A stretch of 64,000 bases of DNA, from assembly GCF_021390395.1 (NCBI RefSeq), contig NZ_JAJUWT010000004.1, positions 62,001 to 126,000 on the forward strand, read 5' to 3'. Position 1 is the first letter of the stretch; every line of letters begins with the position of its first letter. A program made the translations under genes and the position numbers. The notes beneath the pieces were generated by a model. That model was not told the DNA's origin. It did no database searches and was given only the letters and a program-made list of their open reading frames with translations. This stretch comes from Saccharothrix sp. S26 (GTDB taxonomy: Bacteria; Actinomycetota; Actinomycetes; Mycobacteriales; Pseudonocardiaceae). Positions 1 to 64,000 of the stretch are shown here, piece after piece.

Positions 1-698
1 GGCTGGTCGACCTGGTGGCCGTGTCGCTGGACGGCGACCGCGGCACCCACGACCGGATCCGGGACCAGGAGGGGTGCTTCGACAAGGCCCTGGCCGGGAT
101 CCGCAGGTTCACCGAGGTCGGCATCCCGGTCGGCGTGATCACCACCCTGACCCAGGGGAACGCGACCCAACTGGGTGATGTCGCGCTGGCCGCCGCCCAG
201 TCGGGCGCCCTGCTGCTGCAAGTCCACCCGCTGGAGCCGGAAGGCGCGGCGAACCGGCTGATGGTCGGCGAGCGCCCGGACGCGGTGGAGCTGGCCTACG
301 CGGCGGTGGAGCTGGGCCGCATCGCCGAGGAGCACGGCCTGGCCGTCCAGCTCGACGCCGTGCCGCGCACCATGCTGGCGCGCGAACCGGAGGCGTTCAT
401 GGCCGCACCGGTCGACGACGACCAACCACTGGGCCGCTGGCTCACCCCGCTGGTGATCGAGGCGAACGGCGCGGCGGTCCCGGTCTCCTACGGCTTCGAC
501 CGCCGCTACGGCCTGGGCAACATCCAGGACCGCCCACTGTCCGACCTGGCCCGCTACTGGGACGCGGCCCCGTTCCTGGCCCTGTGCCGAGCCACCTGGC
601 AACGCCTGGTCGACGGCCGCACCGGCCCGCTGGTCCCGTGGTACGGCCACCTGGTCCGCGCGTCCCGAACCTCCCGCCCGGCCACGGCAGGTCGTTGA
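1..698 (+). CDS. Radical SAM-type protein, C-terminal part (partial)
   Basis: The reading frame is open from the window edge, so the N-terminus and the CxxxCxxC iron-sulfur motif are not visible. The visible part starts with VSLDG, then a THD..R..G.F..AL.GIR stretch, as in the later half of a MoaA/PqqE-like radical SAM barrel. The C-terminal region around LVIEANG...YRYGLGNI-like sequence and PLSDLARYW resembles the start of a SPASM/twitch domain, but the usual cysteine ligands are absent there. The gene ends 4 bp from the convergent PHP gene. The substrate cannot be guessed without the upstream neighbours. It could instead be a TIM-barrel relative that no longer binds a second cluster. Confidence 0.6.
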   Translation, partial: LVDLVAVSLDGDRGTHDRIRDQEGCFDKALAGIRRFTEVGIPVGVITTLTQGNATQLGDVALAAAQSGALLLQVHPLEPEGAANRLMVGERPDAVELAYAAVELGRIAEEHGLAVQLDAVPRTMLAREPEAFMAAPVDDDQPLGRWLTPLVIEANGAAVPVSYGFDRRYGLGNIQDRPLSDLARYWDAAPFLALCRATWQRLVDGRTGPLVPWYGHLVRASRTSRPATAGR

Positions 699-702
699 GC
701 GG

Positions 703-1686
703 TCAGCGGGCCAGGAGTTCGTCCGCCTCCAGGGTGTTGATCACCCGGTCGGGGGTGACGCCGCACTCCTCGGCCCGTTCGCAGCCGAACGACAGCCAGT
801 CCAGCTGCCCCGGCGCGTGGGCGTCGCTGTCGATCGAGAACACGCACCCCAGCTCCACCGCCAGCCGCAGCAGTCGGCCCGGCGGGTCGCGGCGCTCCGG
901 GCGCGAGTTGATCTCCACCGCCGTGCCGTGCTCCGCGCACGCCCCGAACACCGCCTCCGCGTCGAACGTCGACTCCGGCCGGCCCTTGCCGACCACCAGC
1001 CGTCCCGTGCAGTGGCCGAGCACGTCCACGTGCGGGTTGGCCACGGCGGCCACCATGCGGCGCGTCATCTCCGGCGCCGCCATCCGCAGCTTCGAGTGCA
1101 CGCTGGCGACCACGACGTCCAGCCGCGCCAACAGGTCGGGCCGCTGGTCGAGCGAGCCGTCGTCGAGGATGTCGACCTCGATGCCGGTCAGGACGCGGAA
1201 CGGCGCCAGCTCGGCGTTCAGCTCCGCCACCACGTCGAGCTGGCGCAGCAGCCGGTCGGCCGACAGCCCGTTGGCGACGGTCAGCCGGGGCGAGTGGTCG
1301 GTCAGCGCCAGCCACGAGTGCCCGAGGTCGCGGGCCGCCTCCGCCATCTCCCGGATCGGGCTGCCGCCGTCGGACCAGTCGGAGTGCGAGTGGCAGTCGC
1401 CCTTCAGCAGGGCCCGCAACGCCTGCCCGCCCACCACCGGCTCGCGGAACCGGCTCAGGTAGGTCGGCTCGCGCCCGGCCACCGCGTCGGAGATCACGCC
1501 GGCGGTCGCCTTGCCGATGCCGGGCAGGTCGGTCAACGTGCCCGCCGCGACCCGTCGTTCCACCTCGCCGTCCGGCAGCCCCGCCACCACCTCGGCGGCC
1601 TTGCGGAACGCCCGGACCCGGTAGGTGGGTTCACCGGCGCGCTCCAACTGGAACGCCACCTGCCGCAGTGCCCAGAGTGGATCCAC
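703..1686 (-). CDS. HhH-PHP domain metal-dependent phosphoesterase (PolX-like C-terminal module)
   Basis: The 327-residue protein has an N-terminal helix-hairpin-helix region (about residues 50-70, LTDLPGIGKATAGVI) and a PHP domain from about residue 97. Metal-ligand motifs appear in order: DCHSHSDWSDGG, LALTDHS, GIEVDIL, VASVHSK, DVLGHC, EINSRPERRDPP and DSDAHA. This is the layout of the C-terminal part of bacterial family X DNA polymerases without the polymerase domain, so a nuclease or phosphoesterase role in DNA metabolism is inferred. The start is taken as GTG at 1686 because the sequence upstream loses family character. The ribosome site there is weak, so the start is uncertain. It is divergent from the TetR gene. 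Confidence 0.75.
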   Translation of the reverse strand: MDPLWALRQVAFQLERAGEPTYRVRAFRKAAEVVAGLPDGEVERRVAAGTLTDLPGIGKATAGVISDAVAGREPTYLSRFREPVVGGQALRALLKGDCHSHSDWSDGGSPIREMAEAARDLGHSWLALTDHSPRLTVANGLSADRLLRQLDVVAELNAELAPFRVLTGIEVDILDDGSLDQRPDLLARLDVVVASVHSKLRMAAPEMTRRMVAAVANPHVDVLGHCTGRLVVGKGRPESTFDAEAVFGACAEHGTAVEINSRPERRDPPGRLLRLAVELGCVFSIDSDAHAPGQLDWLSFGCERAEECGVTPDRVINTLEADELLAR

Positions 1687-1813
1687 ACCCCATTGTCTAC
1701 CCCGCGGCGGGCGGTGGTGCGCGTCGGCGGAGTCGGCGGCGGAGTTCTCGACTTGGTGGCGGTGCGTGCGAAACGCTTGCGGCCGCCCGGGCGGGGAACC
1801 GAGGATGTGCGCC

Positions 1814-2443
1814 ATGTCCCCACGTGCCGGCACGGTCGGGTCGCGGCGCAGGCCCAGCAAGGGCGACCTCACCTCGCAGGCGATCCTCGACACCGCCGAA
1901 CGGCTGCTCCAGACGCGCTCCCTGGACGACATCGCGGTCGACGAGCTGGCCTCGGGGGCCGGCATCTCGCGGTCGACCTTCTACTTCCACTTCGCGTCCC
2001 GGGAAGCGGTGCTGCACGCGCTGGTCGGCGGCGTGCTCGACGCGCTCTACGAGTCGGCGTCGTCGTGGCTGCGGCGCGGCAGCGAACCGCCCGAGGACTC
2101 GATCCGGCGCGCGTTGGGCGCGAGCCTGGCCCTGTGGCGCAAGCACGGCCCGGTGCTGCGCGCCGCCGTCCGGGCCCGTGACACCGACCCGTTGATGCGC
2201 GAGTTCTGGGCCGGTGTCGGCCGCCGGTTCGTCGACGCGACCGCGTCGCAGATCGAGATCGAGCGGTCGGCGGGCGTCGCGCCGCCGGGCCCGGACGCCA
2301 GGGCGCTGGCCGCGGTGCTGGTGTCGATGAACGAGCAGGCGTTCCTGAGCCGCTCGCGGTCCCGCCGGTCGGCCGCGCGGGACCGCGAGCTGGTCGACAC
2401 CCTCACCTGCGTCTGGCTGCGCTCGGTCTACGGCCTTTCCTAG
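1814..2443 (+). CDS. TetR family transcriptional regulator (EthR-like)
   Basis: This 209-residue regulator has an N-terminal TetR helix-turn-helix (about residues 20-66: AILDTAERLL, VDELASGAGIS, STFYFHFASREAVL). The C-terminal ligand-binding part resembles the EthR group, with WAGVGRRFVDATASQIE near the middle. ATG 1814 is preferred because GAGG lies nine bases upstream; an in-frame ATG at 1805 is possible but sits directly on that site. The gene is divergent from the PHP protein and ends 9 bp from the convergent serine hydrolase. No effector or operator can be assigned from sequence. Confidence 0.85.
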   Translation: MSPRAGTVGSRRRPSKGDLTSQAILDTAERLLQTRSLDDIAVDELASGAGISRSTFYFHFASREAVLHALVGGVLDALYESASSWLRRGSEPPEDSIRRALGASLALWRKHGPVLRAAVRARDTDPLMREFWAGVGRRFVDATASQIEIERSAGVAPPGPDARALAAVLVSMNEQAFLSRSRSRRSAARDRELVDTLTCVWLRSVYGLS

Positions 2444-2452
2444 CCGACCCGG

Positions 2453-3646
2453 TCAGCGGAACCAGGCGCCGTCGGACGCCCGGCGGTACCCCAGCGCGCG
2501 GTACACGGCGTCCACAAGGGACTGGCCGCGCGCGTTGACGCCCAGACCCGGCCCCATCCGCGTCATCGCGTACCCGAACGACATGCGCGCGCCGGGGTCG
2601 GCGAACCCGAGCGACCCTCCCATCCCGGAGTGCCCGAACGCGTCCTCCGACATCGCCGCGCCGCGCTCCACCGCGGGCAGGTGGAGGTTGGCCGCCGACT
2701 TCATGAACCCCAGCGAGAAGCGGGTCGGCGCGAGCAGCATCTCGTCGAACCCGGCCGACACCACGCCCGACATGACCGGGATCTGCGCCTCGTCCACCAC
2801 CCGAACCCCGTTGTACTCGCCGCCCAACGCCAGCGGCCGGTACATCTGTGCCAGGCCGCGCGCGTTGCTCATCCCGCCGACCGAGCCGTACTGCGCGGCG
2901 TGCGCCTCACGGGTGTCGGACGCCGCCACGTACCCGCCGGAGTTGCCCGCCAGCAGCGCCTGCATCGACTCGGGCCTGGTCATCGCGGTCACGTAGACGT
3001 TCGGCACCGCCTCGCCGCGCTCGGCCGGGATGGTGCGCGCGACCAGCGGTTCCAGGTCCTCGGGCAGCGTCAGCCAGAAGTCCAGCCCCAGCGGGCCGGA
3101 CACCTCCTTCTCGAAGAACTCCGCCGGCGACAGGCCGGACACCCGTCGCACGACCTCGCCGACCAGGTGCCCGAACGTCAACGCGTGGTAGCCGTGCCGG
3201 GTGCCGGGCGCCCAGAACGGCTCCTGCCGCGCCAGCCGGTCGGTCATGAGCTCCCAGTCGAGCATCCCGCCCGGCGGCAGCGGCTCGCGCACGGCGGCCA
3301 GGCCGGCCTGGTGGGCCAGCAGGTGCCGCACCAGGGTGCCCTCCTTGCCGTGCTGCCCGAACTCCGGCCAGTGCTCGGTGACCGGCGCGTCCAGGTCCAG
3401 CTCGCCCCGTGACGCCAGCACGTGCGCGCACAACGCGGTCGCGCCCTTCGTGCACGACCAGACGTGCGTGATCGTGTCCTCGGTCCACGGCCGCCCGCCC
3501 GCGTCACCGCCCCACAGGTCGACCACGGTCTCGCCGTCCACCGTCACGTGCACGCCCGCGCCGACCTCGCCGCGCTCGGCGAAGTTGCGCTCGAACTCGG
3601 TGCGGACCTCGGCGAACTCGTCCGCGCAGGTGCCCTCGACCGTCAT
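2453..3646 (-). CDS. Serine hydrolase, beta-lactamase class C / EstB-like esterase family
   Basis: This 397-residue protein carries the S-x-x-K catalytic motif SCTKG (Ser64, Lys67) and the second-site tyrosine in HGYHALTFGHL (Tyr153). An HSGMGGSLGFADP segment near the C-terminus corresponds to the third conserved box. There is no signal peptide, which fits the cytosolic esterase or carboxylesterase branch rather than a secreted beta-lactamase. The start at 3646 is supported by GGAGGG just upstream. The gene is divergent from the large LuxR regulator. Substrate is unknown; ester or amide hydrolysis by an acyl-serine mechanism is known for the family. Confidence 0.85.
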   Translation of the reverse strand: MTVEGTCADEFAEVRTEFERNFAERGEVGAGVHVTVDGETVVDLWGGDAGGRPWTEDTITHVWSCTKGATALCAHVLASRGELDLDAPVTEHWPEFGQHGKEGTLVRHLLAHQAGLAAVREPLPPGGMLDWELMTDRLARQEPFWAPGTRHGYHALTFGHLVGEVVRRVSGLSPAEFFEKEVSGPLGLDFWLTLPEDLEPLVARTIPAERGEAVPNVYVTAMTRPESMQALLAGNSGGYVAASDTREAHAAQYGSVGGMSNARGLAQMYRPLALGGEYNGVRVVDEAQIPVMSGVVSAGFDEMLLAPTRFSLGFMKSAANLHLPAVERGAAMSEDAFGHSGMGGSLGFADPGARMSFGYAMTRMGPGLGVNARGQSLVDAVYRALGYRRASDGAWFR

Positions 3647-3759
3647 CGACCCTCCAGGTGCGGCAGTTGTCCGCCGCCATGCCACCACCGTGAGCCACGC
3701 CACGTGAGTAGGGATTCCTCAGTCGGTAGGGTGGTGGGCCCAACGAGGGGAGGTCGCCC

Positions 3760-6522
3760 TTGTCGCCTTTCTTCGGCCGGGAAAGCGAACTGGCGGCCGT
3801 GTTCGACGCGGTCGAGCGCGTGCCCGCGGCCGGGTTGGTGGCCGTGGTGGTGTCGGGCGAGCCGGGGATCGGCAAGTCCAGCCTGCTGGCCGAGGTCGGC
3901 CGCCGGTTGCGCGACCGGGGCCGCGCGGTGGCGGCGGTCGAGTCGGACGACGTCAGCAGGCGCATCCCGTACGCGGCGGTGGCGACGGCGTTGCGGTCGG
4001 TCGCGGGCGGTCCCGAGGTGCGCGCCGCCTTGGCGGCGTTGGACCTCACCTCCGCGCCGGACGCCACCTGGTTCGGGCGGTCGTGCGAGCTGGTGTCGCG
4101 GGCGTTAACGGGCCTGGCCGCCCAGCGGCCGGCGGCGTTGGTGCTCGACGACGTCGACCAGGTGGACGACGATTCGCTGGCCATGCTGGCGGTGGTGCTG
4201 CGCCGGGTCACGGCCGCGCCGCTGGCGCTGATCGCCGCGGTGCGCTCGCACCACCGCAACCCCGGCGTCGAGGAGCTGCTCGACCGGGTCGAACGGCACG
4301 CCGACGTGGTGCGGGTGCGGCTGGAGCCGTTGAGCGGCGGTGACGTGGCGCGGATCGTGGAGACCGTGCTGGGCACGCCGGTGGACGACGGGCTGGCGCA
4401 CGAGGTGCACCAGCGGGCGGACGGCAACCCGTTCTTCGCGGTGGAGATCGCCCGGTCGCTGCGCGAGCTGGACCTGGTGGCGGTGGACGGCGACCGGGCG
4501 CGGCTCACCGTGTCGCCGTCGGCGATCCGGCTGACCAGGCGCGAGGCGGTGTTGCGGCGGGTCGCGCCGCTGGACCGGGACACCAGGGCGGTGGCACGGG
4601 CGGTGTCGATCTTCCGGCGCGTGCGGCTGGACCAGATCGGGCTGCTGGCGCGGGTGTCGTCGCTGCCCGAGGACGTCGTGGTGGACGCGTTCGACGGGCT
4701 GCTGCGCGCGCACATCGTGGTGCGTGACGACGACCGGGGGTACCGGTTCTCGCACGCGCTGGTCGGGGAGGCGCTGTACCAGGAGATCGGCCCGGCCCAG
4801 CGCAGGCACCTGCACAGCCTGATCAGCGCCCGGCTGCTGGACGACCGGGCGCGCGGGCTGGCCGTGGACGAGATGGAGCTGGCCTGGCACCTGGCCGAGT
4901 CCGCGCCGCCGGGCGACCTGCGCGCCGTGCGGGTGATGGCGCAGGCCGCCGCCGCCAACCGGGCCACCGCGCCGGAGACGGCGGCGGCGCTGTGCGCGCG
5001 GGCGTTGGAGCTGCTCCCGGTGGCCGCGCCGGAACGGGCCGGGTTGCTGGCCTCGCAGTGCCGGGCGTTGGCGCACGCGTCACGGCCCGGCGCGGCGATC
5101 GGGCCCGGGCTCGCGGCGTTGGCGGCGCTGCCCGCGGGGGCGGAGCGGTCCCGGTGCGCGGTGGTCGTGCTGAGCAGCATGTTCCTGGTCGGGCGGTTCG
5201 CGGAGGCGCTGCGGCTGGCGGACGCGGAGGTGCGGGCCGGGGACGCGCCGGCGGCCTTGCACGCGCAGCGCGCGCTGCTGTTGGTGTTCACCGGGCGTCA
5301 CGCCGAGGCGATGGAGGCGGTGGACCGGATCGAGGCCATGCCGGTCGCGTCGGCGGCCGAAGGCGTGGTCGTGTTCGACCAGTTGGCGGTCATCACGTCG
5401 ATGCTGTTCCGGCACGACAAGACGGTCGAGCACGCCAACCGGTCGCTGGCCGCGGCGGACGGCCAGCCCGCGCTGGAGCTGCAGGCGCTGGCGGTGGGCG
5501 CGTCGACCGGGGCGTTGGCCGGGTTGGTGCACGACGCGTCGTGGCGGCTGCGGCGGGCCGAGGAGCTGCGGGAACGGGCCGGCGGGCACGCGTTCCGCGG
5601 TGAGCTGGAGATGGCGCGGGTGGCGCTGGACTGGTTCGGCGGGGCGTGGGACGCGTGCCTGGAGCGGGTCGGCCGGGCCGCGGCGGAGCTGGAGTCGCGG
5701 CAGGAGCTGATGATGCTGGACGGCCTGCGCGCGATCGAGCTGGAGGTGCGGACGTGGCGCGGTGAGCTGGACGTGGCGGCCCGGTTGGCGGCGTTGCGGG
5801 TGCCGGACAGCCCCAACATGTCCCGGCTGCACGCGTTCGCGATGGCCGGGTACCTGGCGGCGCGCGGTGACGTGGAAGGTGCGCGCGGGGTGTTGGTGGA
5901 CGCGGTCGACGAGGACGGGATGACCGCGTACAGCTGCGTGTTGTTGGGCCGGTTGGTCGAGCTGGAGCTCGGGTGCGGGCGGGTGGGCGAAGCGCGGCGG
6001 GTGGTGGAGCGGCTGGAGGCCGTGGCGGCGGACCGGGTCGCGCCGTGGACCCGGACGACCGTGCGGAGGGTGGTCGGGGTGGTGGAGCGGGACGGCGCGG
6101 TGCTGCGGGAGGCGGTGCGAGAGGCGGAGGTAGGGGGGTTGGTGTTCGAGAAGGCACGGGGGCAGTTGGCGTTGGGGCTGGTGGAGGGGGGTGCGGTGGG
6201 GTCCGGTGCGGTGGAGGGGTTGCTGGAGGCGTACGGGGTGTTCCAGCGGGTGGGGGCGCACGGGTTGCGGCGGCAGGCGGGGGCGCGGTTGAAGGAGTTG
6301 GGGGCGAAGGTGCCGCGGGCGCGCGGGCGGGGGCGCGGGGTGTTGACGGCGGCGGAGGAGAACGTGGCGCGGCTGGTGCAGCAGGGGATGCGGAACCGGG
6401 ACATCGCGGCGGCGCTGCACTACAGCCCGCGCACGATCGAGGTGTACCTGTCGCGGATCTACGCGAAGTTGCGGGTGTCGTCGCGGTTGGAGTTGGCGCG
6501 GGTGCTCGACGGGCGGGCTTAG
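3760..6522 (+). CDS. Large LuxR-family ATP-binding transcriptional regulator (LAL type)
   Basis: The 920-residue protein begins FFGRESEL and has a P-loop GEPGIGKSS (about residues 33-41), a Walker B-like LVLDDVDQVDDD, a long helical TPR-like middle, and a C-terminal LuxR helix-turn-helix (LTAAEENVARLVQQG...RDIAAALHYSPRTIEVYLSRIYAKL). This is the MalT/LAL architecture, in which ATP and an inducer drive multimerisation on DNA. The start is TTG 3760 with GAGGGGAGG just upstream. The last 500 bp show an unusual bias for G at third codon positions. No adjacent biosynthetic cluster is visible, so the target genes are unknown. Confidence 0.9.
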   Translation: MSPFFGRESELAAVFDAVERVPAAGLVAVVVSGEPGIGKSSLLAEVGRRLRDRGRAVAAVESDDVSRRIPYAAVATALRSVAGGPEVRAALAALDLTSAPDATWFGRSCELVSRALTGLAAQRPAALVLDDVDQVDDDSLAMLAVVLRRVTAAPLALIAAVRSHHRNPGVEELLDRVERHADVVRVRLEPLSGGDVARIVETVLGTPVDDGLAHEVHQRADGNPFFAVEIARSLRELDLVAVDGDRARLTVSPSAIRLTRREAVLRRVAPLDRDTRAVARAVSIFRRVRLDQIGLLARVSSLPEDVVVDAFDGLLRAHIVVRDDDRGYRFSHALVGEALYQEIGPAQRRHLHSLISARLLDDRARGLAVDEMELAWHLAESAPPGDLRAVRVMAQAAAANRATAPETAAALCARALELLPVAAPERAGLLASQCRALAHASRPGAAIGPGLAALAALPAGAERSRCAVVVLSSMFLVGRFAEALRLADAEVRAGDAPAALHAQRALLLVFTGRHAEAMEAVDRIEAMPVASAAEGVVVFDQLAVITSMLFRHDKTVEHANRSLAAADGQPALELQALAVGASTGALAGLVHDASWRLRRAEELRERAGGHAFRGELEMARVALDWFGGAWDACLERVGRAAAELESRQELMMLDGLRAIELEVRTWRGELDVAARLAALRVPDSPNMSRLHAFAMAGYLAARGDVEGARGVLVDAVDEDGMTAYSCVLLGRLVELELGCGRVGEARRVVERLEAVAADRVAPWTRTTVRRVVGVVERDGAVLREAVREAEVGGLVFEKARGQLALGLVEGGAVGSGAVEGLLEAYGVFQRVGAHGLRRQAGARLKELGAKVPRARGRGRGVLTAAEENVARLVQQGMRNRDIAAALHYSPRTIEVYLSRIYAKLRVSSRLELARVLDGRA
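6172..6222 (+). other. G-run cluster (possible G-quadruplex) inside the LuxR gene
   Basis: Within about 50 bases the coding strand holds four runs of four or more Gs separated by 7-12 bases. This satisfies the usual pattern for an intramolecular G-quadruplex. It lies in the gene segment with strong G bias at wobble positions, so it may be a by-product of codon choice. Confidence 0.35.
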
Positions 6523-6654
6523 TTGTTGTGGAGTCCGCACTAAGCCGGTGAGGGCCGTGGGGTGTTGGGTGGGGGTGTGGCGGGCGGTCTGGTACGGGCT
6601 CCGGGTCAGTCCCGAGGTCAAGACCGGGGTGTTCGGCTGCGCTCACTTCCGGCT

Positions 6655-6780
6655 CGATTTGACATGGGGCCCTTACGGGCACTCCAGGCTGGCCAAAGCC
6701 GGGCAGGCATGGCGGATAAAGCGCCCGCCAAGCCTGCCCGGCTTCGACCAGCCTAAAGCACCCGAACCCATGTCAAATCG
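6655..6780. repeat. 126-bp imperfect palindrome (MITE-like or terminator element)
   Basis: The ends are a perfect 14-bp inverted repeat, CGATTTGACATGGG (6655-6668) and its complement (6767-6780). Inside are two arms of about 30 bp that pair with only three mismatches, from AGGCTGG to TGGCGG on the left and the complement on the right, around a short loop near ATAAAG. The whole folds as one long hairpin with one internal bulge. It lies between the LuxR gene and the molybdopterin oxidoreductase and overlaps no credible gene. No clear target-site duplication is seen. It could end LuxR transcription, or be a non-autonomous mobile palindrome. Confidence 0.7.
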
Positions 6781-6828
6781 GGCCTCGGTGGGATGGTGCG
6801 GGTCCGTTGTGGGTGGATTGGGAGGGGC

Positions 6829-8949
6829 ATGCGTACGGCGTGGACGACTTGTCCGTTGTGCGAGGCGACTTGTGGGTTGGAGTTGACGGTCGAGGGGGAG
6901 TTGGTCACGGCGGTTCGTGGTGATCGGCGGGATGTGTTGAGTGGTGGGTTCCTGTGTCCCAAGGGTGCGTCGTTGGGGGCGTTGGACGCTGATCCGGACC
7001 GGTTGCGACAGCCGGTGGTTCGGCGTGGTGAGGGCTTTGAGGCGGTGTCTTGGGGCGAGGCTTTCGAGGTAGTCGATCGGCGGTTGGGTGAGGTTGTCTC
7101 GCGGTTCGGGCGGGATGCGGTGGGGATGTACTTGGGGAATCCCACGGTGCATTCGTTGGCTGGTGGGTTGTACGCGGGGGTGTTGCGGAGGTCTTTGGGG
7201 TCGCGGAATTTCTTCACGGCGGCGACGGTGGATCAGATGCCGAAGCACGTGTCGTCGGGATTGCTTTATGGCGGGATGTACTCGATTCCGGTTCCGGATG
7301 TGGATCGGACCGATTTCCTGTTGATCCTCGGTGCGGACCCGTTCTCGTCCAACGGGAGTTTGTGGACGGTGCCGGACGTGGTCGGGCGGTTGAAGGCGTT
7401 GCGGCGGCGGGGCGGGGCGTTCGTGGTGGTCGACCCGCGGCGCAGTCGGACCGCGGCGGCGGCTGATCGGCACCTGGCGATCGTGCCGGGGACGGACGTG
7501 TTCCTGCTGCTGGCCATGGTGAACGAGTTGTTCGCGGCGTCGTTGGTGGACCTCAAGGCGCTCGCGGGGCACGTGAACGGCGTGGCCGGGGTGCGGGAGT
7601 TGAGCTCGCCGTTCACGCCCGAGGCGGTGGCGGGGCGGTGCGGGATCGGGGCCGGGGAGATCCGGGCGCTGACGCGGCAGCTCGCCGAGGCGGAGCGGGC
7701 GGCGGTGTACGGGCGGATCGGCACGACGACGGTCGAGTTCGGGACGGTGGCCAGTTGGCTGGTCGACGTGCTGAACATCTTGACGGGGAACCTGGACCGG
7801 CCCGGTGGGGCGATGTTCCCGATGCCCGCGCACGGCCGGCGGGGGACGGGGTCGGGCAAGGGGTTCGAGGTGGGGCGGTGGCGCAGTCGGGTGCGGGGGT
7901 TGCCCGAGGTGGCGGGGGAGCTGCCGGTCGTCACGCTGGCGGACGAGATCGAGACGCCCGGGGACGGGCAGGTCCGGGCGTTGGTGACGGTGGCGGGGAA
8001 CCCGGCGTTGTCGGTGCCCAACTCGGCGCGGTTGGACGCCTGCCTGTCCACTTTGGACTTCATGGTGTCGGTCGATCCCTACGTGAACGAGACGACGCGG
8101 CACGCGGACGTGATCCTGCCGCCTCCGCCGCCGAGCAGGCGTGCCCACTACGACGTGGCGTTCCTGTCGTTCGCGGTGCGGAACGTGGCGAAGTACTCGC
8201 GGCCGGCCGTGCCGTTGCGGCCCGGTGAGGTGGACGAGGGCGAGATCCTCCTGAGGTTGAGCGCGATCCTCGCCGGGGCGGGGCCGCGGGCGGACCTCGA
8301 CGCGTTGGTGGGGTTGTCGGGGGAGTCGGAGCTCAGCCGTGAGGAACGGTTGCTGGACGCGAAGCTGCGGTCCGGGCCGTACGGGTTGTCGTTGGCGGAC
8401 CTCCTGGAGCAGCCGCACGGTGTCGACCTGGGGCCGTTGACGAGTCGGGTGCCGGAGATCCTGCGCACGCCGTCCGGTCGGATCGAGCTGTGCCCGGAGC
8501 CGATCGCGGCCGACGTGCCGCGGGTGGTGGCGGCGTTGCGCCGGCCGGTCGACGGGCTGGTGCTGGTGGGGCGGCGGCACCTGCGGTCGAACAATTCGTG
8601 GTTGCACAACGTGCCCGCGCTGGTGAAGGGCAAGCAGTTGTGCACGTTGTTGGTGAACCCGGCCGACGCCGAGCGGTTGGGGTTGGTGGACGGCGGGTCG
8701 GCGCGCGTGGCGTCACGGGTCGGTGAGGTCGAGGCGACCGTGGAGGTCAGCGCCGACATGGCCGCAGGCGTGGTCAGCCTGCCCCACGGCTGGGGTCACG
8801 ACCGGCCCGGCACGCGCCTGAGCACCGCCCGCGCCCACCCCGGCGTCAACGTCAACCTGCTCACCGACGACCTGGCCGTGGACCCGCTGTCCGGCACCGC
8901 CGTGCTGAACGGCGTCCACGTGCGCGTCACCCCGTCCGCAGCACAGTGA
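6829..8949 (+). CDS. Molybdopterin oxidoreductase family protein (formate dehydrogenase/nitrate reductase-like)
   Basis: The 706-residue protein has an N-terminal [4Fe-4S] motif (Cys8, Cys11, Cys15, Cys43: CPLCEATC...FLCPKG). The molybdopterin domain includes LILGADPFSSNGS, VVVDPRRSRTAAAADRHLAI and NILTGNLDRPGG. The C-terminal dinucleotide-binding domain includes NNSWLHN and SLPHGWGHDRPG. No signal peptide or partner subunit is adjacent, so it is probably a cytosolic stand-alone enzyme with an unknown donor. ATG 6829 follows GGAGGGG. The acyl-CoA ligase starts 11 bp after its stop, suggesting one operon. The first few hundred bases use more T-ending codons than neighbouring genes. Confidence 0.85.
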   Translation: MRTAWTTCPLCEATCGLELTVEGELVTAVRGDRRDVLSGGFLCPKGASLGALDADPDRLRQPVVRRGEGFEAVSWGEAFEVVDRRLGEVVSRFGRDAVGMYLGNPTVHSLAGGLYAGVLRRSLGSRNFFTAATVDQMPKHVSSGLLYGGMYSIPVPDVDRTDFLLILGADPFSSNGSLWTVPDVVGRLKALRRRGGAFVVVDPRRSRTAAAADRHLAIVPGTDVFLLLAMVNELFAASLVDLKALAGHVNGVAGVRELSSPFTPEAVAGRCGIGAGEIRALTRQLAEAERAAVYGRIGTTTVEFGTVASWLVDVLNILTGNLDRPGGAMFPMPAHGRRGTGSGKGFEVGRWRSRVRGLPEVAGELPVVTLADEIETPGDGQVRALVTVAGNPALSVPNSARLDACLSTLDFMVSVDPYVNETTRHADVILPPPPPSRRAHYDVAFLSFAVRNVAKYSRPAVPLRPGEVDEGEILLRLSAILAGAGPRADLDALVGLSGESELSREERLLDAKLRSGPYGLSLADLLEQPHGVDLGPLTSRVPEILRTPSGRIELCPEPIAADVPRVVAALRRPVDGLVLVGRRHLRSNNSWLHNVPALVKGKQLCTLLVNPADAERLGLVDGGSARVASRVGEVEATVEVSADMAAGVVSLPHGWGHDRPGTRLSTARAHPGVNVNLLTDDLAVDPLSGTAVLNGVHVRVTPSAAQ

Positions 8950-8960
8950 GGAGCACCGCC

Positions 8961-10697
8961 ATGCCCGCGCGTGTCATCGCCGACCTGCCCTTCCTCGCCG
9001 CCCAGGCGCACGACCACCGGGTGGCGTGGCGCTGTTCGCGGGACGGGACGTGGCACGACCTGACGTTCACCGAGGTGGCCGAGTGGGTCATGGAGCTGGC
9101 GTCCGGGCTGGTGCACCTGGGCGTGCGGCCGGGTGAACGGGTGTGCGTGCTGTCGGACACCAGGGCCGAGTGGTCCGCGGTGGAGCTGGCGGTGCTCGCG
9201 GCGGGCGGGATCGTGGTGCCGATCTACCCGTCCAGCGCGGCGGAGGAGTGCGCGTGGATCATCGGCGACTCGGGCGCGGTGCTCGTGGTGGTGGAGGACG
9301 AGGCGCAGCGGGAGAAGGTCGAGTCGATCCGCGCGCGGGTGCCCTCGTTGCGGGACGTGGTCGTGATCGAGGGCGGCGGGCTGGACGAGCTGCGGTCGCA
9401 GGGGCGCACGTCGCCGGTGCCGGGCGAGCTGGACGACCGCCGTGCCGCGATCGACCCCGACGACCCGACGTTGATCATCTACACCTCGGGCACCACCGGG
9501 CCGCCCAAGGGCTGCGTGCTGACCAACCGGAACTGGCTGACGATGTGCCGGCTCAGCGAGGAGCTGTCGTACGTCCTGCCGGGTGACGTGGCCTACCTGT
9601 TCCTGCCGCTGGCGCACGTGTTCGCGCAGATCGTGCACCTGGGGGCGCTGTACACGGGGCACACGATCGCGTTCTACGGCGGTGACACATCCCAGGTGGT
9701 GGCCGAGCTGGCGCAGGTGCGGCCGACGTTCCTGCCGTCGGTGCCCCGGATCTTCGAGAAGATCTACACCGCCGCCACGGCCGGGGTGCCGGAGGAGCAG
9801 TTGCGGCAGGCGGTGCGGGTCGGTCTGGCGGTGCGGCAGCTCCAGGACGCCGGACAGCCGCTGCCGCCCGACCTGGCCGCCGCGTTCGAGCGGGTGGACC
9901 CCGTGTTCGCGCGGGTGCGGGCGATCTTCGGCGGCAGGCTGCGGCAGGCGCTGTCCGGTGCGGCGCCCATCTCGGTGGAGGTGCTGGAGTTCTTCCGCGC
10001 CGCCGGCGTGCCCGTGCTGGAGGGCTACGGCATGAGCGAGTCCACGGGCGTGGGCACGGTGAACACGCTGGCGCGGCACAAGCTCGGCTCGGTCGGCACG
10101 TTCGGGATGGCGGGGTTGCAGGTGAAGATCGCCGAGGACGGCGAGATCCTCATGCAGGGCCCGCACGTGTTCGCGGGCTACTGGAACAACCCGGCCGCGA
10201 CCGCCGAGGTGCTCACGGACGGCTGGCTGCACACCGGCGACCTGGGCGAGATCGACGACGACGGCTTCGTCACCATCACGGGCCGCAAGAAGGACATCAT
10301 CATCACCGCCGGCGGCAAGAACATCGCCCCCGCGAACGTCGAGAACCAACTCCGCCAGTCCCGCTGGATCTCGCACGCCGTCGTCTACGGCGACCTCAAG
10401 CCGTACCTGGTCGCGCTGATCACGTTGGACGAGGACGAGGTCGTCCCGTGGGCGAAGGCGCAAGGCCTGCCGACGGACCTGCCCGCGCTGTCCCGCAGCC
10501 CCGAGGTGCGGGCCCTGATCCAGGACGTCGTGGACGAGGCCAACTCCCACTTCGCCCACGTCTCGCAGATCAAGCGCTTCACCATCCTGGACCGCGACCT
10601 GAGCCAGGACGACGGCGAACTGACCCCGACGCTGAAGGTCAAGCGCAAAGTCGTCCACTCCACCCACGCCACCCTCTACGACGCCCTCTACCGCTGA
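8961..10697 (+). CDS. AMP-dependent synthetase, long-chain fatty acid-CoA ligase type
   Basis: This 578-residue adenylate-forming enzyme has the AMP-binding signature IIYTSGTTGPPKGCVLTN, the GYGMSES motif, and the late motif HTGDLGEIDDDGFVTITGR followed by KKDIIITAGGKNIAP. Family members activate fatty acids to acyl-CoA through acyl-AMP. Length and motifs fit FadD15-like actinobacterial enzymes. ATG 8961 follows GTGAGGAG and lies 11 bp after the oxidoreductase stop, so the two are probably co-transcribed. Whether the pair shares a pathway is not shown by sequence. Confidence 0.9.
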   Translation: MPARVIADLPFLAAQAHDHRVAWRCSRDGTWHDLTFTEVAEWVMELASGLVHLGVRPGERVCVLSDTRAEWSAVELAVLAAGGIVVPIYPSSAAEECAWIIGDSGAVLVVVEDEAQREKVESIRARVPSLRDVVVIEGGGLDELRSQGRTSPVPGELDDRRAAIDPDDPTLIIYTSGTTGPPKGCVLTNRNWLTMCRLSEELSYVLPGDVAYLFLPLAHVFAQIVHLGALYTGHTIAFYGGDTSQVVAELAQVRPTFLPSVPRIFEKIYTAATAGVPEEQLRQAVRVGLAVRQLQDAGQPLPPDLAAAFERVDPVFARVRAIFGGRLRQALSGAAPISVEVLEFFRAAGVPVLEGYGMSESTGVGTVNTLARHKLGSVGTFGMAGLQVKIAEDGEILMQGPHVFAGYWNNPAATAEVLTDGWLHTGDLGEIDDDGFVTITGRKKDIIITAGGKNIAPANVENQLRQSRWISHAVVYGDLKPYLVALITLDEDEVVPWAKAQGLPTDLPALSRSPEVRALIQDVVDEANSHFAHVSQIKRFTILDRDLSQDDGELTPTLKVKRKVVHSTHATLYDALYR

Positions 10698-10798
10698 ACC
10701 GACCTGCCGGCCGCCGGTCCCCTGATTTTCCTCCGCAGGACTTCGGGTGGGCCGGTGGCTGGGCATGGGCGGCGCACGGGCGTGCCGGAGGTGAGGAG

Positions 10799-10828
10799 GT
10801 TGCAAAGACGTCTTTGCAACGGTAGCTT
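10799..10828 (+). promoter_or_regulatory. ArsR operator palindrome overlapping a leaderless promoter
   Basis: Positions 10799-10820 form a perfect 22-bp palindrome with half-site GTTGCAAAGAC. A -35-like TTGCAA (10800-10805) and a -10-like TAGCTT (10823-10828) are separated by 17 bp, which places the start of transcription at or next to the ATG at 10835. A further partial half-site GCTTTGCA overlaps the -10. Binding by the downstream ArsR protein would block polymerase. Confidence 0.7.
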
Positions 10829-10834
10829 TGCATC

Positions 10835-11410
10835 ATGGTCGCACCGCGTGAGATCGCCGACGTAGACGAGTTGCGGACGCTCGCGCACCCGTTGCGGCAG
10901 AGGATTTTGCGGTTCCTCGGGCAGCACGGGCCGGCGACGGCCAGCATCGTGGGCAAGGCGTTGGGCGAGAGCAGCGGTGCGACGAGTTACCACCTGCGGA
11001 TGCTCGCCAAGCACGCCTTCGTGGAGGAGGTGCCCGAGCGGGCGCACGGGCGGGAGCGGTGGTGGCGGGCGCCGGCGCAGGACCTCCGGTCGCCGCGCGC
11101 GCCGCGAGACCCGGAGGTGCGGGCCCTGGTCGAGCAGCTCAACCAACTGAAGTTGGCGGCTGACCAGGAGTTGTTCGCGAGCTTCCTGGAACGGCGCGCG
11201 GAGCTGGGCGAGTGGGCCGACGCGCTGCCCTACTCGCGCGGCTCGGTCCGGGTGACGTTGGACGAGCTGCACGAGTTCTTCGACGAGTACATGGCGCTGC
11301 TCAAGCGCTACCAGCGCCCGGTCGACGAGACGCCCGCGGACGCGCGGCACGTCGCCGTGCGCTTCTTCGCCTTCCCCGTGCCCGGGGTGACCCCGGGCGA
11401 CCCTTCCTGA
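10835..11410 (+). CDS. ArsR-type winged-helix transcriptional regulator
   Basis: The 191-residue protein has an N-terminal winged-helix domain: DELRTLAHPLRQRILRFL, then SIVGKALGESSGATSYHLRMLAKHAFVEEVPE and a wing GRERWWRAP. The rest is a helical region rich in charged residues. There are no obvious metal-binding cysteines, so metal sensing is unlikely. No Shine-Dalgarno site precedes the ATG, in keeping with leaderless translation from the promoter just upstream. It is followed after 14 bp by the secreted hydrolase reading frame, so it probably controls itself and that gene. Confidence 0.85.
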   Translation: MVAPREIADVDELRTLAHPLRQRILRFLGQHGPATASIVGKALGESSGATSYHLRMLAKHAFVEEVPERAHGRERWWRAPAQDLRSPRAPRDPEVRALVEQLNQLKLAADQELFASFLERRAELGEWADALPYSRGSVRVTLDELHEFFDEYMALLKRYQRPVDETPADARHVAVRFFAFPVPGVTPGDPS

Positions 11411-11424
11411 AAGAAGGCACACCC

Positions 11425-12770
11425 TTGTTGCGCGACACCCGGTGGTTTCGGCACGCCCTTTTCCGGTTGCTCGCGGCACTTGCGCTGGGTCTCGCGCTGG
11501 TCCCGCAGGCACAGGCGGAGACCGCGCTGGTCGAGCAGGACATCACCTTCTCGAGTGGAGAACTCACCCTGCACGGCACCGTGATCGCGCCCGCGACCGG
11601 TGGTCGGCACCCCGCCGTGGTGATGGTGCACGGCTCCGGCCGGGTGTCGCGGGACGGCTACCGGCCGGAGGCGGAGTCGTTCGCACGGGCGGGCATCGCC
11701 ACGCTCGTCTACGACAAGAGGCCGAAGCGGTCCAAGTCGGACGTGGACTTCGACCTCCTCGCCGACGACGCGCTGGCCGCGTTGCGGGCGCTGAAGGCGC
11801 ATCCGGCCGTCGACCCCGCCCGCACCGGCCTGTGGGGTGTCAGCGAAGGCGGCTGGGTCGCACCGATCGCCGCGGCCCGCTCGACCGACGTGGCGTTCGT
11901 CGTCACGGTCGGCGCACCGGGCGTGGCACCCGAACGCCAGCAGTCGTGGAACCTCGTCAACCGCCTCACCGCGGCGGGGGTGTCGGGTTCCCTGGTGGAC
12001 ACCGTCTCCCGCACCACGCTGGGCCTGCTCGTCGGCGCGGGCCAGTTCCCCGAGTCCGGCTACGACCCGGCGCCGGTGCTGGCGCGGGTCACCCAGCCGG
12101 TGCTCGGCCTGTGGGGCGATCTCGACCGGGTGATCCCGGGGCGGAGAGCATGCGCGTGTTCCAGGAGTCGCTCGACCGGGGCGGCAACGACCGCTACACG
12201 CTGCTCGCCGTGCCCGGCGCGGACCACACGATGCGCCGGTCACCGGACGGCTTCCAGCGCGGCGACGAGATCGCCCCGGCCTACCTGGAGCAGGTCGCGT
12301 CCTGGGTGACGGGCGACCGGTCGCGCGCCGGCGAGGTCGGCACGCCGCCGCAGCAGGAGCGGCAGAGCGCACCCGTGCCCGCCGGGTCGCCGGTGGCGCA
12401 GCTCGCGGTGCTCGGGGTGCTGGTGGTGGCGTTCGCCGGGTACGGGGTGGGCGCGCTGGTACGGCGTGGACGTCGATCCGGCGGCGCGGCGGCCCGGGTG
12501 CTCGCGACGACCGGCCTGCTCACCGTGCTCGGCCTGGTCGCCTACCTCGGCTACCTGGCCTCCAGCGGCGCGAAGAGCCTCGGCGTGGTGGTCCTGGGCC
12601 GTCCGCTGCCGTGGCTGGCGCTGCAACTCCTCGCGGTGGCGGTGGTGGCCGCCACCGTCGTCACGGCCGTGAAGCTGCGGTCGGGCGTCACGGTCCGCTC
12701 CGGCCTGCTGGTGGCGGGCGGTGTGCTGTTCGTGCCCTGGGCCGTGCACTGGGGCCTGCTGCTGCCGTGA
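11425..12770 (+). pseudogene. Secreted/membrane alpha/beta hydrolase, apparently frameshifted
   Basis: From TTG 11425 (AAAGAAGG upstream) the frame encodes a signal peptide ending AQA and an alpha/beta hydrolase with VVMVHGSG and the nucleophile box GVSEGGW, up to LDRVIPG near 12140. From there the homology continues in the next forward frame (AESMRVFQESLDRGG...VPGADHTM with the catalytic histidine), followed by four hydrophobic segments ending at 12770. The junction is a GGGG run at about 12137-12142; one more G would restore a single frame of about 448 codons. It may be a real mutation or a sequence error. It probably forms an operon with the ArsR gene. Confidence 0.7.
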
Positions 12771-13646
12771 TCAGCGGCTCACCGCGGTCTCCCGCGTCAC
12801 GTGCCCGAGCTTCTCGGGGTTGCGCAGGAAGTACAGGCCGGTGACGACGCCGTCCTCGACCCGGGCCGTGACGACGCCGTCGAGCTCCCCGTCCACCCGC
12901 ATGATCAGCGCGGGAGCGCCGTTGAGCAGCACCGGTTCGGTCGACGTGCGCGTGGTCACGACGTCCCACCGGGCGGCCAGGAAGCGGGCCACCTTCTCGG
13001 CGCCGACCACGGGCTTGCGCGCGGCCTGCTTGAGGCCGCCCGCGTCGCTGAGCACCACGACGTCCGGCGCGAGGACGTCCAGCAGCCCTCGCAGGTCGCC
13101 GGTCTCGACGGCGCGCTGGAACGCCGAGAGCGCGTGTCGGGTGGCGTCCGGGGAGACGGTGCCGCGCGGTCGGCGTTCGGCGACGTGCGCGCGGGCCCGG
13201 TGGGCGATCTGGCGGACGGCGGCCGGGGTCTTGTCCACGGCCTCGGCGATCTCGTCGTAGCCCAGATCGAACACCTCGCGCAGCACGAACACCGCCCGCT
13301 CGGTCGGCGCGAGCGTCTCCAGCACCAGCAGCATGGCGGTCGAGAGGCTGTCGGCCAGCTCCACGTCCTCGGCGACGTCCGGCGAGGTCAGCAGCGGTTC
13401 GGGCAGCCACGGGCCGACGTAGGACTCCTTGCGCCGGCCCAACGCGCGCAGCCGGTTCAGCGCCTGGCGGGTGGTGATCCGGACCAGGTACGCGCGCTCG
13501 TCGCGCACCTCGGCGAGGTCGACGCCCGTCCACCGCAGCCACGTCTCCTGCACCACGTCCTCGGCGTCGGCGGCCGAGCCGAGCAGCTGGTAGGCGACGG
13601 TGAACAGCAGGTTCCGGTGGGCGACGAACGTTGCCGTGCCGTTCAT
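12771..13646 (-). CDS. sigJ: ECF41-family sigma factor with C-terminal SnoaL-like domain
   Basis: The 291-residue protein has sigma region 2 (NLLFTVAYQLLGSAADAEDVVQETWLRW) and region 4 (LAPTERAVFVLREVFDLGYDEIAEAV) followed by a SnoaL/NTF2-like domain ending in VRNPEKL-like sequence (LYFLRNPEKL). The fused domain and the NPxKL motif define the ECF41 group, where the C-terminal domain modulates activity instead of a separate anti-sigma. ATG 13646 has GGGAG upstream. It is divergent from a DoxX-like gene, the typical kind of ECF41 partner. Mycobacterial SigJ is the closest named relative, so the symbol is by analogy. Confidence 0.88.
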   Translation of the reverse strand: MNGTATFVAHRNLLFTVAYQLLGSAADAEDVVQETWLRWTGVDLAEVRDERAYLVRITTRQALNRLRALGRRKESYVGPWLPEPLLTSPDVAEDVELADSLSTAMLLVLETLAPTERAVFVLREVFDLGYDEIAEAVDKTPAAVRQIAHRARAHVAERRPRGTVSPDATRHALSAFQRAVETGDLRGLLDVLAPDVVVLSDAGGLKQAARKPVVGAEKVARFLAARWDVVTTRTSTEPVLLNGAPALIMRVDGELDGVVTARVEDGVVTGLYFLRNPEKLGHVTRETAVSR

Positions 13647-13695
13647 GGTGCTCCCGTCTCGTCGACGCCGGGTAATGGGCGTCACGCGGCGGTGG

Positions 13696-13722
13696 TGTCA
13701 CAGGGGTCGAGCCGGCGGTGTC
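13696..13722 (+). promoter_or_regulatory. Putative ECF41-dependent promoter
   Basis: TGTCACA (13696-13702) is followed after 16 bp by TGTC (13719-13722). Published ECF41 promoters carry TGTCACA at -35 and CGTC at -10, so this differs at one base in the -10. It lies between the ECF41 gene and the DoxX gene and points at DoxX, whose GTG start is about 38 bp further on. Confidence 0.65.
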
Positions 13723-13759
13723 TCCTGACCGACCGACTACCGGCAACCAGGAGGAACGC

Positions 13760-14146
13760 GTGGACCTCGCCCTGTGGATCGTGACCGGCGCGCTCGCCGC
13801 CGCCTACTTCTTCGGCGGCGCCGCCAAGCTGGTCCTGCCCAAGCAGAAGATAGCCGCCGCCGGGCCGAGCGCCGCGTGGACGGAGGACTGGAGCGCCGGG
13901 GGCATCAAGGCCATCGGGGCCGCGGAGGTGCTGGGTGCGCTGGGCCTGGTGCTGCCCGCGGTGCTCGACATCGCGCCCGTGCTGGTGCCGGCGGCCGGCA
14001 TCGGCCTGGTGATCGTCATGGCGGGCGCGGTGGTCGTCCGTGCCCGGCGAGGTGAGGTCAAGCTGGTCGTGGTGGACCTCGTCTACCTGGTCCTGCTGGC
14101 CTTCGTGGTGTGGGGCCGGTCGGTCGTCGAGCCCTTCACCGGCTGA
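13760..14146 (+). CDS. DoxX-like family membrane protein
   Basis: The 128-residue protein has four hydrophobic segments (LALWIVTGALAAAYFFGGAA, AIGAAEVLGALGLVLPAV, LVPAAGIGLVIVMAGAVVV, LVVVDLVYLVLLAFVVW). The pattern F-GG--KL then A-E--GA-GL--P is typical of DoxX-like proteins. The start is GTG 13760 with AGGAGG upstream. DoxX proteins are common targets of ECF41 sigma factors, along with carboxymuconolactone decarboxylases and oxidoreductases, and the putative promoter just upstream supports that link. The biochemical role is unknown; redox or membrane stress is inferred from the family. Confidence 0.82.
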   Translation: MDLALWIVTGALAAAYFFGGAAKLVLPKQKIAAAGPSAAWTEDWSAGGIKAIGAAEVLGALGLVLPAVLDIAPVLVPAAGIGLVIVMAGAVVVRARRGEVKLVVVDLVYLVLLAFVVWGRSVVEPFTG

Positions 14147-14339
14147 GCACCCCACTGGACGGTCGTCGGGAAAGCCCTTACCGTTCGGAGGTGATGCCGA
14201 GGACGGGGTTCGGAGGTCACCGGTTGCGCAAGTCCCGCAGACGCAGACCCTGAGTCCGGCCCGTCCTCTTCCGCCGCCACGCCGCCGCACCCCTCCCTCG
14301 CATCCGGCGGGGGAGTCGCCAACGACCGTGGAGGCTCCT

Positions 14340-16409
14340 GTGGCACCCCGTACTAGGCGCGCCGCGCCGACCCTGCTCGGCGCGCTCGCCACCGCGCTGG
14401 CCGTGGTGGCGTCGACCCTGGTGTCCGCCGCGCCCGCCGGCGCGGCCCCCGTCCTGCTGTCCCAGGGAAAACCGGCCACCGCGTCGTCTTCGGGCGCTTC
14501 CGGTTTCGCGCCGTCGATGGCGGTGGACGGCAACGCGTCCACGCGCTGGGCGAGCCAGGGAGGCGTGGACCCCTCGTGGATCTCCGTCGACCTCGGCACC
14601 ACCGCGACGATCACCCGCGTCCGGTTGCAGTGGGACCTGTCGTGCGCCCGCGCCTACCGGATCGAGACCTCGCCCGACGCGACCACGTGGACCACCGTCT
14701 TCGCCACGTCCACCGGCGCGGGCGGCGTCGAGGACCTCGTGGTCGGCGGGACCGGTCGCCACGTCCGGGTGCACGGCACCACGCGCTGCCGCACCGCGTC
14801 GTACCACGGCTACTCGTTGCAGGAGTTCCAGGTCTTCGGCGAGACCGGCCGGGTGGACACCACGCCGCCGTCACCGCCCGCCGACCTGCGCTCGGCCAAC
14901 GTCACGCCCACCTCGGTCGACCTGGCCTGGAACCCGGCCACCGACGACGTCGGCGTGACGTCCTACGAGGTCTACCGGTCCGGGCAGTTCGTCAAGGCCG
15001 TCACGGGCACCTCCACCACGGTCACCGGCCTGAGCCCCAACGGCACGTTCACCTTCTACGTCAACGCCAAGGACGCCGCCGGCAACATCTCCCAGGCCAG
15101 CAACAACACCGAGGTGCGCACACCGCCCGCGCAGGCCGACACCGAGCGGCCGACCCCGCCGATGGGGGTGCGCGTCACGGGCGTCACGGCGAACTCCGTG
15201 TCGCTGACGTGGACCGCGTCGACCGACAACATCGGCGTGACGCGCTACGAGGTGCTCGCGGGCGGTGCGAAGGCCGGTGACGCCACCGGCACGTCGGCCA
15301 CCATCGGCGGGCTGCGCCCGAGCACCTCGTACCTGTTCACCGTGCGGGCGTTCGACGCGGTGGGCAACGTCTCCGACCAGAGCACGGGCGTCAACGCCAC
15401 CACGACTGCGGGCGGTGACCAGGTCGGCGCGGTGACGCAGCTCGCCACCGACAACGACGTGCCGTGGGGCCTGGACTTCCTGCCCGACGGCTCCGGCGTC
15501 TATTCGAGGCGCGACGCGTTCGACATCGTCAAGCTGTCGCCGTCCGGGGTGAAGACCACCCTGGGCACCGTGCCGAACGTGGTCACGACCAACGGCGAGG
15601 GCGGCCTGCTGGGCATCGAGGTGTCGCCGACCTTCGCGTCCGACAACTACCTGTACGTCTACCACACGGCGGCGAACGACAACCGGATCGTGCGGATCAA
15701 GGTGCAGGGCAACGCCCTGGTGCCCAGCTCGCTGCAAGTGCTGCTCACCGGCATCCCGCGCAACCGCTACCACAACGGCGGCCGGCTGCGGTTCGGCCCG
15801 GACGGCAAGCTGTACGCGGGCACCGGCGACGGCCAGAACGCGAACTGGGCGCAGGACCTGACCAACCTGGGCGGCAAGGTGCTGCGGCTCAACCCCGACG
15901 GCTCCGCGCCGACCGACAACCCGTTCTACGGCAACGGCGGCAACGCCCGGTACGTGTGGACCTACGGCCACCGCAACGTGCAGGGCCTGGCGTTCGACGC
16001 CCAGGGCAGGCTGTGGCAGGCCGAGCTGGGCAACACGGTCATGGACGAGCTGAACCTGTCCGAGCGCGGCGGCAACTACGGCTGGCCCGCGTGCGAGGGC
16101 ACGTCGGGCAACTGCTCGGGCTACCTCGCGCCGAAGCGGACGTGGAGCACCGCCAACGCCTCGCCCAGCGGCATCGCCATCGTCAACAACGCCCTGTACG
16201 TGGCCACGCTGCGCGGCAGCAGGCTCTACCGGCTGGTGATCAGCGGCACGTCGGTCGGCTCGGAGACGACCCACTTCCAGGGCACGTACGGCCGGTTGCG
16301 CACGGTCGAGCGCGCGCCGGACGGCAGCCTGTGGCTGACCACGAGCGACGACCGGGACAGCGTCCCGAACAACTCGAACTCCCGCATCCTGCGCGTCCAG
16401 TTGAACTGA
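14340..16409 (+). CDS. Secreted PQQ-dependent sugar dehydrogenase with F5/8C and two Fn3 domains
   Basis: The 689-residue protein starts at GTG 14340 (GGAGG upstream) with a signal peptide ending AGAAP. Domains in order are an F5/8 type C (discoidin) carbohydrate-binding domain (about 37-170, AVDGNASTRWAS), two fibronectin type III domains (about 175-260 and 270-355, each with DLAW or SLTW and a VTSYEVY-type strand), and a six-bladed glucose/sorbosone dehydrogenase (about 360-689) with GLLGIEVSPTF, the likely catalytic HNGGRLRFGPDGKLYAGTGDG region and RGGNYGWPACEG. It should act outside the cell, oxidising a sugar with PQQ after binding a polysaccharide. Many actinomycete relatives carry such modules. 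Confidence 0.88.
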   Translation: MAPRTRRAAPTLLGALATALAVVASTLVSAAPAGAAPVLLSQGKPATASSSGASGFAPSMAVDGNASTRWASQGGVDPSWISVDLGTTATITRVRLQWDLSCARAYRIETSPDATTWTTVFATSTGAGGVEDLVVGGTGRHVRVHGTTRCRTASYHGYSLQEFQVFGETGRVDTTPPSPPADLRSANVTPTSVDLAWNPATDDVGVTSYEVYRSGQFVKAVTGTSTTVTGLSPNGTFTFYVNAKDAAGNISQASNNTEVRTPPAQADTERPTPPMGVRVTGVTANSVSLTWTASTDNIGVTRYEVLAGGAKAGDATGTSATIGGLRPSTSYLFTVRAFDAVGNVSDQSTGVNATTTAGGDQVGAVTQLATDNDVPWGLDFLPDGSGVYSRRDAFDIVKLSPSGVKTTLGTVPNVVTTNGEGGLLGIEVSPTFASDNYLYVYHTAANDNRIVRIKVQGNALVPSSLQVLLTGIPRNRYHNGGRLRFGPDGKLYAGTGDGQNANWAQDLTNLGGKVLRLNPDGSAPTDNPFYGNGGNARYVWTYGHRNVQGLAFDAQGRLWQAELGNTVMDELNLSERGGNYGWPACEGTSGNCSGYLAPKRTWSTANASPSGIAIVNNALYVATLRGSRLYRLVISGTSVGSETTHFQGTYGRLRTVERAPDGSLWLTTSDDRDSVPNNSNSRILRVQLN

Positions 16410-16427
16410 CCGGATCCACCACGCGAC

Positions 16428-16460
16428 GCGAGGCGGTCCCGGCTCCCGGGGCCGCCTCGC
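16428..16460 (+). terminator. Hairpin terminator after the PQQ dehydrogenase gene
   Basis: GCGAGGCGG and CCGCCTCGC form a 9-bp perfect stem, with further pairing in the GC-rich loop. It lies 19 bp after the stop codon. There is no strong T tract, as is usual in high-GC actinomycetes. Confidence 0.65.
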
Positions 16461-16478
16461 GGCGTGTCCGGGGACCGT

Positions 16479-16506
16479 TGAACCGAACGTCCCACGGGTC
16501 CGTGTC
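16479..16506 (+). promoter_or_regulatory. Putative SigL-type ECF promoter
   Basis: TGAACC (16479-16484), a 16-bp spacer and CGTGTC (16501-16506) match the known mycobacterial SigL consensus. The same motif with the same spacing lies before the sigma factor gene at 18.0 kb. It points at the small membrane protein gene starting at 16607. Confidence 0.65.
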
Positions 16507-16606
16507 ACGGGTGTCCGCAGCCCGGGGAGGAACCCGCCGATGCACGCCACCCGCCGCAACCCGTCACCGCTCGGGGCACGTCCGAGCACGAGCTGAACGA
16601 GAAGTG

Positions 16607-17071
16607 ATGCCCGACCCGATCCTGGACCGCGCGCTGAGCCGGGTCCGCGCCGAGCGGGCGCGCGACCGCCGACGCCGGGGCGGTGCCGCCACGGCGGTCT
16701 GCGCCGTGCTCGCCACCGCGGTGCTGGCCGGTGGCGTCCACCTCGGCCGCCACAGCGTGCCCGGCGAGCGGGTCCTGGTCGTCACGACGCCCGACGGCGT
16801 GCGGATGACCACCGCGGTCACGCCCGCCGACGGCTGGGTGCGGCTGCGCGTGGTGGTCGACGGGGTCGACGCCGGGGAGCGGTGCCGGCTCGTGGTCACC
16901 GACGGGCGCGGTGAGCGGCACGTGGCCGGCGGCTGGGTCGCCTCGCGGTTCGGCGGCACGGCGTTGGCCGGTGCGGTGGTGGTGGACCCGGACGAGCTGG
17001 CCGCCGTCAGCGTGGTCACCGAGGACGGCCGCGTCCTGGTCGCCTCCGACGGCTCGGATCCGGCACGGTGA
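16607..17071 (+). CDS. Small membrane protein, paralogue of the anti-sigma extracytoplasmic domain
   Basis: The 154-residue protein has a short basic cytoplasmic head, one membrane segment (TAVCAVLATAVLAGGVHLG) and an outer domain of about 100 residues. That domain aligns with the outer domain of the anti-sigma encoded at 18.6 kb: both have GV/ARMT, AxGWVR, GERCRL or GEKCRL, and a final VSVxxxDxRVLV-like strand. The zinc-finger head that would bind a sigma factor is missing. ATG 16607 has a weak GAGAAG site. A SigL-type promoter precedes it, so it is probably in the same regulon. A role as signal receptor or decoy is only inference. Confidence 0.65.
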   Translation: MPDPILDRALSRVRAERARDRRRRGGAATAVCAVLATAVLAGGVHLGRHSVPGERVLVVTTPDGVRMTTAVTPADGWVRLRVVVDGVDAGERCRLVVTDGRGERHVAGGWVASRFGGTALAGAVVVDPDELAAVSVVTEDGRVLVASDGSDPAR

Positions 17072-17098
17072 CCCGCCGCCGGCGAATAAGCTGGCGCC

Positions 17099-18007
17099 GT
17101 GAGGTGGTCGCCCCTGCTGCTGGTGCTCGCGCTGGCCGCCGGCTGCGCGGACAGCCGCACGGTGGCCATCGGTGACGTGCCGGTGGCGGTCGAGTCGGTC
17201 ACCACCACCGGGGACGCCTCGACCGGCACGTTCCGCCTCGACTGCGGGCGCAACGAGGGCCGCCACCTCAACGCCGACAACGTGGTGATCGCGCCCGGCC
17301 GGCCGTTCGGCGCGCACCACACCCACGAGTACGTCGGCAACCTGAGCACGGACGCCGGTTCGACCGACGAGTCGCTGGCCGCCGCCGGCACCACCTGCCC
17401 GGCGGGCGACCGGTCCGCCTACTTCTGGCCGGTGCTGCGGCTGACCGACCGGACCGGGCACGACGCGCACGAGCCCGGCGGCGGCGCGCACGGCAACACC
17501 GGCGAGGTGCTGGCGCCCGCGCGCGTGGAGATCACGTTCAGCGGCAGCCCGGTGAGCCGGGTCGTGCCGATGCCGCGGTTCCTGCGGATGATCACCGGCG
17601 ACCCGGCGGCGCGGACCACCGGTCGCGGCCGGGCGCGGTGGAGCTGCACCGGGTTCGAGGACCGGCGCACCGACCGCTACCCGGAGTGCGAGCCGGGCAG
17701 CGCGGTGCTGCGCGAGTTCGAGTTCCCCAGTTGCTGGGACGGCCGCAACACCGACAGCCCGAGCCACCGGGCGCACGCCGAGTTCCCCGGCTCCAACGGG
17801 GCGTGCCGGCCGGGCACGTTCCCGGTGCCGAAGCTGCGCGTGCGGGCCGCCTACGACGTGCCCGCGGGCCGGCCGTACGCGATCGACAGCTTCCCCGAGC
17901 AGCTGCACGACCCGCGCACCGACCACGCGATGGTCGTCAACGTGATGCCGGTCGAGCTGATGGACCGCGTCACGACCTGCCTGAACACCGGCCGGACCTG
18001 CGCCTAG
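17099..18007 (+). CDS. DUF1996 domain lipoprotein
   Basis: The 302-residue protein has a lipoprotein signal peptide (WSPLLLVLALAAGC, lipobox LAAGC) and a DUF1996-like domain with AHHTHEYVG, TTCPAGDRSAYFWPVL, SCWDGRNTDSPSHRAH and ACRPGTFPVPKL. Such proteins are secreted, are often joined to carbohydrate-binding modules, and have no proven activity. Start GTG 17099 has a poor ribosome site but places the signal peptide correctly. It lies between the membrane paralogue and the sigma factor gene and may belong to this cell-surface group. Confidence 0.78.
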   Translation: MRWSPLLLVLALAAGCADSRTVAIGDVPVAVESVTTTGDASTGTFRLDCGRNEGRHLNADNVVIAPGRPFGAHHTHEYVGNLSTDAGSTDESLAAAGTTCPAGDRSAYFWPVLRLTDRTGHDAHEPGGGAHGNTGEVLAPARVEITFSGSPVSRVVPMPRFLRMITGDPAARTTGRGRARWSCTGFEDRRTDRYPECEPGSAVLREFEFPSCWDGRNTDSPSHRAHAEFPGSNGACRPGTFPVPKLRVRAAYDVPAGRPYAIDSFPEQLHDPRTDHAMVVNVMPVELMDRVTTCLNTGRTCA

Positions 18008-18027
18008 GAAGTTCTGCCCGCCCGGGG

Positions 18028-18055
18028 TGAACCAGAACCGCCCGGCGTCCGTGTC
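18028..18055 (+). promoter_or_regulatory. Putative SigL-type autoregulatory promoter
   Basis: TGAACC (18028-18033), a 16-bp spacer and CGTGTC (18050-18055) match the SigL consensus and the motif at 16.48 kb exactly in both boxes. It lies about 30 bp before the sigma factor start, consistent with autoregulation. Confidence 0.7.
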
Positions 18056-18086
18056 CGGGGCGGTGGTTCACGAGAGGAGTGGGTGG

Positions 18087-18638
18087 ATGGCGGCTCTGTG
18101 GTCCCGGAAACGGGAGGCCGCGGCCGACGAGGCACTGATCCGATCCCTCTACGAGGAGCACGGTCGGGCGCTGCTCGCGTACGCGACGCGGTTGACCGGT
18201 GATCGGGCGGCGGCCGAGGACGTCGTCCAGGAAACCCTCGTGCGCGCGTGGCGGCACCCGGACGCCCTGGTCAACGGCAAGGGCTCGGTCCGCGGCTGGC
18301 TGCTCACGGTGGCGCGCAACATCGTCACGGACCGGGTCAGGGCCAAGGCGGCCCGGCCGCAGGAGGTCGCCGAGGCGCCGACGACCCCGCCGGTGCAGCG
18401 CGACCACGCCGACTCCGTGGTGGACTCGGTGGTCGTGCTCGAAGCCCTGGACCGGCTGTCGGCCGACCACCGCGACGTGCTGCTGGAGATCTACTTCCGC
18501 GGCCGGAGCGTCAGCGAGGCGGCCGCGGCGTTAGGGGTGCCGCCGGGCACGGTGAAATCGAGGTCCCACTACGCGCTGCGGGCGTTGCGAGAGACGTTCG
18601 CCGGGCACCAGGTCGCGCTGAAGGGGGTGGCCGGATGA
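18087..18638 (+). CDS. sigL: ECF RNA polymerase sigma factor, SigL type
   Basis: The 183-residue protein has region 2 (LIRSLYEEHGRALLAYATRL, DVVQETLVRAWRHP) and region 4 (LSADHRDVLLEIYFRGRSVSEAAAALGVPPGTVKSRSHYALRAL). Size, the RGRSVSEAA motif and the zinc-finger anti-sigma partner fit the SigL/SigK-like group. ATG 18087 follows GAGAGGAG. Its stop overlaps the start of the anti-sigma gene by 4 bp, so the two are translationally coupled. The SigL consensus promoter upstream supports the name. Confidence 0.88.
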   Translation: MAALWSRKREAAADEALIRSLYEEHGRALLAYATRLTGDRAAAEDVVQETLVRAWRHPDALVNGKGSVRGWLLTVARNIVTDRVRAKAARPQEVAEAPTTPPVQRDHADSVVDSVVVLEALDRLSADHRDVLLEIYFRGRSVSEAAAALGVPPGTVKSRSHYALRALRETFAGHQVALKGVAG

Positions 18639-19336
18639 CCACGGACCACGATCAACAGCTGCTCGGCGCATACGTGCTGGGCGTGCTCGACGAGCGGGAG
18701 GCGCGTGCCGTGGAGGACCACCTGGCGTCCTGCCCGCGGTGCCGCGCGGAGTCGGCCGAGCTGCGGGCGGTGGAGGAGGCGATGGGCGGCGTGCCGCCGG
18801 AGGCGCTGCTCGACGGCCCGCCCGAGGGCGGCGACCTGTTGTTGCGGCGGACGTTGCGGCAGGTGCGGTCGGAGCGCGACGTGCGGTCGCGCCGCCGCCG
18901 GGTCGGTCTGGGCCTGGTCGCCGCGGCGGCGGCCGCGATCGTGCTCGGCGGTGGTTTCGCGGTCGGCCGGGGCACCGCGCCGGACGTGGCGGCGGTCCAG
19001 CAGACGACGAACCCGCCCGTGCCGCCCGCCGGGACCAAGCTCGGGTCGGCCACCGACCCGGTCACCGGCGCGCGGATGACCGTGCAGGTCCGGCCCGCCG
19101 CCGGGTGGGTGCGGGTGAACGCGTCCGTGGCGGGCGTCGCGCAGGGCGAGAAGTGCCGGCTGTTCGTCGTCGCCAAGGACGGCAGCAGGCAGGAGGCGGG
19201 CAGTTGGCTCGTCTCGGCGGCGGGGGAGGAGGACGGCACGAACCTCGACGGCTCGGCGCTCGTCGCGCCCGAGGACGTCGTGGCGGTCGAGGTGCGCGAC
19301 TTCGACGACGAGCGGATCGTCATCGTGCCGGTGTAG
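18635..19336 (+). CDS. rslA: Zinc-finger anti-sigma factor (RslA-like), membrane anchored
   Basis: The 233-residue protein has an N-terminal ZAS domain with the zinc motif HLASCPRC preceded by LLGAYVLGVLDEREARAVEDHL, then one membrane helix (GLGLVAAAAAAIVLGGGFAVG) and an outer domain of about 110 residues. The head is expected to bind and hold the sigma factor at the membrane; zinc-cysteine oxidation releases it in known relatives. ATG 18635 overlaps the sigma stop. The outer domain has a paralogue without the zinc finger at 16.6 kb. Confidence 0.88.
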   Translation: MTTDHDQQLLGAYVLGVLDEREARAVEDHLASCPRCRAESAELRAVEEAMGGVPPEALLDGPPEGGDLLLRRTLRQVRSERDVRSRRRRVGLGLVAAAAAAIVLGGGFAVGRGTAPDVAAVQQTTNPPVPPAGTKLGSATDPVTGARMTVQVRPAAGWVRVNASVAGVAQGEKCRLFVVAKDGSRQEAGSWLVSAAGEEDGTNLDGSALVAPEDVVAVEVRDFDDERIVIVPV

Positions 19337-19344
19337 GCGGTGCG

Positions 19345-19375
19345 GCCCCCGTGCGCGGTCGTCGCGCACGGGGGC
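19345..19375. terminator. Bidirectional hairpin terminator
   Basis: GCCCCCGTGCGCG and its exact complement form a 13-bp stem around a 5-base loop. It sits between the convergent anti-sigma and quinone reductase genes. Confidence 0.8.
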
Positions 19376-19382
19376 GCGCGGG

Positions 19383-20339
19383 TCAGGGCTTGAGCACGAC
19401 CTTGCCCACGGTGGCGCGGCCCTCCAGCGCGGTGTGCGCCTTGGCGGCCTCGCTGAGCGGGAACGTGGTGGTCAGCGGGGTGAGGCGACCCTCGGCCAGC
19501 GCGCGCAGGGACAGCTCCTCCAGCCCGCGCAGGTTCGTGCCCTTCATCATCCGGGGTCCGACGACGACCGACGCGGTGATGCCGAGGCGGTAGAGGTCGG
19601 CGGTCTCGATGCGGGTCGGTTCGCCCGCCGTCCACCCGAACAGCAGGACCCGGCCGCCGATGCCGAGCAGCTCCAGCGCCTGGCGGCCGGCCTCGCCGCC
19701 GACGCCGTCGAGCACCACGCTCACCTCGCCGATGCCCTCGTGCCAGTCGGGCCGGGTGTAGTCGGCCACCACGTCCGCGCCCAACTGGCGGACCAGGTCC
19801 AGCTTGGCGGTGCTCGCCACGCCGACGACCCTGGCCCCGACCGCCTTGGCCTCCTGCACGAACAACGCGCCCAGCCCGCCGGCCGCCGACGTCACGAGCA
19901 CCACGTCGTCCGCGGTGATCTCGGCGATGCGCAGCACGCCCACGGCGGTGCGCCCGGTGCCGATCATGGCCACGGCGGCGTCGTCGGACACGTGGTCGGG
20001 CAGCTCGTGCAGCGAGGCGGCGTTCGCCACGGCCTGCTCGGCGTACCCGCCACTGGCCTGGCCGAGGTGGGCGACGACCCGCTTGCCCAGCCAGTGCGGC
20101 TCCACGCCGTCGCCCAGCTTCGTGACGACGCCGGCGACCTCCCGACCGGGCGTCATGGGCAGCTCGGGCAGCGGGAACGGCCCACCGTGCTCACCGCGCC
20201 GGATCGACGTGTCGAGCAGGTGCACCCCGGCCGCGGACACCGCGATCCTGACCTGGCCCGCGCCGGGCTCCGGCTCGGGCACCCGCTCGAACCGCAGGTT
20301 CTCCGCCGGACCGAACTCGTGCTGAACGATGGCGTGCAT
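19383..20339 (-). CDS. NADPH:quinone reductase / zinc-type alcohol dehydrogenase-like protein
   Basis: This 318-residue MDR-superfamily enzyme has an N-terminal GroES-like domain (AVSAAGVHLLDTSIRRG, MTPGREVAGVV) and a Rossmann domain (VLVTSAAGGLGALFVQEAKAVGARVVG). The structural-zinc cysteines are absent, as in quinone oxidoreductases. ATG 20339 is preceded by GAGGGGAA. A MerR-type promoter lies about 30 bp upstream, so induction by a redox or drug-sensing MerR protein is likely, although no merR gene is adjacent. It would use NADPH to reduce quinones or enones. Confidence 0.88.
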   Translation of the reverse strand: MHAIVQHEFGPAENLRFERVPEPEPGAGQVRIAVSAAGVHLLDTSIRRGEHGGPFPLPELPMTPGREVAGVVTKLGDGVEPHWLGKRVVAHLGQASGGYAEQAVANAASLHELPDHVSDDAAVAMIGTGRTAVGVLRIAEITADDVVLVTSAAGGLGALFVQEAKAVGARVVGVASTAKLDLVRQLGADVVADYTRPDWHEGIGEVSVVLDGVGGEAGRQALELLGIGGRVLLFGWTAGEPTRIETADLYRLGITASVVVGPRMMKGTNLRGLEELSLRALAEGRLTPLTTTFPLSEAAKAHTALEGRATVGKVVLKP

Positions 20340-20370
20340 CTCGTGTTCCCCTCTGCGAGCGACTGCCGCC

Positions 20371-20401
20371 ACGCTAGGAGTTCGAGTTAAGTCGAGGTCA
20401 A
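20371..20401 (-). promoter_or_regulatory. MerR-type promoter (19-bp spacer with dyad) for the quinone reductase
   Basis: On the minus strand TTGACC (20396-20401) and TAGCGT (20371-20376) are separated by 19 bp, longer than normal. The spacer holds a dyad TCGAcTTAAcTCGA centred on TTAA. An overlong spacer with a dyad is the hallmark of MerR/SoxR-family activated promoters. Confidence 0.7.
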
Positions 20402-20558
20402 CGCCGAGTGACCTCCGCGACGGCCGGGTCCGCCGACCTCGTCGGACCGACCGGTCGGGCCGGCGTCGGCCGGCGCCCCGATCCCGGAGGTCTCTCTTCC
20501 GGCGCTGTCCGACGCTCTGCCGGACCGGTTCGACCAATTCGCGAACGCCGTAATTGCT

Positions 20559-20590
20559 TTGACGGCGAGCGGTCCGTTCGGAGATAGTAT
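20559..20590 (+). promoter_or_regulatory. Possible promoter of an orphan short transcript
   Basis: TTGACG (20559-20564) is followed by GATAGT (18-bp spacer) or TAGTAT (20-bp spacer). A CACACC-GCAGT-GGTGTG inverted repeat (20595-20611) lies at the expected transcription start and could be an operator or an RNA hairpin. The surrounding bases are noticeably lower in GC than the rest of the window. Confidence 0.45.
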
Positions 20591-20634
20591 CGGTCACACC
20601 GCAGTGGTGTGCGACAATCACAAAGGGGACCTTC

Positions 20635-20706
20635 GTGAACTGCCGGGAGACCGAGTGGAACGGCTCCGCGACGCGTACGTCCGGTGATCGGGGCCAGCGC
20701 TTCTGA
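20635..20706 (+). CDS. Possible 23-residue small open reading frame
   Basis: GTG 20635 has a strong AAAGGGGA site 6 bp upstream and encodes MNCRETEWNGSATRTSGDRG plus three residues. It resembles no family I know. It lies in a 690-bp gap between a divergent reductase and the DUF4383 gene. Support comes only from the ribosome site and the promoter-like sequence upstream; it could equally be non-coding leader RNA. Confidence 0.3.
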   Translation: MNCRETEWNGSATRTSGDRGQRF

Positions 20707-20881
20707 CCTGCCCGTACGCCGAATGGAGCGATACGGTGCACAATTATTGGGAAATCGTATCGACCTATTGGCTGCGATGATGCGACGCGCATTCGGCGCG
20801 GTACGGCGGCCCGACCTTCATGGGGTGGGTCGGGACGGATGGACCCCGGCACGACGGGGAGTGCGACTCCTGTCGGGAAAG

Positions 20882-20909
20882 GGGGGACGGGTTCGTGCGC
20901 CCGTCCCCC
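20882..20909 (+). terminator. Strong hairpin closing the 20.6-20.9 kb intergenic unit
   Basis: GGGGGACGGG and CCCGTCCCCC form a 10-bp perfect stem around TTCGTGCG. It lies after the possible small transcript and before the DUF4383 promoter. The rest of the gap (about 20710-20880) contains a CGATACG...CGTATCG inverted repeat but no gene I can support. Confidence 0.6.
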
Positions 20910-20942
20910 GCCCCCATTCGGCGCGGACCGCGGCACGGGTCT

Positions 20943-20968
20943 GTTTGCGGTTCGGACCGGCCGGGTAG
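20943..20968 (+). promoter_or_regulatory. Putative SigF-type promoter of the DUF4383 gene
   Basis: GTTT (20943-20946), a 16-bp spacer and GGGTAG (20963-20968) fit the SigB/SigF consensus (GTTT, 14-17 bp, GGGTA). It ends 57 bp before the start codon. Confidence 0.6.
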
Positions 20969-21025
20969 TCGGTGGGCGTCCGGAGCCCGGTCAGACGGGC
21001 TCGTGGTCCTCAGTTGGAGGGCGAG

Positions 21026-21766
21026 ATGACCCACCACTCGACCGTCGGTCGCGTCAAGGTCGCGGGCCTGCAACCCGCCCAGGTGCTGGCAGGCCTGGTC
21101 GGCCTGGTCTTCCTCGCGTTGGGTGTGCTGGGCTTCGTGCGCACCGGGTTCGGCGACTTCGCGGGCGACAACCACGCGATGCTGCTCGGGTTCACCCTGA
21201 ACCCGCTGCACAACGTCGTCCACCTGGCGTTCGGCGTGCTCGGCCTGCTCATGGCGAGCACGTCCGGCCTGGCCCGGCTGTACGGCTGGATCCTGTTCCT
21301 CGCCTACGGCGCCGTGGCGCTGTGGGGGCTGGCCCTGGCCGGTGTGTTCGCCACCAACCCGGTCGCGGGCCTGGGCAACCCCCTGGCGCTCAACGTGAAC
21401 GACAACTGGCTGCACCTCGGCCTCGCCGCCGTGGGCCTGCTGATCGCGGTGCTGCCCGCGCGGCGCAAGATCGTGACGGAACCCCCGGTGGACACCAGCA
21501 CCGGTGAGCCGATCGCCCCGGTCGGTACCGACGACACCGTCGTCGGCGGGCGCGAGCAGCTCCGTCACCGCCGCGAAGCCAGCATCCGCGACCCCAAGGC
21601 CGACCCGGTGACGCAGGAGATGCCGACCCAGCGGGTCGACGACTCGCGGCACGGCGCGCACCCCGACGAGCGGATCGAATCGATGGACCCGACCGTGAAC
21701 CCGCGGCCGGTCCAGCCGATCGACCCGGCCATCGCGGAGCAGCACAGGTCGCGGTTCAGCCGGTGA
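21026..21766 (+). CDS. DUF4383 family membrane protein with hydrophilic C-terminal tail
   Basis: The 246-residue protein has four membrane segments in its first 150 residues (VLAGLVGLVFLALGVLGFV, FTLNPLHNVVHLAFGVLGLL, LYGWILFLAYGAVALWGLAL, WLHLGLAAVGLLIAVLP), with the LNPLHNVVHL and NDNWLHLGL motifs typical of DUF4383. A charged tail of about 90 residues follows and looks unstructured. ATG 21026 has GGAGG upstream. A SigF-type promoter suggests a stress-induced envelope protein; the molecular role is unknown. Confidence 0.82.
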   Translation: MTHHSTVGRVKVAGLQPAQVLAGLVGLVFLALGVLGFVRTGFGDFAGDNHAMLLGFTLNPLHNVVHLAFGVLGLLMASTSGLARLYGWILFLAYGAVALWGLALAGVFATNPVAGLGNPLALNVNDNWLHLGLAAVGLLIAVLPARRKIVTEPPVDTSTGEPIAPVGTDDTVVGGREQLRHRREASIRDPKADPVTQEMPTQRVDDSRHGAHPDERIESMDPTVNPRPVQPIDPAIAEQHRSRFSR

Positions 21767-21795
21767 CGCGCACCGCGCGGCACTGACGCACGTCG

Positions 21796-21829
21796 GCGGC
21801 GCACGGCCCCTGTGGGGACCGTGCGCCGC
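21796..21829. terminator. Bidirectional hairpin terminator
   Basis: GCGGCGCACGG and its complement form an 11-bp stem, continued by CCCC-TGT-GGGG inside with one bulged base. It separates the convergent DUF4383 and aldo/keto reductase genes. Confidence 0.75.
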
Positions 21830-21841
21830 TGTGCGTCGTGG

Positions 21842-22786
21842 TCAGGCCGCCGAGTCGAGGCGGTCCACCTGGTCGTCGTCCAGCTTGATCTCCAACGCCC
21901 CCAACGTTTCCTCGAGCTGCGCGACGGACGTGGCCCCCACCAGCGGGATGATGTCCTGGCGCAGCAGCCACGCGAGGACGACCTGGTTGACCGTCGCGCC
22001 GAGCTCCGCCGCGACCTGGTGCAGCACCTCGAGCCGCCGCGTCGTGCCGGGGTGGTCGTACTCCTGACCCAGCGGCTTGTCCCGGTACCGGCCCGCGAGC
22101 AGCGCCGAGTACGCCACCAGCGCCACGTCGCCCTCGGCCGCCGCGTAGTCGAGCAGTTCGTCGGTCATGTGCACGTGACCGCCTTCGGGCAGCGTCACGT
22201 TCGGCCGCGGTCGCAGGTAGCTGTAGCGCTGCTGCACGGCGGCGTAGGCGGGCCACCCGTTGGCCCGCGACACCGCCCGTGCCCGCTCGAACCGCCAGGT
22301 GGCGTGGTTGCTGGCCGCGATCTCGCGGACCTTGCCCTCCCGCACGAGGGACGCGAACCCGCCGAGCGTGTCCTCCAGCGTGACGCTGCGGTCCTCGATG
22401 TGGCTGTAGTAGAGGTCGACGTGGTCCACGCCCAGCCGCTCCAGGCTCGCCGCGGCGGCACGGCGGATCGTGTCACCGGACAGCCCTTCGGCGTTATCCA
22501 GGCCCGTGCCCGGCGTCAACGGCCGGGCGCCCACCTTGGTGGCCAACACCATCGCGTCGCGGTTGCCCCGCGCGGCCAGCCAGCGGCCGACCGCCAGCTC
22601 GCTCTCGTCACCCGTGCCGCCGTCCCAGAACACGTAGTTGTTCGAGGTGTCCAGGAAGGTGCCGCCCGCCTCGGCGAAGCGGTCCATGATCGCGAACGAG
22701 GTCCGGTCGTCCACCCACTTCCCGAACGGCAGCGTGCCCAGTGCCAGGGCGCTGACCTCCAGTGAACCGATGCGCTGTCGTCTCAT
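21842..22786 (-). CDS. Aldo/keto reductase
   Basis: The 314-residue AKR barrel has LALGTLPFGKW near the start, FLDTSNNYVFWDGGTGDES with the catalytic Asp and Tyr, LATKVGARP with the lysine, VDLYYSHIED with the histidine, and a C-terminal NADPH-binding segment ending IPLVGATS. ATG 22786 has no clear ribosome site. The -10 box of the upstream MerR-type promoter is only seven bases away, so a leaderless mRNA is likely. Substrate is unknown; detoxification of carbonyl compounds is a common role. Confidence 0.9.
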   Translation of the reverse strand: MRRQRIGSLEVSALALGTLPFGKWVDDRTSFAIMDRFAEAGGTFLDTSNNYVFWDGGTGDESELAVGRWLAARGNRDAMVLATKVGARPLTPGTGLDNAEGLSGDTIRRAAAASLERLGVDHVDLYYSHIEDRSVTLEDTLGGFASLVREGKVREIAASNHATWRFERARAVSRANGWPAYAAVQQRYSYLRPRPNVTLPEGGHVHMTDELLDYAAAEGDVALVAYSALLAGRYRDKPLGQEYDHPGTTRRLEVLHQVAAELGATVNQVVLAWLLRQDIIPLVGATSVAQLEETLGALEIKLDDDQVDRLDSAA

Positions 22787-22793
22787 GGCGGTC

Positions 22794-22824
22794 AGCCTGG
22801 GTGCTGGAGCGCGCTCCAGGTCAA
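22794..22824 (-). promoter_or_regulatory. MerR-type promoter with 16-bp palindrome for the aldo/keto reductase
   Basis: On the minus strand TTGACC (22819-22824) and CAGGCT (22794-22799) are 19 bp apart. The spacer contains the perfect palindrome CTGGAGCGCGCTCCAG (22804-22819). This geometry is typical of MerR-activated promoters. Transcription would start at the ATG. Confidence 0.72.
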
Positions 22825-22856
22825 GCCCGGTGGCCCGCGTGGCATGCTGGCGGGCG

Positions 22857-23519
22857 ATGTCGACACTGACGCTGACGAAGTGGGCACCCGCCGTGCTGGC
22901 CCTGGTCCTGGTGGCCAGTCCCGGGGTGTGGCGGTACAGCAGGCACGTGATCACGATCGCGCACGAGGCCGGGCACGCCCTCGTCGCGCTGCTCACCGGC
23001 CGCCGGCTGGAGGGCATCAAGCTCAACTCCGACACCTCCGGCGTCACGGTGTCGCGCGGACGGCCCACCGGCCTGGCCGTCGTGCTCATGTACTTCGCCG
23101 GGTACGTGACGCCGTCGTTGCTCGGGCTGGGCGCGGCGGCGCTGGTGACGGCCGACCAGGTCCGGCCGCTGCTGTGGGCGACGGTGGTGCTGCTGGTCGG
23201 GATGCTGGTCATGATCCGCAACGTGTTCGGCGTGGTCTCCGTGGTGGTGACCGGCGCGGTCATGTTCGCCGTGTCCTGGTACGCCACGGCGCCGTGGCAG
23301 GCGGCGTTCGCGCTGTTCGTGGCGTGGTTCCTGCTGCTGGGCGGTGTCCGGCCGGTCGGCGAGTTGCAGCGGCGGCGGATGCGCGGGCTGGCGCGGCAGT
23401 CGGACGCCGACCAGCTGGCCCGCATCACGCGGGTGCCCGGCCTGGTGTGGGTGCTGCTGTTCGCCGGCGTGACGGTCGGGACGTTGCTGCTGGGCGGGCG
23501 GCTGCTGCTGCCGCTGTAG
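22857..23519 (+). CDS. M50B-like membrane zinc metallopeptidase
   Basis: The 220-residue integral membrane protein has the zinc-protease motif HEAGH (ITIAHEAGHALVALLTGRRLEGI) between hydrophobic segments, followed by at least five more membrane helices, and AGYVTPSLLG, a motif seen in the Peptidase_M50B family. These are small site-2-protease-like proteins of actinobacteria with no firm substrate. ATG 22857 has no strong ribosome site. The region upstream is shared with the divergent aldo/keto reductase promoter. Confidence 0.8.
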   Translation: MSTLTLTKWAPAVLALVLVASPGVWRYSRHVITIAHEAGHALVALLTGRRLEGIKLNSDTSGVTVSRGRPTGLAVVLMYFAGYVTPSLLGLGAAALVTADQVRPLLWATVVLLVGMLVMIRNVFGVVSVVVTGAVMFAVSWYATAPWQAAFALFVAWFLLLGGVRPVGELQRRRMRGLARQSDADQLARITRVPGLVWVLLFAGVTVGTLLLGGRLLLPL

Positions 23520-23547
23520 CGGACGTCGCCCGGACGCGGCACGCGTC

Positions 23548-23572
23548 GTTAGGAGCCGCGGTGGTCGGGTAG
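23548..23572 (+). promoter_or_regulatory. Possible SigF-type promoter of the TPP enzyme operon
   Basis: GTTA (23548-23551), a 15-bp spacer and GGGTAG (23567-23572) approximate the SigF consensus, with one mismatch in the -35. It ends 25 bp before the start codon, which itself has a strong ribosome site. Confidence 0.45.
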
Positions 23573-23597
23573 TCCAGTCCCGTCGAGGGAGGACGCC

Positions 23598-25382
23598 ATG
23601 ACCGACACCGTCGCCGACTTCGTGCTGCGCCGACTGCGCGACTGGGGCGTCGAGCACGTGTTCGCCTATCCGGGCGACGGCATCAACGGGCTGGTCGCGG
23701 CCTTCGGGCGCAGCGACGACCGGCCCCGGTTCATCCAGTCGCGGCACGAGGAGATGTCCGCGCTGGAGGCCGTCGGGTACGCGAAGTTCAGCGGCCGGGT
23801 CGGGGTGTGCCTGGCGACGTCCGGCCCCGGCGCGATCCACCTGCTCAACGGCCTGTACGACGCGAAGCTCGACCACGTGCCCGTGGTCGCGATCGTGGGC
23901 CAGACCGCGCGGACCGCGCTCGGCGGCAGCTACCAGCAGGAGATCGACCTGCACGCGCTGTTCAAGGACGTCGCCTCGGAGTACCTGGTGGACGTGGTGG
24001 TGCCCGAGCAGCTGCCCAACGCGCTGGACCGGGCCATCCGCACCGCCGAGGCGCAGCGCGCGCCCACCGCGCTGATCATCCCGGCGGACGTGCAGGAGCT
24101 GGAGTACTCGCCGCCCGAGCACGCGTTCAAGCACGTGCCGTCGAGCGCGCCCAGCCGGTCGTGGGCGACCGCCGTGCCGTCCGAGGAGGACGTCGAGCGC
24201 GCGGTGGAGGTGCTCAACGCGGGGGAGCGGGTCGCGATCCTGGTGGGGCAGGGCGCGCGGGGTGCCGCCGACGAGGTGCGGCAGGTGGCCGACGTGCTCG
24301 GCGCGGGCGTGGCGAAGGCGTTGCTGGGCAAGGACGTGCTGCCCGACGACGAGCCGTGGGTGACCGGGTCGATCGGGTTGCTCGGCACGCGGCCCAGCTA
24401 CGAGCTGATGCGGGACTGCGACACGTTGCTGATCGTCGGGTCGAGCTTCCCGTACTCGCAGTTCCTGCCGGAGTTCGGCAAGGCGCGGGCCGTGCAGGTG
24501 GACGTCGACGGGCGGTTCATCGGGATGCGCTACCCGACCGAGGTGAACCTGGTGGGCGACGCGCGGGCGACGTTGCGGGCGATGGTGCCGTTGCTGCGGC
24601 GCAAGGAGGACCGCTCCTGGCGGGAGAAGGTCGAGCGCGACGTCGTGGAGTGGTGGGAGACGCTGCGCCGCCAGTCCTTCGTGGACGCCGAGCCGGTCAA
24701 CCCGATGCGGATCACGTGGGAGCTGTCGCCCCGGCTGCCCGAGGACGCGATCGTGACCGCAGACTCGGGGTCGGCGGCGAACTGGTACGCGCGGCTGGTG
24801 AAGCTGCGCGGGAGCATGCGCGGGTCGTTGTCGGGCACGTTGGCGACGATGGGTGCCGGGGTGCCTTACGCGATCGGGGCGAAGTTCGCCCACCCCGAAC
24901 GGCCGGTGGTGGCGCTGGTCGGCGACGGCGCGATGCAGATGAACGGGCTGGCCGAGCTGATCACGATCGCCCGCTACTGGCAGGAGTGGTCGGACCCGCG
25001 GTGCGTGGTGTGCGTGCTGCACAACAACGACCTCAACCAGGTGACGTGGGAGCTGCGGTCCATGGGCGGCGCCCCGAAGTTCGAGCAGTCCCAGGTGCTG
25101 CCGGACGTCGGTTACGCGGAGTTCGCCCGGTCGCTCGGGCTGGACGGCGTCGACGTGGACGACCCGGAGGAGCTCGGCGGGGCGTGGGAGCGCGCGTTGT
25201 CGGCCTCGCGGCCCGTGGTGCTGGACGTCCGGTGCGACCCGAACACGCCGCCGATCCCGCCGCACACGACGTTCGAACAGGCCAAGGCCACCGCCGAGGC
25301 GATGCTCAAGGGCGACCCGGACGCGTGGGACGTGGTCCGGCGCGGGGTGGCGACCAAGGTTCAGGAGTTCCTGCGGGGGTAA
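23598..25382 (+). CDS. Thiamine pyrophosphate-requiring enzyme, pyruvate oxidase / acetolactate synthase-like
   Basis: This 594-residue TPP enzyme has an N-terminal PYR domain with the catalytic glutamate region (FIQSRHEEMSALEAVGYAKF), a middle cofactor domain (VAILVGQGARGA), and a C-terminal PP domain with GDGAMQMNG...NNDLNQ as the magnesium-TPP motif. The acetolactate synthase FAD fingerprint is not obvious, and the sequence is closer to PoxB-like proteins than to biosynthetic IlvB. GAGGGAGG precedes ATG 23598. It is followed after 9 bp by the F420 enzyme, so an operon is likely. Oxidative decarboxylation of a 2-keto acid is inferred. Confidence 0.85.
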   Translation: MTDTVADFVLRRLRDWGVEHVFAYPGDGINGLVAAFGRSDDRPRFIQSRHEEMSALEAVGYAKFSGRVGVCLATSGPGAIHLLNGLYDAKLDHVPVVAIVGQTARTALGGSYQQEIDLHALFKDVASEYLVDVVVPEQLPNALDRAIRTAEAQRAPTALIIPADVQELEYSPPEHAFKHVPSSAPSRSWATAVPSEEDVERAVEVLNAGERVAILVGQGARGAADEVRQVADVLGAGVAKALLGKDVLPDDEPWVTGSIGLLGTRPSYELMRDCDTLLIVGSSFPYSQFLPEFGKARAVQVDVDGRFIGMRYPTEVNLVGDARATLRAMVPLLRRKEDRSWREKVERDVVEWWETLRRQSFVDAEPVNPMRITWELSPRLPEDAIVTADSGSAANWYARLVKLRGSMRGSLSGTLATMGAGVPYAIGAKFAHPERPVVALVGDGAMQMNGLAELITIARYWQEWSDPRCVVCVLHNNDLNQVTWELRSMGGAPKFEQSQVLPDVGYAEFARSLGLDGVDVDDPEELGGAWERALSASRPVVLDVRCDPNTPPIPPHTTFEQAKATAEAMLKGDPDAWDVVRRGVATKVQEFLRG

Positions 25383-25391
25383 CCGTCGGTC

Positions 25392-26378
25392 ATGGTGAGC
25401 ATCGGTTACTTCCTCTCCTGCGAAGAGCACGGTCCGCGCGAGCTGGTGCGGCAGGCGCGGTGGGCGGAGCAGGCCGGCTTCGAGCGCCTGTGGATCTCCG
25501 ACCACTACCACCCGTGGAACGGCGAGCAGGGCAACAGCCCGTTCGTGTGGTCCGTCATCGGGGCGCTGTCCGAGGTCACGTCGCTGCCCATCACGACCGC
25601 CGTCACCTGTCCGACGGTCAGGATTCACCCGGCCGTGGTGGCCCAGGCCGCCGCGACGGCCGCCGTCCAGTGCCAGGGCGGGTTCACCCTCGGGGTGGGC
25701 TCCGGCGAGGCGTTGAACGAGCACATCTTCGGCGACCGGTGGCCGTCCGCACCCGAACGGCTGGAGATGCTCGAAGAAGCCGTCGAGGTGATGCGGGCGC
25801 TGTGGACCGGCGACGAGGTCAGCCACCGTGGCCGGCACTACACGGTCGAGAACGCGCGCCTCTACACCGTGCCGTCGTCACCCGTCCCGGTGTACGTGTC
25901 GGCGTTCGGGCCGAAGGCGGCGCAGCTCGCCGGGCGCATCGGCGACGGCCTGTGCTCCACGATGCCGGACGAGTCGCTGCTGGAGAAGTTCCGCGACGCC
26001 GGTGGCGCGGGCAAGCCGACCCAGGCCGGGTTCAAGGTCTGCCACGCGGCCTCGGCCGAGGCGGGCGTGAAGACCGCGCACCGGCTGTGGGCGAACGAGC
26101 AGTTGCCCGGTGAACTGGCCCAGGTGCTGCCCACGCCCAAGCACTTCGAGCAGGCGTCCACGCTGGTCACCGAGGAGATGGTGGCCTCGGCGCTGCCCGT
26201 GGGGCCCGACCCGCAGCCGTACGTGGACCGGGTGCGCGAGTTCGCGCAGGCGGGCTACGACGAGGTGTACGTCAACCAGATCGGGCCCGACCAGGAGCAG
26301 TTCTTCGCGTTCTGGGCGGAGTCGGTGGCGCCTGCGCTGGACGGCGCGGCGGCCGGCGGCGGCAAATCCACCCGCTAG
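25392..26378 (+). CDS. F420-dependent LLM-class oxidoreductase (TIGR03557-like)
   Basis: The 328-residue TIM-barrel protein shows family features of F420-dependent glucose-6-phosphate dehydrogenase relatives: GYFLSCEEHGP, FERLWISDHYHPWN, GALSEVTSLPITTAVTCP, GVGSGEALNEH and VYVSAFGPKAA. Family members transfer hydride between coenzyme F420 and an organic substrate. ATG 25392 follows the TPP enzyme after 9 bp. Pairing with a TPP oxidase may indicate one redox or stress unit; the substrate is not known. Confidence 0.88.
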   Translation: MVSIGYFLSCEEHGPRELVRQARWAEQAGFERLWISDHYHPWNGEQGNSPFVWSVIGALSEVTSLPITTAVTCPTVRIHPAVVAQAAATAAVQCQGGFTLGVGSGEALNEHIFGDRWPSAPERLEMLEEAVEVMRALWTGDEVSHRGRHYTVENARLYTVPSSPVPVYVSAFGPKAAQLAGRIGDGLCSTMPDESLLEKFRDAGGAGKPTQAGFKVCHAASAEAGVKTAHRLWANEQLPGELAQVLPTPKHFEQASTLVTEEMVASALPVGPDPQPYVDRVREFAQAGYDEVYVNQIGPDQEQFFAFWAESVAPALDGAAAGGGKSTR

Positions 26379-26402
26379 TGACCCATCGATGAGGCGCACC
26401 AC

Positions 26403-26429
26403 GTTTGCCCCCGGGGGACCAGCGGGTAA
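26403..26429 (+). promoter_or_regulatory. Putative SigF-type promoter of the whiB gene
   Basis: GTTT (26403-26406), a 17-bp spacer and GGGTAA (26424-26429) fit the SigF consensus. It lies about 42 bp before the WhiB start and close to the sigF locus itself. Confidence 0.6.
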
Positions 26430-26471
26430 GCCGTGATCAAGCACCTGTGACACCGCAAGGGGGTTCATCCG

Positions 26472-26762
26472 ATGACCAGCACCGCGCGCTTGCCCAAGCC
26501 CGTGACCGACGTCTGGGACTGGCAGAAGGAAGGGCTGTGCCGAGGCCGTGACAGCGCGGTCTTCTTCCACCCGGACAACGAGCGCGGCTCCGCCCGGGCC
26601 GCCCGTGAGGACAAGGCCAAGCAGCTCTGCGCCCGCTGCCCGGTGGTGGACCCGTGCAGGGAGCACGCGCTGGCGGTCCAGGAGCCCTACGGCGTGTGGG
26701 GCGGCATGGGCGAGGACGAGCGCCGCCGCATCATCGCGAGCCGTCGCCGTTCCGCCGCCTGA
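26472..26762 (+). CDS. whiB3: WhiB-family iron-sulfur regulator, WhiB3/WhiD-like
   Basis: The 96-residue protein begins LPKPVTDVWDWQKEGLCRG, has FFHPDNERG, the four cluster cysteines (LC...CARC...PC), the GVWGGM turn and a basic C-terminus. The WDWQ...GLCRG and FFHP.ERG motifs point to the WhiB3/WhiD branch, which binds a [4Fe-4S] cluster and acts with the principal sigma factor on redox and development genes. A SigF-type promoter precedes it, and the sigF-rsbW pair is encoded convergently 400 bp downstream. A short GGGCC-CGAC-GGCCC hairpin follows the stop. Confidence 0.85.
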   Translation: MTSTARLPKPVTDVWDWQKEGLCRGRDSAVFFHPDNERGSARAAREDKAKQLCARCPVVDPCREHALAVQEPYGVWGGMGEDERRRIIASRRRSAA

Positions 26763-26779
26763 CGGGCCCGACGGCCCGG

Positions 26780-27107
26780 GTCGGTTCGACTGCCCCCGCC
26801 CAGCCGTCACCCGATCGGCTCAGTCCCGCCGGCCGCGCCCGCCCGCGTCGATCGGCGCGACCGGGTTCGACCGGCTGCCTCACGTCCGCCTCGACCGACC
26901 GCCTGACCGGCTCGCCCGACCGGCTCCGCCTGCCGGCTCGGACCTGTCCGACCAGCCGGAACCCGGCGACCTGCCAGAACTCGCCCACCCTGTCAGAACC
27001 TGCCCGACCAGCCAGACCCGCCCGACCAGCCAGAGCAGCCCCGGCCGCTCGGTCCCGCGACCCCTCCACCCCCTCCACCAGCGGGCCCGGTGCCACCCGG
27101 AACGCGA
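26780..27107 (+). repeat. Low-complexity pyrimidine-rich intergenic stretch
   Basis: This 330-bp gap has no credible gene. It is strongly C-rich on the plus strand, with repeated words such as CCGACCAGCC (26948, 27004 and 27022) and CGACCGGCT. It separates whiB from the terminator shared with sigF and looks like degenerate simple-sequence DNA. Confidence 0.5.
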
Positions 27108-27145
27108 AGAGGCCGCCCGACACACCTGTGCGTCGGGCGGCCTCT
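27108..27145. terminator. Bidirectional terminator between whiB and sigF
   Basis: AGAGGCCGCCCGAC and its complement form a perfect 14-bp stem around a 10-base loop. It lies 11 bp from the sigF stop codon and serves convergent genes. Confidence 0.85.
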
Positions 27146-27155
27146 CCTCGTGGTC

Positions 27156-27947
27156 CTACTCGGTCAGGCCCTCGCGCAGTTGCCGCAGCGTCTTGGCCAG
27201 CAGCCGCGACACGTGCATCTGCGAGATGCCGACCTTCTGCGCGATCTGGGTCTGCGTCATGTTCCCGAAGAACCGCATCACCACGATCTTGCGCTCCCGC
27301 TCGGGCAGCTTCTCCAGCAGCGGGTGCAGCGCCTCCCGCTGCTCGATCGCCTCCAGCTCCGGGTCCTCCTCGCCGAGCGTGCTGCCCAGCGAGATGGAGC
27401 TGTCGTCGGCCACGAGCAGGTCGTCCAGCGACGCGCTGTGGTAGGCGTTGCCCGCCGCCAGCCCCTCGTGGATCTCCTCCCGGCTCAGGCCCAGGTGCTG
27501 CGCCAGCTCGCTCGGCGTCGGCGCGCGCCCCAGTTGCTGCGACAGCCGCGCCGACCCCGCGTTGATGGCCAGGTGCAGCTCCTTGAGCCGCCGCGGCATC
27601 CGCACCGACCAGCTGGAGTCCCGGAAGTACTTCCGGACCTCGCCCATGATCGTCGGCACCGCGAACGACAGGAAGTCGCTGCCGCGCTCCGGGTCGAACC
27701 GGTCCACCGCGTTGATCAAGCCGACCGTGGCCACCTGCACCAGGTCGTCGTGCGGCTCGCCGCGGTGGCCGAACCGCCTGGCGATGTGCTTGGCCACGGG
27801 CAGGTGCTCGGTCACCAGCTCGTCGCGCAGCCGCTCCCGCTCCGGGTCGTCCTTCGCGGTCGCGGCGAGCCGGACGAACAGCGGCGCCAGGTGGTCGTAG
27901 TCACCCTGGGTGCCGGACCGCGTCGTGCCCCCGTCCGACCCCGTCAC
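27156..27947 (-). CDS. sigF: SigF/SigB-type stress sigma factor
   Basis: The 263-residue sigma-70 family protein has region 2 (HLPVAKHIARRFGHRGEPHDDLVQVATVGLINAVDRFD, FAVPTIMGEVRKYFRD), region 3 (MPRRLKELHLAINAG, TPSELAQHLGLSREE) and region 4 (LPERERKIVVMRFFGNMTQTQIAQKVGISQMHVSRLLAKTL). This matches the SigB/F/G group. The GTG start at 27947 overlaps the rsbW stop by 4 bp, so it is translationally coupled to its likely anti-sigma. A SigF-type promoter upstream of rsbW suggests autoregulation. Confidence 0.9.
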   Translation of the reverse strand: MTGSDGGTTRSGTQGDYDHLAPLFVRLAATAKDDPERERLRDELVTEHLPVAKHIARRFGHRGEPHDDLVQVATVGLINAVDRFDPERGSDFLSFAVPTIMGEVRKYFRDSSWSVRMPRRLKELHLAINAGSARLSQQLGRAPTPSELAQHLGLSREEIHEGLAAGNAYHSASLDDLLVADDSSISLGSTLGEEDPELEAIEQREALHPLLEKLPERERKIVVMRFFGNMTQTQIAQKVGISQMHVSRLLAKTLRQLREGLTE

Positions 27948-28381
27948 GCATCCACCGTCCCCAACGACCGCTTGACCAGGTCGATGTGCACCTCGAACGC
28001 GTCCGCCTGCGGCGCGACCCACGTCGTGACCGAGTCGACCAGCGCGCTCAGCACGCGCCAGCCGAAGCTGTCCCGGTCGGGAGGCGCCGACCGCTGCGAC
28101 CCGACCTTGGTGAACACCTGCACCGAACCGTCCACCACCACGAACTGGGCGCTGAGCACCGCGCCCCGCTCGGCCAGCGAGATGAGCGTCGAGCACGCCT
28201 CGTCCACCGCCAGCTTCAGATCCTCGATGGAGTCCAGGTCGAAGTCCTGCCGCATGGCGATGTCCGCCGCCACGGCGCGGACGACCGACAGCTGCGTGGG
28301 GTCGGCCGCCATCCGCAACTCGACCCCGGCCAGGGCGTTATCCGACTCACCGCTTCGCGGCTCAGTGTGCGACACGCTCAC
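27944..28381 (-). CDS. rsbW: Anti-sigma factor, RsbW-like kinase
   Basis: The 145-residue protein has a GHKL/HATPase fold with an N-box DLKLAVDEACSTLI, similar to mycobacterial UsfX/RsbW where the usual asparagine is also missing. It should bind and inhibit SigF until an unphosphorylated STAS antagonist displaces the sigma. GTG 28381 is chosen as the first start after the promoter; GTG 28375 is possible. It is encoded just upstream of, and overlapping, sigF. Confidence 0.85.
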   Translation of the reverse strand: MSVSHTEPRSGESDNALAGVELRMAADPTQLSVVRAVAADIAMRQDFDLDSIEDLKLAVDEACSTLISLAERGAVLSAQFVVVDGSVQVFTKVGSQRSAPPDRDSFGWRVLSALVDSVTTWVAPQADAFEVHIDLVKRSLGTVDA

Positions 28382-28421
28382 CTCGTCGTCCGTTCTTCTA
28401 GTTGTGCTGCTGACGCTATCG

Positions 28422-28447
28422 GTACCCGAATTGATCGTCGCTCACAC
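28422..28447 (-). promoter_or_regulatory. Putative SigF-type autoregulatory promoter of rsbW-sigF
   Basis: On the minus strand GTGT (28444-28447), a 16-bp spacer and GGGTAC (28422-28427) fit the actinomycete SigB/F consensus GNNT, 14-16 bp, GGGTAC/T. It ends about 40 bp before the rsbW start. Confidence 0.68.
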
Positions 28448-28500
28448 GTGTAGCGGGCGCATGGGCTGGGAAGACTGCTTGGTGCGACGGGGGAGGCCTT

Positions 28501-29256
28501 TTGACCGATCAACTCGCGGACCACCACTGGGGAGTGGAGTTCCCGGCCCAGGCCGGGCAGCTCGCGGCGGTCCGTGCCCGGCTCGACGCCTGGCTGGCCG
28601 CCGAGGGGCTGTCCGAGGACGACCGCTACGACCTGCTGCTCGCCGTGAACGAGGCGGCCAGCAACGCCGTGGAGCACGCGTACGGGCCGGATCAGCACGG
28701 ATTGGTGCACATCGAAGCACAGGCGCGGCCCGACGGCAGCGTGCGCGTGGTCGTCACCGACCACGGCGGCTGGCGCGTGCCGCCGCCCACCCTGAGCGCC
28801 CGCGGTCGCGGGCTGCTGCTCATGCGGGAGAACGTGGACGAGGTGCTGGTCGACCGCGGCGCGAACGGCACCACCGTCACCCTGGTCCTCGCGGCGCGGC
28901 ACACCTCCGGCGGCACGTACCTCGCCGCGCCGACCTCGGCCGACCCGGTCGACGTCACCGCGCGGGACGGCTGGGTCGAGGTGCACGTGCGCGGCGACGT
29001 GCCCGCGCACGCCGCGCCCGCCGTCCGGCGGCGCATCCTCACCGCCGCGCGCGGCGGGACCGTGCCGGTGGTGGTGGACCTGATCGCCCTGGGCGAGCAC
29101 AACGACGGCCTGGTCCGCAGCCTGCGCGCGGTCGCCGAGGCGGCCGCGGCGGCGGGCAACCGGGTCGTGGTGCGCGCACCCGAACACGGCCACGCCCGCC
29201 GCGCGCTCGTCGCGGCGGGCGTGGACCAAGTCGTCGACCTGGTGCCGCACGTCTAG
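28501..29256 (+). CDS. HATPase (RsbW-like) fused to a degenerate STAS domain
   Basis: The 251-residue protein has an RsbW-type kinase domain (about 1-140) with N-box LLLAVNEAASNAVEHAY and G-box ARGRGLLLMREN, then a STAS-like domain (about 150-251: VEVHVRGDVPAHAAPAVRRRIL, PVVVDLIALG). In the second domain the phosphorylatable serine motif found in antagonists (DLSGVSFLGSAG in the neighbouring rsbV) is replaced by DLIALGEHNDG, so it is probably not a substrate. TTG 28501 has GGGGGAGG just upstream. It is divergent from rsbW-sigF and may tune the same partner-switching circuit. Confidence 0.75.
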   Translation: MTDQLADHHWGVEFPAQAGQLAAVRARLDAWLAAEGLSEDDRYDLLLAVNEAASNAVEHAYGPDQHGLVHIEAQARPDGSVRVVVTDHGGWRVPPPTLSARGRGLLLMRENVDEVLVDRGANGTTVTLVLAARHTSGGTYLAAPTSADPVDVTARDGWVEVHVRGDVPAHAAPAVRRRILTAARGGTVPVVVDLIALGEHNDGLVRSLRAVAEAAAAAGNRVVVRAPEHGHARRALVAAGVDQVVDLVPHV

Positions 29257-29272
29257 GGCTCCGTCACCCGGT

Positions 29273-29692
29273 TCAGCGGGACCGGTCGGCCTCCAGGGCC
29301 TGCTCGACCGACCCGAACACGCTGAACACCTCACCGAGGCCGGTGGCGGCCAGCGGGCGCGTCACCGCCCGCTCCACCGCCACGACGCGGAACTGCGCGT
29401 CACGGCGCTTGGCGTGCTGCGACGCCTCCACCAGCACCGCCAGACCCGCAGAACCGAGGAAGCTCACCCCGGACAGGTCCAGCACCAACGTGCTGCCGGC
29501 GTCGAGGTGGGGCAGCGCGCCCGCCCGCAGTTGCGGCGCGGTGAGCATGTCGACCTCACCGCTCACCGACACCACGGTGACGCCCTCGGTCGCCGTGCGG
29601 ACGTCGAGCCCGAGCTGCCCGGCGCGCGGGCTTTCGGCCGCGGCGGACTCGGCTCCGCTCGTCGCCACGACGTCCGGATCCTGAACCGTCAC
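29273..29692 (-). CDS. rsbV: STAS-domain anti-sigma factor antagonist
   Basis: The 139-residue protein has a STAS domain (about 33-139) with VSGEVDMLTAPQL and the phosphorylation motif LDLSGVSFLGSAGLAVL, in which the first serine of SFLGS is the usual kinase target. In the family the unphosphorylated form binds RsbW and frees the sigma factor. GTG 29692 follows GAGGAG. The N-terminal 30 residues are acidic and poorly ordered. It lies convergent to the HATPase-STAS fusion, 16 bp apart. Confidence 0.82.
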   Translation of the reverse strand: MTVQDPDVVATSGAESAAAESPRAGQLGLDVRTATEGVTVVSVSGEVDMLTAPQLRAGALPHLDAGSTLVLDLSGVSFLGSAGLAVLVEASQHAKRRDAQFRVVAVERAVTRPLAATGLGEVFSVFGSVEQALEADRSR

Positions 29693-30137
29693 GAGGCACT
29701 CCTCTTCAGCTGGGACCGCTGGGTGGGAAGCCCGGACGCGCGAAGTACGCGCGCAGCACTGGACAGCAGCGTGGCGGAAACGGTTCCCCGCTAGCCGGAC
29801 TTCCCGGCGCGGCTGTTGGCTCAACCGCTGCGCCACCCACCGTACGGAGCCCGTGAAGACACCACAAGCGAGTGGGTAGCGCCCTGATGGCACCAGTGTA
29901 GAGGGCCGCGTTCGGTGTGCGGCCGATGGCGAACGGTGAACGGTTTGGTACCGCCGGGGCCGGCTACACCGCAGGGGAAGCGTTCCCGTCCGTCCGGCGC
30001 AACTCGGCGACGCAACCGGCCGCCGGTCGCGACCGGGCGCGGAAGCGGAGGTGGTCTCGACCACAGTCGCGCAGAATCGGGTGACGGGGATAACGCCGCG
30101 AAGGCCGCGCGCGACATACCCGGTGGAGGGATTTCAG
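29693..30137. other. 445-bp intergenic region without a supported gene
   Basis: Between the rsbV start and the small gene at 30138 I find no convincing coding frame. There is a CGCGCGAAGTACGCGCG palindrome (29738-29754) near rsbV that could be an operator, and a weak SigF-like pair, GTTT then GGCTAC with 15 bp between, around 29943-29967. Nothing else stands out. Confidence 0.4.
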
Positions 30138-30380
30138 ATGAGCACCAGAACGGAAACCGAGTCCGAGCCGGCGAAGCCCCGGGCGGCGCGTGCCCGCACC
30201 ACAGGCGCGGCGGCGCTGCCCACAGCCCCCTGCAGCGTGGTCTGGAGCCAAGGCCACGCCTACGTGCTCGAAGGTTTCCGGGCCCGCTGGGTCGGCGTCG
30301 ACGACCGCGGTCGTCCGCAGGCGCTCAGCGGCGCCGAACTTCAGCGCCGCGGCTGGAGCCGCACCCGTTCGAACAACTGA
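30138..30380 (+). CDS. Small conserved hypothetical protein
   Basis: The 80-residue protein starts at ATG 30138 with GGAGGG eight bases upstream. The first 30 residues are charged and Ala/Arg-rich; the last 45 form a compact-looking segment (SVVWSQGHAYVLEGFRARWV, GVDDRGRPQALSGAELQRRG). I do not recognise a family with certainty. It sits between the stress sigma block and the phosphatidyltransferase gene, transcribed toward the latter with a 70-bp gap. Confidence 0.6.
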   Translation: MSTRTETESEPAKPRAARARTTGAAALPTAPCSVVWSQGHAYVLEGFRARWVGVDDRGRPQALSGAELQRRGWSRTRSNN

Positions 30381-30450
30381 GCGGATCTCGCGGACCCCGA
30401 GCCGCGAGTCGACCACCGGGGCACGCCGGGCGGCCCTCTACAGTGCGGAC

Positions 30451-31038
30451 GTGTCGCACGATCCCGCCGACCGGCTGCTGACCATCCCGAACGCGCTGAG
30501 CGTGTTGCGGCTGCTCGGCGTGCCCCTGTTCCTCTACCTGCTGCTCGGCCCGCACGCCGACGGCTGGGCCCTGGTCGTGCTGGTCGCGGCGGGCCTCTCG
30601 GACTGGCTCGACGGCAAGATCGCCCGGTGGCTCGACCAGGCCAGCAAGCTCGGCGCGCTGCTCGACCCGGCCGCCGACCGGCTCTACATCCTCGCCACGC
30701 TGGTCGCGTTCGTCGTGCGCGGCATCGTGCCCTGGTGGGTCGCGGCGGTGCTGGTCGGCCGGGAGCTCGTGGTCGGCTTGTGCCTGCCGGTGCTGCGCAG
30801 CCGGGGTTACGGCCCGTTCGAGGTCAACTACCTGGGCAAGGCGGCCACGTTCAACCTGCTCTACGCCTTCCCCATGCTCCTGCTGGCCCAGGGCACCTCC
30901 ACGGCCGCGCAGGTCGCCCGCCCGGTGGCCTACGCGTTCATGGTCTGGGGCGGGGCCTTGTACCTGTGGTCAGGGGTGCTGTACGTCTACCAGTTCACCC
31001 TCGCGGTGCGGCGACGGCCGGGTGTCGCGCCGGCCTGA
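30451..31038 (+). CDS. CDP-alcohol phosphatidyltransferase (phosphatidylglycerophosphate synthase-like)
   Basis: The 195-residue membrane enzyme carries the complete CAPT motif DG-x2-AR-x8-G-x3-D-x3-D in DWLDGKIARWLDQASKLGAL followed by LDPAAD, plus about five further membrane segments. Family members transfer a phosphatidyl group from CDP-diacylglycerol to an alcohol such as glycerol 3-phosphate. Its position just before gcvH and garA matches Rv1822 (PgsA2) in Mycobacterium, although the DUF881/Sbp genes usually found between are absent here. Start GTG 30451 is the first after the hypothetical gene. Confidence 0.85.
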   Translation: MSHDPADRLLTIPNALSVLRLLGVPLFLYLLLGPHADGWALVVLVAAGLSDWLDGKIARWLDQASKLGALLDPAADRLYILATLVAFVVRGIVPWWVAAVLVGRELVVGLCLPVLRSRGYGPFEVNYLGKAATFNLLYAFPMLLLAQGTSTAAQVARPVAYAFMVWGGALYLWSGVLYVYQFTLAVRRRPGVAPA

Positions 31039-31099
31039 ACGCCGACGTGGGAAGATCCGGCGGAGCGTTGATCCACCGTCATTGAAGGAGCACACCGCG

Positions 31100-31483
31100 G
31101 TGATTCCCGAGGAGCTCAAGTACACCGAGGAACATGAGTGGGTGCTGCGCACTGGTGAGGACACCGTGCGCGTGGGCATCACCGACTACGCCCAGGAGCA
31201 GCTCGGCGACGTCGTGTTCGTCCAGCTCCCGGAACTCGGCGAGCAGGTCGCGGCCGGTCAGACGCTGGGCGAGGTGGAGTCGACCAAGAGCGTGTCCGAC
31301 ATCTACGCGCCGCTCGCCGGCGAGGTCGTCGCCCGCAACGACTCGCTGGACCAGCAGCCCGACCTGGTGAACTCCGACCCGTACGGCGAGGGGTGGATGG
31401 TGGAGCTGCGGCTGGAGGACCCGACCGCGGTGGACGACCTGCTGGACGCCGCCGCGTACCAGGAGTTGGCGGCCGGGGAGTGA
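31100..31483 (+). CDS. gcvH: Glycine cleavage system H protein
   Basis: The 127-residue protein matches GcvH over its length: EELKYTEEHEWV, VGITDYAQEQLGDVVFVQLPE, the lipoyl-lysine motif VESTKSVSDIYAP, NSDPYGEGW. The H protein carries the aminomethyl group between the P, T and L proteins on its lipoyl arm. GTG 31100 follows GAAGGAG. It begins 61 bp after the phosphatidyltransferase. gcvP lies 3.8 kb downstream; gcvT is not in the window. Confidence 0.95.
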   Translation: MIPEELKYTEEHEWVLRTGEDTVRVGITDYAQEQLGDVVFVQLPELGEQVAAGQTLGEVESTKSVSDIYAPLAGEVVARNDSLDQQPDLVNSDPYGEGWMVELRLEDPTAVDDLLDAAAYQELAAGE

Positions 31484-31596
31484 CGTCGATCTTCCGGCGG
31501 CTCTTCGGTCGGTGGGGGAGCCGCCCCTCAGACAAGGGTTCGGGCACGATAGGTTCTAGCGGTCTTGACGGTTCCAGCAGCAGGAGGAGAGCTCAG

Positions 31597-32058
31597 GTGA
31601 GCACGAACGACGGGCCAGGCGTTCCGCCCGAGCAGTCCCCGGAGCGGACCTCCGTGTTCCGGGCCGACTTCCTCGCCGAGGTCGAGGGCGCCGAGGCGCC
31701 CGCCCAGGAGCCTGCCGTCGCGGGTGTCGACGCGCTGCCCGCGGGGTCGGCGCTGCTCGTGGTCAAGCGCGGCCCCAACGCGGGGTCGAGGTTCCTGCTG
31801 GACCGCGACACGACGAGCGCGGGACGGCACCCCGACAGCGACATCTTCCTCGACGACGTGACGGTCTCCCGTCGCCACGCCGAGTTCCGCCGCGAGGGCG
31901 GCGAGTTCGTGGTCATCGACGTGGGCAGCCTCAACGGCACCTACGTCAACCGCGAGCCCGTCGACCAGGCGGTGCTGGCCAACGGCGACGAGGTCCAGAT
32001 CGGCAAGTTCCGCCTGGTGTTCCTGACCGGTCCGGGCGCCGGGGGCCAGGGGGCCTGA
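31597..32058 (+). CDS. garA: FHA-domain signalling protein GarA/OdhI
   Basis: The 153-residue protein has a disordered N-terminus and a C-terminal FHA domain (about 50-145) with GPNAGSRFLLD, SAGRHPDSDIFLDDVTVSRRHAEF and VDVGSLNGTYVN. GarA binds 2-oxoglutarate dehydrogenase and glutamate enzymes and is switched off when phosphorylated in its N-terminal ETTSVF motif. Here the motif is ERTSVFRADFL, so one of the two threonines is replaced by arginine. GTG 31597 has AGGAGGA upstream. It is followed by ftsR after 14 bp. Confidence 0.93.
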   Translation: MSTNDGPGVPPEQSPERTSVFRADFLAEVEGAEAPAQEPAVAGVDALPAGSALLVVKRGPNAGSRFLLDRDTTSAGRHPDSDIFLDDVTVSRRHAEFRREGGEFVVIDVGSLNGTYVNREPVDQAVLANGDEVQIGKFRLVFLTGPGAGGQGA

Positions 32059-32072
32059 GCGATGGGGCTCCG

Positions 32073-32747
32073 GTGACGGCGGCCGGGCGGCCACGCGGGG
32101 GGTTGAGCATCGGGGTGGTGCTGGCGCAACTGCGACCCGACTTCCCCGACGTCACCATCTCCAAGATCCGATTCCTGGAGTCGGAGGGGTTGGTCCGCCC
32201 GGCGCGCACGGCCTCGGGGTACCGGCAGTTCACGCCCTCGGACGTGGACCGCCTGCGGTACGTGCTGTCCGCGCAACGGGACAGGTACCTGCCGTTGAAG
32301 GTCATCAAGGAGCAGTTGGACGCGGCCGACCAGGCCCCGGCGAAGGCGTTGCGCGCGGTCGACCTCTCCCCGGCCGCCGGGCACCGGGTCACCCGCGAGG
32401 ACCTGCTGGCGCGGGCGGGCATCGACGCGGGCCTGCTGGCCGACCTGGAGCAGCACGGTTTGATCAGGGCCGGTGCGGGCGGGTTCTACGACCACGAGGC
32501 GGTGCAGATCGCCTCGACCGCGCGGGCGATGGCCGAGCACGGGCTTCAGGCGCGCCACCTGCGGCCGTTCCGCGCGGCCGCCGACCGCGAGGTCGGGCTG
32601 GTGGAGCAGGCCGTGGCCAACGCGCACCGGCGGCGCGACCGCGAGGACGTCGTGCGCGAGTTGGCGGCGCTCTCCGTAACGCTGCACACACTGCTGGTGA
32701 AGGTGGGGCTGCGTGACGTCGCAGGTCGCCCGGTTTCGCCGAGGTGA
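32073..32747 (+). CDS. ftsR: MerR-family regulator FtsR
   Basis: The 224-residue protein has an N-terminal MerR winged helix (LSIGVVLAQLRPDFPDVTIS, KIRFLESEGLVRPARTASGYRQFTPSDVDRL) and a helical C-terminal part. Sequence and position between garA and a bifunctional nuclease-like gene match Rv1828, whose Corynebacterium homologue FtsR activates ftsZ. No effector-binding cysteines are seen. GTG 32073 is near the garA stop, so the two are probably one operon. Confidence 0.88.
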   Translation: MTAAGRPRGGLSIGVVLAQLRPDFPDVTISKIRFLESEGLVRPARTASGYRQFTPSDVDRLRYVLSAQRDRYLPLKVIKEQLDAADQAPAKALRAVDLSPAAGHRVTREDLLARAGIDAGLLADLEQHGLIRAGAGGFYDHEAVQIASTARAMAEHGLQARHLRPFRAAADREVGLVEQAVANAHRRRDREDVVRELAALSVTLHTLLVKVGLRDVAGRPVSPR

Positions 32748-32891
32748 CGGCGTGTCCGCATCGTGATCCGAAGGTGCCGGGCGGTTGCGCACAGAGCCCG
32801 CTTGGCGGGTAGCGTCGAAACTGTACGTGGGGGATCCTCGTTAGGTAGCGGGGACGCCAGAATTTCAGCGCGCTGAGGGAGGCGAGACCCG

Positions 32892-33365
32892 ATGAGCGAA
32901 ATGCGCGTCGTCGGCGTGCGGGTGGAACTGCCCGCCAACCAGCCGATCCTGCTGCTGCGCGAAACCGAGGGCGAACGGTACCTGCCGATCTGGATCGGAT
33001 CGGTCGAGGCCACGGCGATCGCGTTGGAGCAGCAAGGTGTCCGTCCTGCCCGGCCGTTGACGCACGACCTGCTCAAGGACGTCATCGGAGCCCTCGGCCG
33101 GCAGCTGGAGCAGGTGCGGATCACCGACCTGCAGGAGGGCACGTACTTCGCGGAACTCGTCTTCGACGGCGACATCCGCGTCTCGGCGCGGCCCAGCGAC
33201 TCGGTGGCGCTGGCGCTGAGGATCGGCGTGCCGATCCACGCGGAGGAGTCCGTGCTGGCGGAGGCGGGCCTCATCATCCCGGACGAGCAGGAGGACGAGG
33301 TCGAGAAGTTCCGCGAGTTCCTCGACTCCGTCTCCCCGGAAGACTTCCGCGGCGCCGACACGTAG
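32892..33365 (+). CDS. Bifunctional nuclease (DUF151) family protein
   Basis: The 157-residue protein is a full-length BFN/DUF151 domain: MRVVGVRVELPANQPILLL, YLPIWIGSVEATAIALEQQG, RPLTHDLL, RPSDSVALALRIGVPIHAEE. It corresponds to Rv1829 in the conserved gcv-garA block. Plant homologues show DNase and RNase activity; the bacterial role is unproven. ATG 32892 follows GAGGGAGGCGAG. Right after it the block is interrupted by the inverted-repeat element at 33.5-34.0 kb. Confidence 0.9.
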   Translation: MSEMRVVGVRVELPANQPILLLRETEGERYLPIWIGSVEATAIALEQQGVRPARPLTHDLLKDVIGALGRQLEQVRITDLQEGTYFAELVFDGDIRVSARPSDSVALALRIGVPIHAEESVLAEAGLIIPDEQEDEVEKFREFLDSVSPEDFRGADT

Positions 33366-33562
33366 TACCGCGGTTCGCGCGCAGGCAGGTGGGCGGGTCG
33401 CTCCTCGTGCCGTTCGGGCCGGTTGGTGCGGTCGTCCTGTCGGGTCGCTTGACCGGTGTCGTGCGGTTCAAGAGCGCAAAGATCAAAAGCGTCCTCGCCG
33501 GACGGGCAGATCAGCAGGATGACCCCAACTGCCCCCTGGATGCTGCGGTTGCGTCGTGGGTC

Positions 33563-33709
33563 GGGTTTCGTGTCATCCCACCGACCTCCCTCCGGGCTAC
33601 CACACGCGTCAAGGGGGCGACATCGGTCAACGCCGCAGCCCGCAGTGGACTACGCCCCCTTGACACGTGCGGTAGGGCAAAGCCAGGTCGGCGGGATGAC
33701 ACGAAGCCC
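33563..33709. repeat. Hairpin 1 of the inverted-repeat element
   Basis: B1-C1 pairs with C2'-B2' over two stems of about 25 bp with few mismatches, separated by a small internal loop, with a terminal loop of roughly 40 bases. As RNA it would be a very stable two-part hairpin. The stem sequence GTGTCATCCC is shared with hairpin 2 and the 44.8-kb copy. Confidence 0.75.
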
Positions 33710-33820
33710 TCCTGCTGAAAAAGGAAGGGCATCGCGGCCTCACCGCGCCGGACGAGACTGAACCCCAGGCCCGCCGGCGACCCCCGATCCCCTCCACTGG
33801 GCGTCTTTGCTGCAAAAGTA

Positions 33821-33973
33821 GGGCTTCGTGTCATCCCGCCGACCTGGCGCAGCCCTACCGCACGTGTCAAGGGGGGCGCGGGTTCAGCTTTGCCCGCGGC
33901 CTTCACTGTGGGCCGCGCCCCCCTTGATACGTGTGGTAGCCCTTGTGGAGGTCGGTGGGATGACACGAAACCC
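33821..33973. repeat. Hairpin 2 of the inverted-repeat element
   Basis: B3-C3 pairs with C4'-B4' in the same way as hairpin 1, with compensating differences such as CGCACGTGTC against GATACGTGTG. Together with the 36-bp outer arm it reads, on the minus strand, as a second copy of the left-hand unit. Confidence 0.75.
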
Positions 33974-34233
33974 GGACCACCCACCCAACCGGACGATCCA
34001 GGCGTAGTCGGGGTCATCCTGCTGATCTGCCCGTCCGGCGAGGACAGCTTTTGAAGCTTCTACGTCAACGGTGACAACACCGTCCACCGCCCCACAAGCG
34101 CCTCACAGCGCGTCGCGACCCGGCCTCACACCCCACCATCAGGCGTCGCTCGCTCGGGTTACACAACGTCAACCCCGCCTCGCTAAACGATCACTAAACG
34201 TCACCCGAATGGCTTACGACGGGCGGCTCTCTC

Positions 34234-34256
34234 GACCTCTACCTTAGGTTGAGGTC
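34234..34256. promoter_or_regulatory. 23-bp near-perfect palindrome before the second MerR gene
   Basis: GACCTC-TACCTTAGGTT-GAGGTC is symmetric except for T/A pairs on its axis and at positions 7 and 17. It looks like a MerR-family operator and lies 22 bp upstream of the -35 box of the promoter at 34278. The 34050-34230 stretch before it holds a CTAAACG direct repeat (34186, 34196) and no gene. Confidence 0.55.
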
Positions 34257-34277
34257 AGACACGCCCCGCGCGTCGCG

Positions 34278-34306
34278 TTGACCTGCCCCCTAGGCGGTCT
34301 TACCGT
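34278..34306 (+). promoter_or_regulatory. Housekeeping-type promoter of the MerR gene
   Basis: TTGACC (34278-34283) and TACCGT (34301-34306) are separated by exactly 17 bp. Transcription would start about 90 bp before GTG 34400. Confidence 0.65.
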
Positions 34307-34399
34307 CGAACTCAGGTGAATTGCCACGGTGTGATTCGGACACCGCGGCGGCTTCACGTTGGTCGCCGGTCGTCGTGACCGGACCGAGGGGAGGCAGGC

Positions 34400-34966
34400 G
34401 TGGTCGAGGAAGCGCCCATCCGGGCCGGATCCGGCGAACAGGGTGAGCTGTTCCCGGACTCCTCGCTGCCGGACGAACTGGTCGGGTACCGCGGCCCCGC
34501 CGCGTGCCAGATCGCGGGCATCACCTACCGCCAGCTGGACTACTGGGCGCGCACGGGGTTGGTCAACCCGACGATAAGGAGTGCCCAGGGCTCCGGCAGC
34601 CAACGGCTCTACTCGTTCAAGGACATCCTGGTCCTCAAGGTCGTCAAGCGGCTGCTGGACACCGGTGTCTCGTTGCAGAACATCCGGGTCGCGGTCGACC
34701 ACCTGCGTCGCCGCGGCGTGCAGGACCTGGCCCGGATCACGCTGTTCAGCGACGGCACCACGGTCTACGAGTGCACCTCGCCGGAAGAGGTGGTCGACCT
34801 GCTCCAAGGCGGCCAGGGGGTGTTCGGGATCGCGGTCTCCGGCGCGATGCGGGAGATCAGCGGCACGATCCACGACTTCCCCGCCGAACGGGCGGACGGC
34901 GCGGAGATCGTGGAGCCGGCCGACGACGAGCTGTCCCGTCGCCGTCGCACGAGGGCCATCGGCTGA
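34400..34966 (+). CDS. MerR-family regulator (Rv1830-like)
   Basis: The 188-residue protein has a MerR-type DNA-binding domain (YRGPAACQIAGITYRQLDYW, ARTGLVNPTIRSAQGSGSQRLYSFKDIL) and a C-terminal region with GVQDLARITLFSDGTTVYEC and a charged tail. It matches the second MerR gene of the conserved gcvH-garA-ftsR-bfn-merR-gcvP block. GTG 34400 follows GAGGGGAGG. It has its own promoter here, and the repeat element separates it from bfn. Confidence 0.87.
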   Translation: MVEEAPIRAGSGEQGELFPDSSLPDELVGYRGPAACQIAGITYRQLDYWARTGLVNPTIRSAQGSGSQRLYSFKDILVLKVVKRLLDTGVSLQNIRVAVDHLRRRGVQDLARITLFSDGTTVYECTSPEEVVDLLQGGQGVFGIAVSGAMREISGTIHDFPAERADGAEIVEPADDELSRRRRTRAIG

Positions 34967-35067
34967 CCCGGCCGCGAGGACCGGCGCGCGCACTGAGATC
35001 CACGTCGCGCCGGCGGTACCGTTCACCCCTCCGACAGGTACGATTTCGCGCGTAGTCGCTTTATCCC

Positions 35068-35266
35068 GTGCGGGAGAGTCCGAGCCCGTCTCGGCGCCGA
35101 AGGAGCAAATCCTCCCCGGAACCTCTCAGGCGCAAGGACCGTGCGGGTGAGACGCCTCTGGAAAGCGGGTCGGCCACAACCGGCCGACCCCGCCGACGGT
35201 GCAAGCCCGGTCACCGGGTGAAGCTCTCAGGCGCCCGACGTCGGGCAGAAGACAGAGGGGGAGGGC
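35068..35266 (+). ncRNA. Tandem glycine riboswitch (gcvT element)
   Basis: Two adjacent aptamers are visible. The first has GGGAGAG (35072) and CTCTCAGGC (35123-35131) with AAGGACCG after it, then a linker with CTCTGGAAAG. The second has GACGGTGCAAG and CTCTCAGGC (35224-35232), ending at GACAGAGGGGGAG. These are the conserved glycine-binding cores of tandem riboswitches. It lies 40 bp before gcvP and in known cases turns the glycine cleavage genes on when glycine is high. A TACGAT -10-like box lies at 35039. Confidence 0.93.
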
Positions 35267-35306
35267 AACGGCAGAAGTCTGTCCGGAGCCCTGGAGGCCA
35301 GCACCG

Positions 35307-38195
<2,889 letters not shown>

Positions 38196-38205
38196 TTTCA
38201 CGTGC

Positions 38206-38240
38206 ACGGCGGGCCGCCCTTTGACCGGGCGGCCCGCCGT
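38206..38240. terminator. Bidirectional terminator after gcvP
   Basis: ACGGCGGGCCGCCC and its complement form a perfect 14-bp stem around TTTGACC. It lies between the convergent gcvP and DUF3224 genes. Confidence 0.88.
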
Positions 38241-38275
38241 CGTGCGGGTCGGGCAGCCTGGGAGTTGCTCGACGG

Positions 38276-38677
38276 TCAGCGCAGGTCGTGGTCCAGTTCG
38301 AACCGGCCAGGTTCGCCCTGCGGCCAGGTGATGCGGCCCGTGCCGGTCAGGCCCGCGAGGTCGCCGGTGGCCGAGGTGACGGTGAAGGTGGAGGACGCGA
38401 CGCCGTCGTGGAAGTCGCCCGTGTGGTGCAGGACGAAGCTGCCCTCGCGGCCGTTCAGAGTGCCCGTGACGACCTCGTAGCCCGTGGTGACGCAGGAGTC
38501 GTCGTCCGAGTAGGACATGACGAACCGCAGGTCGCCCGTGGCGTCCAGGTCTCCGGTGTAGGCGGTGGTCATGCCGCCCACGGTCTGCTTCGGGCCGGTC
38601 ACCTCGTCGTAGCGCTTGCCGTCCCAGGTGTGCTCGTCCCAGCTCTTCATCTCTGCGTTCGCGTGTGCGGTGCTCAT
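38276..38677 (-). CDS. DUF3224 family protein
   Basis: The 133-residue protein matches DUF3224: AEMKSWDEHTWDGKRYDEV, a MTTAYTGDLDATGDLRFVMSY strand, HTGDFHDGVASSTFTV and SATGDLAGLTGTG. The fold is a small beta barrel similar to allene oxide cyclase-like proteins; the function is unknown. It is divergent from a WYL regulator with a palindromic operator between them, so it is probably that regulator's target. Confidence 0.85.
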   Translation of the reverse strand: MSTAHANAEMKSWDEHTWDGKRYDEVTGPKQTVGGMTTAYTGDLDATGDLRFVMSYSDDDSCVTTGYEVVTGTLNGREGSFVLHHTGDFHDGVASSTFTVTSATGDLAGLTGTGRITWPQGEPGRFELDHDLR

Positions 38678-38699
38678 GGGGAGGAGCCTGCCGGGCTTA

Positions 38700-38718
38700 C
38701 CTGACAGGTCGTGTCAGG
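38700..38718. promoter_or_regulatory. Palindromic operator between DUF3224 and the WYL regulator
   Basis: CCTGACA and TGTCAGG form 7-bp perfect arms around GGTCG. It sits 22 bp before the DUF3224 start on one side and 4 bp before the regulator ATG on the other, suited to control both. Confidence 0.6.
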
Positions 38719-38722
38719 AAAG

Positions 38723-39694
38723 ATGGGCCGCATGCGTGCGAGTCGGTTGTTGTCGTTGCTCCTCCTGCTCCAGTCGCGCGGCCGGATGACGGCGCAGCAG
38801 TTGGCGGACGAGTTGGAGGTCTCGGTCCGCACGGTCTACCGGGACGTGGAGGCGCTGGGCGCGTCCGGCGTCCCCGTGTACGCCGACCGCGGGCCGGCGG
38901 GCGGCTACCAGCTCGTCGACGGGTACCGCACCCGGCTCACCGGGCTGACCACGGAGGAGGCCGACTCGCTGTTCCTCGCGGGACTGCCGGGCCCGGCGGC
39001 GGAGCTGGGGCTGGGTGCGGTGGTGGCGGCGGCGCAGCTCAAGGTGCTCGCCGCCCTGCCGCCGGAGCTGCGGTCGCGGGCGGCGCGGATCCGGGAGAGG
39101 TTCCACCTCGACGCGCCCGGCTGGTTCCGCGGCAACGAGGGCACGCCGCACGTGGCCGAGATCGCGGAGGCGGTGTGGCAGCAGCGGCGGCTGCGGATCC
39201 GGTACGTGCGGTGGGCGCAGGTCGAGGTGGAGCGGACCGTGGAGCCGCTGGGGCTCGTGCTCAAGGCGGGCACCTGGTACCTCGTGGCCCGCACGGACGA
39301 CCTGCGCACGTACCGGGTGTCACGGGTGCTGGAGCTGACCGCGCTGGACGAGTCGTTCGACCGGCCGGAGGGGTTCGACCTGGTGGAGTACTGGGCGGGC
39401 TGGTCGGAGCGGTTCGAGCAGCGCCTGTACCCGATGCGCGTGACGGTCCGGATGACGCCGAACGGGCTGCGCAGCGCCCGCGTGCTGTTGGGCCTGGTCG
39501 CGGCGCGCGAGTTGCGGGACGTCGAGCCGGAGGGCGAGTGGACGACGGTGCGGGTGCCGGTCGAGTCGCTGGAGCACGCTCTGGTCGACCTGCTGCGCCT
39601 CGGGCCGGAGGTGGAGGTGCTGGAGCCGCCGGAGCTGCGGGAACGGGTGGTCGACCGGATCACGGCGACGGCCGCCGTGTACGGGCGCGGGTGA
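38723..39694 (+). CDS. YafY-type HTH and WYL domain transcriptional regulator
   Basis: The 323-residue protein has an N-terminal HTH_11 domain (MRASRLLSLLLLLQSRGRMT, AQQLADELEVSVRTVYRDVEAL) and a WYL domain (about 140-230: RRLRIRYVRWAQVEVERTVE, PLGLVLKAGTWYLVARTDD) with a C-terminal WCX extension. WYL domains bind nucleic acid or small ligands. ATG 38723 is adopted; 38732 is also possible, and neither has a good ribosome site, which suggests leaderless translation. It probably represses the divergent DUF3224 gene. Confidence 0.85.
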   Translation: MGRMRASRLLSLLLLLQSRGRMTAQQLADELEVSVRTVYRDVEALGASGVPVYADRGPAGGYQLVDGYRTRLTGLTTEEADSLFLAGLPGPAAELGLGAVVAAAQLKVLAALPPELRSRAARIRERFHLDAPGWFRGNEGTPHVAEIAEAVWQQRRLRIRYVRWAQVEVERTVEPLGLVLKAGTWYLVARTDDLRTYRVSRVLELTALDESFDRPEGFDLVEYWAGWSERFEQRLYPMRVTVRMTPNGLRSARVLLGLVAARELRDVEPEGEWTTVRVPVESLEHALVDLLRLGPEVEVLEPPELRERVVDRITATAAVYGRG

Positions 39695-39699
39695 CCCGG

Positions 39700-39815
39700 C
39701 TCGACTCGGCTCGGGCTGGTTCGGTTCGGGCTGGGTGGTTCGGCTCGGCTCAGTTCGGCTCGGGCGGGCTCGGTTCGGCTCGGCTCCGTTCGGCTTGGGC
39801 GGGTTCGGGCCGAGC
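39700..39815 (+). repeat. GGTTCGGCTC-type simple-sequence stretch
   Basis: Between the WYL regulator and the convergent VWA gene lies about 115 bp of imperfect tandem GGCTCG and GGTTCGG units. The last GGGCCGAGCC can pair with several of the earlier GGCTCGG units, so it may act as a terminator. No gene is seen in it. Confidence 0.6.
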
Positions 39816-39821
39816 CGTCCC

Positions 39822-41603
39822 TCAGTCGGCCGACAAGAGCTGACCCAGGGCGGCGTCCACGCCGCGGCCGTCCTCGACCACGGACAGGGTGCCGCCGGTG
39901 GACCGGGCCAGTTCCGACAGCGGCGCGCGTTCCGGGTCCGGTCCGATCGCGATGACGCTGATGGCGATGTCCCTGCCCGGCTGCTTGAGCGAAGCGAGCC
40001 GTGACGTCAGCTCCGCGAACGACAGGCCGCCGTCGTTCACGCCGTCGGTCAGCACCACGATCCGGTTGCGCTTGCCGTCCTGGTAACCGGTCAGCATCCG
40101 CTCGTACAGCGCGAGCACGCTGGTGTAGAGCTGGGTCGCGCTGCGCGGCTGGAGCGCGGCCACGCCGTCCAGCAGCGCCTGCCGTTGCGCGGCGACCGGG
40201 CCGGTGGGGACGAGTTGCCGGTACGGCTTGTCGCCGTCGAGCTCCCGGGAGAACTCCCACAGCCCCAACGACCCCGACACCGACCGGTTGACCTGCCCCG
40301 ACAGCGCCTGCTTCACCCAGTCGATCCGGCTGCGGCCCTCGCCGCCCGGTTCCTCCATCGACTTCGACGTGTCCACCAGCACGGTCACGACCTGGCCGTT
40401 GCCCGCGGTCGCCCACGCGGCCGAGATCTGCTGGGTGGTGTTCGCGTCGGCCGGCGTGAGCGTGTCCGTGACAGCGGCCCACCGGATGCCGGGCGACGGC
40501 TTGGGCCGCTCGGTCGTGGCCTCGACCCGCAGGCCCGCGCCCGCCAGGATCTTCTGCTGGTCCGGCTCGCGCAGGAAGTCCCGGAACGCCTGCGCCGCGC
40601 GCACCTGCGCCTCACCGACCCAGTCGCCCGCCAGCGGCACGAACGGGAAGTCCGCGATCGGCGTCGGCCCGCCCGCCGCGATCCCGTACAGGGGCTGCGA
40701 CGGCGGCGTGCCGCTGTCCTTGCCGGTGTTGTGCCGGTACAGGTCCACCTCGAACACCGGCACCGCGCTGAACCCGGCCGCGTTGACCGCGGTGTCGTCG
40801 GCGAGCAGCTTCATCGCCTCCCACGTGGTCGCGGGCGTCTGCTCGGGCTTGGACGACGACAGCCTGCTCATCGTGTTCCGCACCGGCTCCAGCGCCAGCA
40901 TCTCGACGGTGACGGGCCCCTTGCCCTCGGGGCTCGCGCCGGCCAGCGCCGACTGCATGGCCATCGCGGACGCCGCGTTCGTCGCCGGGTCGGGCATGGC
41001 GACGGTGAACCGGCCCCACTCGGGGTGGCCGAAGCGCGCCCAGCCGTCCGGCGCGCCGGCCAGGTCCGGCAGGTCGGTCCAGCGGAACCCGGACCCCGAC
41101 TGCACCGCCTGCGCCGGGTCCTGGTGCAGGGCGAGCAGCACCGGGCTGGTGGCGACCGACTCGGGGACGCCGCCGAGCAGGGCGGCGTTCTGCGCGCCGA
41201 GCCGGTTGGCCCACAGCATCGAGTCGGTGACCCAGGCGTGCGGGCGCTCGCCGATCTCGGCGGTGTCCCAGCCCTGCGTGAGACCTTCCAGCACGACTTC
41301 GGAGTCGATCGACTGGACCTCGATCTGGATGCAGTGGTCGTAGACGACGGGACGCTGCTCGCTCCACGCCTCGGCGACCTGCTTGACGGCCTCGGCGACG
41401 CTGGGCGTCGACGCGATCCGCAGCAGCGCGTCACCTTCGTTGCAGTCGCCGGCCTGGGCCGCGGCACGGCGTTCCACCAGGCCGCCGACCCAGCTCCAGC
41501 CGAGCCACCCGAGCACGAGGAGGACGACCAGGCCGACGATGGCCACGGGCCACGTCGCGATGCCGCGCCGCACCTTCGTCCGCAGCGCGCGGTGTCGAGA
41601 CAT
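39822..41603 (-). CDS. Membrane-anchored substrate-binding/VWA domain protein
   Basis: The 593-residue protein has an N-terminal basic stretch and one membrane helix (ATWPVAIVGLVVLLVLGWLG). A periplasmic binding protein-like part follows (about 60-375: ALLRIASTPSVAEAVKQVAE, FRDFLREPDQQKILAGAG). The C-terminal von Willebrand A domain (about 410-590) has the metal site DTSKSM and LTDGVNDGG. Such fusions occur in many actinobacteria and face outside the cell. The ligand is unknown. ATG 41603 follows GAGAGGGAAG. It is the last gene of a minus-strand group. Confidence 0.85.
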   Translation of the reverse strand: MSRHRALRTKVRRGIATWPVAIVGLVVLLVLGWLGWSWVGGLVERRAAAQAGDCNEGDALLRIASTPSVAEAVKQVAEAWSEQRPVVYDHCIQIEVQSIDSEVVLEGLTQGWDTAEIGERPHAWVTDSMLWANRLGAQNAALLGGVPESVATSPVLLALHQDPAQAVQSGSGFRWTDLPDLAGAPDGWARFGHPEWGRFTVAMPDPATNAASAMAMQSALAGASPEGKGPVTVEMLALEPVRNTMSRLSSSKPEQTPATTWEAMKLLADDTAVNAAGFSAVPVFEVDLYRHNTGKDSGTPPSQPLYGIAAGGPTPIADFPFVPLAGDWVGEAQVRAAQAFRDFLREPDQQKILAGAGLRVEATTERPKPSPGIRWAAVTDTLTPADANTTQQISAAWATAGNGQVVTVLVDTSKSMEEPGGEGRSRIDWVKQALSGQVNRSVSGSLGLWEFSRELDGDKPYRQLVPTGPVAAQRQALLDGVAALQPRSATQLYTSVLALYERMLTGYQDGKRNRIVVLTDGVNDGGLSFAELTSRLASLKQPGRDIAISVIAIGPDPERAPLSELARSTGGTLSVVEDGRGVDAALGQLLSAD

Positions 41604-41701
41604 CGTCTTCCCTCTCAGCGTCCGACCGGATACGGCTGGCGAATCCCGACCGGCGTCACGCTAACAGGTGACGTCTGCGGATCGGGTGAAGTTACTCCAG
41701 G

Positions 41702-42643
41702 TCATCGAGCGGCGACGGGTGCGGAGGTGGGTTCGACGGTGGTGGAGGAGGCGGTGGTGGTGGTGGAGGAGGTGGGTGCCGAGGACAGGGTGCGGGTCAG
41801 GTCGATGAGCCGGGCTCTCAGCGGGGCGGCGGCCTGGGCGAACGCGCTCTGCTGCCGCACGTACTCGGCGCGGCCCTCGGCGGTCTCGATCCGCACCGGC
41901 TCGTAGCCGAGGTCGGCCAGGTCGTACGGGCTGGCCCGCATGTCCAGCTCACGGACCCGCACGGCCAGTTCGAAGCAGTCGGCGACCAGCTCGGACGGCG
42001 TCGCCGGGTCCAGCTTGTAAGCCCACTTGAACAGGTCCATGTTCGCGTGCAGACAGCCCGGCTGTTCGAGCTCGACCTGGGTTTCGCGGGTCGGCTGGAG
42101 CGCGTTGCGCGGCCGTGCCTGCGGGGTGAAGAAGCGGAACGCGTCGAAGTGCCCGCACTGCACCCGCTGCGACTCCACCACCCGGTCGGTGCCGTCGCTG
42201 CCCAGCCGCAACGGCCACGCGTTGTGCCGCACCTGGTCCGGCCGCTGCCGGTAGACCATCGCCCACTCGTGCAACCCGAAGCAGCCCAGCCGGGGCGCGC
42301 GGCCCGCGGTCGCGGCGAGCAGCCGCCCGGCGAACGCGATCGTGTTGGCCCGCTCGCGCGCGAACGCCTCGACGTCGAGCGCCACGCCCTCGGCGGTGCG
42401 CCGGTAGACGGGCCACTTGAGGTAGGCCAGCGCCGCGTCGCCCTCGAGCACGACGCCGGGGCCGGGGTGCCAGCGCTCCAGGCGTGACGGGCGGTGCGAG
42501 TAGTAGGAGAAGAGGAAGTCCAGCACGGGGTGCTTGCGGCCGGCGGCCTTGCGCTCGTGGTGCGGGCCGGTCCACCGGCGGACCCGGTCCGCGTGCGCGT
42601 CACGCCGAGCGGTCCACTCGGCTTCGGACAACACGACCCCCAC
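41702..42643 (-). CDS. Conserved actinobacterial protein, often annotated 3-methyladenine DNA glycosylase
   Basis: The 313-residue protein begins VLSEAEWTARRDAHADRV and has HPVLDFLFSYYSHRPSRLER, WHPGPGVVLEG and CFGLHEWAMVYR, as in a family widely labelled 3-methyladenine DNA glycosylase. I see no helix-hairpin-helix or known catalytic motif, so that label is by analogy. The last 30 residues are Ser/Thr-rich and unlike the rest. Start GTG 42643 is uncertain (GTG 42634 also possible). It begins 6 bp after the ArsR gene stop, so the two form an operon. Confidence 0.6.
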   Translation of the reverse strand: MGVVLSEAEWTARRDAHADRVRRWTGPHHERKAAGRKHPVLDFLFSYYSHRPSRLERWHPGPGVVLEGDAALAYLKWPVYRRTAEGVALDVEAFARERANTIAFAGRLLAATAGRAPRLGCFGLHEWAMVYRQRPDQVRHNAWPLRLGSDGTDRVVESQRVQCGHFDAFRFFTPQARPRNALQPTRETQVELEQPGCLHANMDLFKWAYKLDPATPSELVADCFELAVRVRELDMRASPYDLADLGYEPVRIETAEGRAEYVRQQSAFAQAAAPLRARLIDLTRTLSSAPTSSTTTTASSTTVEPTSAPVAAR

Positions 42644-42649
42644 GAGGTA

Positions 42650-43546
42650 TCAGGGTACTTCGCCCCGGACCAGGGCCAACCCGAGCCCGGTGCGCAACGA
42701 CACCAGCTCCCGGCCTTCGCGGTGGCTGACCGCGAGGCCGGCCGCCCGCAGCACGCCCAGGTGCTGGGACACCGCGCCGACCGTGACGCCGAGCCGGGTG
42801 GCCAGTTCGGTGACCGTGCTGGGGCGTTCCAGCTCGCACAGCAGCCGGGCGCGGGTGCGGCCGACCAGGCGGGCCAGCGCGCCGTGGGTGGGCGCGTCGG
42901 ACCGTTCCCAGAGGGAGCCGAAGCCGTGCGCGGGGTAGCACAGCGCCAGGCGGACGGGGCTGTCGCGCAGGTAGGCGTGCGGCCAGGTGAACGCCGACGG
43001 CACGAGGACCAGGTCGCGCTCGCCGATCTCGACGGTGCGGTCGGCCACGGTCAGGCGCGGGCTGTGGAACGACACGTCGGGGTGCAGTTCGGCCAGGACG
43101 GTGGGGCCGCCGGCTTCGACCAGCCGCCGTCCGCGCCGTTCGACGTCGTCTTGGAGCACGCCCTCCAGGCGTGGCCAGACCGGCGCGATGATCGCGTCGT
43201 GGACGGCGCGCAGCCGGTCCTGCATGGCGGTGACGGTGGTCGGGTCGGCGAGGAGCCGGGGGTCCGCCACGGCCGCGGCGATCCGCTCCGGGGTGGCCTT
43301 GGCGATAGCGTCGATCTCGACCTCGACGCGTTCGGACCGCACGCCCGGGGTGGGGATGAGGAACTCCGGCACGACCGGTCGGGTGACGAGGTGGTGCAGC
43401 GGCGAGTGGTCGCTACCCAGGTCGAGCAGGCGTTTCTCGGCCCAGGAGATCCAGCGCTGGTGCACCGGCGACAGGCCCGGCGCGGCCAGCACGCGCAGGG
43501 CCGCGATCGTCTCCCAGAGGGGGGAGACGGCGAAGCGGAGAGCCAT
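42650..43546 (-). CDS. DUF5937/ArsR-type winged-helix regulator
   Basis: The 298-residue protein has a long N-terminal sensor-like region (MALRFAVSPLWETIAALRVL, GERDLVLVPSAFTWPH) and a C-terminal ArsR winged helix (RARLLCELERPSTVTELATR, LGVTVGAVSQHLGVLRAAGL). This order, with the DNA-binding domain at the end, is typical of a common actinobacterial group. ATG 43546 follows GGAGTG. It is divergent from an MFS transporter, the likely target. Confidence 0.85.
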   Translation of the reverse strand: MALRFAVSPLWETIAALRVLAAPGLSPVHQRWISWAEKRLLDLGSDHSPLHHLVTRPVVPEFLIPTPGVRSERVEVEIDAIAKATPERIAAAVADPRLLADPTTVTAMQDRLRAVHDAIIAPVWPRLEGVLQDDVERRGRRLVEAGGPTVLAELHPDVSFHSPRLTVADRTVEIGERDLVLVPSAFTWPHAYLRDSPVRLALCYPAHGFGSLWERSDAPTHGALARLVGRTRARLLCELERPSTVTELATRLGVTVGAVSQHLGVLRAAGLAVSHREGRELVSLRTGLGLALVRGEVP

Positions 43547-43605
43547 GGGTTCACTCCACGCTAAAACGTCCCTCGGTGCCAGTGCGGGTTGGCAAGGTGT
43601 GGACC

Positions 43606-44850
43606 ATGTCCAGGGGGTGGGTGCGGCTTCAGGCCGTCGCGGTGTCCGGTTCGGTGGCCGAAGGCCTGATGTTGTCGGTGTTGCCGTGGATCGCGGCCAC
43701 GATCACGTCCGATCCGCGGCAGTTGTCGCTGGTCAACGTGGTGGGTCAGGCGCCGTGGCTGGTGTTCTCGCTGTTCGCCGGTGTGCTGATCGACCGGGTG
43801 CGGCGCAGCGCCGTGCTGGCGTCGGCGTACGCGGTGCAGGCGTGCGCGGCGCTGACGCTCGCGGTGGCGGGCCTGGCGGACGCGGTGAGCCTGCCGTTGC
43901 TGGTGGTGCTGGCGTTCGTGGTGACCTCGGCGCAGGTGCTCGGCGACGGCGCGACGGGCGCGTTGGTGGCGGAGGTGGTGGAGCCGAGCCGGTTGCCCGC
44001 GGCCAACACGCGGATGCTGGTGATCGACCGGGGCGTGGTGCAGTTCGTGGTGCCGCCGGTGGCCGGTTTCCTGGTGGCGTTCGGCCTCGGGATGCCCGCG
44101 TGGCTGGCGGTCGCGGCCGCTGTGGTGGCGTTGGCGCTGGTGAGGGGCGTGCGTTCGGCTCCCGTGACGCCGTCGGCCAAGCACCCGTTGCGCGACATCG
44201 CGGAAGGGCTGCGGTTCCTGGTCCGGACGCGGTTGCTGCTGTCGATCACGGTGGCGGTGGGGCTCGGGTCGTTCGCGGCGGCCGCCACGATGGCGATGTT
44301 CGTGCTGTACGTCAAGGAGCTGCTGGGGCTGGGGTCGGTCGGGTACGGCGTGATGCTGGCGGCGATGGCGGCCGGGTGGGTGGTGTCGTCGTTCGTGGTC
44401 GGACGGGTGGTGGACCGGTTCGGTTACGCGTGGTGCATGCGGTTGTCGCAGGTCGGGATGGTGGTGACCATCGCGCTGTTCGCGGTGCTGCCGCCGTGGG
44501 CGTGGGCGGTCGCGGTGGTGATGTTCGCGCAGTCGGCGACCGTGATGGTGTGGAACGTGTGCTCGCAGTCCAGCCGGCAGCGGTTCACGCCGGCCGGGTT
44601 GCTGGGGCGGGTGCTCACCAGCCACCGGGCGTTGGCGTGGGGGTTGACGCCGTTGGGTGCGTTGGCCGGTGGGTTCGTGGCGGCGGGGTTCGGGTTGCGG
44701 GCGGTGTGGGTGATGGCGACGGTGATCCAGGTCGGGGCGTTGGTGACGGCGTGGTTGGGGTTGTCGCCGAAAGCGTTCAGGGAGGCGGAGCTGGTGGTGG
44801 TGGGGAGGGGAGATGAAGAGCCTCGCCGGACGAGTAGATCAGCAGGATGA
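43606..44850 (+). CDS. MFS transporter (multidrug efflux-like)
   Basis: The 414-residue protein has about twelve membrane helices and MFS loop motifs (GVLIDRVRRSAVL between helices 2 and 3; GRVVDRFGYAW in the second half). It resembles enterobactin/macrolide-type exporters. ATG 43606 is chosen; GTG 43576 would add ten residues. It is divergent from the ArsR-type gene. Its last dozen codons (GDEEPRRTSRSAG) and stop lie inside a copy of the dispersed repeat found at 33.5 kb, so the native C-terminus has probably been replaced. Confidence 0.88.
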   Translation: MSRGWVRLQAVAVSGSVAEGLMLSVLPWIAATITSDPRQLSLVNVVGQAPWLVFSLFAGVLIDRVRRSAVLASAYAVQACAALTLAVAGLADAVSLPLLVVLAFVVTSAQVLGDGATGALVAEVVEPSRLPAANTRMLVIDRGVVQFVVPPVAGFLVAFGLGMPAWLAVAAAVVALALVRGVRSAPVTPSAKHPLRDIAEGLRFLVRTRLLLSITVAVGLGSFAAAATMAMFVLYVKELLGLGSVGYGVMLAAMAAGWVVSSFVVGRVVDRFGYAWCMRLSQVGMVVTIALFAVLPPWAWAVAVVMFAQSATVMVWNVCSQSSRQRFTPAGLLGRVLTSHRALAWGLTPLGALAGGFVAAGFGLRAVWVMATVIQVGALVTAWLGLSPKAFREAELVVVGRGDEEPRRTSRSAG

Positions 44851-44914
44851 CGGGGTTCGGCGGTGACGCCGCGTTCCCGCGTGGGTCGGGGTTCGTGTCA
44901 TCCCGCCGACCTCC
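44819..44914 (+). repeat. Partial third copy of the 33.5-kb repeat unit
   Basis: The left part matches the outer arm of the 33.5-kb element (CCTCGCCGGACG, then AGATCAGCAGGATGAC), and about 30 bp further GTGGGTCGGG is followed by TTCGTGTCATCCC and GCCGACCTCC. Order and spacing equal those of the left unit at 33.5 kb. The second half of the hairpin is missing or degenerate. It spans the end of the MFS gene. Confidence 0.72.
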
Positions 44915-44949
44915 CGGAGCTGAAGGCGAGGCGGTGTGGGGGCCCGTCG

Positions 44950-45222
44950 TCAAAGAGGGGGGATCAGGCCCGGGAATTTGCGGGCGCCGGTGCAGTGGGG
45001 GCACTCGCGGCCGTTGTCGACGGTTCGGGGCTGGCCGCCGATCACGGCGGAGGTCGGGTTGGCGATGAAGCCCGCCCCGCCGCACAGGTGGCAGATGGTG
45101 CGAGGGTCCGAGGTCACGCCGAACAGGTCGTCCTCGTCCTCGACGTCATCGTCGTCGAAGCCGTCCTCGTCCTCTTCGGGGTCGAAGTCGTCTTCGTCGT
45201 CGTCATCGTCACGCGGGTCCAC
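44950..45222 (-). CDS. Acidic small protein with a CxxC-CxxC zinc-ribbon motif
   Basis: The 90-residue protein has a 33-residue N-terminus made almost only of Asp and Glu, then CHLCGGAGF and CPHCTGARKFPG, two CxxC pairs about 30 residues apart that resemble half of a DnaJ zinc finger. The acidic part is coded by GAC/GAG triplet repeats. GTG 45222 is the start. I do not recognise a named family. Zinc binding is likely; the acidic tail may mimic nucleic acid or bind basic proteins. Confidence 0.65.
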   Translation of the reverse strand: MDPRDDDDDEDDFDPEEDEDGFDDDDVEDEDDLFGVTSDPRTICHLCGGAGFIANPTSAVIGGQPRTVDNGRECPHCTGARKFPGLIPPL

Positions 45223-45238
45223 GTGACCAACCGTAGTC

Positions 45239-45273
45239 GGGTGGGACCGGGCTCGTGCCGTCCGGTCCCACCC
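45239..45273 (-). terminator. Hairpin terminator of the ECF/CU044_5270 operon
   Basis: GGGTGGGACCGG and its complement form a 12-bp perfect stem around an 11-base loop, 8 bp after the CU044_5270 gene stop on the minus strand. Confidence 0.85.
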
Positions 45274-45280
45274 GGGTCGG

Positions 45281-46201
45281 TCAGGGGCGTTGGCCCGCTT
45301 GGTCCACGACGGACTGCTCGGTGATGGCGTGGAAGTTGGTGCCGAGCAGGTCGTAGGTCTGCGCGTCGAACACGATCACGACGGGCTGGGCCTTCGGCGA
45401 GCCCTCGGGGACGGGCCAGGTGATGCCCACGCCCGGCCGGCCGGCCGCGTCACGGGCGTCCTGGACCACGGACAGGCCCGGGATGCGGGTGGCGGCCTCG
45501 TAGAGGGCCGCCCTGGACAGGGGTGGGAGCAGGTACTCGTTGATCAGGCTCAGGATGTCCTTGCCGCGCGCGTTGACGCTGCCCGGTGCGCCGCTGGCGT
45601 TGGCGTCGAGGTAGGCCAGCATGGCGTCGACGTCGGTGGGCAGGTCGGAGCGGTAGGCGGGGCGCGGGTCGCAGGGTTCGGTGCCGAGCACGACCGCGGG
45701 GTCCTTGAACACGTCCCGCTGTCCGTTGACGCAGCCGGCGAGGCGGATCGGTTCGGGTGGTTCGGGGTTCTTCAGCACCCCGTCGCGGGTGCCGTCCACC
45801 GACAGCCAGATCTCCCGTTCCGCGCCGCCGGGCGCGGTGCTGCGGGTGTAGACGAACTGGTCCGGGCGCGGTGGGGCGGACGGGTCGGCGCGGGCCGTCT
45901 CGGCGGCGAAGGTCAGCAGGCGGACGGCGTCGGTCACCGGTTCGACCGGGGTCGCGGACGAGGTGGTGGTGGCGCTGATCGCCTGGCCGCCCGGGGCCGG
46001 TTGGGTGGTCGGCACCAGGGTGATGGTGGCGGCGACGGCGGCGGCCAGGCCGATCGCGGAGGCGGCGGCCAGGGTGCGGCGCTTGCGCGGGCGGGACCGG
46101 GTGAGGCCGGCGACGAACGCGGCGCGGGCCGGTGCCAGGGACGCCTGGTCGGGCAGGGGCGTCTCGTCGCCCAGTTCGCGCAGCAGGTGCAGGTCATCCA
46201 T
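45281..46201 (-). CDS. CU044_5270 family membrane protein (putative sigma partner)
   Basis: The 306-residue protein has a 40-residue cytoplasmic head, one membrane helix (TLAAASAIGLAAAVAATITLV) and an outer domain with PRPDQFVYTRS, EIWLSVDGTRDG and a C-terminal VVIVFDAQTYDLLGTNFHAI strand. This is the CU044_5270 family, regularly encoded after an ECF sigma gene; an anti-sigma or sensor role is likely but not proven. Its start overlaps the sigma stop by 8 bp. Confidence 0.82.
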   Translation of the reverse strand: MDDLHLLRELGDETPLPDQASLAPARAAFVAGLTRSRPRKRRTLAAASAIGLAAAVAATITLVPTTQPAPGGQAISATTTSSATPVEPVTDAVRLLTFAAETARADPSAPPRPDQFVYTRSTAPGGAEREIWLSVDGTRDGVLKNPEPPEPIRLAGCVNGQRDVFKDPAVVLGTEPCDPRPAYRSDLPTDVDAMLAYLDANASGAPGSVNARGKDILSLINEYLLPPLSRAALYEAATRIPGLSVVQDARDAAGRPGVGITWPVPEGSPKAQPVVIVFDAQTYDLLGTNFHAITEQSVVDQAGQRP

Positions 46202-46763
46202 TGTTCAGCAACTCCTCGACCTCGGTGGGGTTCTGGCCGCCCAACGCCTCCCTGACCTTGCGCCGGGCCCGGTGCAGGCGGGAGCGGACCGTGCCGACGG
46301 GGATCGCCAGGGCGGCGGCGACCTCCTCGTAGCTGAGCTGTTCCCACGCCACGAGCAGCAGCACGTCCCGGTCCTCGGGCGACAGGCCGCCCAGCGCGCC
46401 GGTGAGCAGCGAGCGGGTGGCCCGCGCCGTCACCTCGGCGGCCACGCGGTCGGCGTGGTCCAGTTCGGAGGTGTCGGCCGGGGTGGTGCGGTAGCGGCGT
46501 GCCTCCTGCCTGCGGTGTCGGGCGACGAGGTTCGTGGCGATGCCGTACAGCCACGGCCGGGCGTCCGGTCGGGCCCGGTCGTAGCGCTGCCGCTTGTCGA
46601 ACGCGGTGAGGAACGTGTCGGCGACGAGGTCGTCCGCGACCTGGGCGCCGAGCCTGCGCGCGAGGTACCGCCAGATGTGCGGCGCGTGCCGGTCGAAGAT
46701 CGCCGCGAACGCGTCGGGCTGGTGCCGCGACCTGTCGATGATCTCGGCGTCGGTGGGTGTCAT
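46194..46763 (-). CDS. ECF RNA polymerase sigma factor
   Basis: The 189-residue sigma factor has region 2 (FAAIFDRHAPHIWRYLARRL, ADDLVADTFLTAFDKRQRYD) and region 4 (LSPEDRDVLLLVAWEQLSYEEVAAALAIPVGTVRSRLHRARRKV). It is linked by an 8-bp overlap to a CU044_5270-type membrane protein, a common actinobacterial pair. ATG 46763 follows GAAAGG. It is divergent from the LmbU-like regulator. Target promoters are unknown. Confidence 0.9.
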   Translation of the reverse strand: MTPTDAEIIDRSRHQPDAFAAIFDRHAPHIWRYLARRLGAQVADDLVADTFLTAFDKRQRYDRARPDARPWLYGIATNLVARHRRQEARRYRTTPADTSELDHADRVAAEVTARATRSLLTGALGGLSPEDRDVLLLVAWEQLSYEEVAAALAIPVGTVRSRLHRARRKVREALGGQNPTEVEELLNNG

Positions 46764-46910
46764 GGTGGCCTTTCCGGCTGGTTCCCGGTGAAGGGCGGTC
46801 ACCTTTTGTCCGCCGTCGGGGCCGATCGGGTTCACGGTGTGAGCGGAAGTTGACCGGTGTGTGAGGGGGCCTGGGGTAGCAAGGAGGCACGAAGCGATCA
46901 GGGGGAGCAA

Positions 46911-47582
46911 GTGGACAAGGTGAACGCAGTGCCGCGCCGTCGTCCCGGCGGTGCGGTCGAAGGCCGGATCCTCACCACGCCGGTGGGGTTGGCTTTCCCG
47001 CGGGACGTCACGTTCGAGTCCTGGGAGCAGGCGGGGCAGCGGATCTCGCGCATCGCCAGCTCGTCGGCGTGGTACCTGGGGGACTGGCTCGTCTACGGCC
47101 AGGACAAGTACACCGGCAGGTACCGGCGGGCGGTCGAAGCTGTGGGGCTCGACTACCAGACGTTGCGCAACTACGCGTGGATCGCGCGCAAGTTCGAGCC
47201 GTCACGGCGGCGTGCCGGGCTGCCGTTCCAGCACCACGCGGAGGTGGCGGCGCTGCCGCCGGCCGAGCAGGACCAGTGGCTGGACCGCGCGGAGCAGGAG
47301 GGCTGGTCGCGCACGGCGCTGAGGCGGGCGTTGCGGGAGAGCCGCGACCCCGGCTCGAAGTCGTTGCGCGCGGTGATGCCGAGGGTCAGCGCGGCCGGCG
47401 AGTCGGTGGACCGGTGGCGGCGGGCCGCGATGGCCGCCAACGCCGACTTCGAGGCGTGGATCGTGGCGGCCCTCGACCGCGCCGCCGACCGGGACCTGGA
47501 GCTGGTCAGCGTGCCGCCTCTGGAGGAGGGGCCCGCCGAGCCGGAGTACGTCAGCCTGCCCGCTGTGCGGCCGGCGTCATGA
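46911..47582 (+). CDS. LmbU-family transcriptional regulator
   Basis: The 223-residue protein has the LmbU-type core: LTTPVGLAFPRDVTFESWEQ, WYLGDWLVYGQDKYTGRYRR, GLDYQTLRNYAWIARKF, LPFQHHAEVAALPPAEQDQW and GWSRTALRRALRES. LmbU, NovE and HmtD are cluster-linked activators of antibiotic synthesis. No biosynthetic cluster is visible within the window, so this copy is an orphan here. GTG 46911 follows GGGGGAG. It is divergent from the ECF sigma and overlaps the convergent SnoaL-like gene by 32 bp. Confidence 0.82.
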   Translation: MDKVNAVPRRRPGGAVEGRILTTPVGLAFPRDVTFESWEQAGQRISRIASSSAWYLGDWLVYGQDKYTGRYRRAVEAVGLDYQTLRNYAWIARKFEPSRRRAGLPFQHHAEVAALPPAEQDQWLDRAEQEGWSRTALRRALRESRDPGSKSLRAVMPRVSAAGESVDRWRRAAMAANADFEAWIVAALDRAADRDLELVSVPPLEEGPAEPEYVSLPAVRPAS

Positions 47583-47994
47583 TGTGCTGATTGCCCGTGG
47601 CCCACGTCGTGGTCATGGTGACCGCGTCGATGCGCCAGCCGGCGTCGGTGCGCACGAGGCCGAAGCGGTAGTGGCCGCCCAGGGTCCAGGTCGGGTCGCC
47701 GTGCGGGTTCGCCGGCACGTGCACGGCCTGGAACTGGGCGGTCACCACGGCCCGGTCGCCGTCGACGTCGACGAGGTGGTTGGACACCAGGTGCTGCGTG
47801 GCGTCCAGGCCGCCGAGCCCGGCACGCCACCCGGCGACGATGTCGGCGGCCTTGAGCCGGGCCGGCTCGCCGCCGGTGAGGCTGGTGTAGTCGAGGTCCA
47901 CCTCGTCGGCGAACACGGTGAGCAGGGCGTCCCAGTCGCGGCGGTCGGCGAACCACGTCATCCGCGTGGTCACGTCGACGATCTCGTTGATCAC
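47551..47994 (-). CDS. SnoaL-like (NTF2-fold) protein
   Basis: The 147-residue protein has the NTF2-like fold pattern of SnoaL_4: VDVTTRMTWFADRRDWDALLTVFADEVDLDY, then TQHLVSNHLVDVDGDRAVVTAQFQAVHV and a last strand WRIDAVTMTTTW. Such proteins may be isomerases, dehydratases or ligand-binding proteins; the active site cannot be called. GTG 47994 has GGAG upstream. Its 3' end overlaps the convergent LmbU-like gene. Confidence 0.82.
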   Translation of the reverse strand: MINEIVDVTTRMTWFADRRDWDALLTVFADEVDLDYTSLTGGEPARLKAADIVAGWRAGLGGLDATQHLVSNHLVDVDGDRAVVTAQFQAVHVPANPHGDPTWTLGGHYRFGLVRTDAGWRIDAVTMTTTWATGNQHIMTPAAQRAG

Positions 47995-48014
47995 GGCACG
48001 ACTCCAGGTCGTCG

Positions 48015-48031
48015 GGGTGGCGAAGCCACCC
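48015..48031 (-). terminator. Short hairpin after the CBS-protein operon
   Basis: GGGTGGC-GAA-GCCACCC, a 7-bp stem with a three-base loop, begins 2 bp after the last stop of the CNNM/CBS pair. Confidence 0.6.
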
Positions 48032-48032
48032 T

Positions 48033-49067
48033 TCACAGCTCGCGCCGCACGTGCGTGCCGTCGCGGACCGTGCCGACGTACTCCTCGACCAGGTCCTCCA
48101 GCGCCACGAGGCCGCGCACGACGCCGTCGGCCGTCACCGCCTGCGCCAGGTGGCTCTGCGAGCGCCGCAGGGAGGCCACCGCGTCGTCCAGGCTCGCGTC
48201 CACCGGCACCCGCGGCAGGCCGCGCACCCGGCTCGGCGGCACCCGCGTGGACGGGTCGGCGTCGGCCAGGTCCAGCACGTCCTTGACGTGCAGGTAGCCG
48301 ATCAGCCGGTCGTCCTCGCGCACCGGGAACCGGGAGAAGCCGGTGGCCGACACGGCGGCCTCGACCTGTTCCATGGTGGGCCGCGCGGGCACGGACGTGA
48401 TCCGGTCCAGCGGGACCAGCACGTCGGCGACGGTCCGTTCCGCCGACGACAGCGTCTGGGTCAGCCGGCGGTGCTCGGAGTCCTCCAGCAGGCCCTCCTG
48501 CCGGGACTGGCCGATCAGCAGGGCCAGCTCGTCGCGGGTGTAGGCGGACTCCAGCTCGTCCCTCGGCGTCACGCCCACGAGCTTGAGCACCGCCGTCGAC
48601 ACCACGGTGAACCCGCGCAGCAGCGGCGCGACCAGCCGGCAGAACCAGTAGTGCGTGGGCACCAGGAGCAGCGCGGTGCGCTCGGGACCGGCGATGGCCA
48701 GGTTCTTCGGCACCATCTCGCCCAGCACGGTGTGCAGCGCCACGACGATGATCAGCGCCAGCGCGAACGCCACGCCGTGGCGCACCGCGTCCGGGATGCC
48801 GACGCCGTGGAACGGGGCCTCCAGCAGCGTCGCCACCGCGGGCTCGCCCAGCGCGCCCAGCCCCAGCGAGCACAGCGTGATGCCGAGCTGCGCGCCCGCG
48901 ATCAGCAACGGCAGCTCGCGGCCCGCCTTGATCACCGTGCGGGCCCGGCTGCTGCCCTGCTCGGACAGCGCCTCCAGCCGGTCGCGCCGGGCGGTGATGA
49001 TGGCGAACTCGGCACCGACGAAGAAGGCGTTGCCCGCCAGGAGCAGCACGACCACCAGCGCGATCAC
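48033..49067 (-). CDS. CNNM/CBS-domain protein (hemolysin C-like), second of a pair
   Basis: The 344-residue protein has an N-terminal DUF21/CNNM membrane domain (VVVLLLAGNAFFVGAEFAII, LHTVLGEMVPKNLAIAGPER) and two CBS repeats (about 210-335: VPLDRITSVPARPTMEQVEA, HLAQAVTADGVVRGLVALED). CNNM proteins transport or sense magnesium and other divalent ions. The CorC_HlyC tail present in the upstream gene is missing. Start GTG 49067 overlaps the preceding stop by 4 bp. Confidence 0.87.
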   Translation of the reverse strand: MIALVVVLLLAGNAFFVGAEFAIITARRDRLEALSEQGSSRARTVIKAGRELPLLIAGAQLGITLCSLGLGALGEPAVATLLEAPFHGVGIPDAVRHGVAFALALIIVVALHTVLGEMVPKNLAIAGPERTALLLVPTHYWFCRLVAPLLRGFTVVSTAVLKLVGVTPRDELESAYTRDELALLIGQSRQEGLLEDSEHRRLTQTLSSAERTVADVLVPLDRITSVPARPTMEQVEAAVSATGFSRFPVREDDRLIGYLHVKDVLDLADADPSTRVPPSRVRGLPRVPVDASLDDAVASLRRSQSHLAQAVTADGVVRGLVALEDLVEEYVGTVRDGTHVRREL

Positions 49068-50389
49068 CGCGTCACCCCCGACTCCTCGACCCGGGCCACC
49101 CGCAGCTCGGCCACCCGGTGGCGGTCCATCTGCACCACGGTGATCCGCCAGTCGTCCACCCGGATCTCGTCACCGGCGTCGGGGATGCGGCCCAGCCGGG
49201 CCAGCACCAGGCCGGCCACGGTCTCGTAGTCACCCTCCGGCATCCGGAACCCGGTCGCCTCGGCGATCTCGTCGTCGCGCAGCAGGCCCGACACCAGCCA
49301 CGCCTCGCCGCCCAGCCGCCGCACCGGCGAGGTCTCCCGCCGGTCGTGCTCGTCGCGCACGTCGCCGACGATCTCCTCGACCAGGTCCTCCAGCGTGACC
49401 AGGCCCGCGGTGCCGCCGTACTCGTCCACGACCAGCGCGGTCTGCAGGCCCGAGGCGCGCAGCCGATCCAGCAGCGCGTCGCCCTCCAGCGTGGCGGGCA
49501 CCGTCTGCACCGGCCTGGTCAGCGCCGACACCGGCGTCGTCGCGCGCTGCGAGCGCGGCACCCCGAACGCCTGCTTGACGTGCACGATGCCGCGCACCTC
49601 GTCCAGGTCGCCGGTGTAGACGGGGAAGCGGGAGAACCCGGTCTCGCGCGCCTTGGCGACCAGGTCGAGCACGGTGGCGTCCGAGCGCAGCGACTCCACG
49701 CGCACGCGGGGCGTCATCAGCTCCTCCGCCGTGCGGTCGCCGAACCGCAGCGAGCGGTCCAGCAGGGTCGCCGTGCTCGGGTCGAGGGTGCCCTGTTCGG
49801 CGCTGGAGCGGATCAGCGCGCCCAGCTCCTGCGGCGAGCGGGCCGAGGCCAGCTCCTCCGCGGGCTCCACGCCGAGCCTGCGGACCAGCCAGTTCGCGGT
49901 GCCGTTGAGGCAGGTGATCAGCCACTTGAACACGGCGGAGAACCCGGCCTGCACGCCGGCGACGGCCCGCGCGGTCTCCAGCGGCTTGGCGATCGCCAGG
50001 TTCTTGGGCACCAGCTCGCCGAACACCATCGACAGCGACGTGGCCAGCGCCAGCGCCAGGGTCAACGCGATCGGCCCGGCCACCGAGGCGGGCACGCCCA
50101 CGCCGGTGAGGGCGGGCGAGATCAGCTCGGCGATGGCCGGTTCGGCGATGTAGCCGGTGATCAGCGTGGTGATGGTGATGGCCAGCTGGGAGCCGGAGAG
50201 CTGGAAGGACAGCGACCGGTGGGCCTTCTCCACGGTCCGGGCCTTGGCGTCACCGACTTGGGCGACGTGCGCCTCGACGGTGCTGCGTTCCAGGGCGGTC
50301 AGCGAGAACTCGGCGGCCACCGCGATGAACGTGCCGATGGTGAGCACCACCACGGCGGCGAGGCCGAACAGGCTGAGCAGGATGGTCAT
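49064..50389 (-). CDS. CNNM/CBS-domain protein with CorC_HlyC domain, first of a pair
   Basis: The 441-residue protein has an N-terminal DUF21 membrane domain (GTFIAVAAEFSLTALERSTV, SLSMVFGELVPKNLAIAKPL), a CBS pair (about 215-340, MTPRVRVESLRSDATVLDLV, QTALVVDEYGGTAGLVTLED) and a C-terminal CorC_HlyC domain ending near RHRVAELRVARVEE. Known relatives work in magnesium or cobalt efflux. The start is taken as ATG 50389. The two genes are adjacent paralogues and probably act together as a heteromer. Confidence 0.88.
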   Translation of the reverse strand: MTILLSLFGLAAVVVLTIGTFIAVAAEFSLTALERSTVEAHVAQVGDAKARTVEKAHRSLSFQLSGSQLAITITTLITGYIAEPAIAELISPALTGVGVPASVAGPIALTLALALATSLSMVFGELVPKNLAIAKPLETARAVAGVQAGFSAVFKWLITCLNGTANWLVRRLGVEPAEELASARSPQELGALIRSSAEQGTLDPSTATLLDRSLRFGDRTAEELMTPRVRVESLRSDATVLDLVAKARETGFSRFPVYTGDLDEVRGIVHVKQAFGVPRSQRATTPVSALTRPVQTVPATLEGDALLDRLRASGLQTALVVDEYGGTAGLVTLEDLVEEIVGDVRDEHDRRETSPVRRLGGEAWLVSGLLRDDEIAEATGFRMPEGDYETVAGLVLARLGRIPDAGDEIRVDDWRITVVQMDRHRVAELRVARVEESGVTR

Positions 50390-50540
50390 CGGGCCCACCG
50401 GGGGTGGGCCGGGCGGGGCCGGCAGCCGGGTATCGGACCCGGCTCGGTACTGCCGCCCGAGGACTGCGCGTCGCGCACGGAAGGGATCACTCCTCGCGAG
50501 GGGTGGTCGAACGGTGTCCAGAATAGAGCGTAACGGCCGG

Positions 50541-51581
50541 TCAGCGCAGTCCGGTACCGCTGGGCGGCGAAGTGGACGCCCGCAGCACCACCTCGCCCGC
50601 CACCCGGACCGTGCGCGGCGCGGCCACCACGTCGTCGAGCACCAGCCGGGCCGCCCGCTCGCCCATCTCCTCCAGCGGCAGCCGGACCGTGCTCAGCGCC
50701 GGCACCAGGTCGCGCAGGGTGGGGATGTCGTCGAACCCGGCCACCGAGACGTCCTCCGGCACGCGCAGCCCGTGCTCGCGCAGGCCCGCCATCGCGCCGA
50801 GCGCCATCACGTCGTTCACGGCGAACACGCAGGTCGCGCCGGTGCGCGCGGCGACCAGGTCGGCCACGGCCGCGTGCCCGCCGTCGCGGGTGAACCCGCT
50901 GGTGATGACGTTGGCGTGGGGCAGGTCGATGCCCTCGTCGGCCAGGCCCGCCCGGAACCCGGCCAGCCGGTCGCGCGCCACCAGCAGGTCCGGCGGGCCG
51001 GCCAGCACGGCGAAGCGGCGGTGGCCGAGCGCGGCGAGCCGGCGGGCCAGGGCGCGGGCGCCGGACCGGTTCGCGGGCACCACGGTGTCCGTGCCGAGCT
51101 TGGCCTGGGAGACGCACGCCACCCGGCCGCCCTGGGCGGTGAACGCGGTGATCTCCTCGGCGAGGTGCCGTGACGCCGACCGGTCGGTGGTGCGGCTGCC
51201 CGCGATCACCAGGGCGCGGGCGCGGTGCGCGCGCAGGGTGTTGACCAGCTCCACCTCGCGGCGCGGGTCGCGGCCGGTGGTGCCGAGCACCACGACCAGC
51301 CCCGCGTCCTCGGCGATCCTCGTCACACCGGCGGCGATGCTGGAGAAGTAGGGGTCGGCGATGTCGTGCACGACCAGGCCCACCAGCACGCTGGAGTTGC
51401 GGGCCAGCGCCTGGGCGGAGGCGTTGGGCAGGTAGCCGAGCCGGCGCGCGGTGCCGAGCACCCGTTCCCGCAGCTCCTCGCTGACCTGCCGGGTGCTGCC
51501 GTTGAGCACGCGTGACGCGGTGGCGAGCGAGACGCCCGCTTCCTTCGCCACCTCCGCCAGCGTGACCTGCCGCGACGTCAA
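50541..51581 (-). CDS. LacI-family transcriptional repressor
   Basis: The 346-residue protein has the LacI helix-turn-helix (VTLAEVAKEAGVSLATASRV, LNGSTRQVSEELRERV) and the hinge (LPNASAQALARNSS), then a periplasmic-binding-like sensor domain (VGLVVHDIADPYFSSIAAGV, GFDDIPTLRDLVPALSTV). TTG 51581 is chosen because AAGGAGG lies 5 bp upstream and the HTH follows directly. It is divergent from the Gfo/Idh-DUF993-isomerase operon, with a perfect LacI-type palindrome between, so it should repress that operon until a sugar-derived ligand binds. Confidence 0.92.
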   Translation of the reverse strand: MTSRQVTLAEVAKEAGVSLATASRVLNGSTRQVSEELRERVLGTARRLGYLPNASAQALARNSSVLVGLVVHDIADPYFSSIAAGVTRIAEDAGLVVVLGTTGRDPRREVELVNTLRAHRARALVIAGSRTTDRSASRHLAEEITAFTAQGGRVACVSQAKLGTDTVVPANRSGARALARRLAALGHRRFAVLAGPPDLLVARDRLAGFRAGLADEGIDLPHANVITSGFTRDGGHAAVADLVAARTGATCVFAVNDVMALGAMAGLREHGLRVPEDVSVAGFDDIPTLRDLVPALSTVRLPLEEMGERAARLVLDDVVAAPRTVRVAGEVVLRASTSPPSGTGLR

Positions 51582-51663
51582 CGCCGCCTCCTTCGCGTCC
51601 CTTGGTGCGGCGAGACTAGCTCGCCGGGAGGTTGACGTCCGCGACGAGCCGACCGTAGCGTGT

Positions 51664-51679
51664 TGGAAAGCGCTTTCCA
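51664..51679. promoter_or_regulatory. LacI-family operator palindrome
   Basis: TGGAAAGCGCTTTCCA is a perfect 16-bp palindrome with the central CG typical of LacI-family sites. It lies 22 bp before the Gfo/Idh start and about 80 bp from the lacI start. Confidence 0.85.
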
Positions 51680-51701
51680 CGGACTTGAGCGGGGTGTACG
51701 C

Positions 51702-52841
51702 ATGGCGGTGCGCACGATCGGCGTCGCGTTGAACGGGGTCACGGGGCGGATGGGGTACCGGCAGCACCTCGTCCGGTCGATCCTGGCCCTCCGCGAGCGC
51801 GGCGGGATCCGGCTCGGTGACGACGTGCTGGTCCCCGAGCCGCTGCTGGTCGGCCGCAACGCCGCGAAGCTGAAGGAGATCGCCGAGCGGCACGACCTGC
51901 CGCGCTGGACGACCGACCTCGACGCGGCGCTGGGCGACCCGGACGTGTCGGTCTACTTCGAGGGCCAGGTCACCTCGGCGCACGCCGCCTCGCTCACCGC
52001 GGCGATCGACGCGGGCAAGCACGTCTACAGCGAGAAGCCGGTGGCGGCCACCCCCGAGGAGGTGCTGGCGCTGGCGCGGCACGCCGACGCGGCGGGCGTG
52101 AAGCACGGCGTGGTGGCCGACAAGCTCTACCTGCCCGGCATCCGCAAGCTCAAGCGCCTGCTGGACGGCGGGTTCTTCGGCCGGGTGCTCTCGGTGCGCG
52201 GCGAGTTCGGCTACTGGGTGTTCGAGGGCGACTGGCAGAGCGCGCAGCGGCCCTCGTGGAACTACCGCGCCGAGGACGGCGGCGGGATCGTCGTGGACAT
52301 GTTCTGCCACTGGAGCTACCTGCTCGAAGGGCTGCTCGGCCCGGTGGAGGCGGTGACCGCGCGTGCCGTCACGCACATCCCCACGCGGTGGGACGAGAAC
52401 GGCGCGCCTTACGCGGCGACGGCTGACGACGCGGCTTACGCGATCTTCGAGATGGCGGGCGGCGTGGTGGCGCAGGTGAACTCCTCGTGGGCGACCCGGG
52501 TCAACCGCGACGAGCTGGTCGAGTTCCACGTGGACGGCACGCACGGCAGCGCGGTGGCCGGGCTGCGCAACTGCAAGGTGCAGTCGCGGGCGATCACGCC
52601 GAAGCCGGTGTGGGACCCGGACGTGCCGCAGTCGATCGACTTCCGGTCGCTGTGGCAGGAGGTGCCGGACAACGAGGTGTTCGACAACGGGTTCATGGTG
52701 CAGTGGGAGGAGTTCCTCAGGCACGTCGCCGTCGACGCGCCGTTCCCGCACGACTTCCACTCCGGGGTGCGCACGGTGCGGTTGGCCGCGCTGGGCCTGG
52801 AGTCCTCGGCCACCGGCCGGCGGATCGAGGTGCCGGCATGA
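51702..52841 (+). CDS. Gfo/Idh/MocA-family oxidoreductase
   Basis: The 379-residue protein has an N-terminal Rossmann domain (TIGVALNGVTGRMGYRQHLV) and the family signature AAIDAGKHVYSEKPVAATPEE with the EKP motif, then a C-terminal alpha/beta domain including EDGGGIVVDMFCHW. Members oxidise or reduce sugars and inositols with NAD(P). It is the first gene of a three-gene operon with DUF993 and an isomerase; ATG 52838 of the next gene overlaps its stop. A LacI operator precedes it. Confidence 0.9.
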   Translation: MAVRTIGVALNGVTGRMGYRQHLVRSILALRERGGIRLGDDVLVPEPLLVGRNAAKLKEIAERHDLPRWTTDLDAALGDPDVSVYFEGQVTSAHAASLTAAIDAGKHVYSEKPVAATPEEVLALARHADAAGVKHGVVADKLYLPGIRKLKRLLDGGFFGRVLSVRGEFGYWVFEGDWQSAQRPSWNYRAEDGGGIVVDMFCHWSYLLEGLLGPVEAVTARAVTHIPTRWDENGAPYAATADDAAYAIFEMAGGVVAQVNSSWATRVNRDELVEFHVDGTHGSAVAGLRNCKVQSRAITPKPVWDPDVPQSIDFRSLWQEVPDNEVFDNGFMVQWEEFLRHVAVDAPFPHDFHSGVRTVRLAALGLESSATGRRIEVPA

Positions 52842-53956
52842 CGTCGGTGTCGTTGCCGCGTCCGGACGGCACGTTCCGCGAGCACGCGCTGTCCCAGCCG
52901 AAGACCTGGGACGTCGGACCGTTCCAGTCGCGGGTGGCGTTCGCCGCGGCGCACGTGGTGGCGGACCCGTTCGGGGGCAACGCCCCCGGCGCGCCCGCGG
53001 TGCTGGACTGGGACGCCACGCTGGCGTACCGGGTGCGGTTGTGGGAGCACGGTTTCGGCGTCGCCGAGGCCATGGACACCGCGCAGCGCGGCATGGGCCT
53101 GGACTGGCCCACCGCACTGGAGCTGATCCGGCGCAGCGCGGCGATCGCGACCGGGAGGCTGGCCGCGGGCGTCGGCACCGACCACGACACCGCGGACCCG
53201 TTGACGGCGTACCGGGAGCAGTTGGCGGCCGTCGTCGAGGCCGGCGCGCAGCCGATCCTGATGTGCAGCCGCAAGCTGGCGGCGCGGGCGCGCGGCCCCG
53301 AGGACTACCAGAAGGTGTACGGGGCGCTGCTGGAGGAGGTCGACCAGCCGGTGGTCCTGCACTGGCTGGGCACGGCGTTCGACCCGGCGCTGGAGGGCTA
53401 CTGGGGCTCCTCGGACGTCCCGACCGCCACCGGGCACTTCCTGGACCTGATCAACGCCTACCCGGACAAGGTCGACGGCGTGAAGGTGTCGCTGCTGGAC
53501 GCCTCGCACGAAGTGGGGTTGCGGCGGGCGCTGCCGGCCGGCGTGCGGTGCTACACCGGCGACGACTTCCACTACCCGGAGCTGATCGCGGGCGACCCGG
53601 ACGGGCACAGCGACGCGTTGCTGGGCATCTTCGACGCCATCGCGCCGGCCGCCTCCACCGCGTTGCGCGCGCTCGACGCGGGCGACCGGGCCCGCTACGA
53701 CGAGGTGCTGGAGCCGACGGTCGCGTTGTCGCGGCACATCTTCGGCGCGCCCACCTACCACTACAAGACCGGCGTGGTGTTCCTGGCGTGGCTGGGCGGG
53801 TTCCAGGAAGCGTTCGGCATGGTCGGCGGGATGCAGTCGGCCCGGGACGTGGTGCACCTCGGCGAGGCGCTGCGGTTGGCGGACCTGGCCGGGCTGCTGC
53901 CCGACCCGGAGCTCGCGGCCCGGCGGTGGGGACGACTGCTGGACGTGCTGACGTGA
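52838..53956 (+). CDS. DUF993 family protein (dihydrodipicolinate synthase-like fold)
   Basis: The 372-residue protein matches DUF993: AFAAAHVVADPFGGN, GVAEAMDTAQRGMGLDWPTA, VLHWLGTAFDPALEGYWGS, GVKVSLLDASHEVGLRRALP and GDDFHYPELIAGDPDGHSDA. The fold is a TIM barrel related to class I aldolases; the lysine in DGVKVSLLD would be the Schiff-base candidate. An aldolase-like step in sugar breakdown fits its place between an oxidoreductase and an isomerase, but no activity is proven. Its ATG overlaps the previous stop. Confidence 0.87.
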   Translation: MTSVSLPRPDGTFREHALSQPKTWDVGPFQSRVAFAAAHVVADPFGGNAPGAPAVLDWDATLAYRVRLWEHGFGVAEAMDTAQRGMGLDWPTALELIRRSAAIATGRLAAGVGTDHDTADPLTAYREQLAAVVEAGAQPILMCSRKLAARARGPEDYQKVYGALLEEVDQPVVLHWLGTAFDPALEGYWGSSDVPTATGHFLDLINAYPDKVDGVKVSLLDASHEVGLRRALPAGVRCYTGDDFHYPELIAGDPDGHSDALLGIFDAIAPAASTALRALDAGDRARYDEVLEPTVALSRHIFGAPTYHYKTGVVFLAWLGGFQEAFGMVGGMQSARDVVHLGEALRLADLAGLLPDPELAARRWGRLLDVLT

Positions 53957-54786
53957 AGCTGTCGTTGAACCAGGCCACGGTGAAGCGGGCGTCCGTGCCC
54001 GAGGTGGTCGACGCGTGCGTGCGCACCGGGATCGGCGCGGTCGGGCTGTGGCGCGACCCGGTGGCCGAGTACGGGCTGGAGCGGACCGCGGCGCTGGTCG
54101 CGTCGGCCGGGCTGGAGGTGTCGTCGCTGTGCCGGGGCGGGTTCTTCACCGGGCACGACCAGCGGCTGGACGACAACCGGCGGGCCATCGACGAGACCGC
54201 CGCGCTGGGCGCGCGGTGCCTGGTGCTGGTGCCGGGTGGCGTGCCGGACCGGGATCTCGTGGCCGCACGGGGGCGCGTCGCGTCGGCGTTGGAGGTGCTG
54301 GCCCCCTACGCGGAGGCCGCCGGGGTGCGGTTGGCGCTGGAGCCGATGCACCCGATGTTCTGCGCCGACCGCGGTGTGGTGTCGACGTTGGGCCAGGCGT
54401 TGGAGCTGGCCTCGCCGTACCCGGAGACCGTGGTCGGGGTCGTCGTGGACGCCCTGCACGTCTGGTGGGACCCGGCGTTGGCGGCCGACGTGCGGCGGGC
54501 CGGTCCGCGCATCCACTCCTACCAGGTGTGCGACTGGGTCACGCCGCTGCCCGCCGACGTGCTGCTGGGCCGCGGGCTGCCCGGTGACGGCCACATCGAC
54601 CTGGTCGGGCTGACCTCGCTGGTCGCCGCGACCGGGTACGACGGGCACGTCGAGGTCGAGGTGTTCAACGAGGAGGTGTGGTCGCGGCCGTTCGACGAGG
54701 TCGCGGCGGAGCTGGTGCGGCGGCACGCGACGGGGTGGGAGCCGGTCGTGGACGGCGGCCACGACCGGCTCCCCGTCACCCCTTAG
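53953..54786 (+). CDS. Sugar phosphate isomerase/epimerase (xylose isomerase-like TIM barrel)
   Basis: The 277-residue AP_endonuc_2-type barrel has LSLNQATVKRASVPEVVDAC, GIGAVGLWRDPVAEYG, metal-ligand candidates in LALEPMHPMFC (Glu) and VVVDALHVWWDP (Asp, His), and GHVEVEVFNEEVW (Glu) near the end. It probably isomerises or epimerises the product of the oxidoreductase. GTG 53953 overlaps the DUF993 stop by 4 bp. Its own stop overlaps the Dyp peroxidase stop on the other strand. Confidence 0.87.
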   Translation: MKLSLNQATVKRASVPEVVDACVRTGIGAVGLWRDPVAEYGLERTAALVASAGLEVSSLCRGGFFTGHDQRLDDNRRAIDETAALGARCLVLVPGGVPDRDLVAARGRVASALEVLAPYAEAAGVRLALEPMHPMFCADRGVVSTLGQALELASPYPETVVGVVVDALHVWWDPALAADVRRAGPRIHSYQVCDWVTPLPADVLLGRGLPGDGHIDLVGLTSLVAATGYDGHVEVEVFNEEVWSRPFDEVAAELVRRHATGWEPVVDGGHDRLPVTP

Positions 54787-56087
54787 CGGGGCAGTTCCCG
54801 GCCCGCGGCGAGCAGCCGCAACGTGCTCACCGACGGCGTCAGCGCGTACAGCGCGCCGGTGGTGCGCACGAACCGGCCGCCGATGACGGGGTCGACACCG
54901 GTGGGCGCGCCGCGCTCGCCCGGCACGAAGTCCGGGTTGCGCGCGCGGGTCTGCTGGATGAACTCGAACTGCTCCGCCAACGACGTGCAGTGGGCCACGA
55001 ACACCAGGCCGCGCTCGCCGTCGCCGTCGTCGGCCGGGCCGAACGGGATGCCCCGGCGCAGGATGCGGTGCTGCCGGGGCGTCCGGTGCGCGAACGCGCG
55101 CGGGTTGGTCTTGCGAATGTGCGCCGGGCACGGCGTGATCGCGCCGGTCGGGTCGTCGGAGTAGTCGAAGTCCTCGCCCCGGGCGGCGGCCAGCGGGCGG
55201 CCGTCGGGGTGCCTGCCGATCAGCCGCGGGCCCAGCCCGTGCCGTTCGACGGCGTCGTGCCAGCCCTCGACGTCCTGGGTGAGGCGGCGGACCACCTGGA
55301 TCGAGCCGTCGGCCAGCCACGCGGCGGCGTCCGGGCGGGGCGACTCGGTCGGGTGGCCGAACACGAACTCGCCCGCGTTCACCAGCGGCGACCCCGGCCT
55401 GCCCGCGCGGTGACCCGGCCGGTCGGGGTCCTCGTGGTGGAAGCCGCGCACACCGGGCTGCGAGACGCCGTCCTTGTAACCGAAGTGCTCACGGCCGCGA
55501 TTTTCACCCGGAAGCGTGGCCGCGGGCTGCTCGTGGACCATCGTGACACCGAGGAGGGTGTCGAGCACGTCGAGGTTGCGCGCGGTGGTGTCGAGGCGGT
55601 CCGGGTCGTCGGAGGCGACCGTGACGACGGCGTGGACGTGCTGGTGCGCGCGGCCGAACAGCCAGTGCTCGGGCGCGGAGTGGTCGGTGTCGCCGTTGGC
55701 CCGCGCGGCCTGCTCGGCGGTGTGCGGGAAGTGCTCGCGGAGGTCCTCGCGCGTCGCGTCGGGGTTGATGCTCAGCTCGACCAGCGCCTCGGGCGTCAGC
55801 GACACGGTCGCCCAGGTGGCCTTCAGCCCGGCCGGGTCGCCGCCGAACAGCGTGCGGCCCAGCGAGAAGACCTCGTTGAAGTCCTCGACGTCGGCGGTGG
55901 TCCCGACGTGCCCGAGCATGGCGGCCAGCCAGGTGCGCGCCGACTTCTCGTCGGTGAAGCGGAGGAACCGGAACAGCTGGTGGTCCTTGTTGAACCCGGC
56001 CAGCACGTTGCCCTGGATCTCGTGCGACCCGCGCAACGGCGGCCGTGCCTCCCACCTCCGCCCGCGCGGGTGCAGCAGGTCGGTCAT
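54783..56087 (-). CDS. Dyp-type heme peroxidase
   Basis: The 434-residue protein has the Dyp hallmark GxxDG in HFGYKDGVSQPG, the distal arginine candidate in VGGRFVRTTG-like sequence (VIGGRFVRTTGALYAL), and the proximal heme histidine in CPAHIRKTNPRAF. It lacks a Tat signal, so it is probably cytosolic or encapsulated. The N-terminal EIQGNVLAGFNKDHQLFRFL is typical of the larger Dyp subgroup. ATG 56087 follows GGAGGAGGTGAG. It could remove peroxide or oxidise aromatic compounds. No encapsulin gene is adjacent. Confidence 0.92.
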   Translation of the reverse strand: MTDLLHPRGRRWEARPPLRGSHEIQGNVLAGFNKDHQLFRFLRFTDEKSARTWLAAMLGHVGTTADVEDFNEVFSLGRTLFGGDPAGLKATWATVSLTPEALVELSINPDATREDLREHFPHTAEQAARANGDTDHSAPEHWLFGRAHQHVHAVVTVASDDPDRLDTTARNLDVLDTLLGVTMVHEQPAATLPGENRGREHFGYKDGVSQPGVRGFHHEDPDRPGHRAGRPGSPLVNAGEFVFGHPTESPRPDAAAWLADGSIQVVRRLTQDVEGWHDAVERHGLGPRLIGRHPDGRPLAAARGEDFDYSDDPTGAITPCPAHIRKTNPRAFAHRTPRQHRILRRGIPFGPADDGDGERGLVFVAHCTSLAEQFEFIQQTRARNPDFVPGERGAPTGVDPVIGGRFVRTTGALYALTPSVSTLRLLAAGRELPR

Positions 56088-56264
56088 CGCTCACCTCCTC
56101 CACTCACAGGAGCGTCACGGTGGGCGTCGGATACGTCGCTCTGCGTTGGAATCGCCCGACCGTGTGATCCGCGTGGGTCCGAAGGGTGGTTCCGCCTGGT
56201 CCGCGCGCCGTCCGGCCTTATCTTCACGCCCGAAGCGGTTCGTCGCCGCGAGAGGATGCCTTGC

Positions 56265-57119
56265 ATGACCACGCCAACCAACCACCCGGCGGCGCCCTCG
56301 GCGCGCGTCCGCGTGGGAGCGGCGACCTCTCAAGGCCCCAGCCGCCCGCTCAACGCCGACGCCTGCGCCCACCACCTCCACCGCGGCACGTTCGCCGCCG
56401 CGGTGGTGGACGGGACCGGCTCGACACCGGAGGTCGCCGACTTCGCCCGCGTCGCCGCGTCCGTCGCCGCCCGCGTGGCTGCCCGGCAGACACCGGTGCT
56501 CGGGGTCGTCGCCGCCGCGGCGGCCTACGCCGACCACGACGACGAGGTGGGCCCCAACGGCGCGATCGTCGTGGCGTCGGTGCGGGAAGGCGGCTACTGG
56601 CGCATCGCCTACGCCGGCGACAGCTCCGCCTACGGCCTCAAGGACGACGGCACCGTGCGCCGCTTCACCACCCCGCACACCCTCGGCGAGGAGCTGCGGC
56701 AACAAGGCGTGGCCGAGACCGAGGCCGCCGCGCACGACCACAAGCTGCGGCACAACCTGGGCCGCGTCCCGCTCTACGGCGTCGAGGGCTTCGAGGCGGT
56801 CGCCGACCTGCTGGTCCTCGCGTCCGACGGGCTCAAGCTGCCCCACGACGAGTTCGAGCGCCTGCTGGGCGCGCACGGCCACGACCCGCAGCGGTGCGCG
56901 GAGGAACTGGTCGTCGCGGCACGGGCGCACGGCAGCCGTGACGACGTCACGGTCCTGGTCATCCCCCACCCCGACCGCCCTGCGACCACCCGTCCGATGC
57001 AGGAGAGGAGCGACGATGAGCAACACCGACCGGAAGGACCCGCAGGATCCGCAGAACCCGCCGGCGGACGAGAGCCCGACGCAGGAGTTGCCGAAGGTAC
57101 CGCGGAAGTAGTCGCCTGA
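56265..57119 (+). CDS. PP2C-like serine/threonine phosphatase
   Basis: The 284-residue protein has the PP2C pattern AATSQGPSRPLNADACAHHL, AAVVDGTGSTPEVADFA, YWRIAYAGDSSAYGL, LLVLASDGLKLPHDEFERLL and GSRDDVTVLVI, with aspartates placed to bind two metal ions. ATG 56265 has GAGAGG nine bases upstream; ATG 56256 is also in frame. The last 40 residues are Pro/Glu-rich and overlap a separate small reading frame with its own ribosome site, so the true C-terminus is in doubt. It is divergent from the Dyp gene. Confidence 0.82.
   Translation: MTTPTNHPAAPSARVRVGAATSQGPSRPLNADACAHHLHRGTFAAAVVDGTGSTPEVADFARVAASVAARVAARQTPVLGVVAAAAAYADHDDEVGPNGAIVVASVREGGYWRIAYAGDSSAYGLKDDGTVRRFTTPHTLGEELRQQGVAETEAAAHDHKLRHNLGRVPLYGVEGFEAVADLLVLASDGLKLPHDEFERLLGAHGHDPQRCAEELVVAARAHGSRDDVTVLVIPHPDRPATTRPMQERSDDEQHRPEGPAGSAEPAGGREPDAGVAEGTAEVVA
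57016..57111 (+). CDS. Possible 31-residue proline/glutamate-rich small protein
   Basis: ATG 57016 has a strong AGGAGAGGAG site and encodes MSNTDRKDPQDPQNPPADES followed by PTQELPKVPRK. It lies in another frame within the 3' end of the phosphatase gene. Its hydrophilic composition and the ribosome site suggest it is translated, in which case the overlapping phosphatase tail is unusual. The TQELPKVP ending resembles small actinomycete peptides I have seen, but I cannot name a family. Confidence 0.45.
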   Translation: MSNTDRKDPQDPQNPPADESPTQELPKVPRK

Positions 57120-57264
57120 GGTGCCGGGCGGCGTGCCGTCACCACGCCGCCCGGCCCGGGTTCGCGTTCTCCGGCGAGGGCTCGGGTTTTCGGCCGGGGC
57201 CGGCGCGGCGCGGGTTGCGTCGAATGGCTGCCGCGCGAGGTCGCCGGGCGCGCCACGATGGCTC

Positions 57265-58452
57265 ATGGACCTCGCGGGGTCGCGGACGTTCGTCCCCCTG
57301 CTGGCGGTGAGCCTGTTGACCGGCGTCGGGTACGCGCTGGCCGGTCCGTTCCTGTCCGCGTTCCTGATCAAGGACGTGGCCGCGGGCCCGGTCGCGGTGG
57401 GCGGGTTCCTGCTGTCCGGCTCGGTGGCCGCGTTGGTGGTCGGCACGGTGATCGGGCGGCTCTCGGACGCGCGGGCCGTGCGGCGTGAAGTGATCGTGTG
57501 GGGCTCGGTGGCCGCGACGGCGGCGTACGGCCTGTTCGCGGTGACGCGCGACTACTGGCTGCTGCTCGCCGTGTCGTTGACGTTGGTCGCGGTCTCGTCG
57601 TCGTTGGCGCCGCAGACGTTCGCCTACGCGCGGCAGGTGGTGGAGCGCAGCGGCTCGACCAAGGGGCCGCTGGCGGTCAGCGTGGTGCGCACGGTGGTGT
57701 CGGTGTCGTGGGTGGTCGGGCCGCCGGTGGGCGCGCTGCTGATCGACACCAGGGGGTTCGCCGGGCTGTTCGCGGTGGCGGCGGGGCTGTACCTGGCGGC
57801 GGCGCTGGTGACGTTCGCGTCGCTGCCGGAGTTGGGCGGCGGGTCCGTGCCGGTGGTCTCGCGGGACGGCTCGCCGCGTCGCGTCCTGGTCTCGGCGGCG
57901 GTGGCGTTCGTGCTGCTGCAAAGCGCGGACGTGCTCGGCTTGCTGGTGATGCCGCTGTACGTGACCGACGTGCTGCACGGCACGACGTCCGACGCGGGCC
58001 TGGTCATGGGGCTGTGCGCCGCCTTGGAGATCCCGTTGATGCCGGCGTTCGGCGCGCTGGCGCTGCGCATCGACCACGGGGTGCTCGTGCTCGCGGGCGG
58101 TGTGGTGGCGTTGCTCTACTACGCGGCGTTGCTGCTGACCACCGCGACCTGGCAGGTGGCCGCCGTGCAGGTGCTGCACGCGATCGTCATCTCGGCCGTG
58201 ATGGGCGTGGGCATCTCGTACTTCCAGGGCCTGGCCCCGGACCGGCCGGGGTACGCGACGACCCTGTACACCAACACGTTGACGATCAGCGCGATGGTGT
58301 CCGGGCCGCTGCTGGGCGTGGCCCAGGCCATGGGGTACCGCAGCGCGTTCGCCATCGCGTCCGTGCTCACGGTGTTCGGCCTGGCGCTGCTCCTCGTCAC
58401 CGGTCGAGCCAGACGAGGTGCGCCCGACGCGTCCCGGCCGACCGGGAGCTGA
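57265..58452 (+). CDS. MFS transporter, sugar efflux (SET) type
   Basis: The 395-residue protein has twelve hydrophobic segments and MFS loop motifs (GTVIGRLSDARAVRRE), a second-half loop near LGGGSVPVVSRDGSPRR, and ISYFQGLAPDRPGYATTLYT, a feature of SetA/SetB sugar efflux proteins. Such proteins export sugars or sugar-like drugs. ATG 57265 lacks a clear ribosome site. The 3' end overlaps the convergent 89-residue gene by 56 bp. Confidence 0.87.
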   Translation: MDLAGSRTFVPLLAVSLLTGVGYALAGPFLSAFLIKDVAAGPVAVGGFLLSGSVAALVVGTVIGRLSDARAVRREVIVWGSVAATAAYGLFAVTRDYWLLLAVSLTLVAVSSSLAPQTFAYARQVVERSGSTKGPLAVSVVRTVVSVSWVVGPPVGALLIDTRGFAGLFAVAAGLYLAAALVTFASLPELGGGSVPVVSRDGSPRRVLVSAAVAFVLLQSADVLGLLVMPLYVTDVLHGTTSDAGLVMGLCAALEIPLMPAFGALALRIDHGVLVLAGGVVALLYYAALLLTTATWQVAAVQVLHAIVISAVMGVGISYFQGLAPDRPGYATTLYTNTLTISAMVSGPLLGVAQAMGYRSAFAIASVLTVFGLALLLVTGRARRGAPDASRPTGS

Positions 58453-58666
58453 CCTCGAACAGGGCGCGGGCGTTCTCGGGGCTCTGGGAGCTGAGCCGGA
58501 ACCCGCCTTCCACGGCGCTGACCTCGGCCCGGTCCTCGAAGGCGACGCCGTAGCCCGCCACGCGCACGCTCTCCCGCTGCCCGTACTCCTCCACGATCGC
58601 GAACATCCGCGGCGCTTCCTCGTGCGCCACCTCGTGCACCAACTCGGTGAATTCCTGCTCGGTCAT
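58397..58666 (-). CDS. Small conserved protein divergent from the XRE-DUF397 pair
   Basis: The 89-residue protein begins MTEQEFTELVHEVAHEEAPR and continues as an alpha/beta domain (VRVAGYGVAFEDRAEV, SQSPENARALFEVSSRS) ending VWLDR. ATG 58666 has AAGGAGA upstream. I do not know its family. It lies back to back with the XRE regulator, 169 bp apart, which suggests co-regulation. It has no cysteines or membrane segment. Confidence 0.65.
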   Translation of the reverse strand: MTEQEFTELVHEVAHEEAPRMFAIVEEYGQRESVRVAGYGVAFEDRAEVSAVEGGFRLSSQSPENARALFEVSSRSAGTRRAHLVWLDR

Positions 58667-58835
58667 GTCGGTTCTCCTTTCGCCCCACTGGTCAAGGCGC
58701 TGGTGGTCACGCTGCGTCGCCGATACGGTGACCGCCTGCAAGGCTGCCCACATCTGCGGTGGATCGCAAAAAAAGCAAAGAGGTGCCTTGCATTCGCCGT
58801 GCAGCACCGAGGCAGAACCGAGGAGGACCGATACC

Positions 58836-59702
58836 GTGGCCGCGAAGAAGAGCACACCGACCATCCGGTTGCGCAGGCTGGCCGGTCAGCTCAGAAGGCT
58901 TCGCGAGGACACCGGCCTGCGTCGGGAGGACGTCGAGGAGCGGACCGGCCTGCACGCCACCACCCTGTACCGCATCGAGACGGCCCGGTCCCGGCCCCAG
59001 TACCGGACCTTCGACATGCTCTTGAAGCTCTACGGAATCCCGGCCGACGAACAGATCCGACTGAAAGCCCTCTACAAGCAATCGGCCGGAGAAGGCTGGA
59101 TCCAGCCCTGGCACGAGCAGCTGCCGGAGGGTTACACCGCTTACATCAGCTTCGAGCGGGAAGCGCAAGGGCTTCGCCACTACTCGGGACTGCCCATCCC
59201 GGGCTTGCTCCAGACCGAGGACTACGCCCGCGCCGTAACCCGAGGGACTCTGCACGAGGCGACCACCGAGCAGGTGGAAGACCTGGTCACCTCGCGAATC
59301 GACCGCCAGTCCGTCCTGGCCAAGGAGAAGCCGTTGAAACTCTGGGCGATCATCGACGAGGCGTCACTGCATCGGGAGGTCGGCGGGCCGGAGGTCATGC
59401 GGGCACAACTCGAGCGCTTGCTCGAAGCGGCCAAGGCGCCGAACGTGACCATCCAGGTCATCCCGTTCAGCTCAGGCGCTCATCCAGGGACACCCGGCCA
59501 GTTCATCATCATGGACTTCGAGGACCCGCTCGACACCGACTTGATCTACATCGACGGTCCGGCCGGTGAGATATTCTTGGAGTCCGAGGCTGATATCAAG
59601 CGCTTCCGGGCCGACTTCGACCAGCTCGTGGCGGTGGCCGCGAGTCCTGACGACTCGATGGCTCTGATCGCTGGTCAGGAAAGGAAGTTCGCGCACACAT
59701 GA
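58836..59702 (+). CDS. XRE-family regulator with DUF5753 domain (WhiJ-like)
   Basis: The 288-residue protein has an N-terminal XRE helix-turn-helix (LAGQLRRLREDTGLRREDVE, ERTGLHATTLYRIETARSRP) and a DUF5753 effector domain (GLRHYSGLPIPGLLQTEDYA, VMRAQLERLLEAAKAPNVTI, QVIPFSSGAHPG). This is the WhiJ/Scr1 type that is always followed by a DUF397 gene in Streptomyces and relatives. GTG 58836 follows GAGGAGGA. Its stop overlaps the DUF397 start by 4 bp. Such modules modulate development and antibiotic production. Confidence 0.92.
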   Translation: MAAKKSTPTIRLRRLAGQLRRLREDTGLRREDVEERTGLHATTLYRIETARSRPQYRTFDMLLKLYGIPADEQIRLKALYKQSAGEGWIQPWHEQLPEGYTAYISFEREAQGLRHYSGLPIPGLLQTEDYARAVTRGTLHEATTEQVEDLVTSRIDRQSVLAKEKPLKLWAIIDEASLHREVGGPEVMRAQLERLLEAAKAPNVTIQVIPFSSGAHPGTPGQFIIMDFEDPLDTDLIYIDGPAGEIFLESEADIKRFRADFDQLVAVAASPDDSMALIAGQERKFAHT

Positions 59703-59887
59703 GGCATGCGGATCTGGCGGGTGCCACCTGGCGCAAGAGCAGCTTCAGCAGTAGCGGCGAGTGCGTCGAGGTCGCGCCGGCAGGCGAAGGGTTCGCTATG
59801 CGCGACTCCAAGAACCCGGCCGGGCCGACGTTGTCCTTCCCGGCGGGGGAGTGGCGGCAGTTCCTGGCCGGGCTGAAGGACTCCTGA
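59699..59887 (+). CDS. DUF397 family small protein
   Basis: The 62-residue protein is a complete DUF397 domain: ATWRKSSFSSSGECVEVAPA, MRDSKNP, FPAGEWRQFLAGLK. Partner of the XRE-DUF5753 regulator, to which it is translationally coupled (ATGA overlap). In known pairs the small protein binds the regulator and relieves or adjusts repression. A strong terminator follows. Confidence 0.93.
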   Translation: MRHADLAGATWRKSSFSSSGECVEVAPAGEGFAMRDSKNPAGPTLSFPAGEWRQFLAGLKDS

Positions 59888-59890
59888 TCG

Positions 59891-59930
59891 CGCCGGAGCC
59901 CGCCCCGAGAGCGCGGGGCGGGCTCCGGCG
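59891..59930. terminator. Bidirectional terminator after the XRE-DUF397 operon
   Basis: CGCCGGAGCCCGCCCC and its complement make a perfect 16-bp stem with an 8-base loop. It lies between convergent genes that end at 59887 and 59936. Confidence 0.9.
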
Positions 59931-59935
59931 TGCGG

Positions 59936-60976
59936 TCAGCCGCCGTTGCCCGGCTGGTACTGCGGGGTCCGGTAGGTGCGCGGGGTGTTCGCGGTGATGC
60001 GCAGGACCGAGTCGTACAGCGTGCGGCCCAGGGCGGCGCGGGCGCGCAGGGCCGGGTGGGTGGCACCGTAGTTGTCCGCGTTCACCGCCGGGTCACCGCT
60101 GTACTGGCCGGACGCGAACAGCGCGTAGGTGATGATCGGCTTGCCGTTGGCGTCGAAGACGATGCCCGCCTCGTTGCGGCCGTCGGCCTCCCAGCCCGCC
60201 TTCGTCGCCACGTTCAACCGCTCCGCCGAGGTCAGGTTGAGCCTGATCCCGTCGGTGAACGACGTCAACGACCGCAGCACCGTGAACAGGTGCTGGGTCG
60301 ACGCGGCCGACAGCAGCTCACCCGCCGCCAGCTTGCGCAGCATCGTGAACGTCTCGCGGGCCGTGGTGGTGCCGAGGTAGAACCGGTTCGGGTTGGCCAC
60401 CGGCACGACCTGGGTGTGCACGAAACCCTTGGCGCGCAGGATCTCGTTCAGCTCCAGCGCGGGCACGACCAGGCCGCACAGGCGCACCGCGGTGTTGTCC
60501 GACACCGTGAGCAGGTTCGCCAGGGCGTGGCCCACGGTCACCGAGCTCGGGTAGCCGCCGTCGAGGTGGAAGATGCCGTCGGTGTCCCGGATGACGATGT
60601 CCGAGGTGACCTCGACGCGCTGGTCCAGCCGGACCAACCCGCGGTCGACCTTGTCCAGCACCGCCAGCGCGACCGCGATCTTGTTCACGCTGTAGGCCTC
60701 GACCACGCGGTCGGCCTCGACCTCGACGGCGGGCTTCACCGTGCCGTCCGGGTCGGCCACGCCGATGTAGGACGACCACGTGCCGCGCGCCCGTGCCGTC
60801 TCCCACGAGTACTTCAGCGAGATCTTGCGGCGCGCCTGCTCGGCCGTGGTCGGGATCAAGGCATCCCACTCCGCCTCGGTGGTCTGCGCCTGCGCCGTGC
60901 CGGCGGTCGAACCGAGCACGGCGCTCGCCGCCGCCGCCGAACCCAGCCCCAGCGCGAACCTGCGGTTGATGTTCAT
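59936..60976 (-). CDS. Class A beta-lactamase-like secreted serine hydrolase
   Basis: The 346-residue protein has a Tat-like signal (MNINRRFALGLGSAAAA, cleavage after AQA), the S-x-x-K motif SVNK (Ser96, Lys99), SDN (159-161), and TKAGWEADG in place of KTG. The overall order is that of class A beta-lactamases, but I cannot place the omega-loop glutamate, so it may be an esterase or a penicillin-binding protein-like enzyme. ATG 60976 follows GGGGG. It is divergent from the SDR gene. Resistance should not be assumed. Confidence 0.82.
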   Translation of the reverse strand: MNINRRFALGLGSAAAASAVLGSTAGTAQAQTTEAEWDALIPTTAEQARRKISLKYSWETARARGTWSSYIGVADPDGTVKPAVEVEADRVVEAYSVNKIAVALAVLDKVDRGLVRLDQRVEVTSDIVIRDTDGIFHLDGGYPSSVTVGHALANLLTVSDNTAVRLCGLVVPALELNEILRAKGFVHTQVVPVANPNRFYLGTTTARETFTMLRKLAAGELLSAASTQHLFTVLRSLTSFTDGIRLNLTSAERLNVATKAGWEADGRNEAGIVFDANGKPIITYALFASGQYSGDPAVNADNYGATHPALRARAALGRTLYDSVLRITANTPRTYRTPQYQPGNGG

Positions 60977-61076
60977 GTGCCCCCAATCATGTGGATACGC
61001 CCGTATAGACGCCACGGACGGCTCAGATGTTGCTCCGATCCGGTGATTTCGATCTAACCAGCGGTAACCTGCCGGC

Positions 61077-61784
61077 ATGGCACAAGGGGTGTTCCTGGTG
61101 ACGGGGGCCAGCCGGGGGATCGGCGCGGCGACCGCGCGGCTCGCCGCCGAAGCCGGCTACCGGCTCGTCCTCACCGCCCGCGACGCGGCGAACCTCGCCC
61201 AACTGGCCGCCCAACTGGGCGGGCCGGACCGGGTGTGGGTGGCCGCGTGCGACGTCCGGTCCTACGACCAGCTCGCGGCCCTGATGGGCCGGGTCGAGGA
61301 GGAGTGGGGCAGCCTCGACGTGGTGTTCGCCAACGCGGGCGCGAGCGTGACGACCTCGTTCACCTCGACCGACGGCGCTCCACCCGCCGAGTGGGCCGAC
61401 ATGGTGCTGACCAACGTGTGCGGTCCCGCGTTCACGGCGCGGGCGGCGATGCCCGCGTTGATGCGCCACGCCGGGCACCTGGTGCTGACCGGGTCGGCCG
61501 CCGGGCGCGGGGTGCGGCCGGGGAACCTCTACTCGGCCACCAAGTGGGCGGTGACGGGGCTCGCGCAGGCGATCCGGGCCGAGTGCGTCGGCACGGGCGT
61601 CCGCGTCACGCTCGTGCAGCCGGGCCTGACCGACACCGGCGGCATCCCGCCGTCGCGGGCGGGCGACCCGAAGCTCGCGCCGCAGGACGTGGCCCGCGCC
61701 GTGCTGTACGCGGTGGGCCAGCCGCCGAACGTCGACGTCAACGAGGTGCTGATCCGCCCGGTGGGCCAGGACGCCTACCGGTGA
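61077..61784 (+). CDS. Short-chain dehydrogenase/reductase
   Basis: The 235-residue classical SDR has the nucleotide motif TGASRGIG (residues 9-16), ACDVRS, NAG, and the catalytic serine and YxxxK in LTGSAAG...YSATK. Arg in the TARD segment suggests NADPH. The substrate is unknown. Its 3' end overlaps the convergent WYL regulator gene by 47 bp. Confidence 0.9.
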   Translation: MAQGVFLVTGASRGIGAATARLAAEAGYRLVLTARDAANLAQLAAQLGGPDRVWVAACDVRSYDQLAALMGRVEEEWGSLDVVFANAGASVTTSFTSTDGAPPAEWADMVLTNVCGPAFTARAAMPALMRHAGHLVLTGSAAGRGVRPGNLYSATKWAVTGLAQAIRAECVGTGVRVTLVQPGLTDTGGIPPSRAGDPKLAPQDVARAVLYAVGQPPNVDVNEVLIRPVGQDAYR

Positions 61785-62694
61785 GCCCCGCCCCGACCTC
61801 GCGCAACGCGTCCAGCACCTCCGGGCCGGCGTCGAGGGTGTAGCCCGCGCCGAGCAGCAGCAGGTCGGCGGCCACCTGCTCGATCGAGCCCGCGCCCAAC
61901 CGCACCCGGCACGTCCGGTCGTCGATCGGCTCCACCCGGCCCGGCAGCGCCACCACCAGCCGTGACCGCACCGCGGACGCCGGCGCGTCGACCGTGGCCG
62001 TGCACGTGTAGCGGTACGGCGCGGTGGTCAGCGAGCGCGCCACGTACGCGGCCGGGTCGTCGGGCAGCTCACGGGGCGTGAAGCGGCGGCCCGTGGCCCG
62101 CGGCGAGCCCATCCGGTCCACCCGGAACGTGCGCCAGTCGTCCCGCGCCGGGTCGTAGGCCAGCAGGTACCAGCGCCGGTAGGCGGTCACCAGGCTGCGC
62201 GGCTCCACCCGCCGCTCCTGCCCGCGGTGGGTGAACGCGACCACCTCGTGGTCCCGGCACGCCGCCGCGAGCACGCCCAGCGCCGCCGGGTCGGACACCG
62301 GGCCGTCCACCGACATCACCGCGATCGCGTCGCGCACCGCCGCGATACGCTGCCGCAACCGGGACGGCAGCACCTGCTCCAGCTTCGCCAACGCCCTGGT
62401 GGACGACTCCTCGATGCCGTGCACGCCCGCCGCCGTGCGCAGGCCGACGGCCACCGCCACCGCCTCGTCGTCGTCCAGCAGCAACGGCGGCAGGTTGCGG
62501 CCCGAGGCGAGCCGGTAGCCGCCCGCCGTGCCGGTCGTGCCGTCCACGGGGTAGCCCAGCTCGCGCAGCCGCTCGATGTCGCGGCGCACCGTCCGGTCCG
62601 TGACGCCGAGGCGTTCGGCCAGCTCCGGTCCCGTCCAGTCGCGCCTGCCCTGCATCAGCGACAGCAGGCGCAGCATCCTCCCCGGCATCGTCAT
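61738..62694 (-). CDS. YafY-type HTH and WYL domain regulator
   Basis: The 318-residue protein has an N-terminal HTH_11 domain (MLRLLSLMQGRRDWTGPELA, ERLGVTDRTVRRDIERLREL) and a WYL domain (about 145-220: HEVVAFTHRGQERRVEPRSL, YRRWYLLAYDPARDDWRTF) with a C-terminal WCX part. ATG 62694 is chosen; ATG 62703 is possible. It is divergent from an alpha/beta hydrolase with a palindrome in the shared 42-bp gap, so it probably represses the hydrolase gene and itself. Confidence 0.88.
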   Translation of the reverse strand: MTMPGRMLRLLSLMQGRRDWTGPELAERLGVTDRTVRRDIERLRELGYPVDGTTGTAGGYRLASGRNLPPLLLDDDEAVAVAVGLRTAAGVHGIEESSTRALAKLEQVLPSRLRQRIAAVRDAIAVMSVDGPVSDPAALGVLAAACRDHEVVAFTHRGQERRVEPRSLVTAYRRWYLLAYDPARDDWRTFRVDRMGSPRATGRRFTPRELPDDPAAYVARSLTTAPYRYTCTATVDAPASAVRSRLVVALPGRVEPIDDRTCRVRLGAGSIEQVAADLLLLGAGYTLDAGPEVLDALREVGAGLTGRRPGPPGGSAPR

Positions 62695-62697
62695 CAC

Positions 62698-62728
62698 GGA
62701 CATCCTATGTCCTAAAGGGCCTCTAGCG
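62698..62728 (+). promoter_or_regulatory. Operator and leaderless promoter of the alpha/beta hydrolase
   Basis: GGACAT-CCT-ATGTCC (62698-62712) is a perfect palindrome with 6-bp arms, likely the WYL-regulator site. A -10-like TAGCGT (62723-62728) is eight bases before the hydrolase ATG and no ribosome site is visible, so transcription probably starts at the initiation codon. Confidence 0.6.
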
Positions 62729-62736
62729 TGGTGTTC

Positions 62737-63405
62737 ATGACGACATACGTGCTCATCCCCGGTGCCTGCCACGGCGGCTGGTACTACGACCCGATCTCCG
62801 AGCGGCTGCGCGCCGAGGGCCACGAGGTGCACGCGGTGACGCTGAGCACCGGGCGGGTCAACCTCGACGACCACGTGGCCGAGGTGCTGGACCTCTTCGA
62901 GCGGCACGACCTGCGTGACGTCGTGCTCGTCGGGCACAGCTACGGCGGCATGGTGATCACGTCCGTGGCGGACCGCGTGCCCGACCGGGTGGCGACGCTG
63001 CTGTACGTGGACGCGTTCGTGCCGCGTGACGGCGAGTCGGCGTACGACATCGTGCACGGCGACTGGCGCAAGTGGTACGTCGAGGGCGCGGCGGGCGACG
63101 GGTTCTCCATGGCGCCGCTGCCGATCTTCGACGAGCGCGCCACCCCGCACCCGCTGGCCACGTTGCTGCAACGGGCGTCGATCACCGGGGCCGTCGACCG
63201 GGTCACCGACCGCCGGTACCTGTTCATGGCCGAGTTCCCGGACAGCCCCCTGGCCACCACCTACGAACGGCTGCGCGACGACCCGACGTGGCACGTCGAG
63301 TCCTGGCCGTCCGGGCACAACGTGCTGCGGGACGCGGCCGAGCGGTTCCTGGACGTGCTCAAGTCCGCGAGCCGGGATCAGCGGGTCGTCGACGGTGCTG
63401 CCTAG
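62737..63405 (+). CDS. Alpha/beta hydrolase (EstC/methylesterase-like)
   Basis: The 222-residue protein has the oxyanion region PGACHGGW, the nucleophile elbow GHSYGG, an acid in a later loop (FPDSPLATT region) and the catalytic histidine in PSGHNVLRD. Length and motifs fit the plant methylesterase/hydroxynitrile lyase-like group found in many actinomycetes. The ATG at 62737 has no ribosome site (leaderless). It is probably regulated by the divergent WYL protein. Confidence 0.88.
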   Translation: MTTYVLIPGACHGGWYYDPISERLRAEGHEVHAVTLSTGRVNLDDHVAEVLDLFERHDLRDVVLVGHSYGGMVITSVADRVPDRVATLLYVDAFVPRDGESAYDIVHGDWRKWYVEGAAGDGFSMAPLPIFDERATPHPLATLLQRASITGAVDRVTDRRYLFMAEFPDSPLATTYERLRDDPTWHVESWPSGHNVLRDAAERFLDVLKSASRDQRVVDGAA

Positions 63406-63414
63406 CGTGGCCGG

Positions 63415-63991
63415 ATGAAGGTCCACGACGTGCTCGTGCGGGAGCGGCGGCGGATGGCGGACCTGCTCGACGGGCTGGACGAGGGCCGGTTGGCCACACC
63501 CGGCCCGTCCGCGGGGTGGACCGCGAGGTCGGCCCGCACCTGACCACGTACCTGCGGTTCGGCCAGGCGCAGCCGTCAGCCCACGTTCCGGCGTGGCAGC
63601 GGGTGTTGGGCGCGACTGGCAATTCGCTAGCTGGATCAATCCCGCGGTCGGGTTGCGACCCGTGCTGACCGACGTCCTGTTGCGCGACTACGACATCCGC
63701 GTGCCGCTGGGCATCGCGCGGGACGTGCCGGAGGACCGTTTGTGGGTGGCGTTCCAGCACCTGGCGGCCAAGCCGTCGTCGGGTTACCGCGTGGGCTCGC
63801 GGCTGGCGGGACTGCGCCTCGAAGTCGTGGACACGGGCTGGACCTCGGGCACGGGTGCGCGGTGACACCGAGTCGTTGGTGCCGGCGATGAGCGGCCGTG
63901 CCGCGGGCCTGGGCGTCCTGTCCGGCGACGGCGTGCCGCTGCTGCCCGCCCACCTGCCCACACCACCGCGTGAGTCCTACCTCCAGAACGC
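63415..63991 (+). pseudogene. Decayed maleylpyruvate isomerase-like (DinB-fold) gene
   Basis: From ATG 63415 the frame gives MKVHDVLVRERRRMADLLDG and GPSAGWTAR, like the start of TIGR03083-type proteins, then stops at 63543. The family sequence resumes in another frame (REVGPHLTTYLRFGQ near 63522-63570), then in a third (VLTDVLLRDYDIRVPLGIAR, 63661-63850), and again after a shift (VRGDTESLVPAMSGRAAGLG, to about 63990). At least three shifts and a deleted central segment show a dead gene. The last frame may run past about 63990, close to the window edge. Confidence 0.78.
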
Positions 63992-64000
63992 GAGTGTCCT

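Follow-up and report, generated by a model that had tools for sequence, protein, structure and literature searches.

The composite element between bfn and merR

The stretch of DNA analysed here (the window: 64,000 nt from Saccharothrix sp. S26) carries genes in the Pfam-assigned order gcvH-FHA-merR-bfn-merR-gcvP, and a composite element lies in the spacer between bfn and the second merR gene (Table 1). An earlier sequence-only reading had described a perfect 36-bp inverted repeat enclosing two long hairpins of the same blocks, and both were recovered. An inverted-repeat search found outer arms of 45 nt at 33491-33535 and 34001-34045 (93% complementary, with the perfect 36 bp at 33491-33526 and 34010-34045), together with inner hairpins at 33563-33619/33653-33709 (arms 93% complementary) and 33821-33881/33913-33973 (arms 87%). 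The two inner hairpins match each other as inverted copies, which bears out the proposal of two facing copies of one unit of about 230 bp. The composite is two copies of this unit in opposite orientation, with the 5' ends inward and the 3' hairpins outward. Folded as a single strand, 577 nt gave -448.8 kcal/mol compared with -250.1 ± 7.1 kcal/mol in 100 dinucleotide shuffles (z -28), which rules out a chance palindrome. Between 33300 and 34300, no match to a sigma-70-type promoter was found, and the single match to the terminator consensus does not exceed chance (0.6 expected).

Table 1. Positions of the composite element and its parts in the window; a dot marks features without a strand.
Feature	Position	Strand	Basis or remark
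Whole composite, two units back to back	33477..34057	.	conserved stretch common to the C3 and C10 copies; inverted repeat
Left unit	33479..33710	folded strand (-), 5' end ~33710, 3' end ~33479 (approximate)	R1 hairpin and 3' domain; mismatch asymmetry for the strand
Right unit	33818..34057	folded strand (+), 5' end ~33818, 3' end ~34057 (approximate)	R1 hairpin and 3' domain; mismatch asymmetry
Four-way-junction hairpin, left unit	33568..33703	(-)	R1 match of 118.8 bits; itself one of the 12 R1 seeds
Four-way-junction hairpin, right unit	33827..33968	(+)	R1 match of 122.6 bits; itself one of the 12 R1 seeds
Middle segment separating the two hairpins	33704..33826	.	conserved among composites
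3' hairpin A, left unit (GTCC-GGCGA-GGAC)	33491..33503	(-)	T-rich tract next, 33490-33479
3' hairpin A, right unit	34033..34045	(+)	T-rich tract next, 34046-34054
Segment E, left unit (third copy of the B-arm motif, can pair with B')	33504..33521	(-)	
Segment E, right unit	34015..34032	(+)	

The bfn-merR spacer varied between 384 and 1168 nt across the 25 genus genomes compared. With the window element as query, it gave matches in G004, G010, G014 and G016, a fragment or diverged unit in G003 and G021, and no match in the other 18 of the 25 genomes. The gene order is present as first described, but the statement that the element splits a conserved operon was too strong, since even spacers that lack it are long and differ in length. 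By eye, a stretch upstream of merR (window ~34150-34400) is conserved among the genus genomes read and may hold the merR promoter. Given the long variable spacer and this conserved stretch, bfn and merR need not share one transcript.

Dispersed copies in genome, genus and family

The genome of origin (9.08 Mb in 54 contigs) contains 46 matching pieces, counting both strands. Among these are three further full composites with 94% (contig C3), 92% (C10) and 86% (C4, elsewhere) identity, plus about a dozen partial or single copies. An assembly duplication and a lack of dispersed copies, the two outcomes that would have spoken against the first description, can both be set aside: composites of this divergence recur at three other places, and copies are dispersed in the genome as well as in the genus. 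A second short repeat (GATTTGACATGGGGCCCTTACG and its surroundings) adjoins three single units of this genome (L015:2360-2381, L016:1954-1975 and L018:2305-2326).

Within the genus, 20 of 25 genomes showed a DNA match to the element, with 0 to 59 pieces of the window sequence type per genome; two of the five genomes without a match (G008 and G011) hold four and three diverged units, respectively, as detected with the hairpin model R1 described below. Exact 24-mer matches in named contigs comprised at least 80 stretches. Those listed all come from three Saccharothrix strains, which points to Saccharothrix as the genus, and in six or more of the 80 the contig breaks off inside a copy. The repeat occurs in modular forms, namely single units, composites and remnants with the A block only. 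Among 126 non-redundant units we counted 16 adjacent pairs, all of them in loci of the genus Saccharothrix and all with the left unit on the minus strand, the right unit on the plus strand and 96-136 bp separating the hairpins. As the arrangement is identical in 16/16 pairs, the composite seems to be inherited or copied whole in Saccharothrix. Units of genus g17 are oriented the other way, with their T-rich ends together (loci L176, L177 and L184).

To follow the repeat through the family, we searched with a 68-nt end block and with R1, which was built from 12 seed hairpins (140 positions, 48 pairs). The end block matched 39 of 150 Pseudonocardiaceae genomes in 21 of 46 genera. When 20 of these stretches were inspected, two (L169 and L170) looked like chance matches in coding sequence, while the remaining ones had the end block, mostly within the same architecture and with diverged sequence, and a few (e.g. 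L171 and L184) were without the full hairpin. R1, which covers the hairpin of about 140 nt, matched 90/150 genomes and 33/46 genera (E up to 0.001), a count that includes the 11 genomes from 10 genera which had provided the seeds.

In a class-wide sample of 296 genomes, searched with stricter filters (E up to 1e-6), a single genome besides the genome of origin matched (G382), and it was also the only match among the 40 genomes of its own family. The unit is therefore nearly confined to the Pseudonocardiaceae within the sampled genomes, with one outlier, whose copy possibly arrived by lateral transfer. One locus of this outlier (L223) holds a clear member of the repeat, with the hairpin at ~958-1089 and the 3' domain at 1132-1182; the latter carries the pattern GCCTGCCCGCCCGGCGAGGGC, as other genera do. 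At the other G382 locus inspected (L219), the 3' domain was not found.

Window positions 33000-34500 and ten loci of other genomes matched no Rfam RNA at the gathering threshold, and the sub-threshold matches were to microRNA, snoRNA and norovirus families only (E down to 0.00013). Phage or plasmid cargo was rejected: the 50,697 phage records and 72,556 plasmid records searched gave no match, and no viral contig contained the exact 19-mer of the 3' hairpin. A search of the open-licence PMC literature found no paper that appears to describe the repeat.

A conserved fold on one defined strand

The unit comprises about 235-260 nt. Its hairpin forms a four-way junction, in which stem B contributes 19 pairs, stem C 23 pairs and each of two mini-hairpins three pairs. 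In the 12 seeds, 87.3% of the cells pair and 28 of the 48 pairs changed on both sides (0/500 shuffles), though these pair counts lean towards structure because the structure was drawn from the same 12 seeds. Covariation in these seeds was 0.396; shuffles gave 0.123, and sliding the structure never gave more than 0.095. A weakly supported 5' hairpin, D, has seven-pair arms in 37 of 89 units versus 12% in shuffles.

Segment E, located just before the 3' hairpin, is a repeat of the 5' arm of stem B. In 24/27 cases its pairing with its own B' is stronger than the cross-genus mean (-22.0 versus -18.5 kcal/mol on average; 0/2000 permutations). For several units the B' arm used in this test was the wrong one (L162, L180, L186 and one of L166 at the least), and relatedness was left uncontrolled. 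A separate small hairpin within E, judged by eye, was inconsistent across genera.

To determine which strand folds, we counted mismatched cells on the complement of the folded strand, which runs from A to B'. After removal of reverse-strand duplicates and identical sequences, 51 of 116 rows remained for the multi-genus set (22 genera) and 79 of 150 for Saccharothrix, the latter drawn from the best 150 of 203 R1 matches. The 51 units showed 103 A.C versus 9 G.T cells, next to 2238 Watson-Crick and 96 other cells. The A.C mismatches are spread over 23 pair positions and 21 genera, the G.T mismatches over 8 positions and 4 genera, which corresponds to 60 versus 8 combinations of position and genus. 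Saccharothrix alone yielded 261 A.C versus 13 G.T cells at 15 versus 7 pair positions; most of these A.C cells fall on few pair positions, and cells count sequences rather than independent events. On the strand of the seeds, which is likewise the complement of the folded strand, a single G.U occurs among 573 cells.

Rows were taken on the strand scored higher by R1, whose seeds carry A.C cells. The A block was present on the expected side only in 46/51 and 73/79 units of the two sets, on both sides in 1 and 5, and on neither in 4 and 1. Restricting the count to rows confirmed by the A block left 90 versus 8 and 242 versus 13 A.C and G.T cells. In unpaired columns the numbers were 4 versus 5 for the multi-genus set (a small control) and 32 versus 58 for Saccharothrix; as the asymmetry is missing or reversed there, a strand mutation bias is disfavoured. 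Since A.C on the strand read equals G.U on its complement, it is the complement that folds, and block A lies at the 3' end of that strand. Thus, one defined strand folds and not the other. We infer that this strand is RNA, which the mismatch asymmetry favours over single-stranded DNA; by itself the asymmetry does not separate the two, because G.T is tolerated in single-stranded DNA too.

The folded strand ends with the pattern GCC(C/G)-NNCC-GGCGA-GGNN, whose fixed letters, including the loop, are conserved by construction, as it served as the search pattern. Its two free stem pairs covary (GT/AC, GC/GC, GG/CC and CT/AG). Behind the hairpin, T makes up 46% of nt 1-20 versus 14% of nt 31-60 at 135 Saccharothrix sites. 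The share of T in the 15 nt that follow is more than double that at nt 31-60 in 13 of 20 genera, with the outlier f18 entered as one genus; in 7/20 (g5, g14, g46, g22, g31, g41 and f18) the enrichment is below twofold or absent. The tract is missing in G135 (4% vs 8% at 19 sites), and g13 has a 3' hairpin with a different stem around CTCGCC and, by eye, no T tract. The Saccharothrix units have variable T-rich tails built of repeated CTTTTGATC-like pieces. In g13 (L252-L258 and L262-L267, genomes G075 and G036) an apparent tandem array of a ~65-70-bp sequence (GCGGGTCACTTTGAGAGCGGGGGCGCGGG..TTTTCGACGCATCC) was seen by eye ~60-350 nt before many units of the repeat, and pieces similar to this array recur, again by eye, in the linker and apical loop of the unit. 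Intrinsic terminators consist of a G+C hairpin with a T-rich tract behind it. The folded strand resembles them at its 3' end, over the last ~25 nt only, and some genera have a weak tract or none.

Genomic context, spread and nature of the repeat

Only 2 of the 126 units lie inside a called ORF. For 83 units genes were called on both sides; the other 43 of the 126 had none on one side and were left out. Genes were called with a home-made codon score trained on these same loci. The genes are convergent at 29 units, in tandem at 46 and divergent, the rarest context, at 8. Beside tandem genes, the folded strand was the same as that of the genes in 22 cases and opposite in 24, and a cis-element of the neighbouring gene with fixed orientation was rejected on these numbers. 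In five closed genomes, 31 of 66 copies are on the leading and 35 on the lagging strand (p 0.71), which also speaks against lagging-strand insertion. Reverse-strand duplicates were dropped for this count, as were seven hits of 50-58 bits, the weakest of the search; the lengths of G133 and G022 were rounded and the terminus was set opposite dnaA. The five genomes include the siblings G036 and G075, which have sites in common. The origin half of the chromosome holds 50 of the 66 copies, in line with an early suggestion of a chromosomal architecture site, but nothing directly favours that role. One unit (L270, G036:C1:469806-470567) follows shortly after a gene that gave a DnaA-type AAA match. 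We take its product for an IstB-like protein, and the neighbourhood is probably a matter of chance.

Amplification was lineage-specific, as G075 carries three copies that are identical over 140 nt at different places. Nine right flanks of G075 units were sought in the sibling G036, and eight locus pairs were compared. Five of the eight align through the site and the G036 unit is there as well, as judged by its A and B motifs; two of these (L273 and L278) have a shorter hairpin according to motif spacing, in L273 also according to its hit in the search of the closed genomes. At L262/L272, A and the linker are present in G036 and the hairpin is missing, and at L261/L279 one side aligns and neither the A nor the B motif is found. 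At L260/L275, the element is inverted at the same spacer in the siblings, with some right-flank sequence inside the inversion. None of the eight pairs provided a clean empty site with target duplication, and none was obtained in Saccharothrix, where the bfn-merR spacers are too divergent.

Among the 25 genus genomes, the Y1 transposase domain (Y1_Tnp, PF01797) was found in five, with none of the copy-rich genomes G000 (the genome of origin), G004, G010 and G016 nor G022 among them. The reverse transcriptase domain (RVT_1, PF00078) was found in ten, including copy-rich G004, and was absent from copy-rich G000, G010 and G016 and from G014 and G022. With neither PF01797 nor RVT_1 found in the genome of origin, Y1/RAYT and reverse transcriptase were rejected as present mobilisers there.

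By description, the nearest known kind would be the BOX, RUP and SPRITE repeats of Streptococcus pneumoniae. According to PMC3049150, these are small interspersed repeats that fold extensively; they are proposed to be slow-moving parasites, and some BOX elements have been shown to be expressed. The Saccharothrix repeat shares with them that it is multi-copy, intergenic, non-coding, modular and extensively folded; it differs in a fold conserved over many genera, in the wobble bias of one strand and in the terminator-like 3' end. REP elements (PMC2817692) are extragenic palindromes of about 20-40 nt with a GTAG-type head, often in inverted pairs. The repeat resembles REP and REPIN sequences as an extragenic palindrome in inverted pairs, but its unit has ~235 nt and its 3' hairpin (GNCC-GGCGA-GGNC) is without a GTAG-type head when set against the REP list of that paper; unlike REP/RAYT systems, the five genomes named above for Y1_Tnp were without PF01797.

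On balance, we think that this is probably a selfish-type small interspersed repeat which carries a structured RNA and occurs here as a back-to-back pair. The dispersal of the repeat is shown, and so are its conservation across the family, the covariation of its pairs and the folding of one strand but not the other. The proposals of a mobile element pair and of a structured RNA, offered as alternatives by the sequence-only reading, would each be partly right and describe one thing, in that dispersed copies carry a strand-specific conserved fold; mobilisation, function and the RNA itself would be the conjectural parts. In this reading the unit has multiplied repeatedly in the chromosomes of the Pseudonocardiaceae, and each copy specifies one folded strand with a long hairpin and four-way junction, a linker, segment E, the 3' hairpin with its GGCGA loop and mostly a T-rich tract. 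This strand would be an RNA, transcribed outward in the composite, whose 3' hairpin may end or protect it like an intrinsic terminator, and E may compete with B for pairing with B'. The repeat would behave as a parasitic element, as has been proposed for BOX, RUP and SPRITE, and be copied in trans by some factor. Within the window, bfn and the right unit would be read together, and this unit could terminate the bfn transcript; the left unit lies on the opposite strand.

A reading that we hold to be rather unlikely is that the folded strand is single-stranded DNA. The repeat would then be non-autonomous and REP/IS200-like, and an HUH enzyme would move it by way of a hairpin intermediate. This would account for a strand-specific fold with small stable hairpins, for dispersed palindromes and for composites of inverted units, but the distribution of Y1_Tnp (Y1 being the class searched among HUH enzymes), the lack of a leading/lagging bias in the five closed genomes and the missing GTAG-type head tell against it. 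A little less likely still, in our estimate, is a host-functional intergenic element, for instance an insulator between genes or a terminator that works in both directions, which selection would maintain and recombination would spread. The 3' hairpin with a T-rich tract in 13/20 genera, the two outward 3' hairpins of composites and the rarity of divergent gene pairs agree with such a role. Copy numbers from 0 to 59 pieces inside one genus (even with diverged units in G008 and G011) and the absent strand preference beside tandem genes do not, and a terminator needs no long conserved hairpin, nor does the tract persist in all lineages.

Prokaryotic MITEs are short, non-coding, dispersed elements with terminal inverted repeats; the repeat is likewise short, non-coding and dispersed, and composites have such ends where single units do not. 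If a DD(E/D) transposase moved the composite as a classical MITE, for which the 36-bp arms would serve as terminal inverted repeats, the perfect ends and the composites of 86-94% identity at three other places would be explained. We nevertheless regard this as very improbable: single-ended units with one A end and without terminal inverted repeats are widespread, also in other genera, no target duplication was seen in the eight locus pairs, and a duplex-binding transposase has no need of inner pairs that covary with a strand-specific wobble bias. An RNA-mediated SINE-like element, copied by reverse transcriptase in trans, appears to us the least credible of all. The RNA-like folded strand, the variable T-rich tails of Saccharothrix and the RVT_1 match of G004 would suit it, but the absence of RVT_1 from three of the copy-rich genomes does not, although past activity is possible.

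The selfish repeat with a structured RNA can be put more boldly, in a form that we consider speculative and doubtful as a whole: a family-wide selfish element that is a non-coding RNA gene of ~235 nt with a bistable core (B:B' or B':E) and its own terminator, that spread by an undescribed mechanism through most Pseudonocardiaceae genera, in hosts possibly without any reverse transcriptase or Y1 transposase, and that also forms fixed back-to-back pairs. The repeat also has a practical side, as it breaks draft assemblies, with contig ends falling inside copies. The working form of small interspersed repeats is rarely known; here, a definite molecule can be sought, since the mismatch asymmetry names the folded strand over 22 genera. 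If that molecule is RNA, the Pseudonocardiaceae would harbour a multi-copy structured RNA unrecognised by Rfam 15 in the loci searched. How the repeat multiplies without a Y1 transposase or reverse transcriptase is a testable question.
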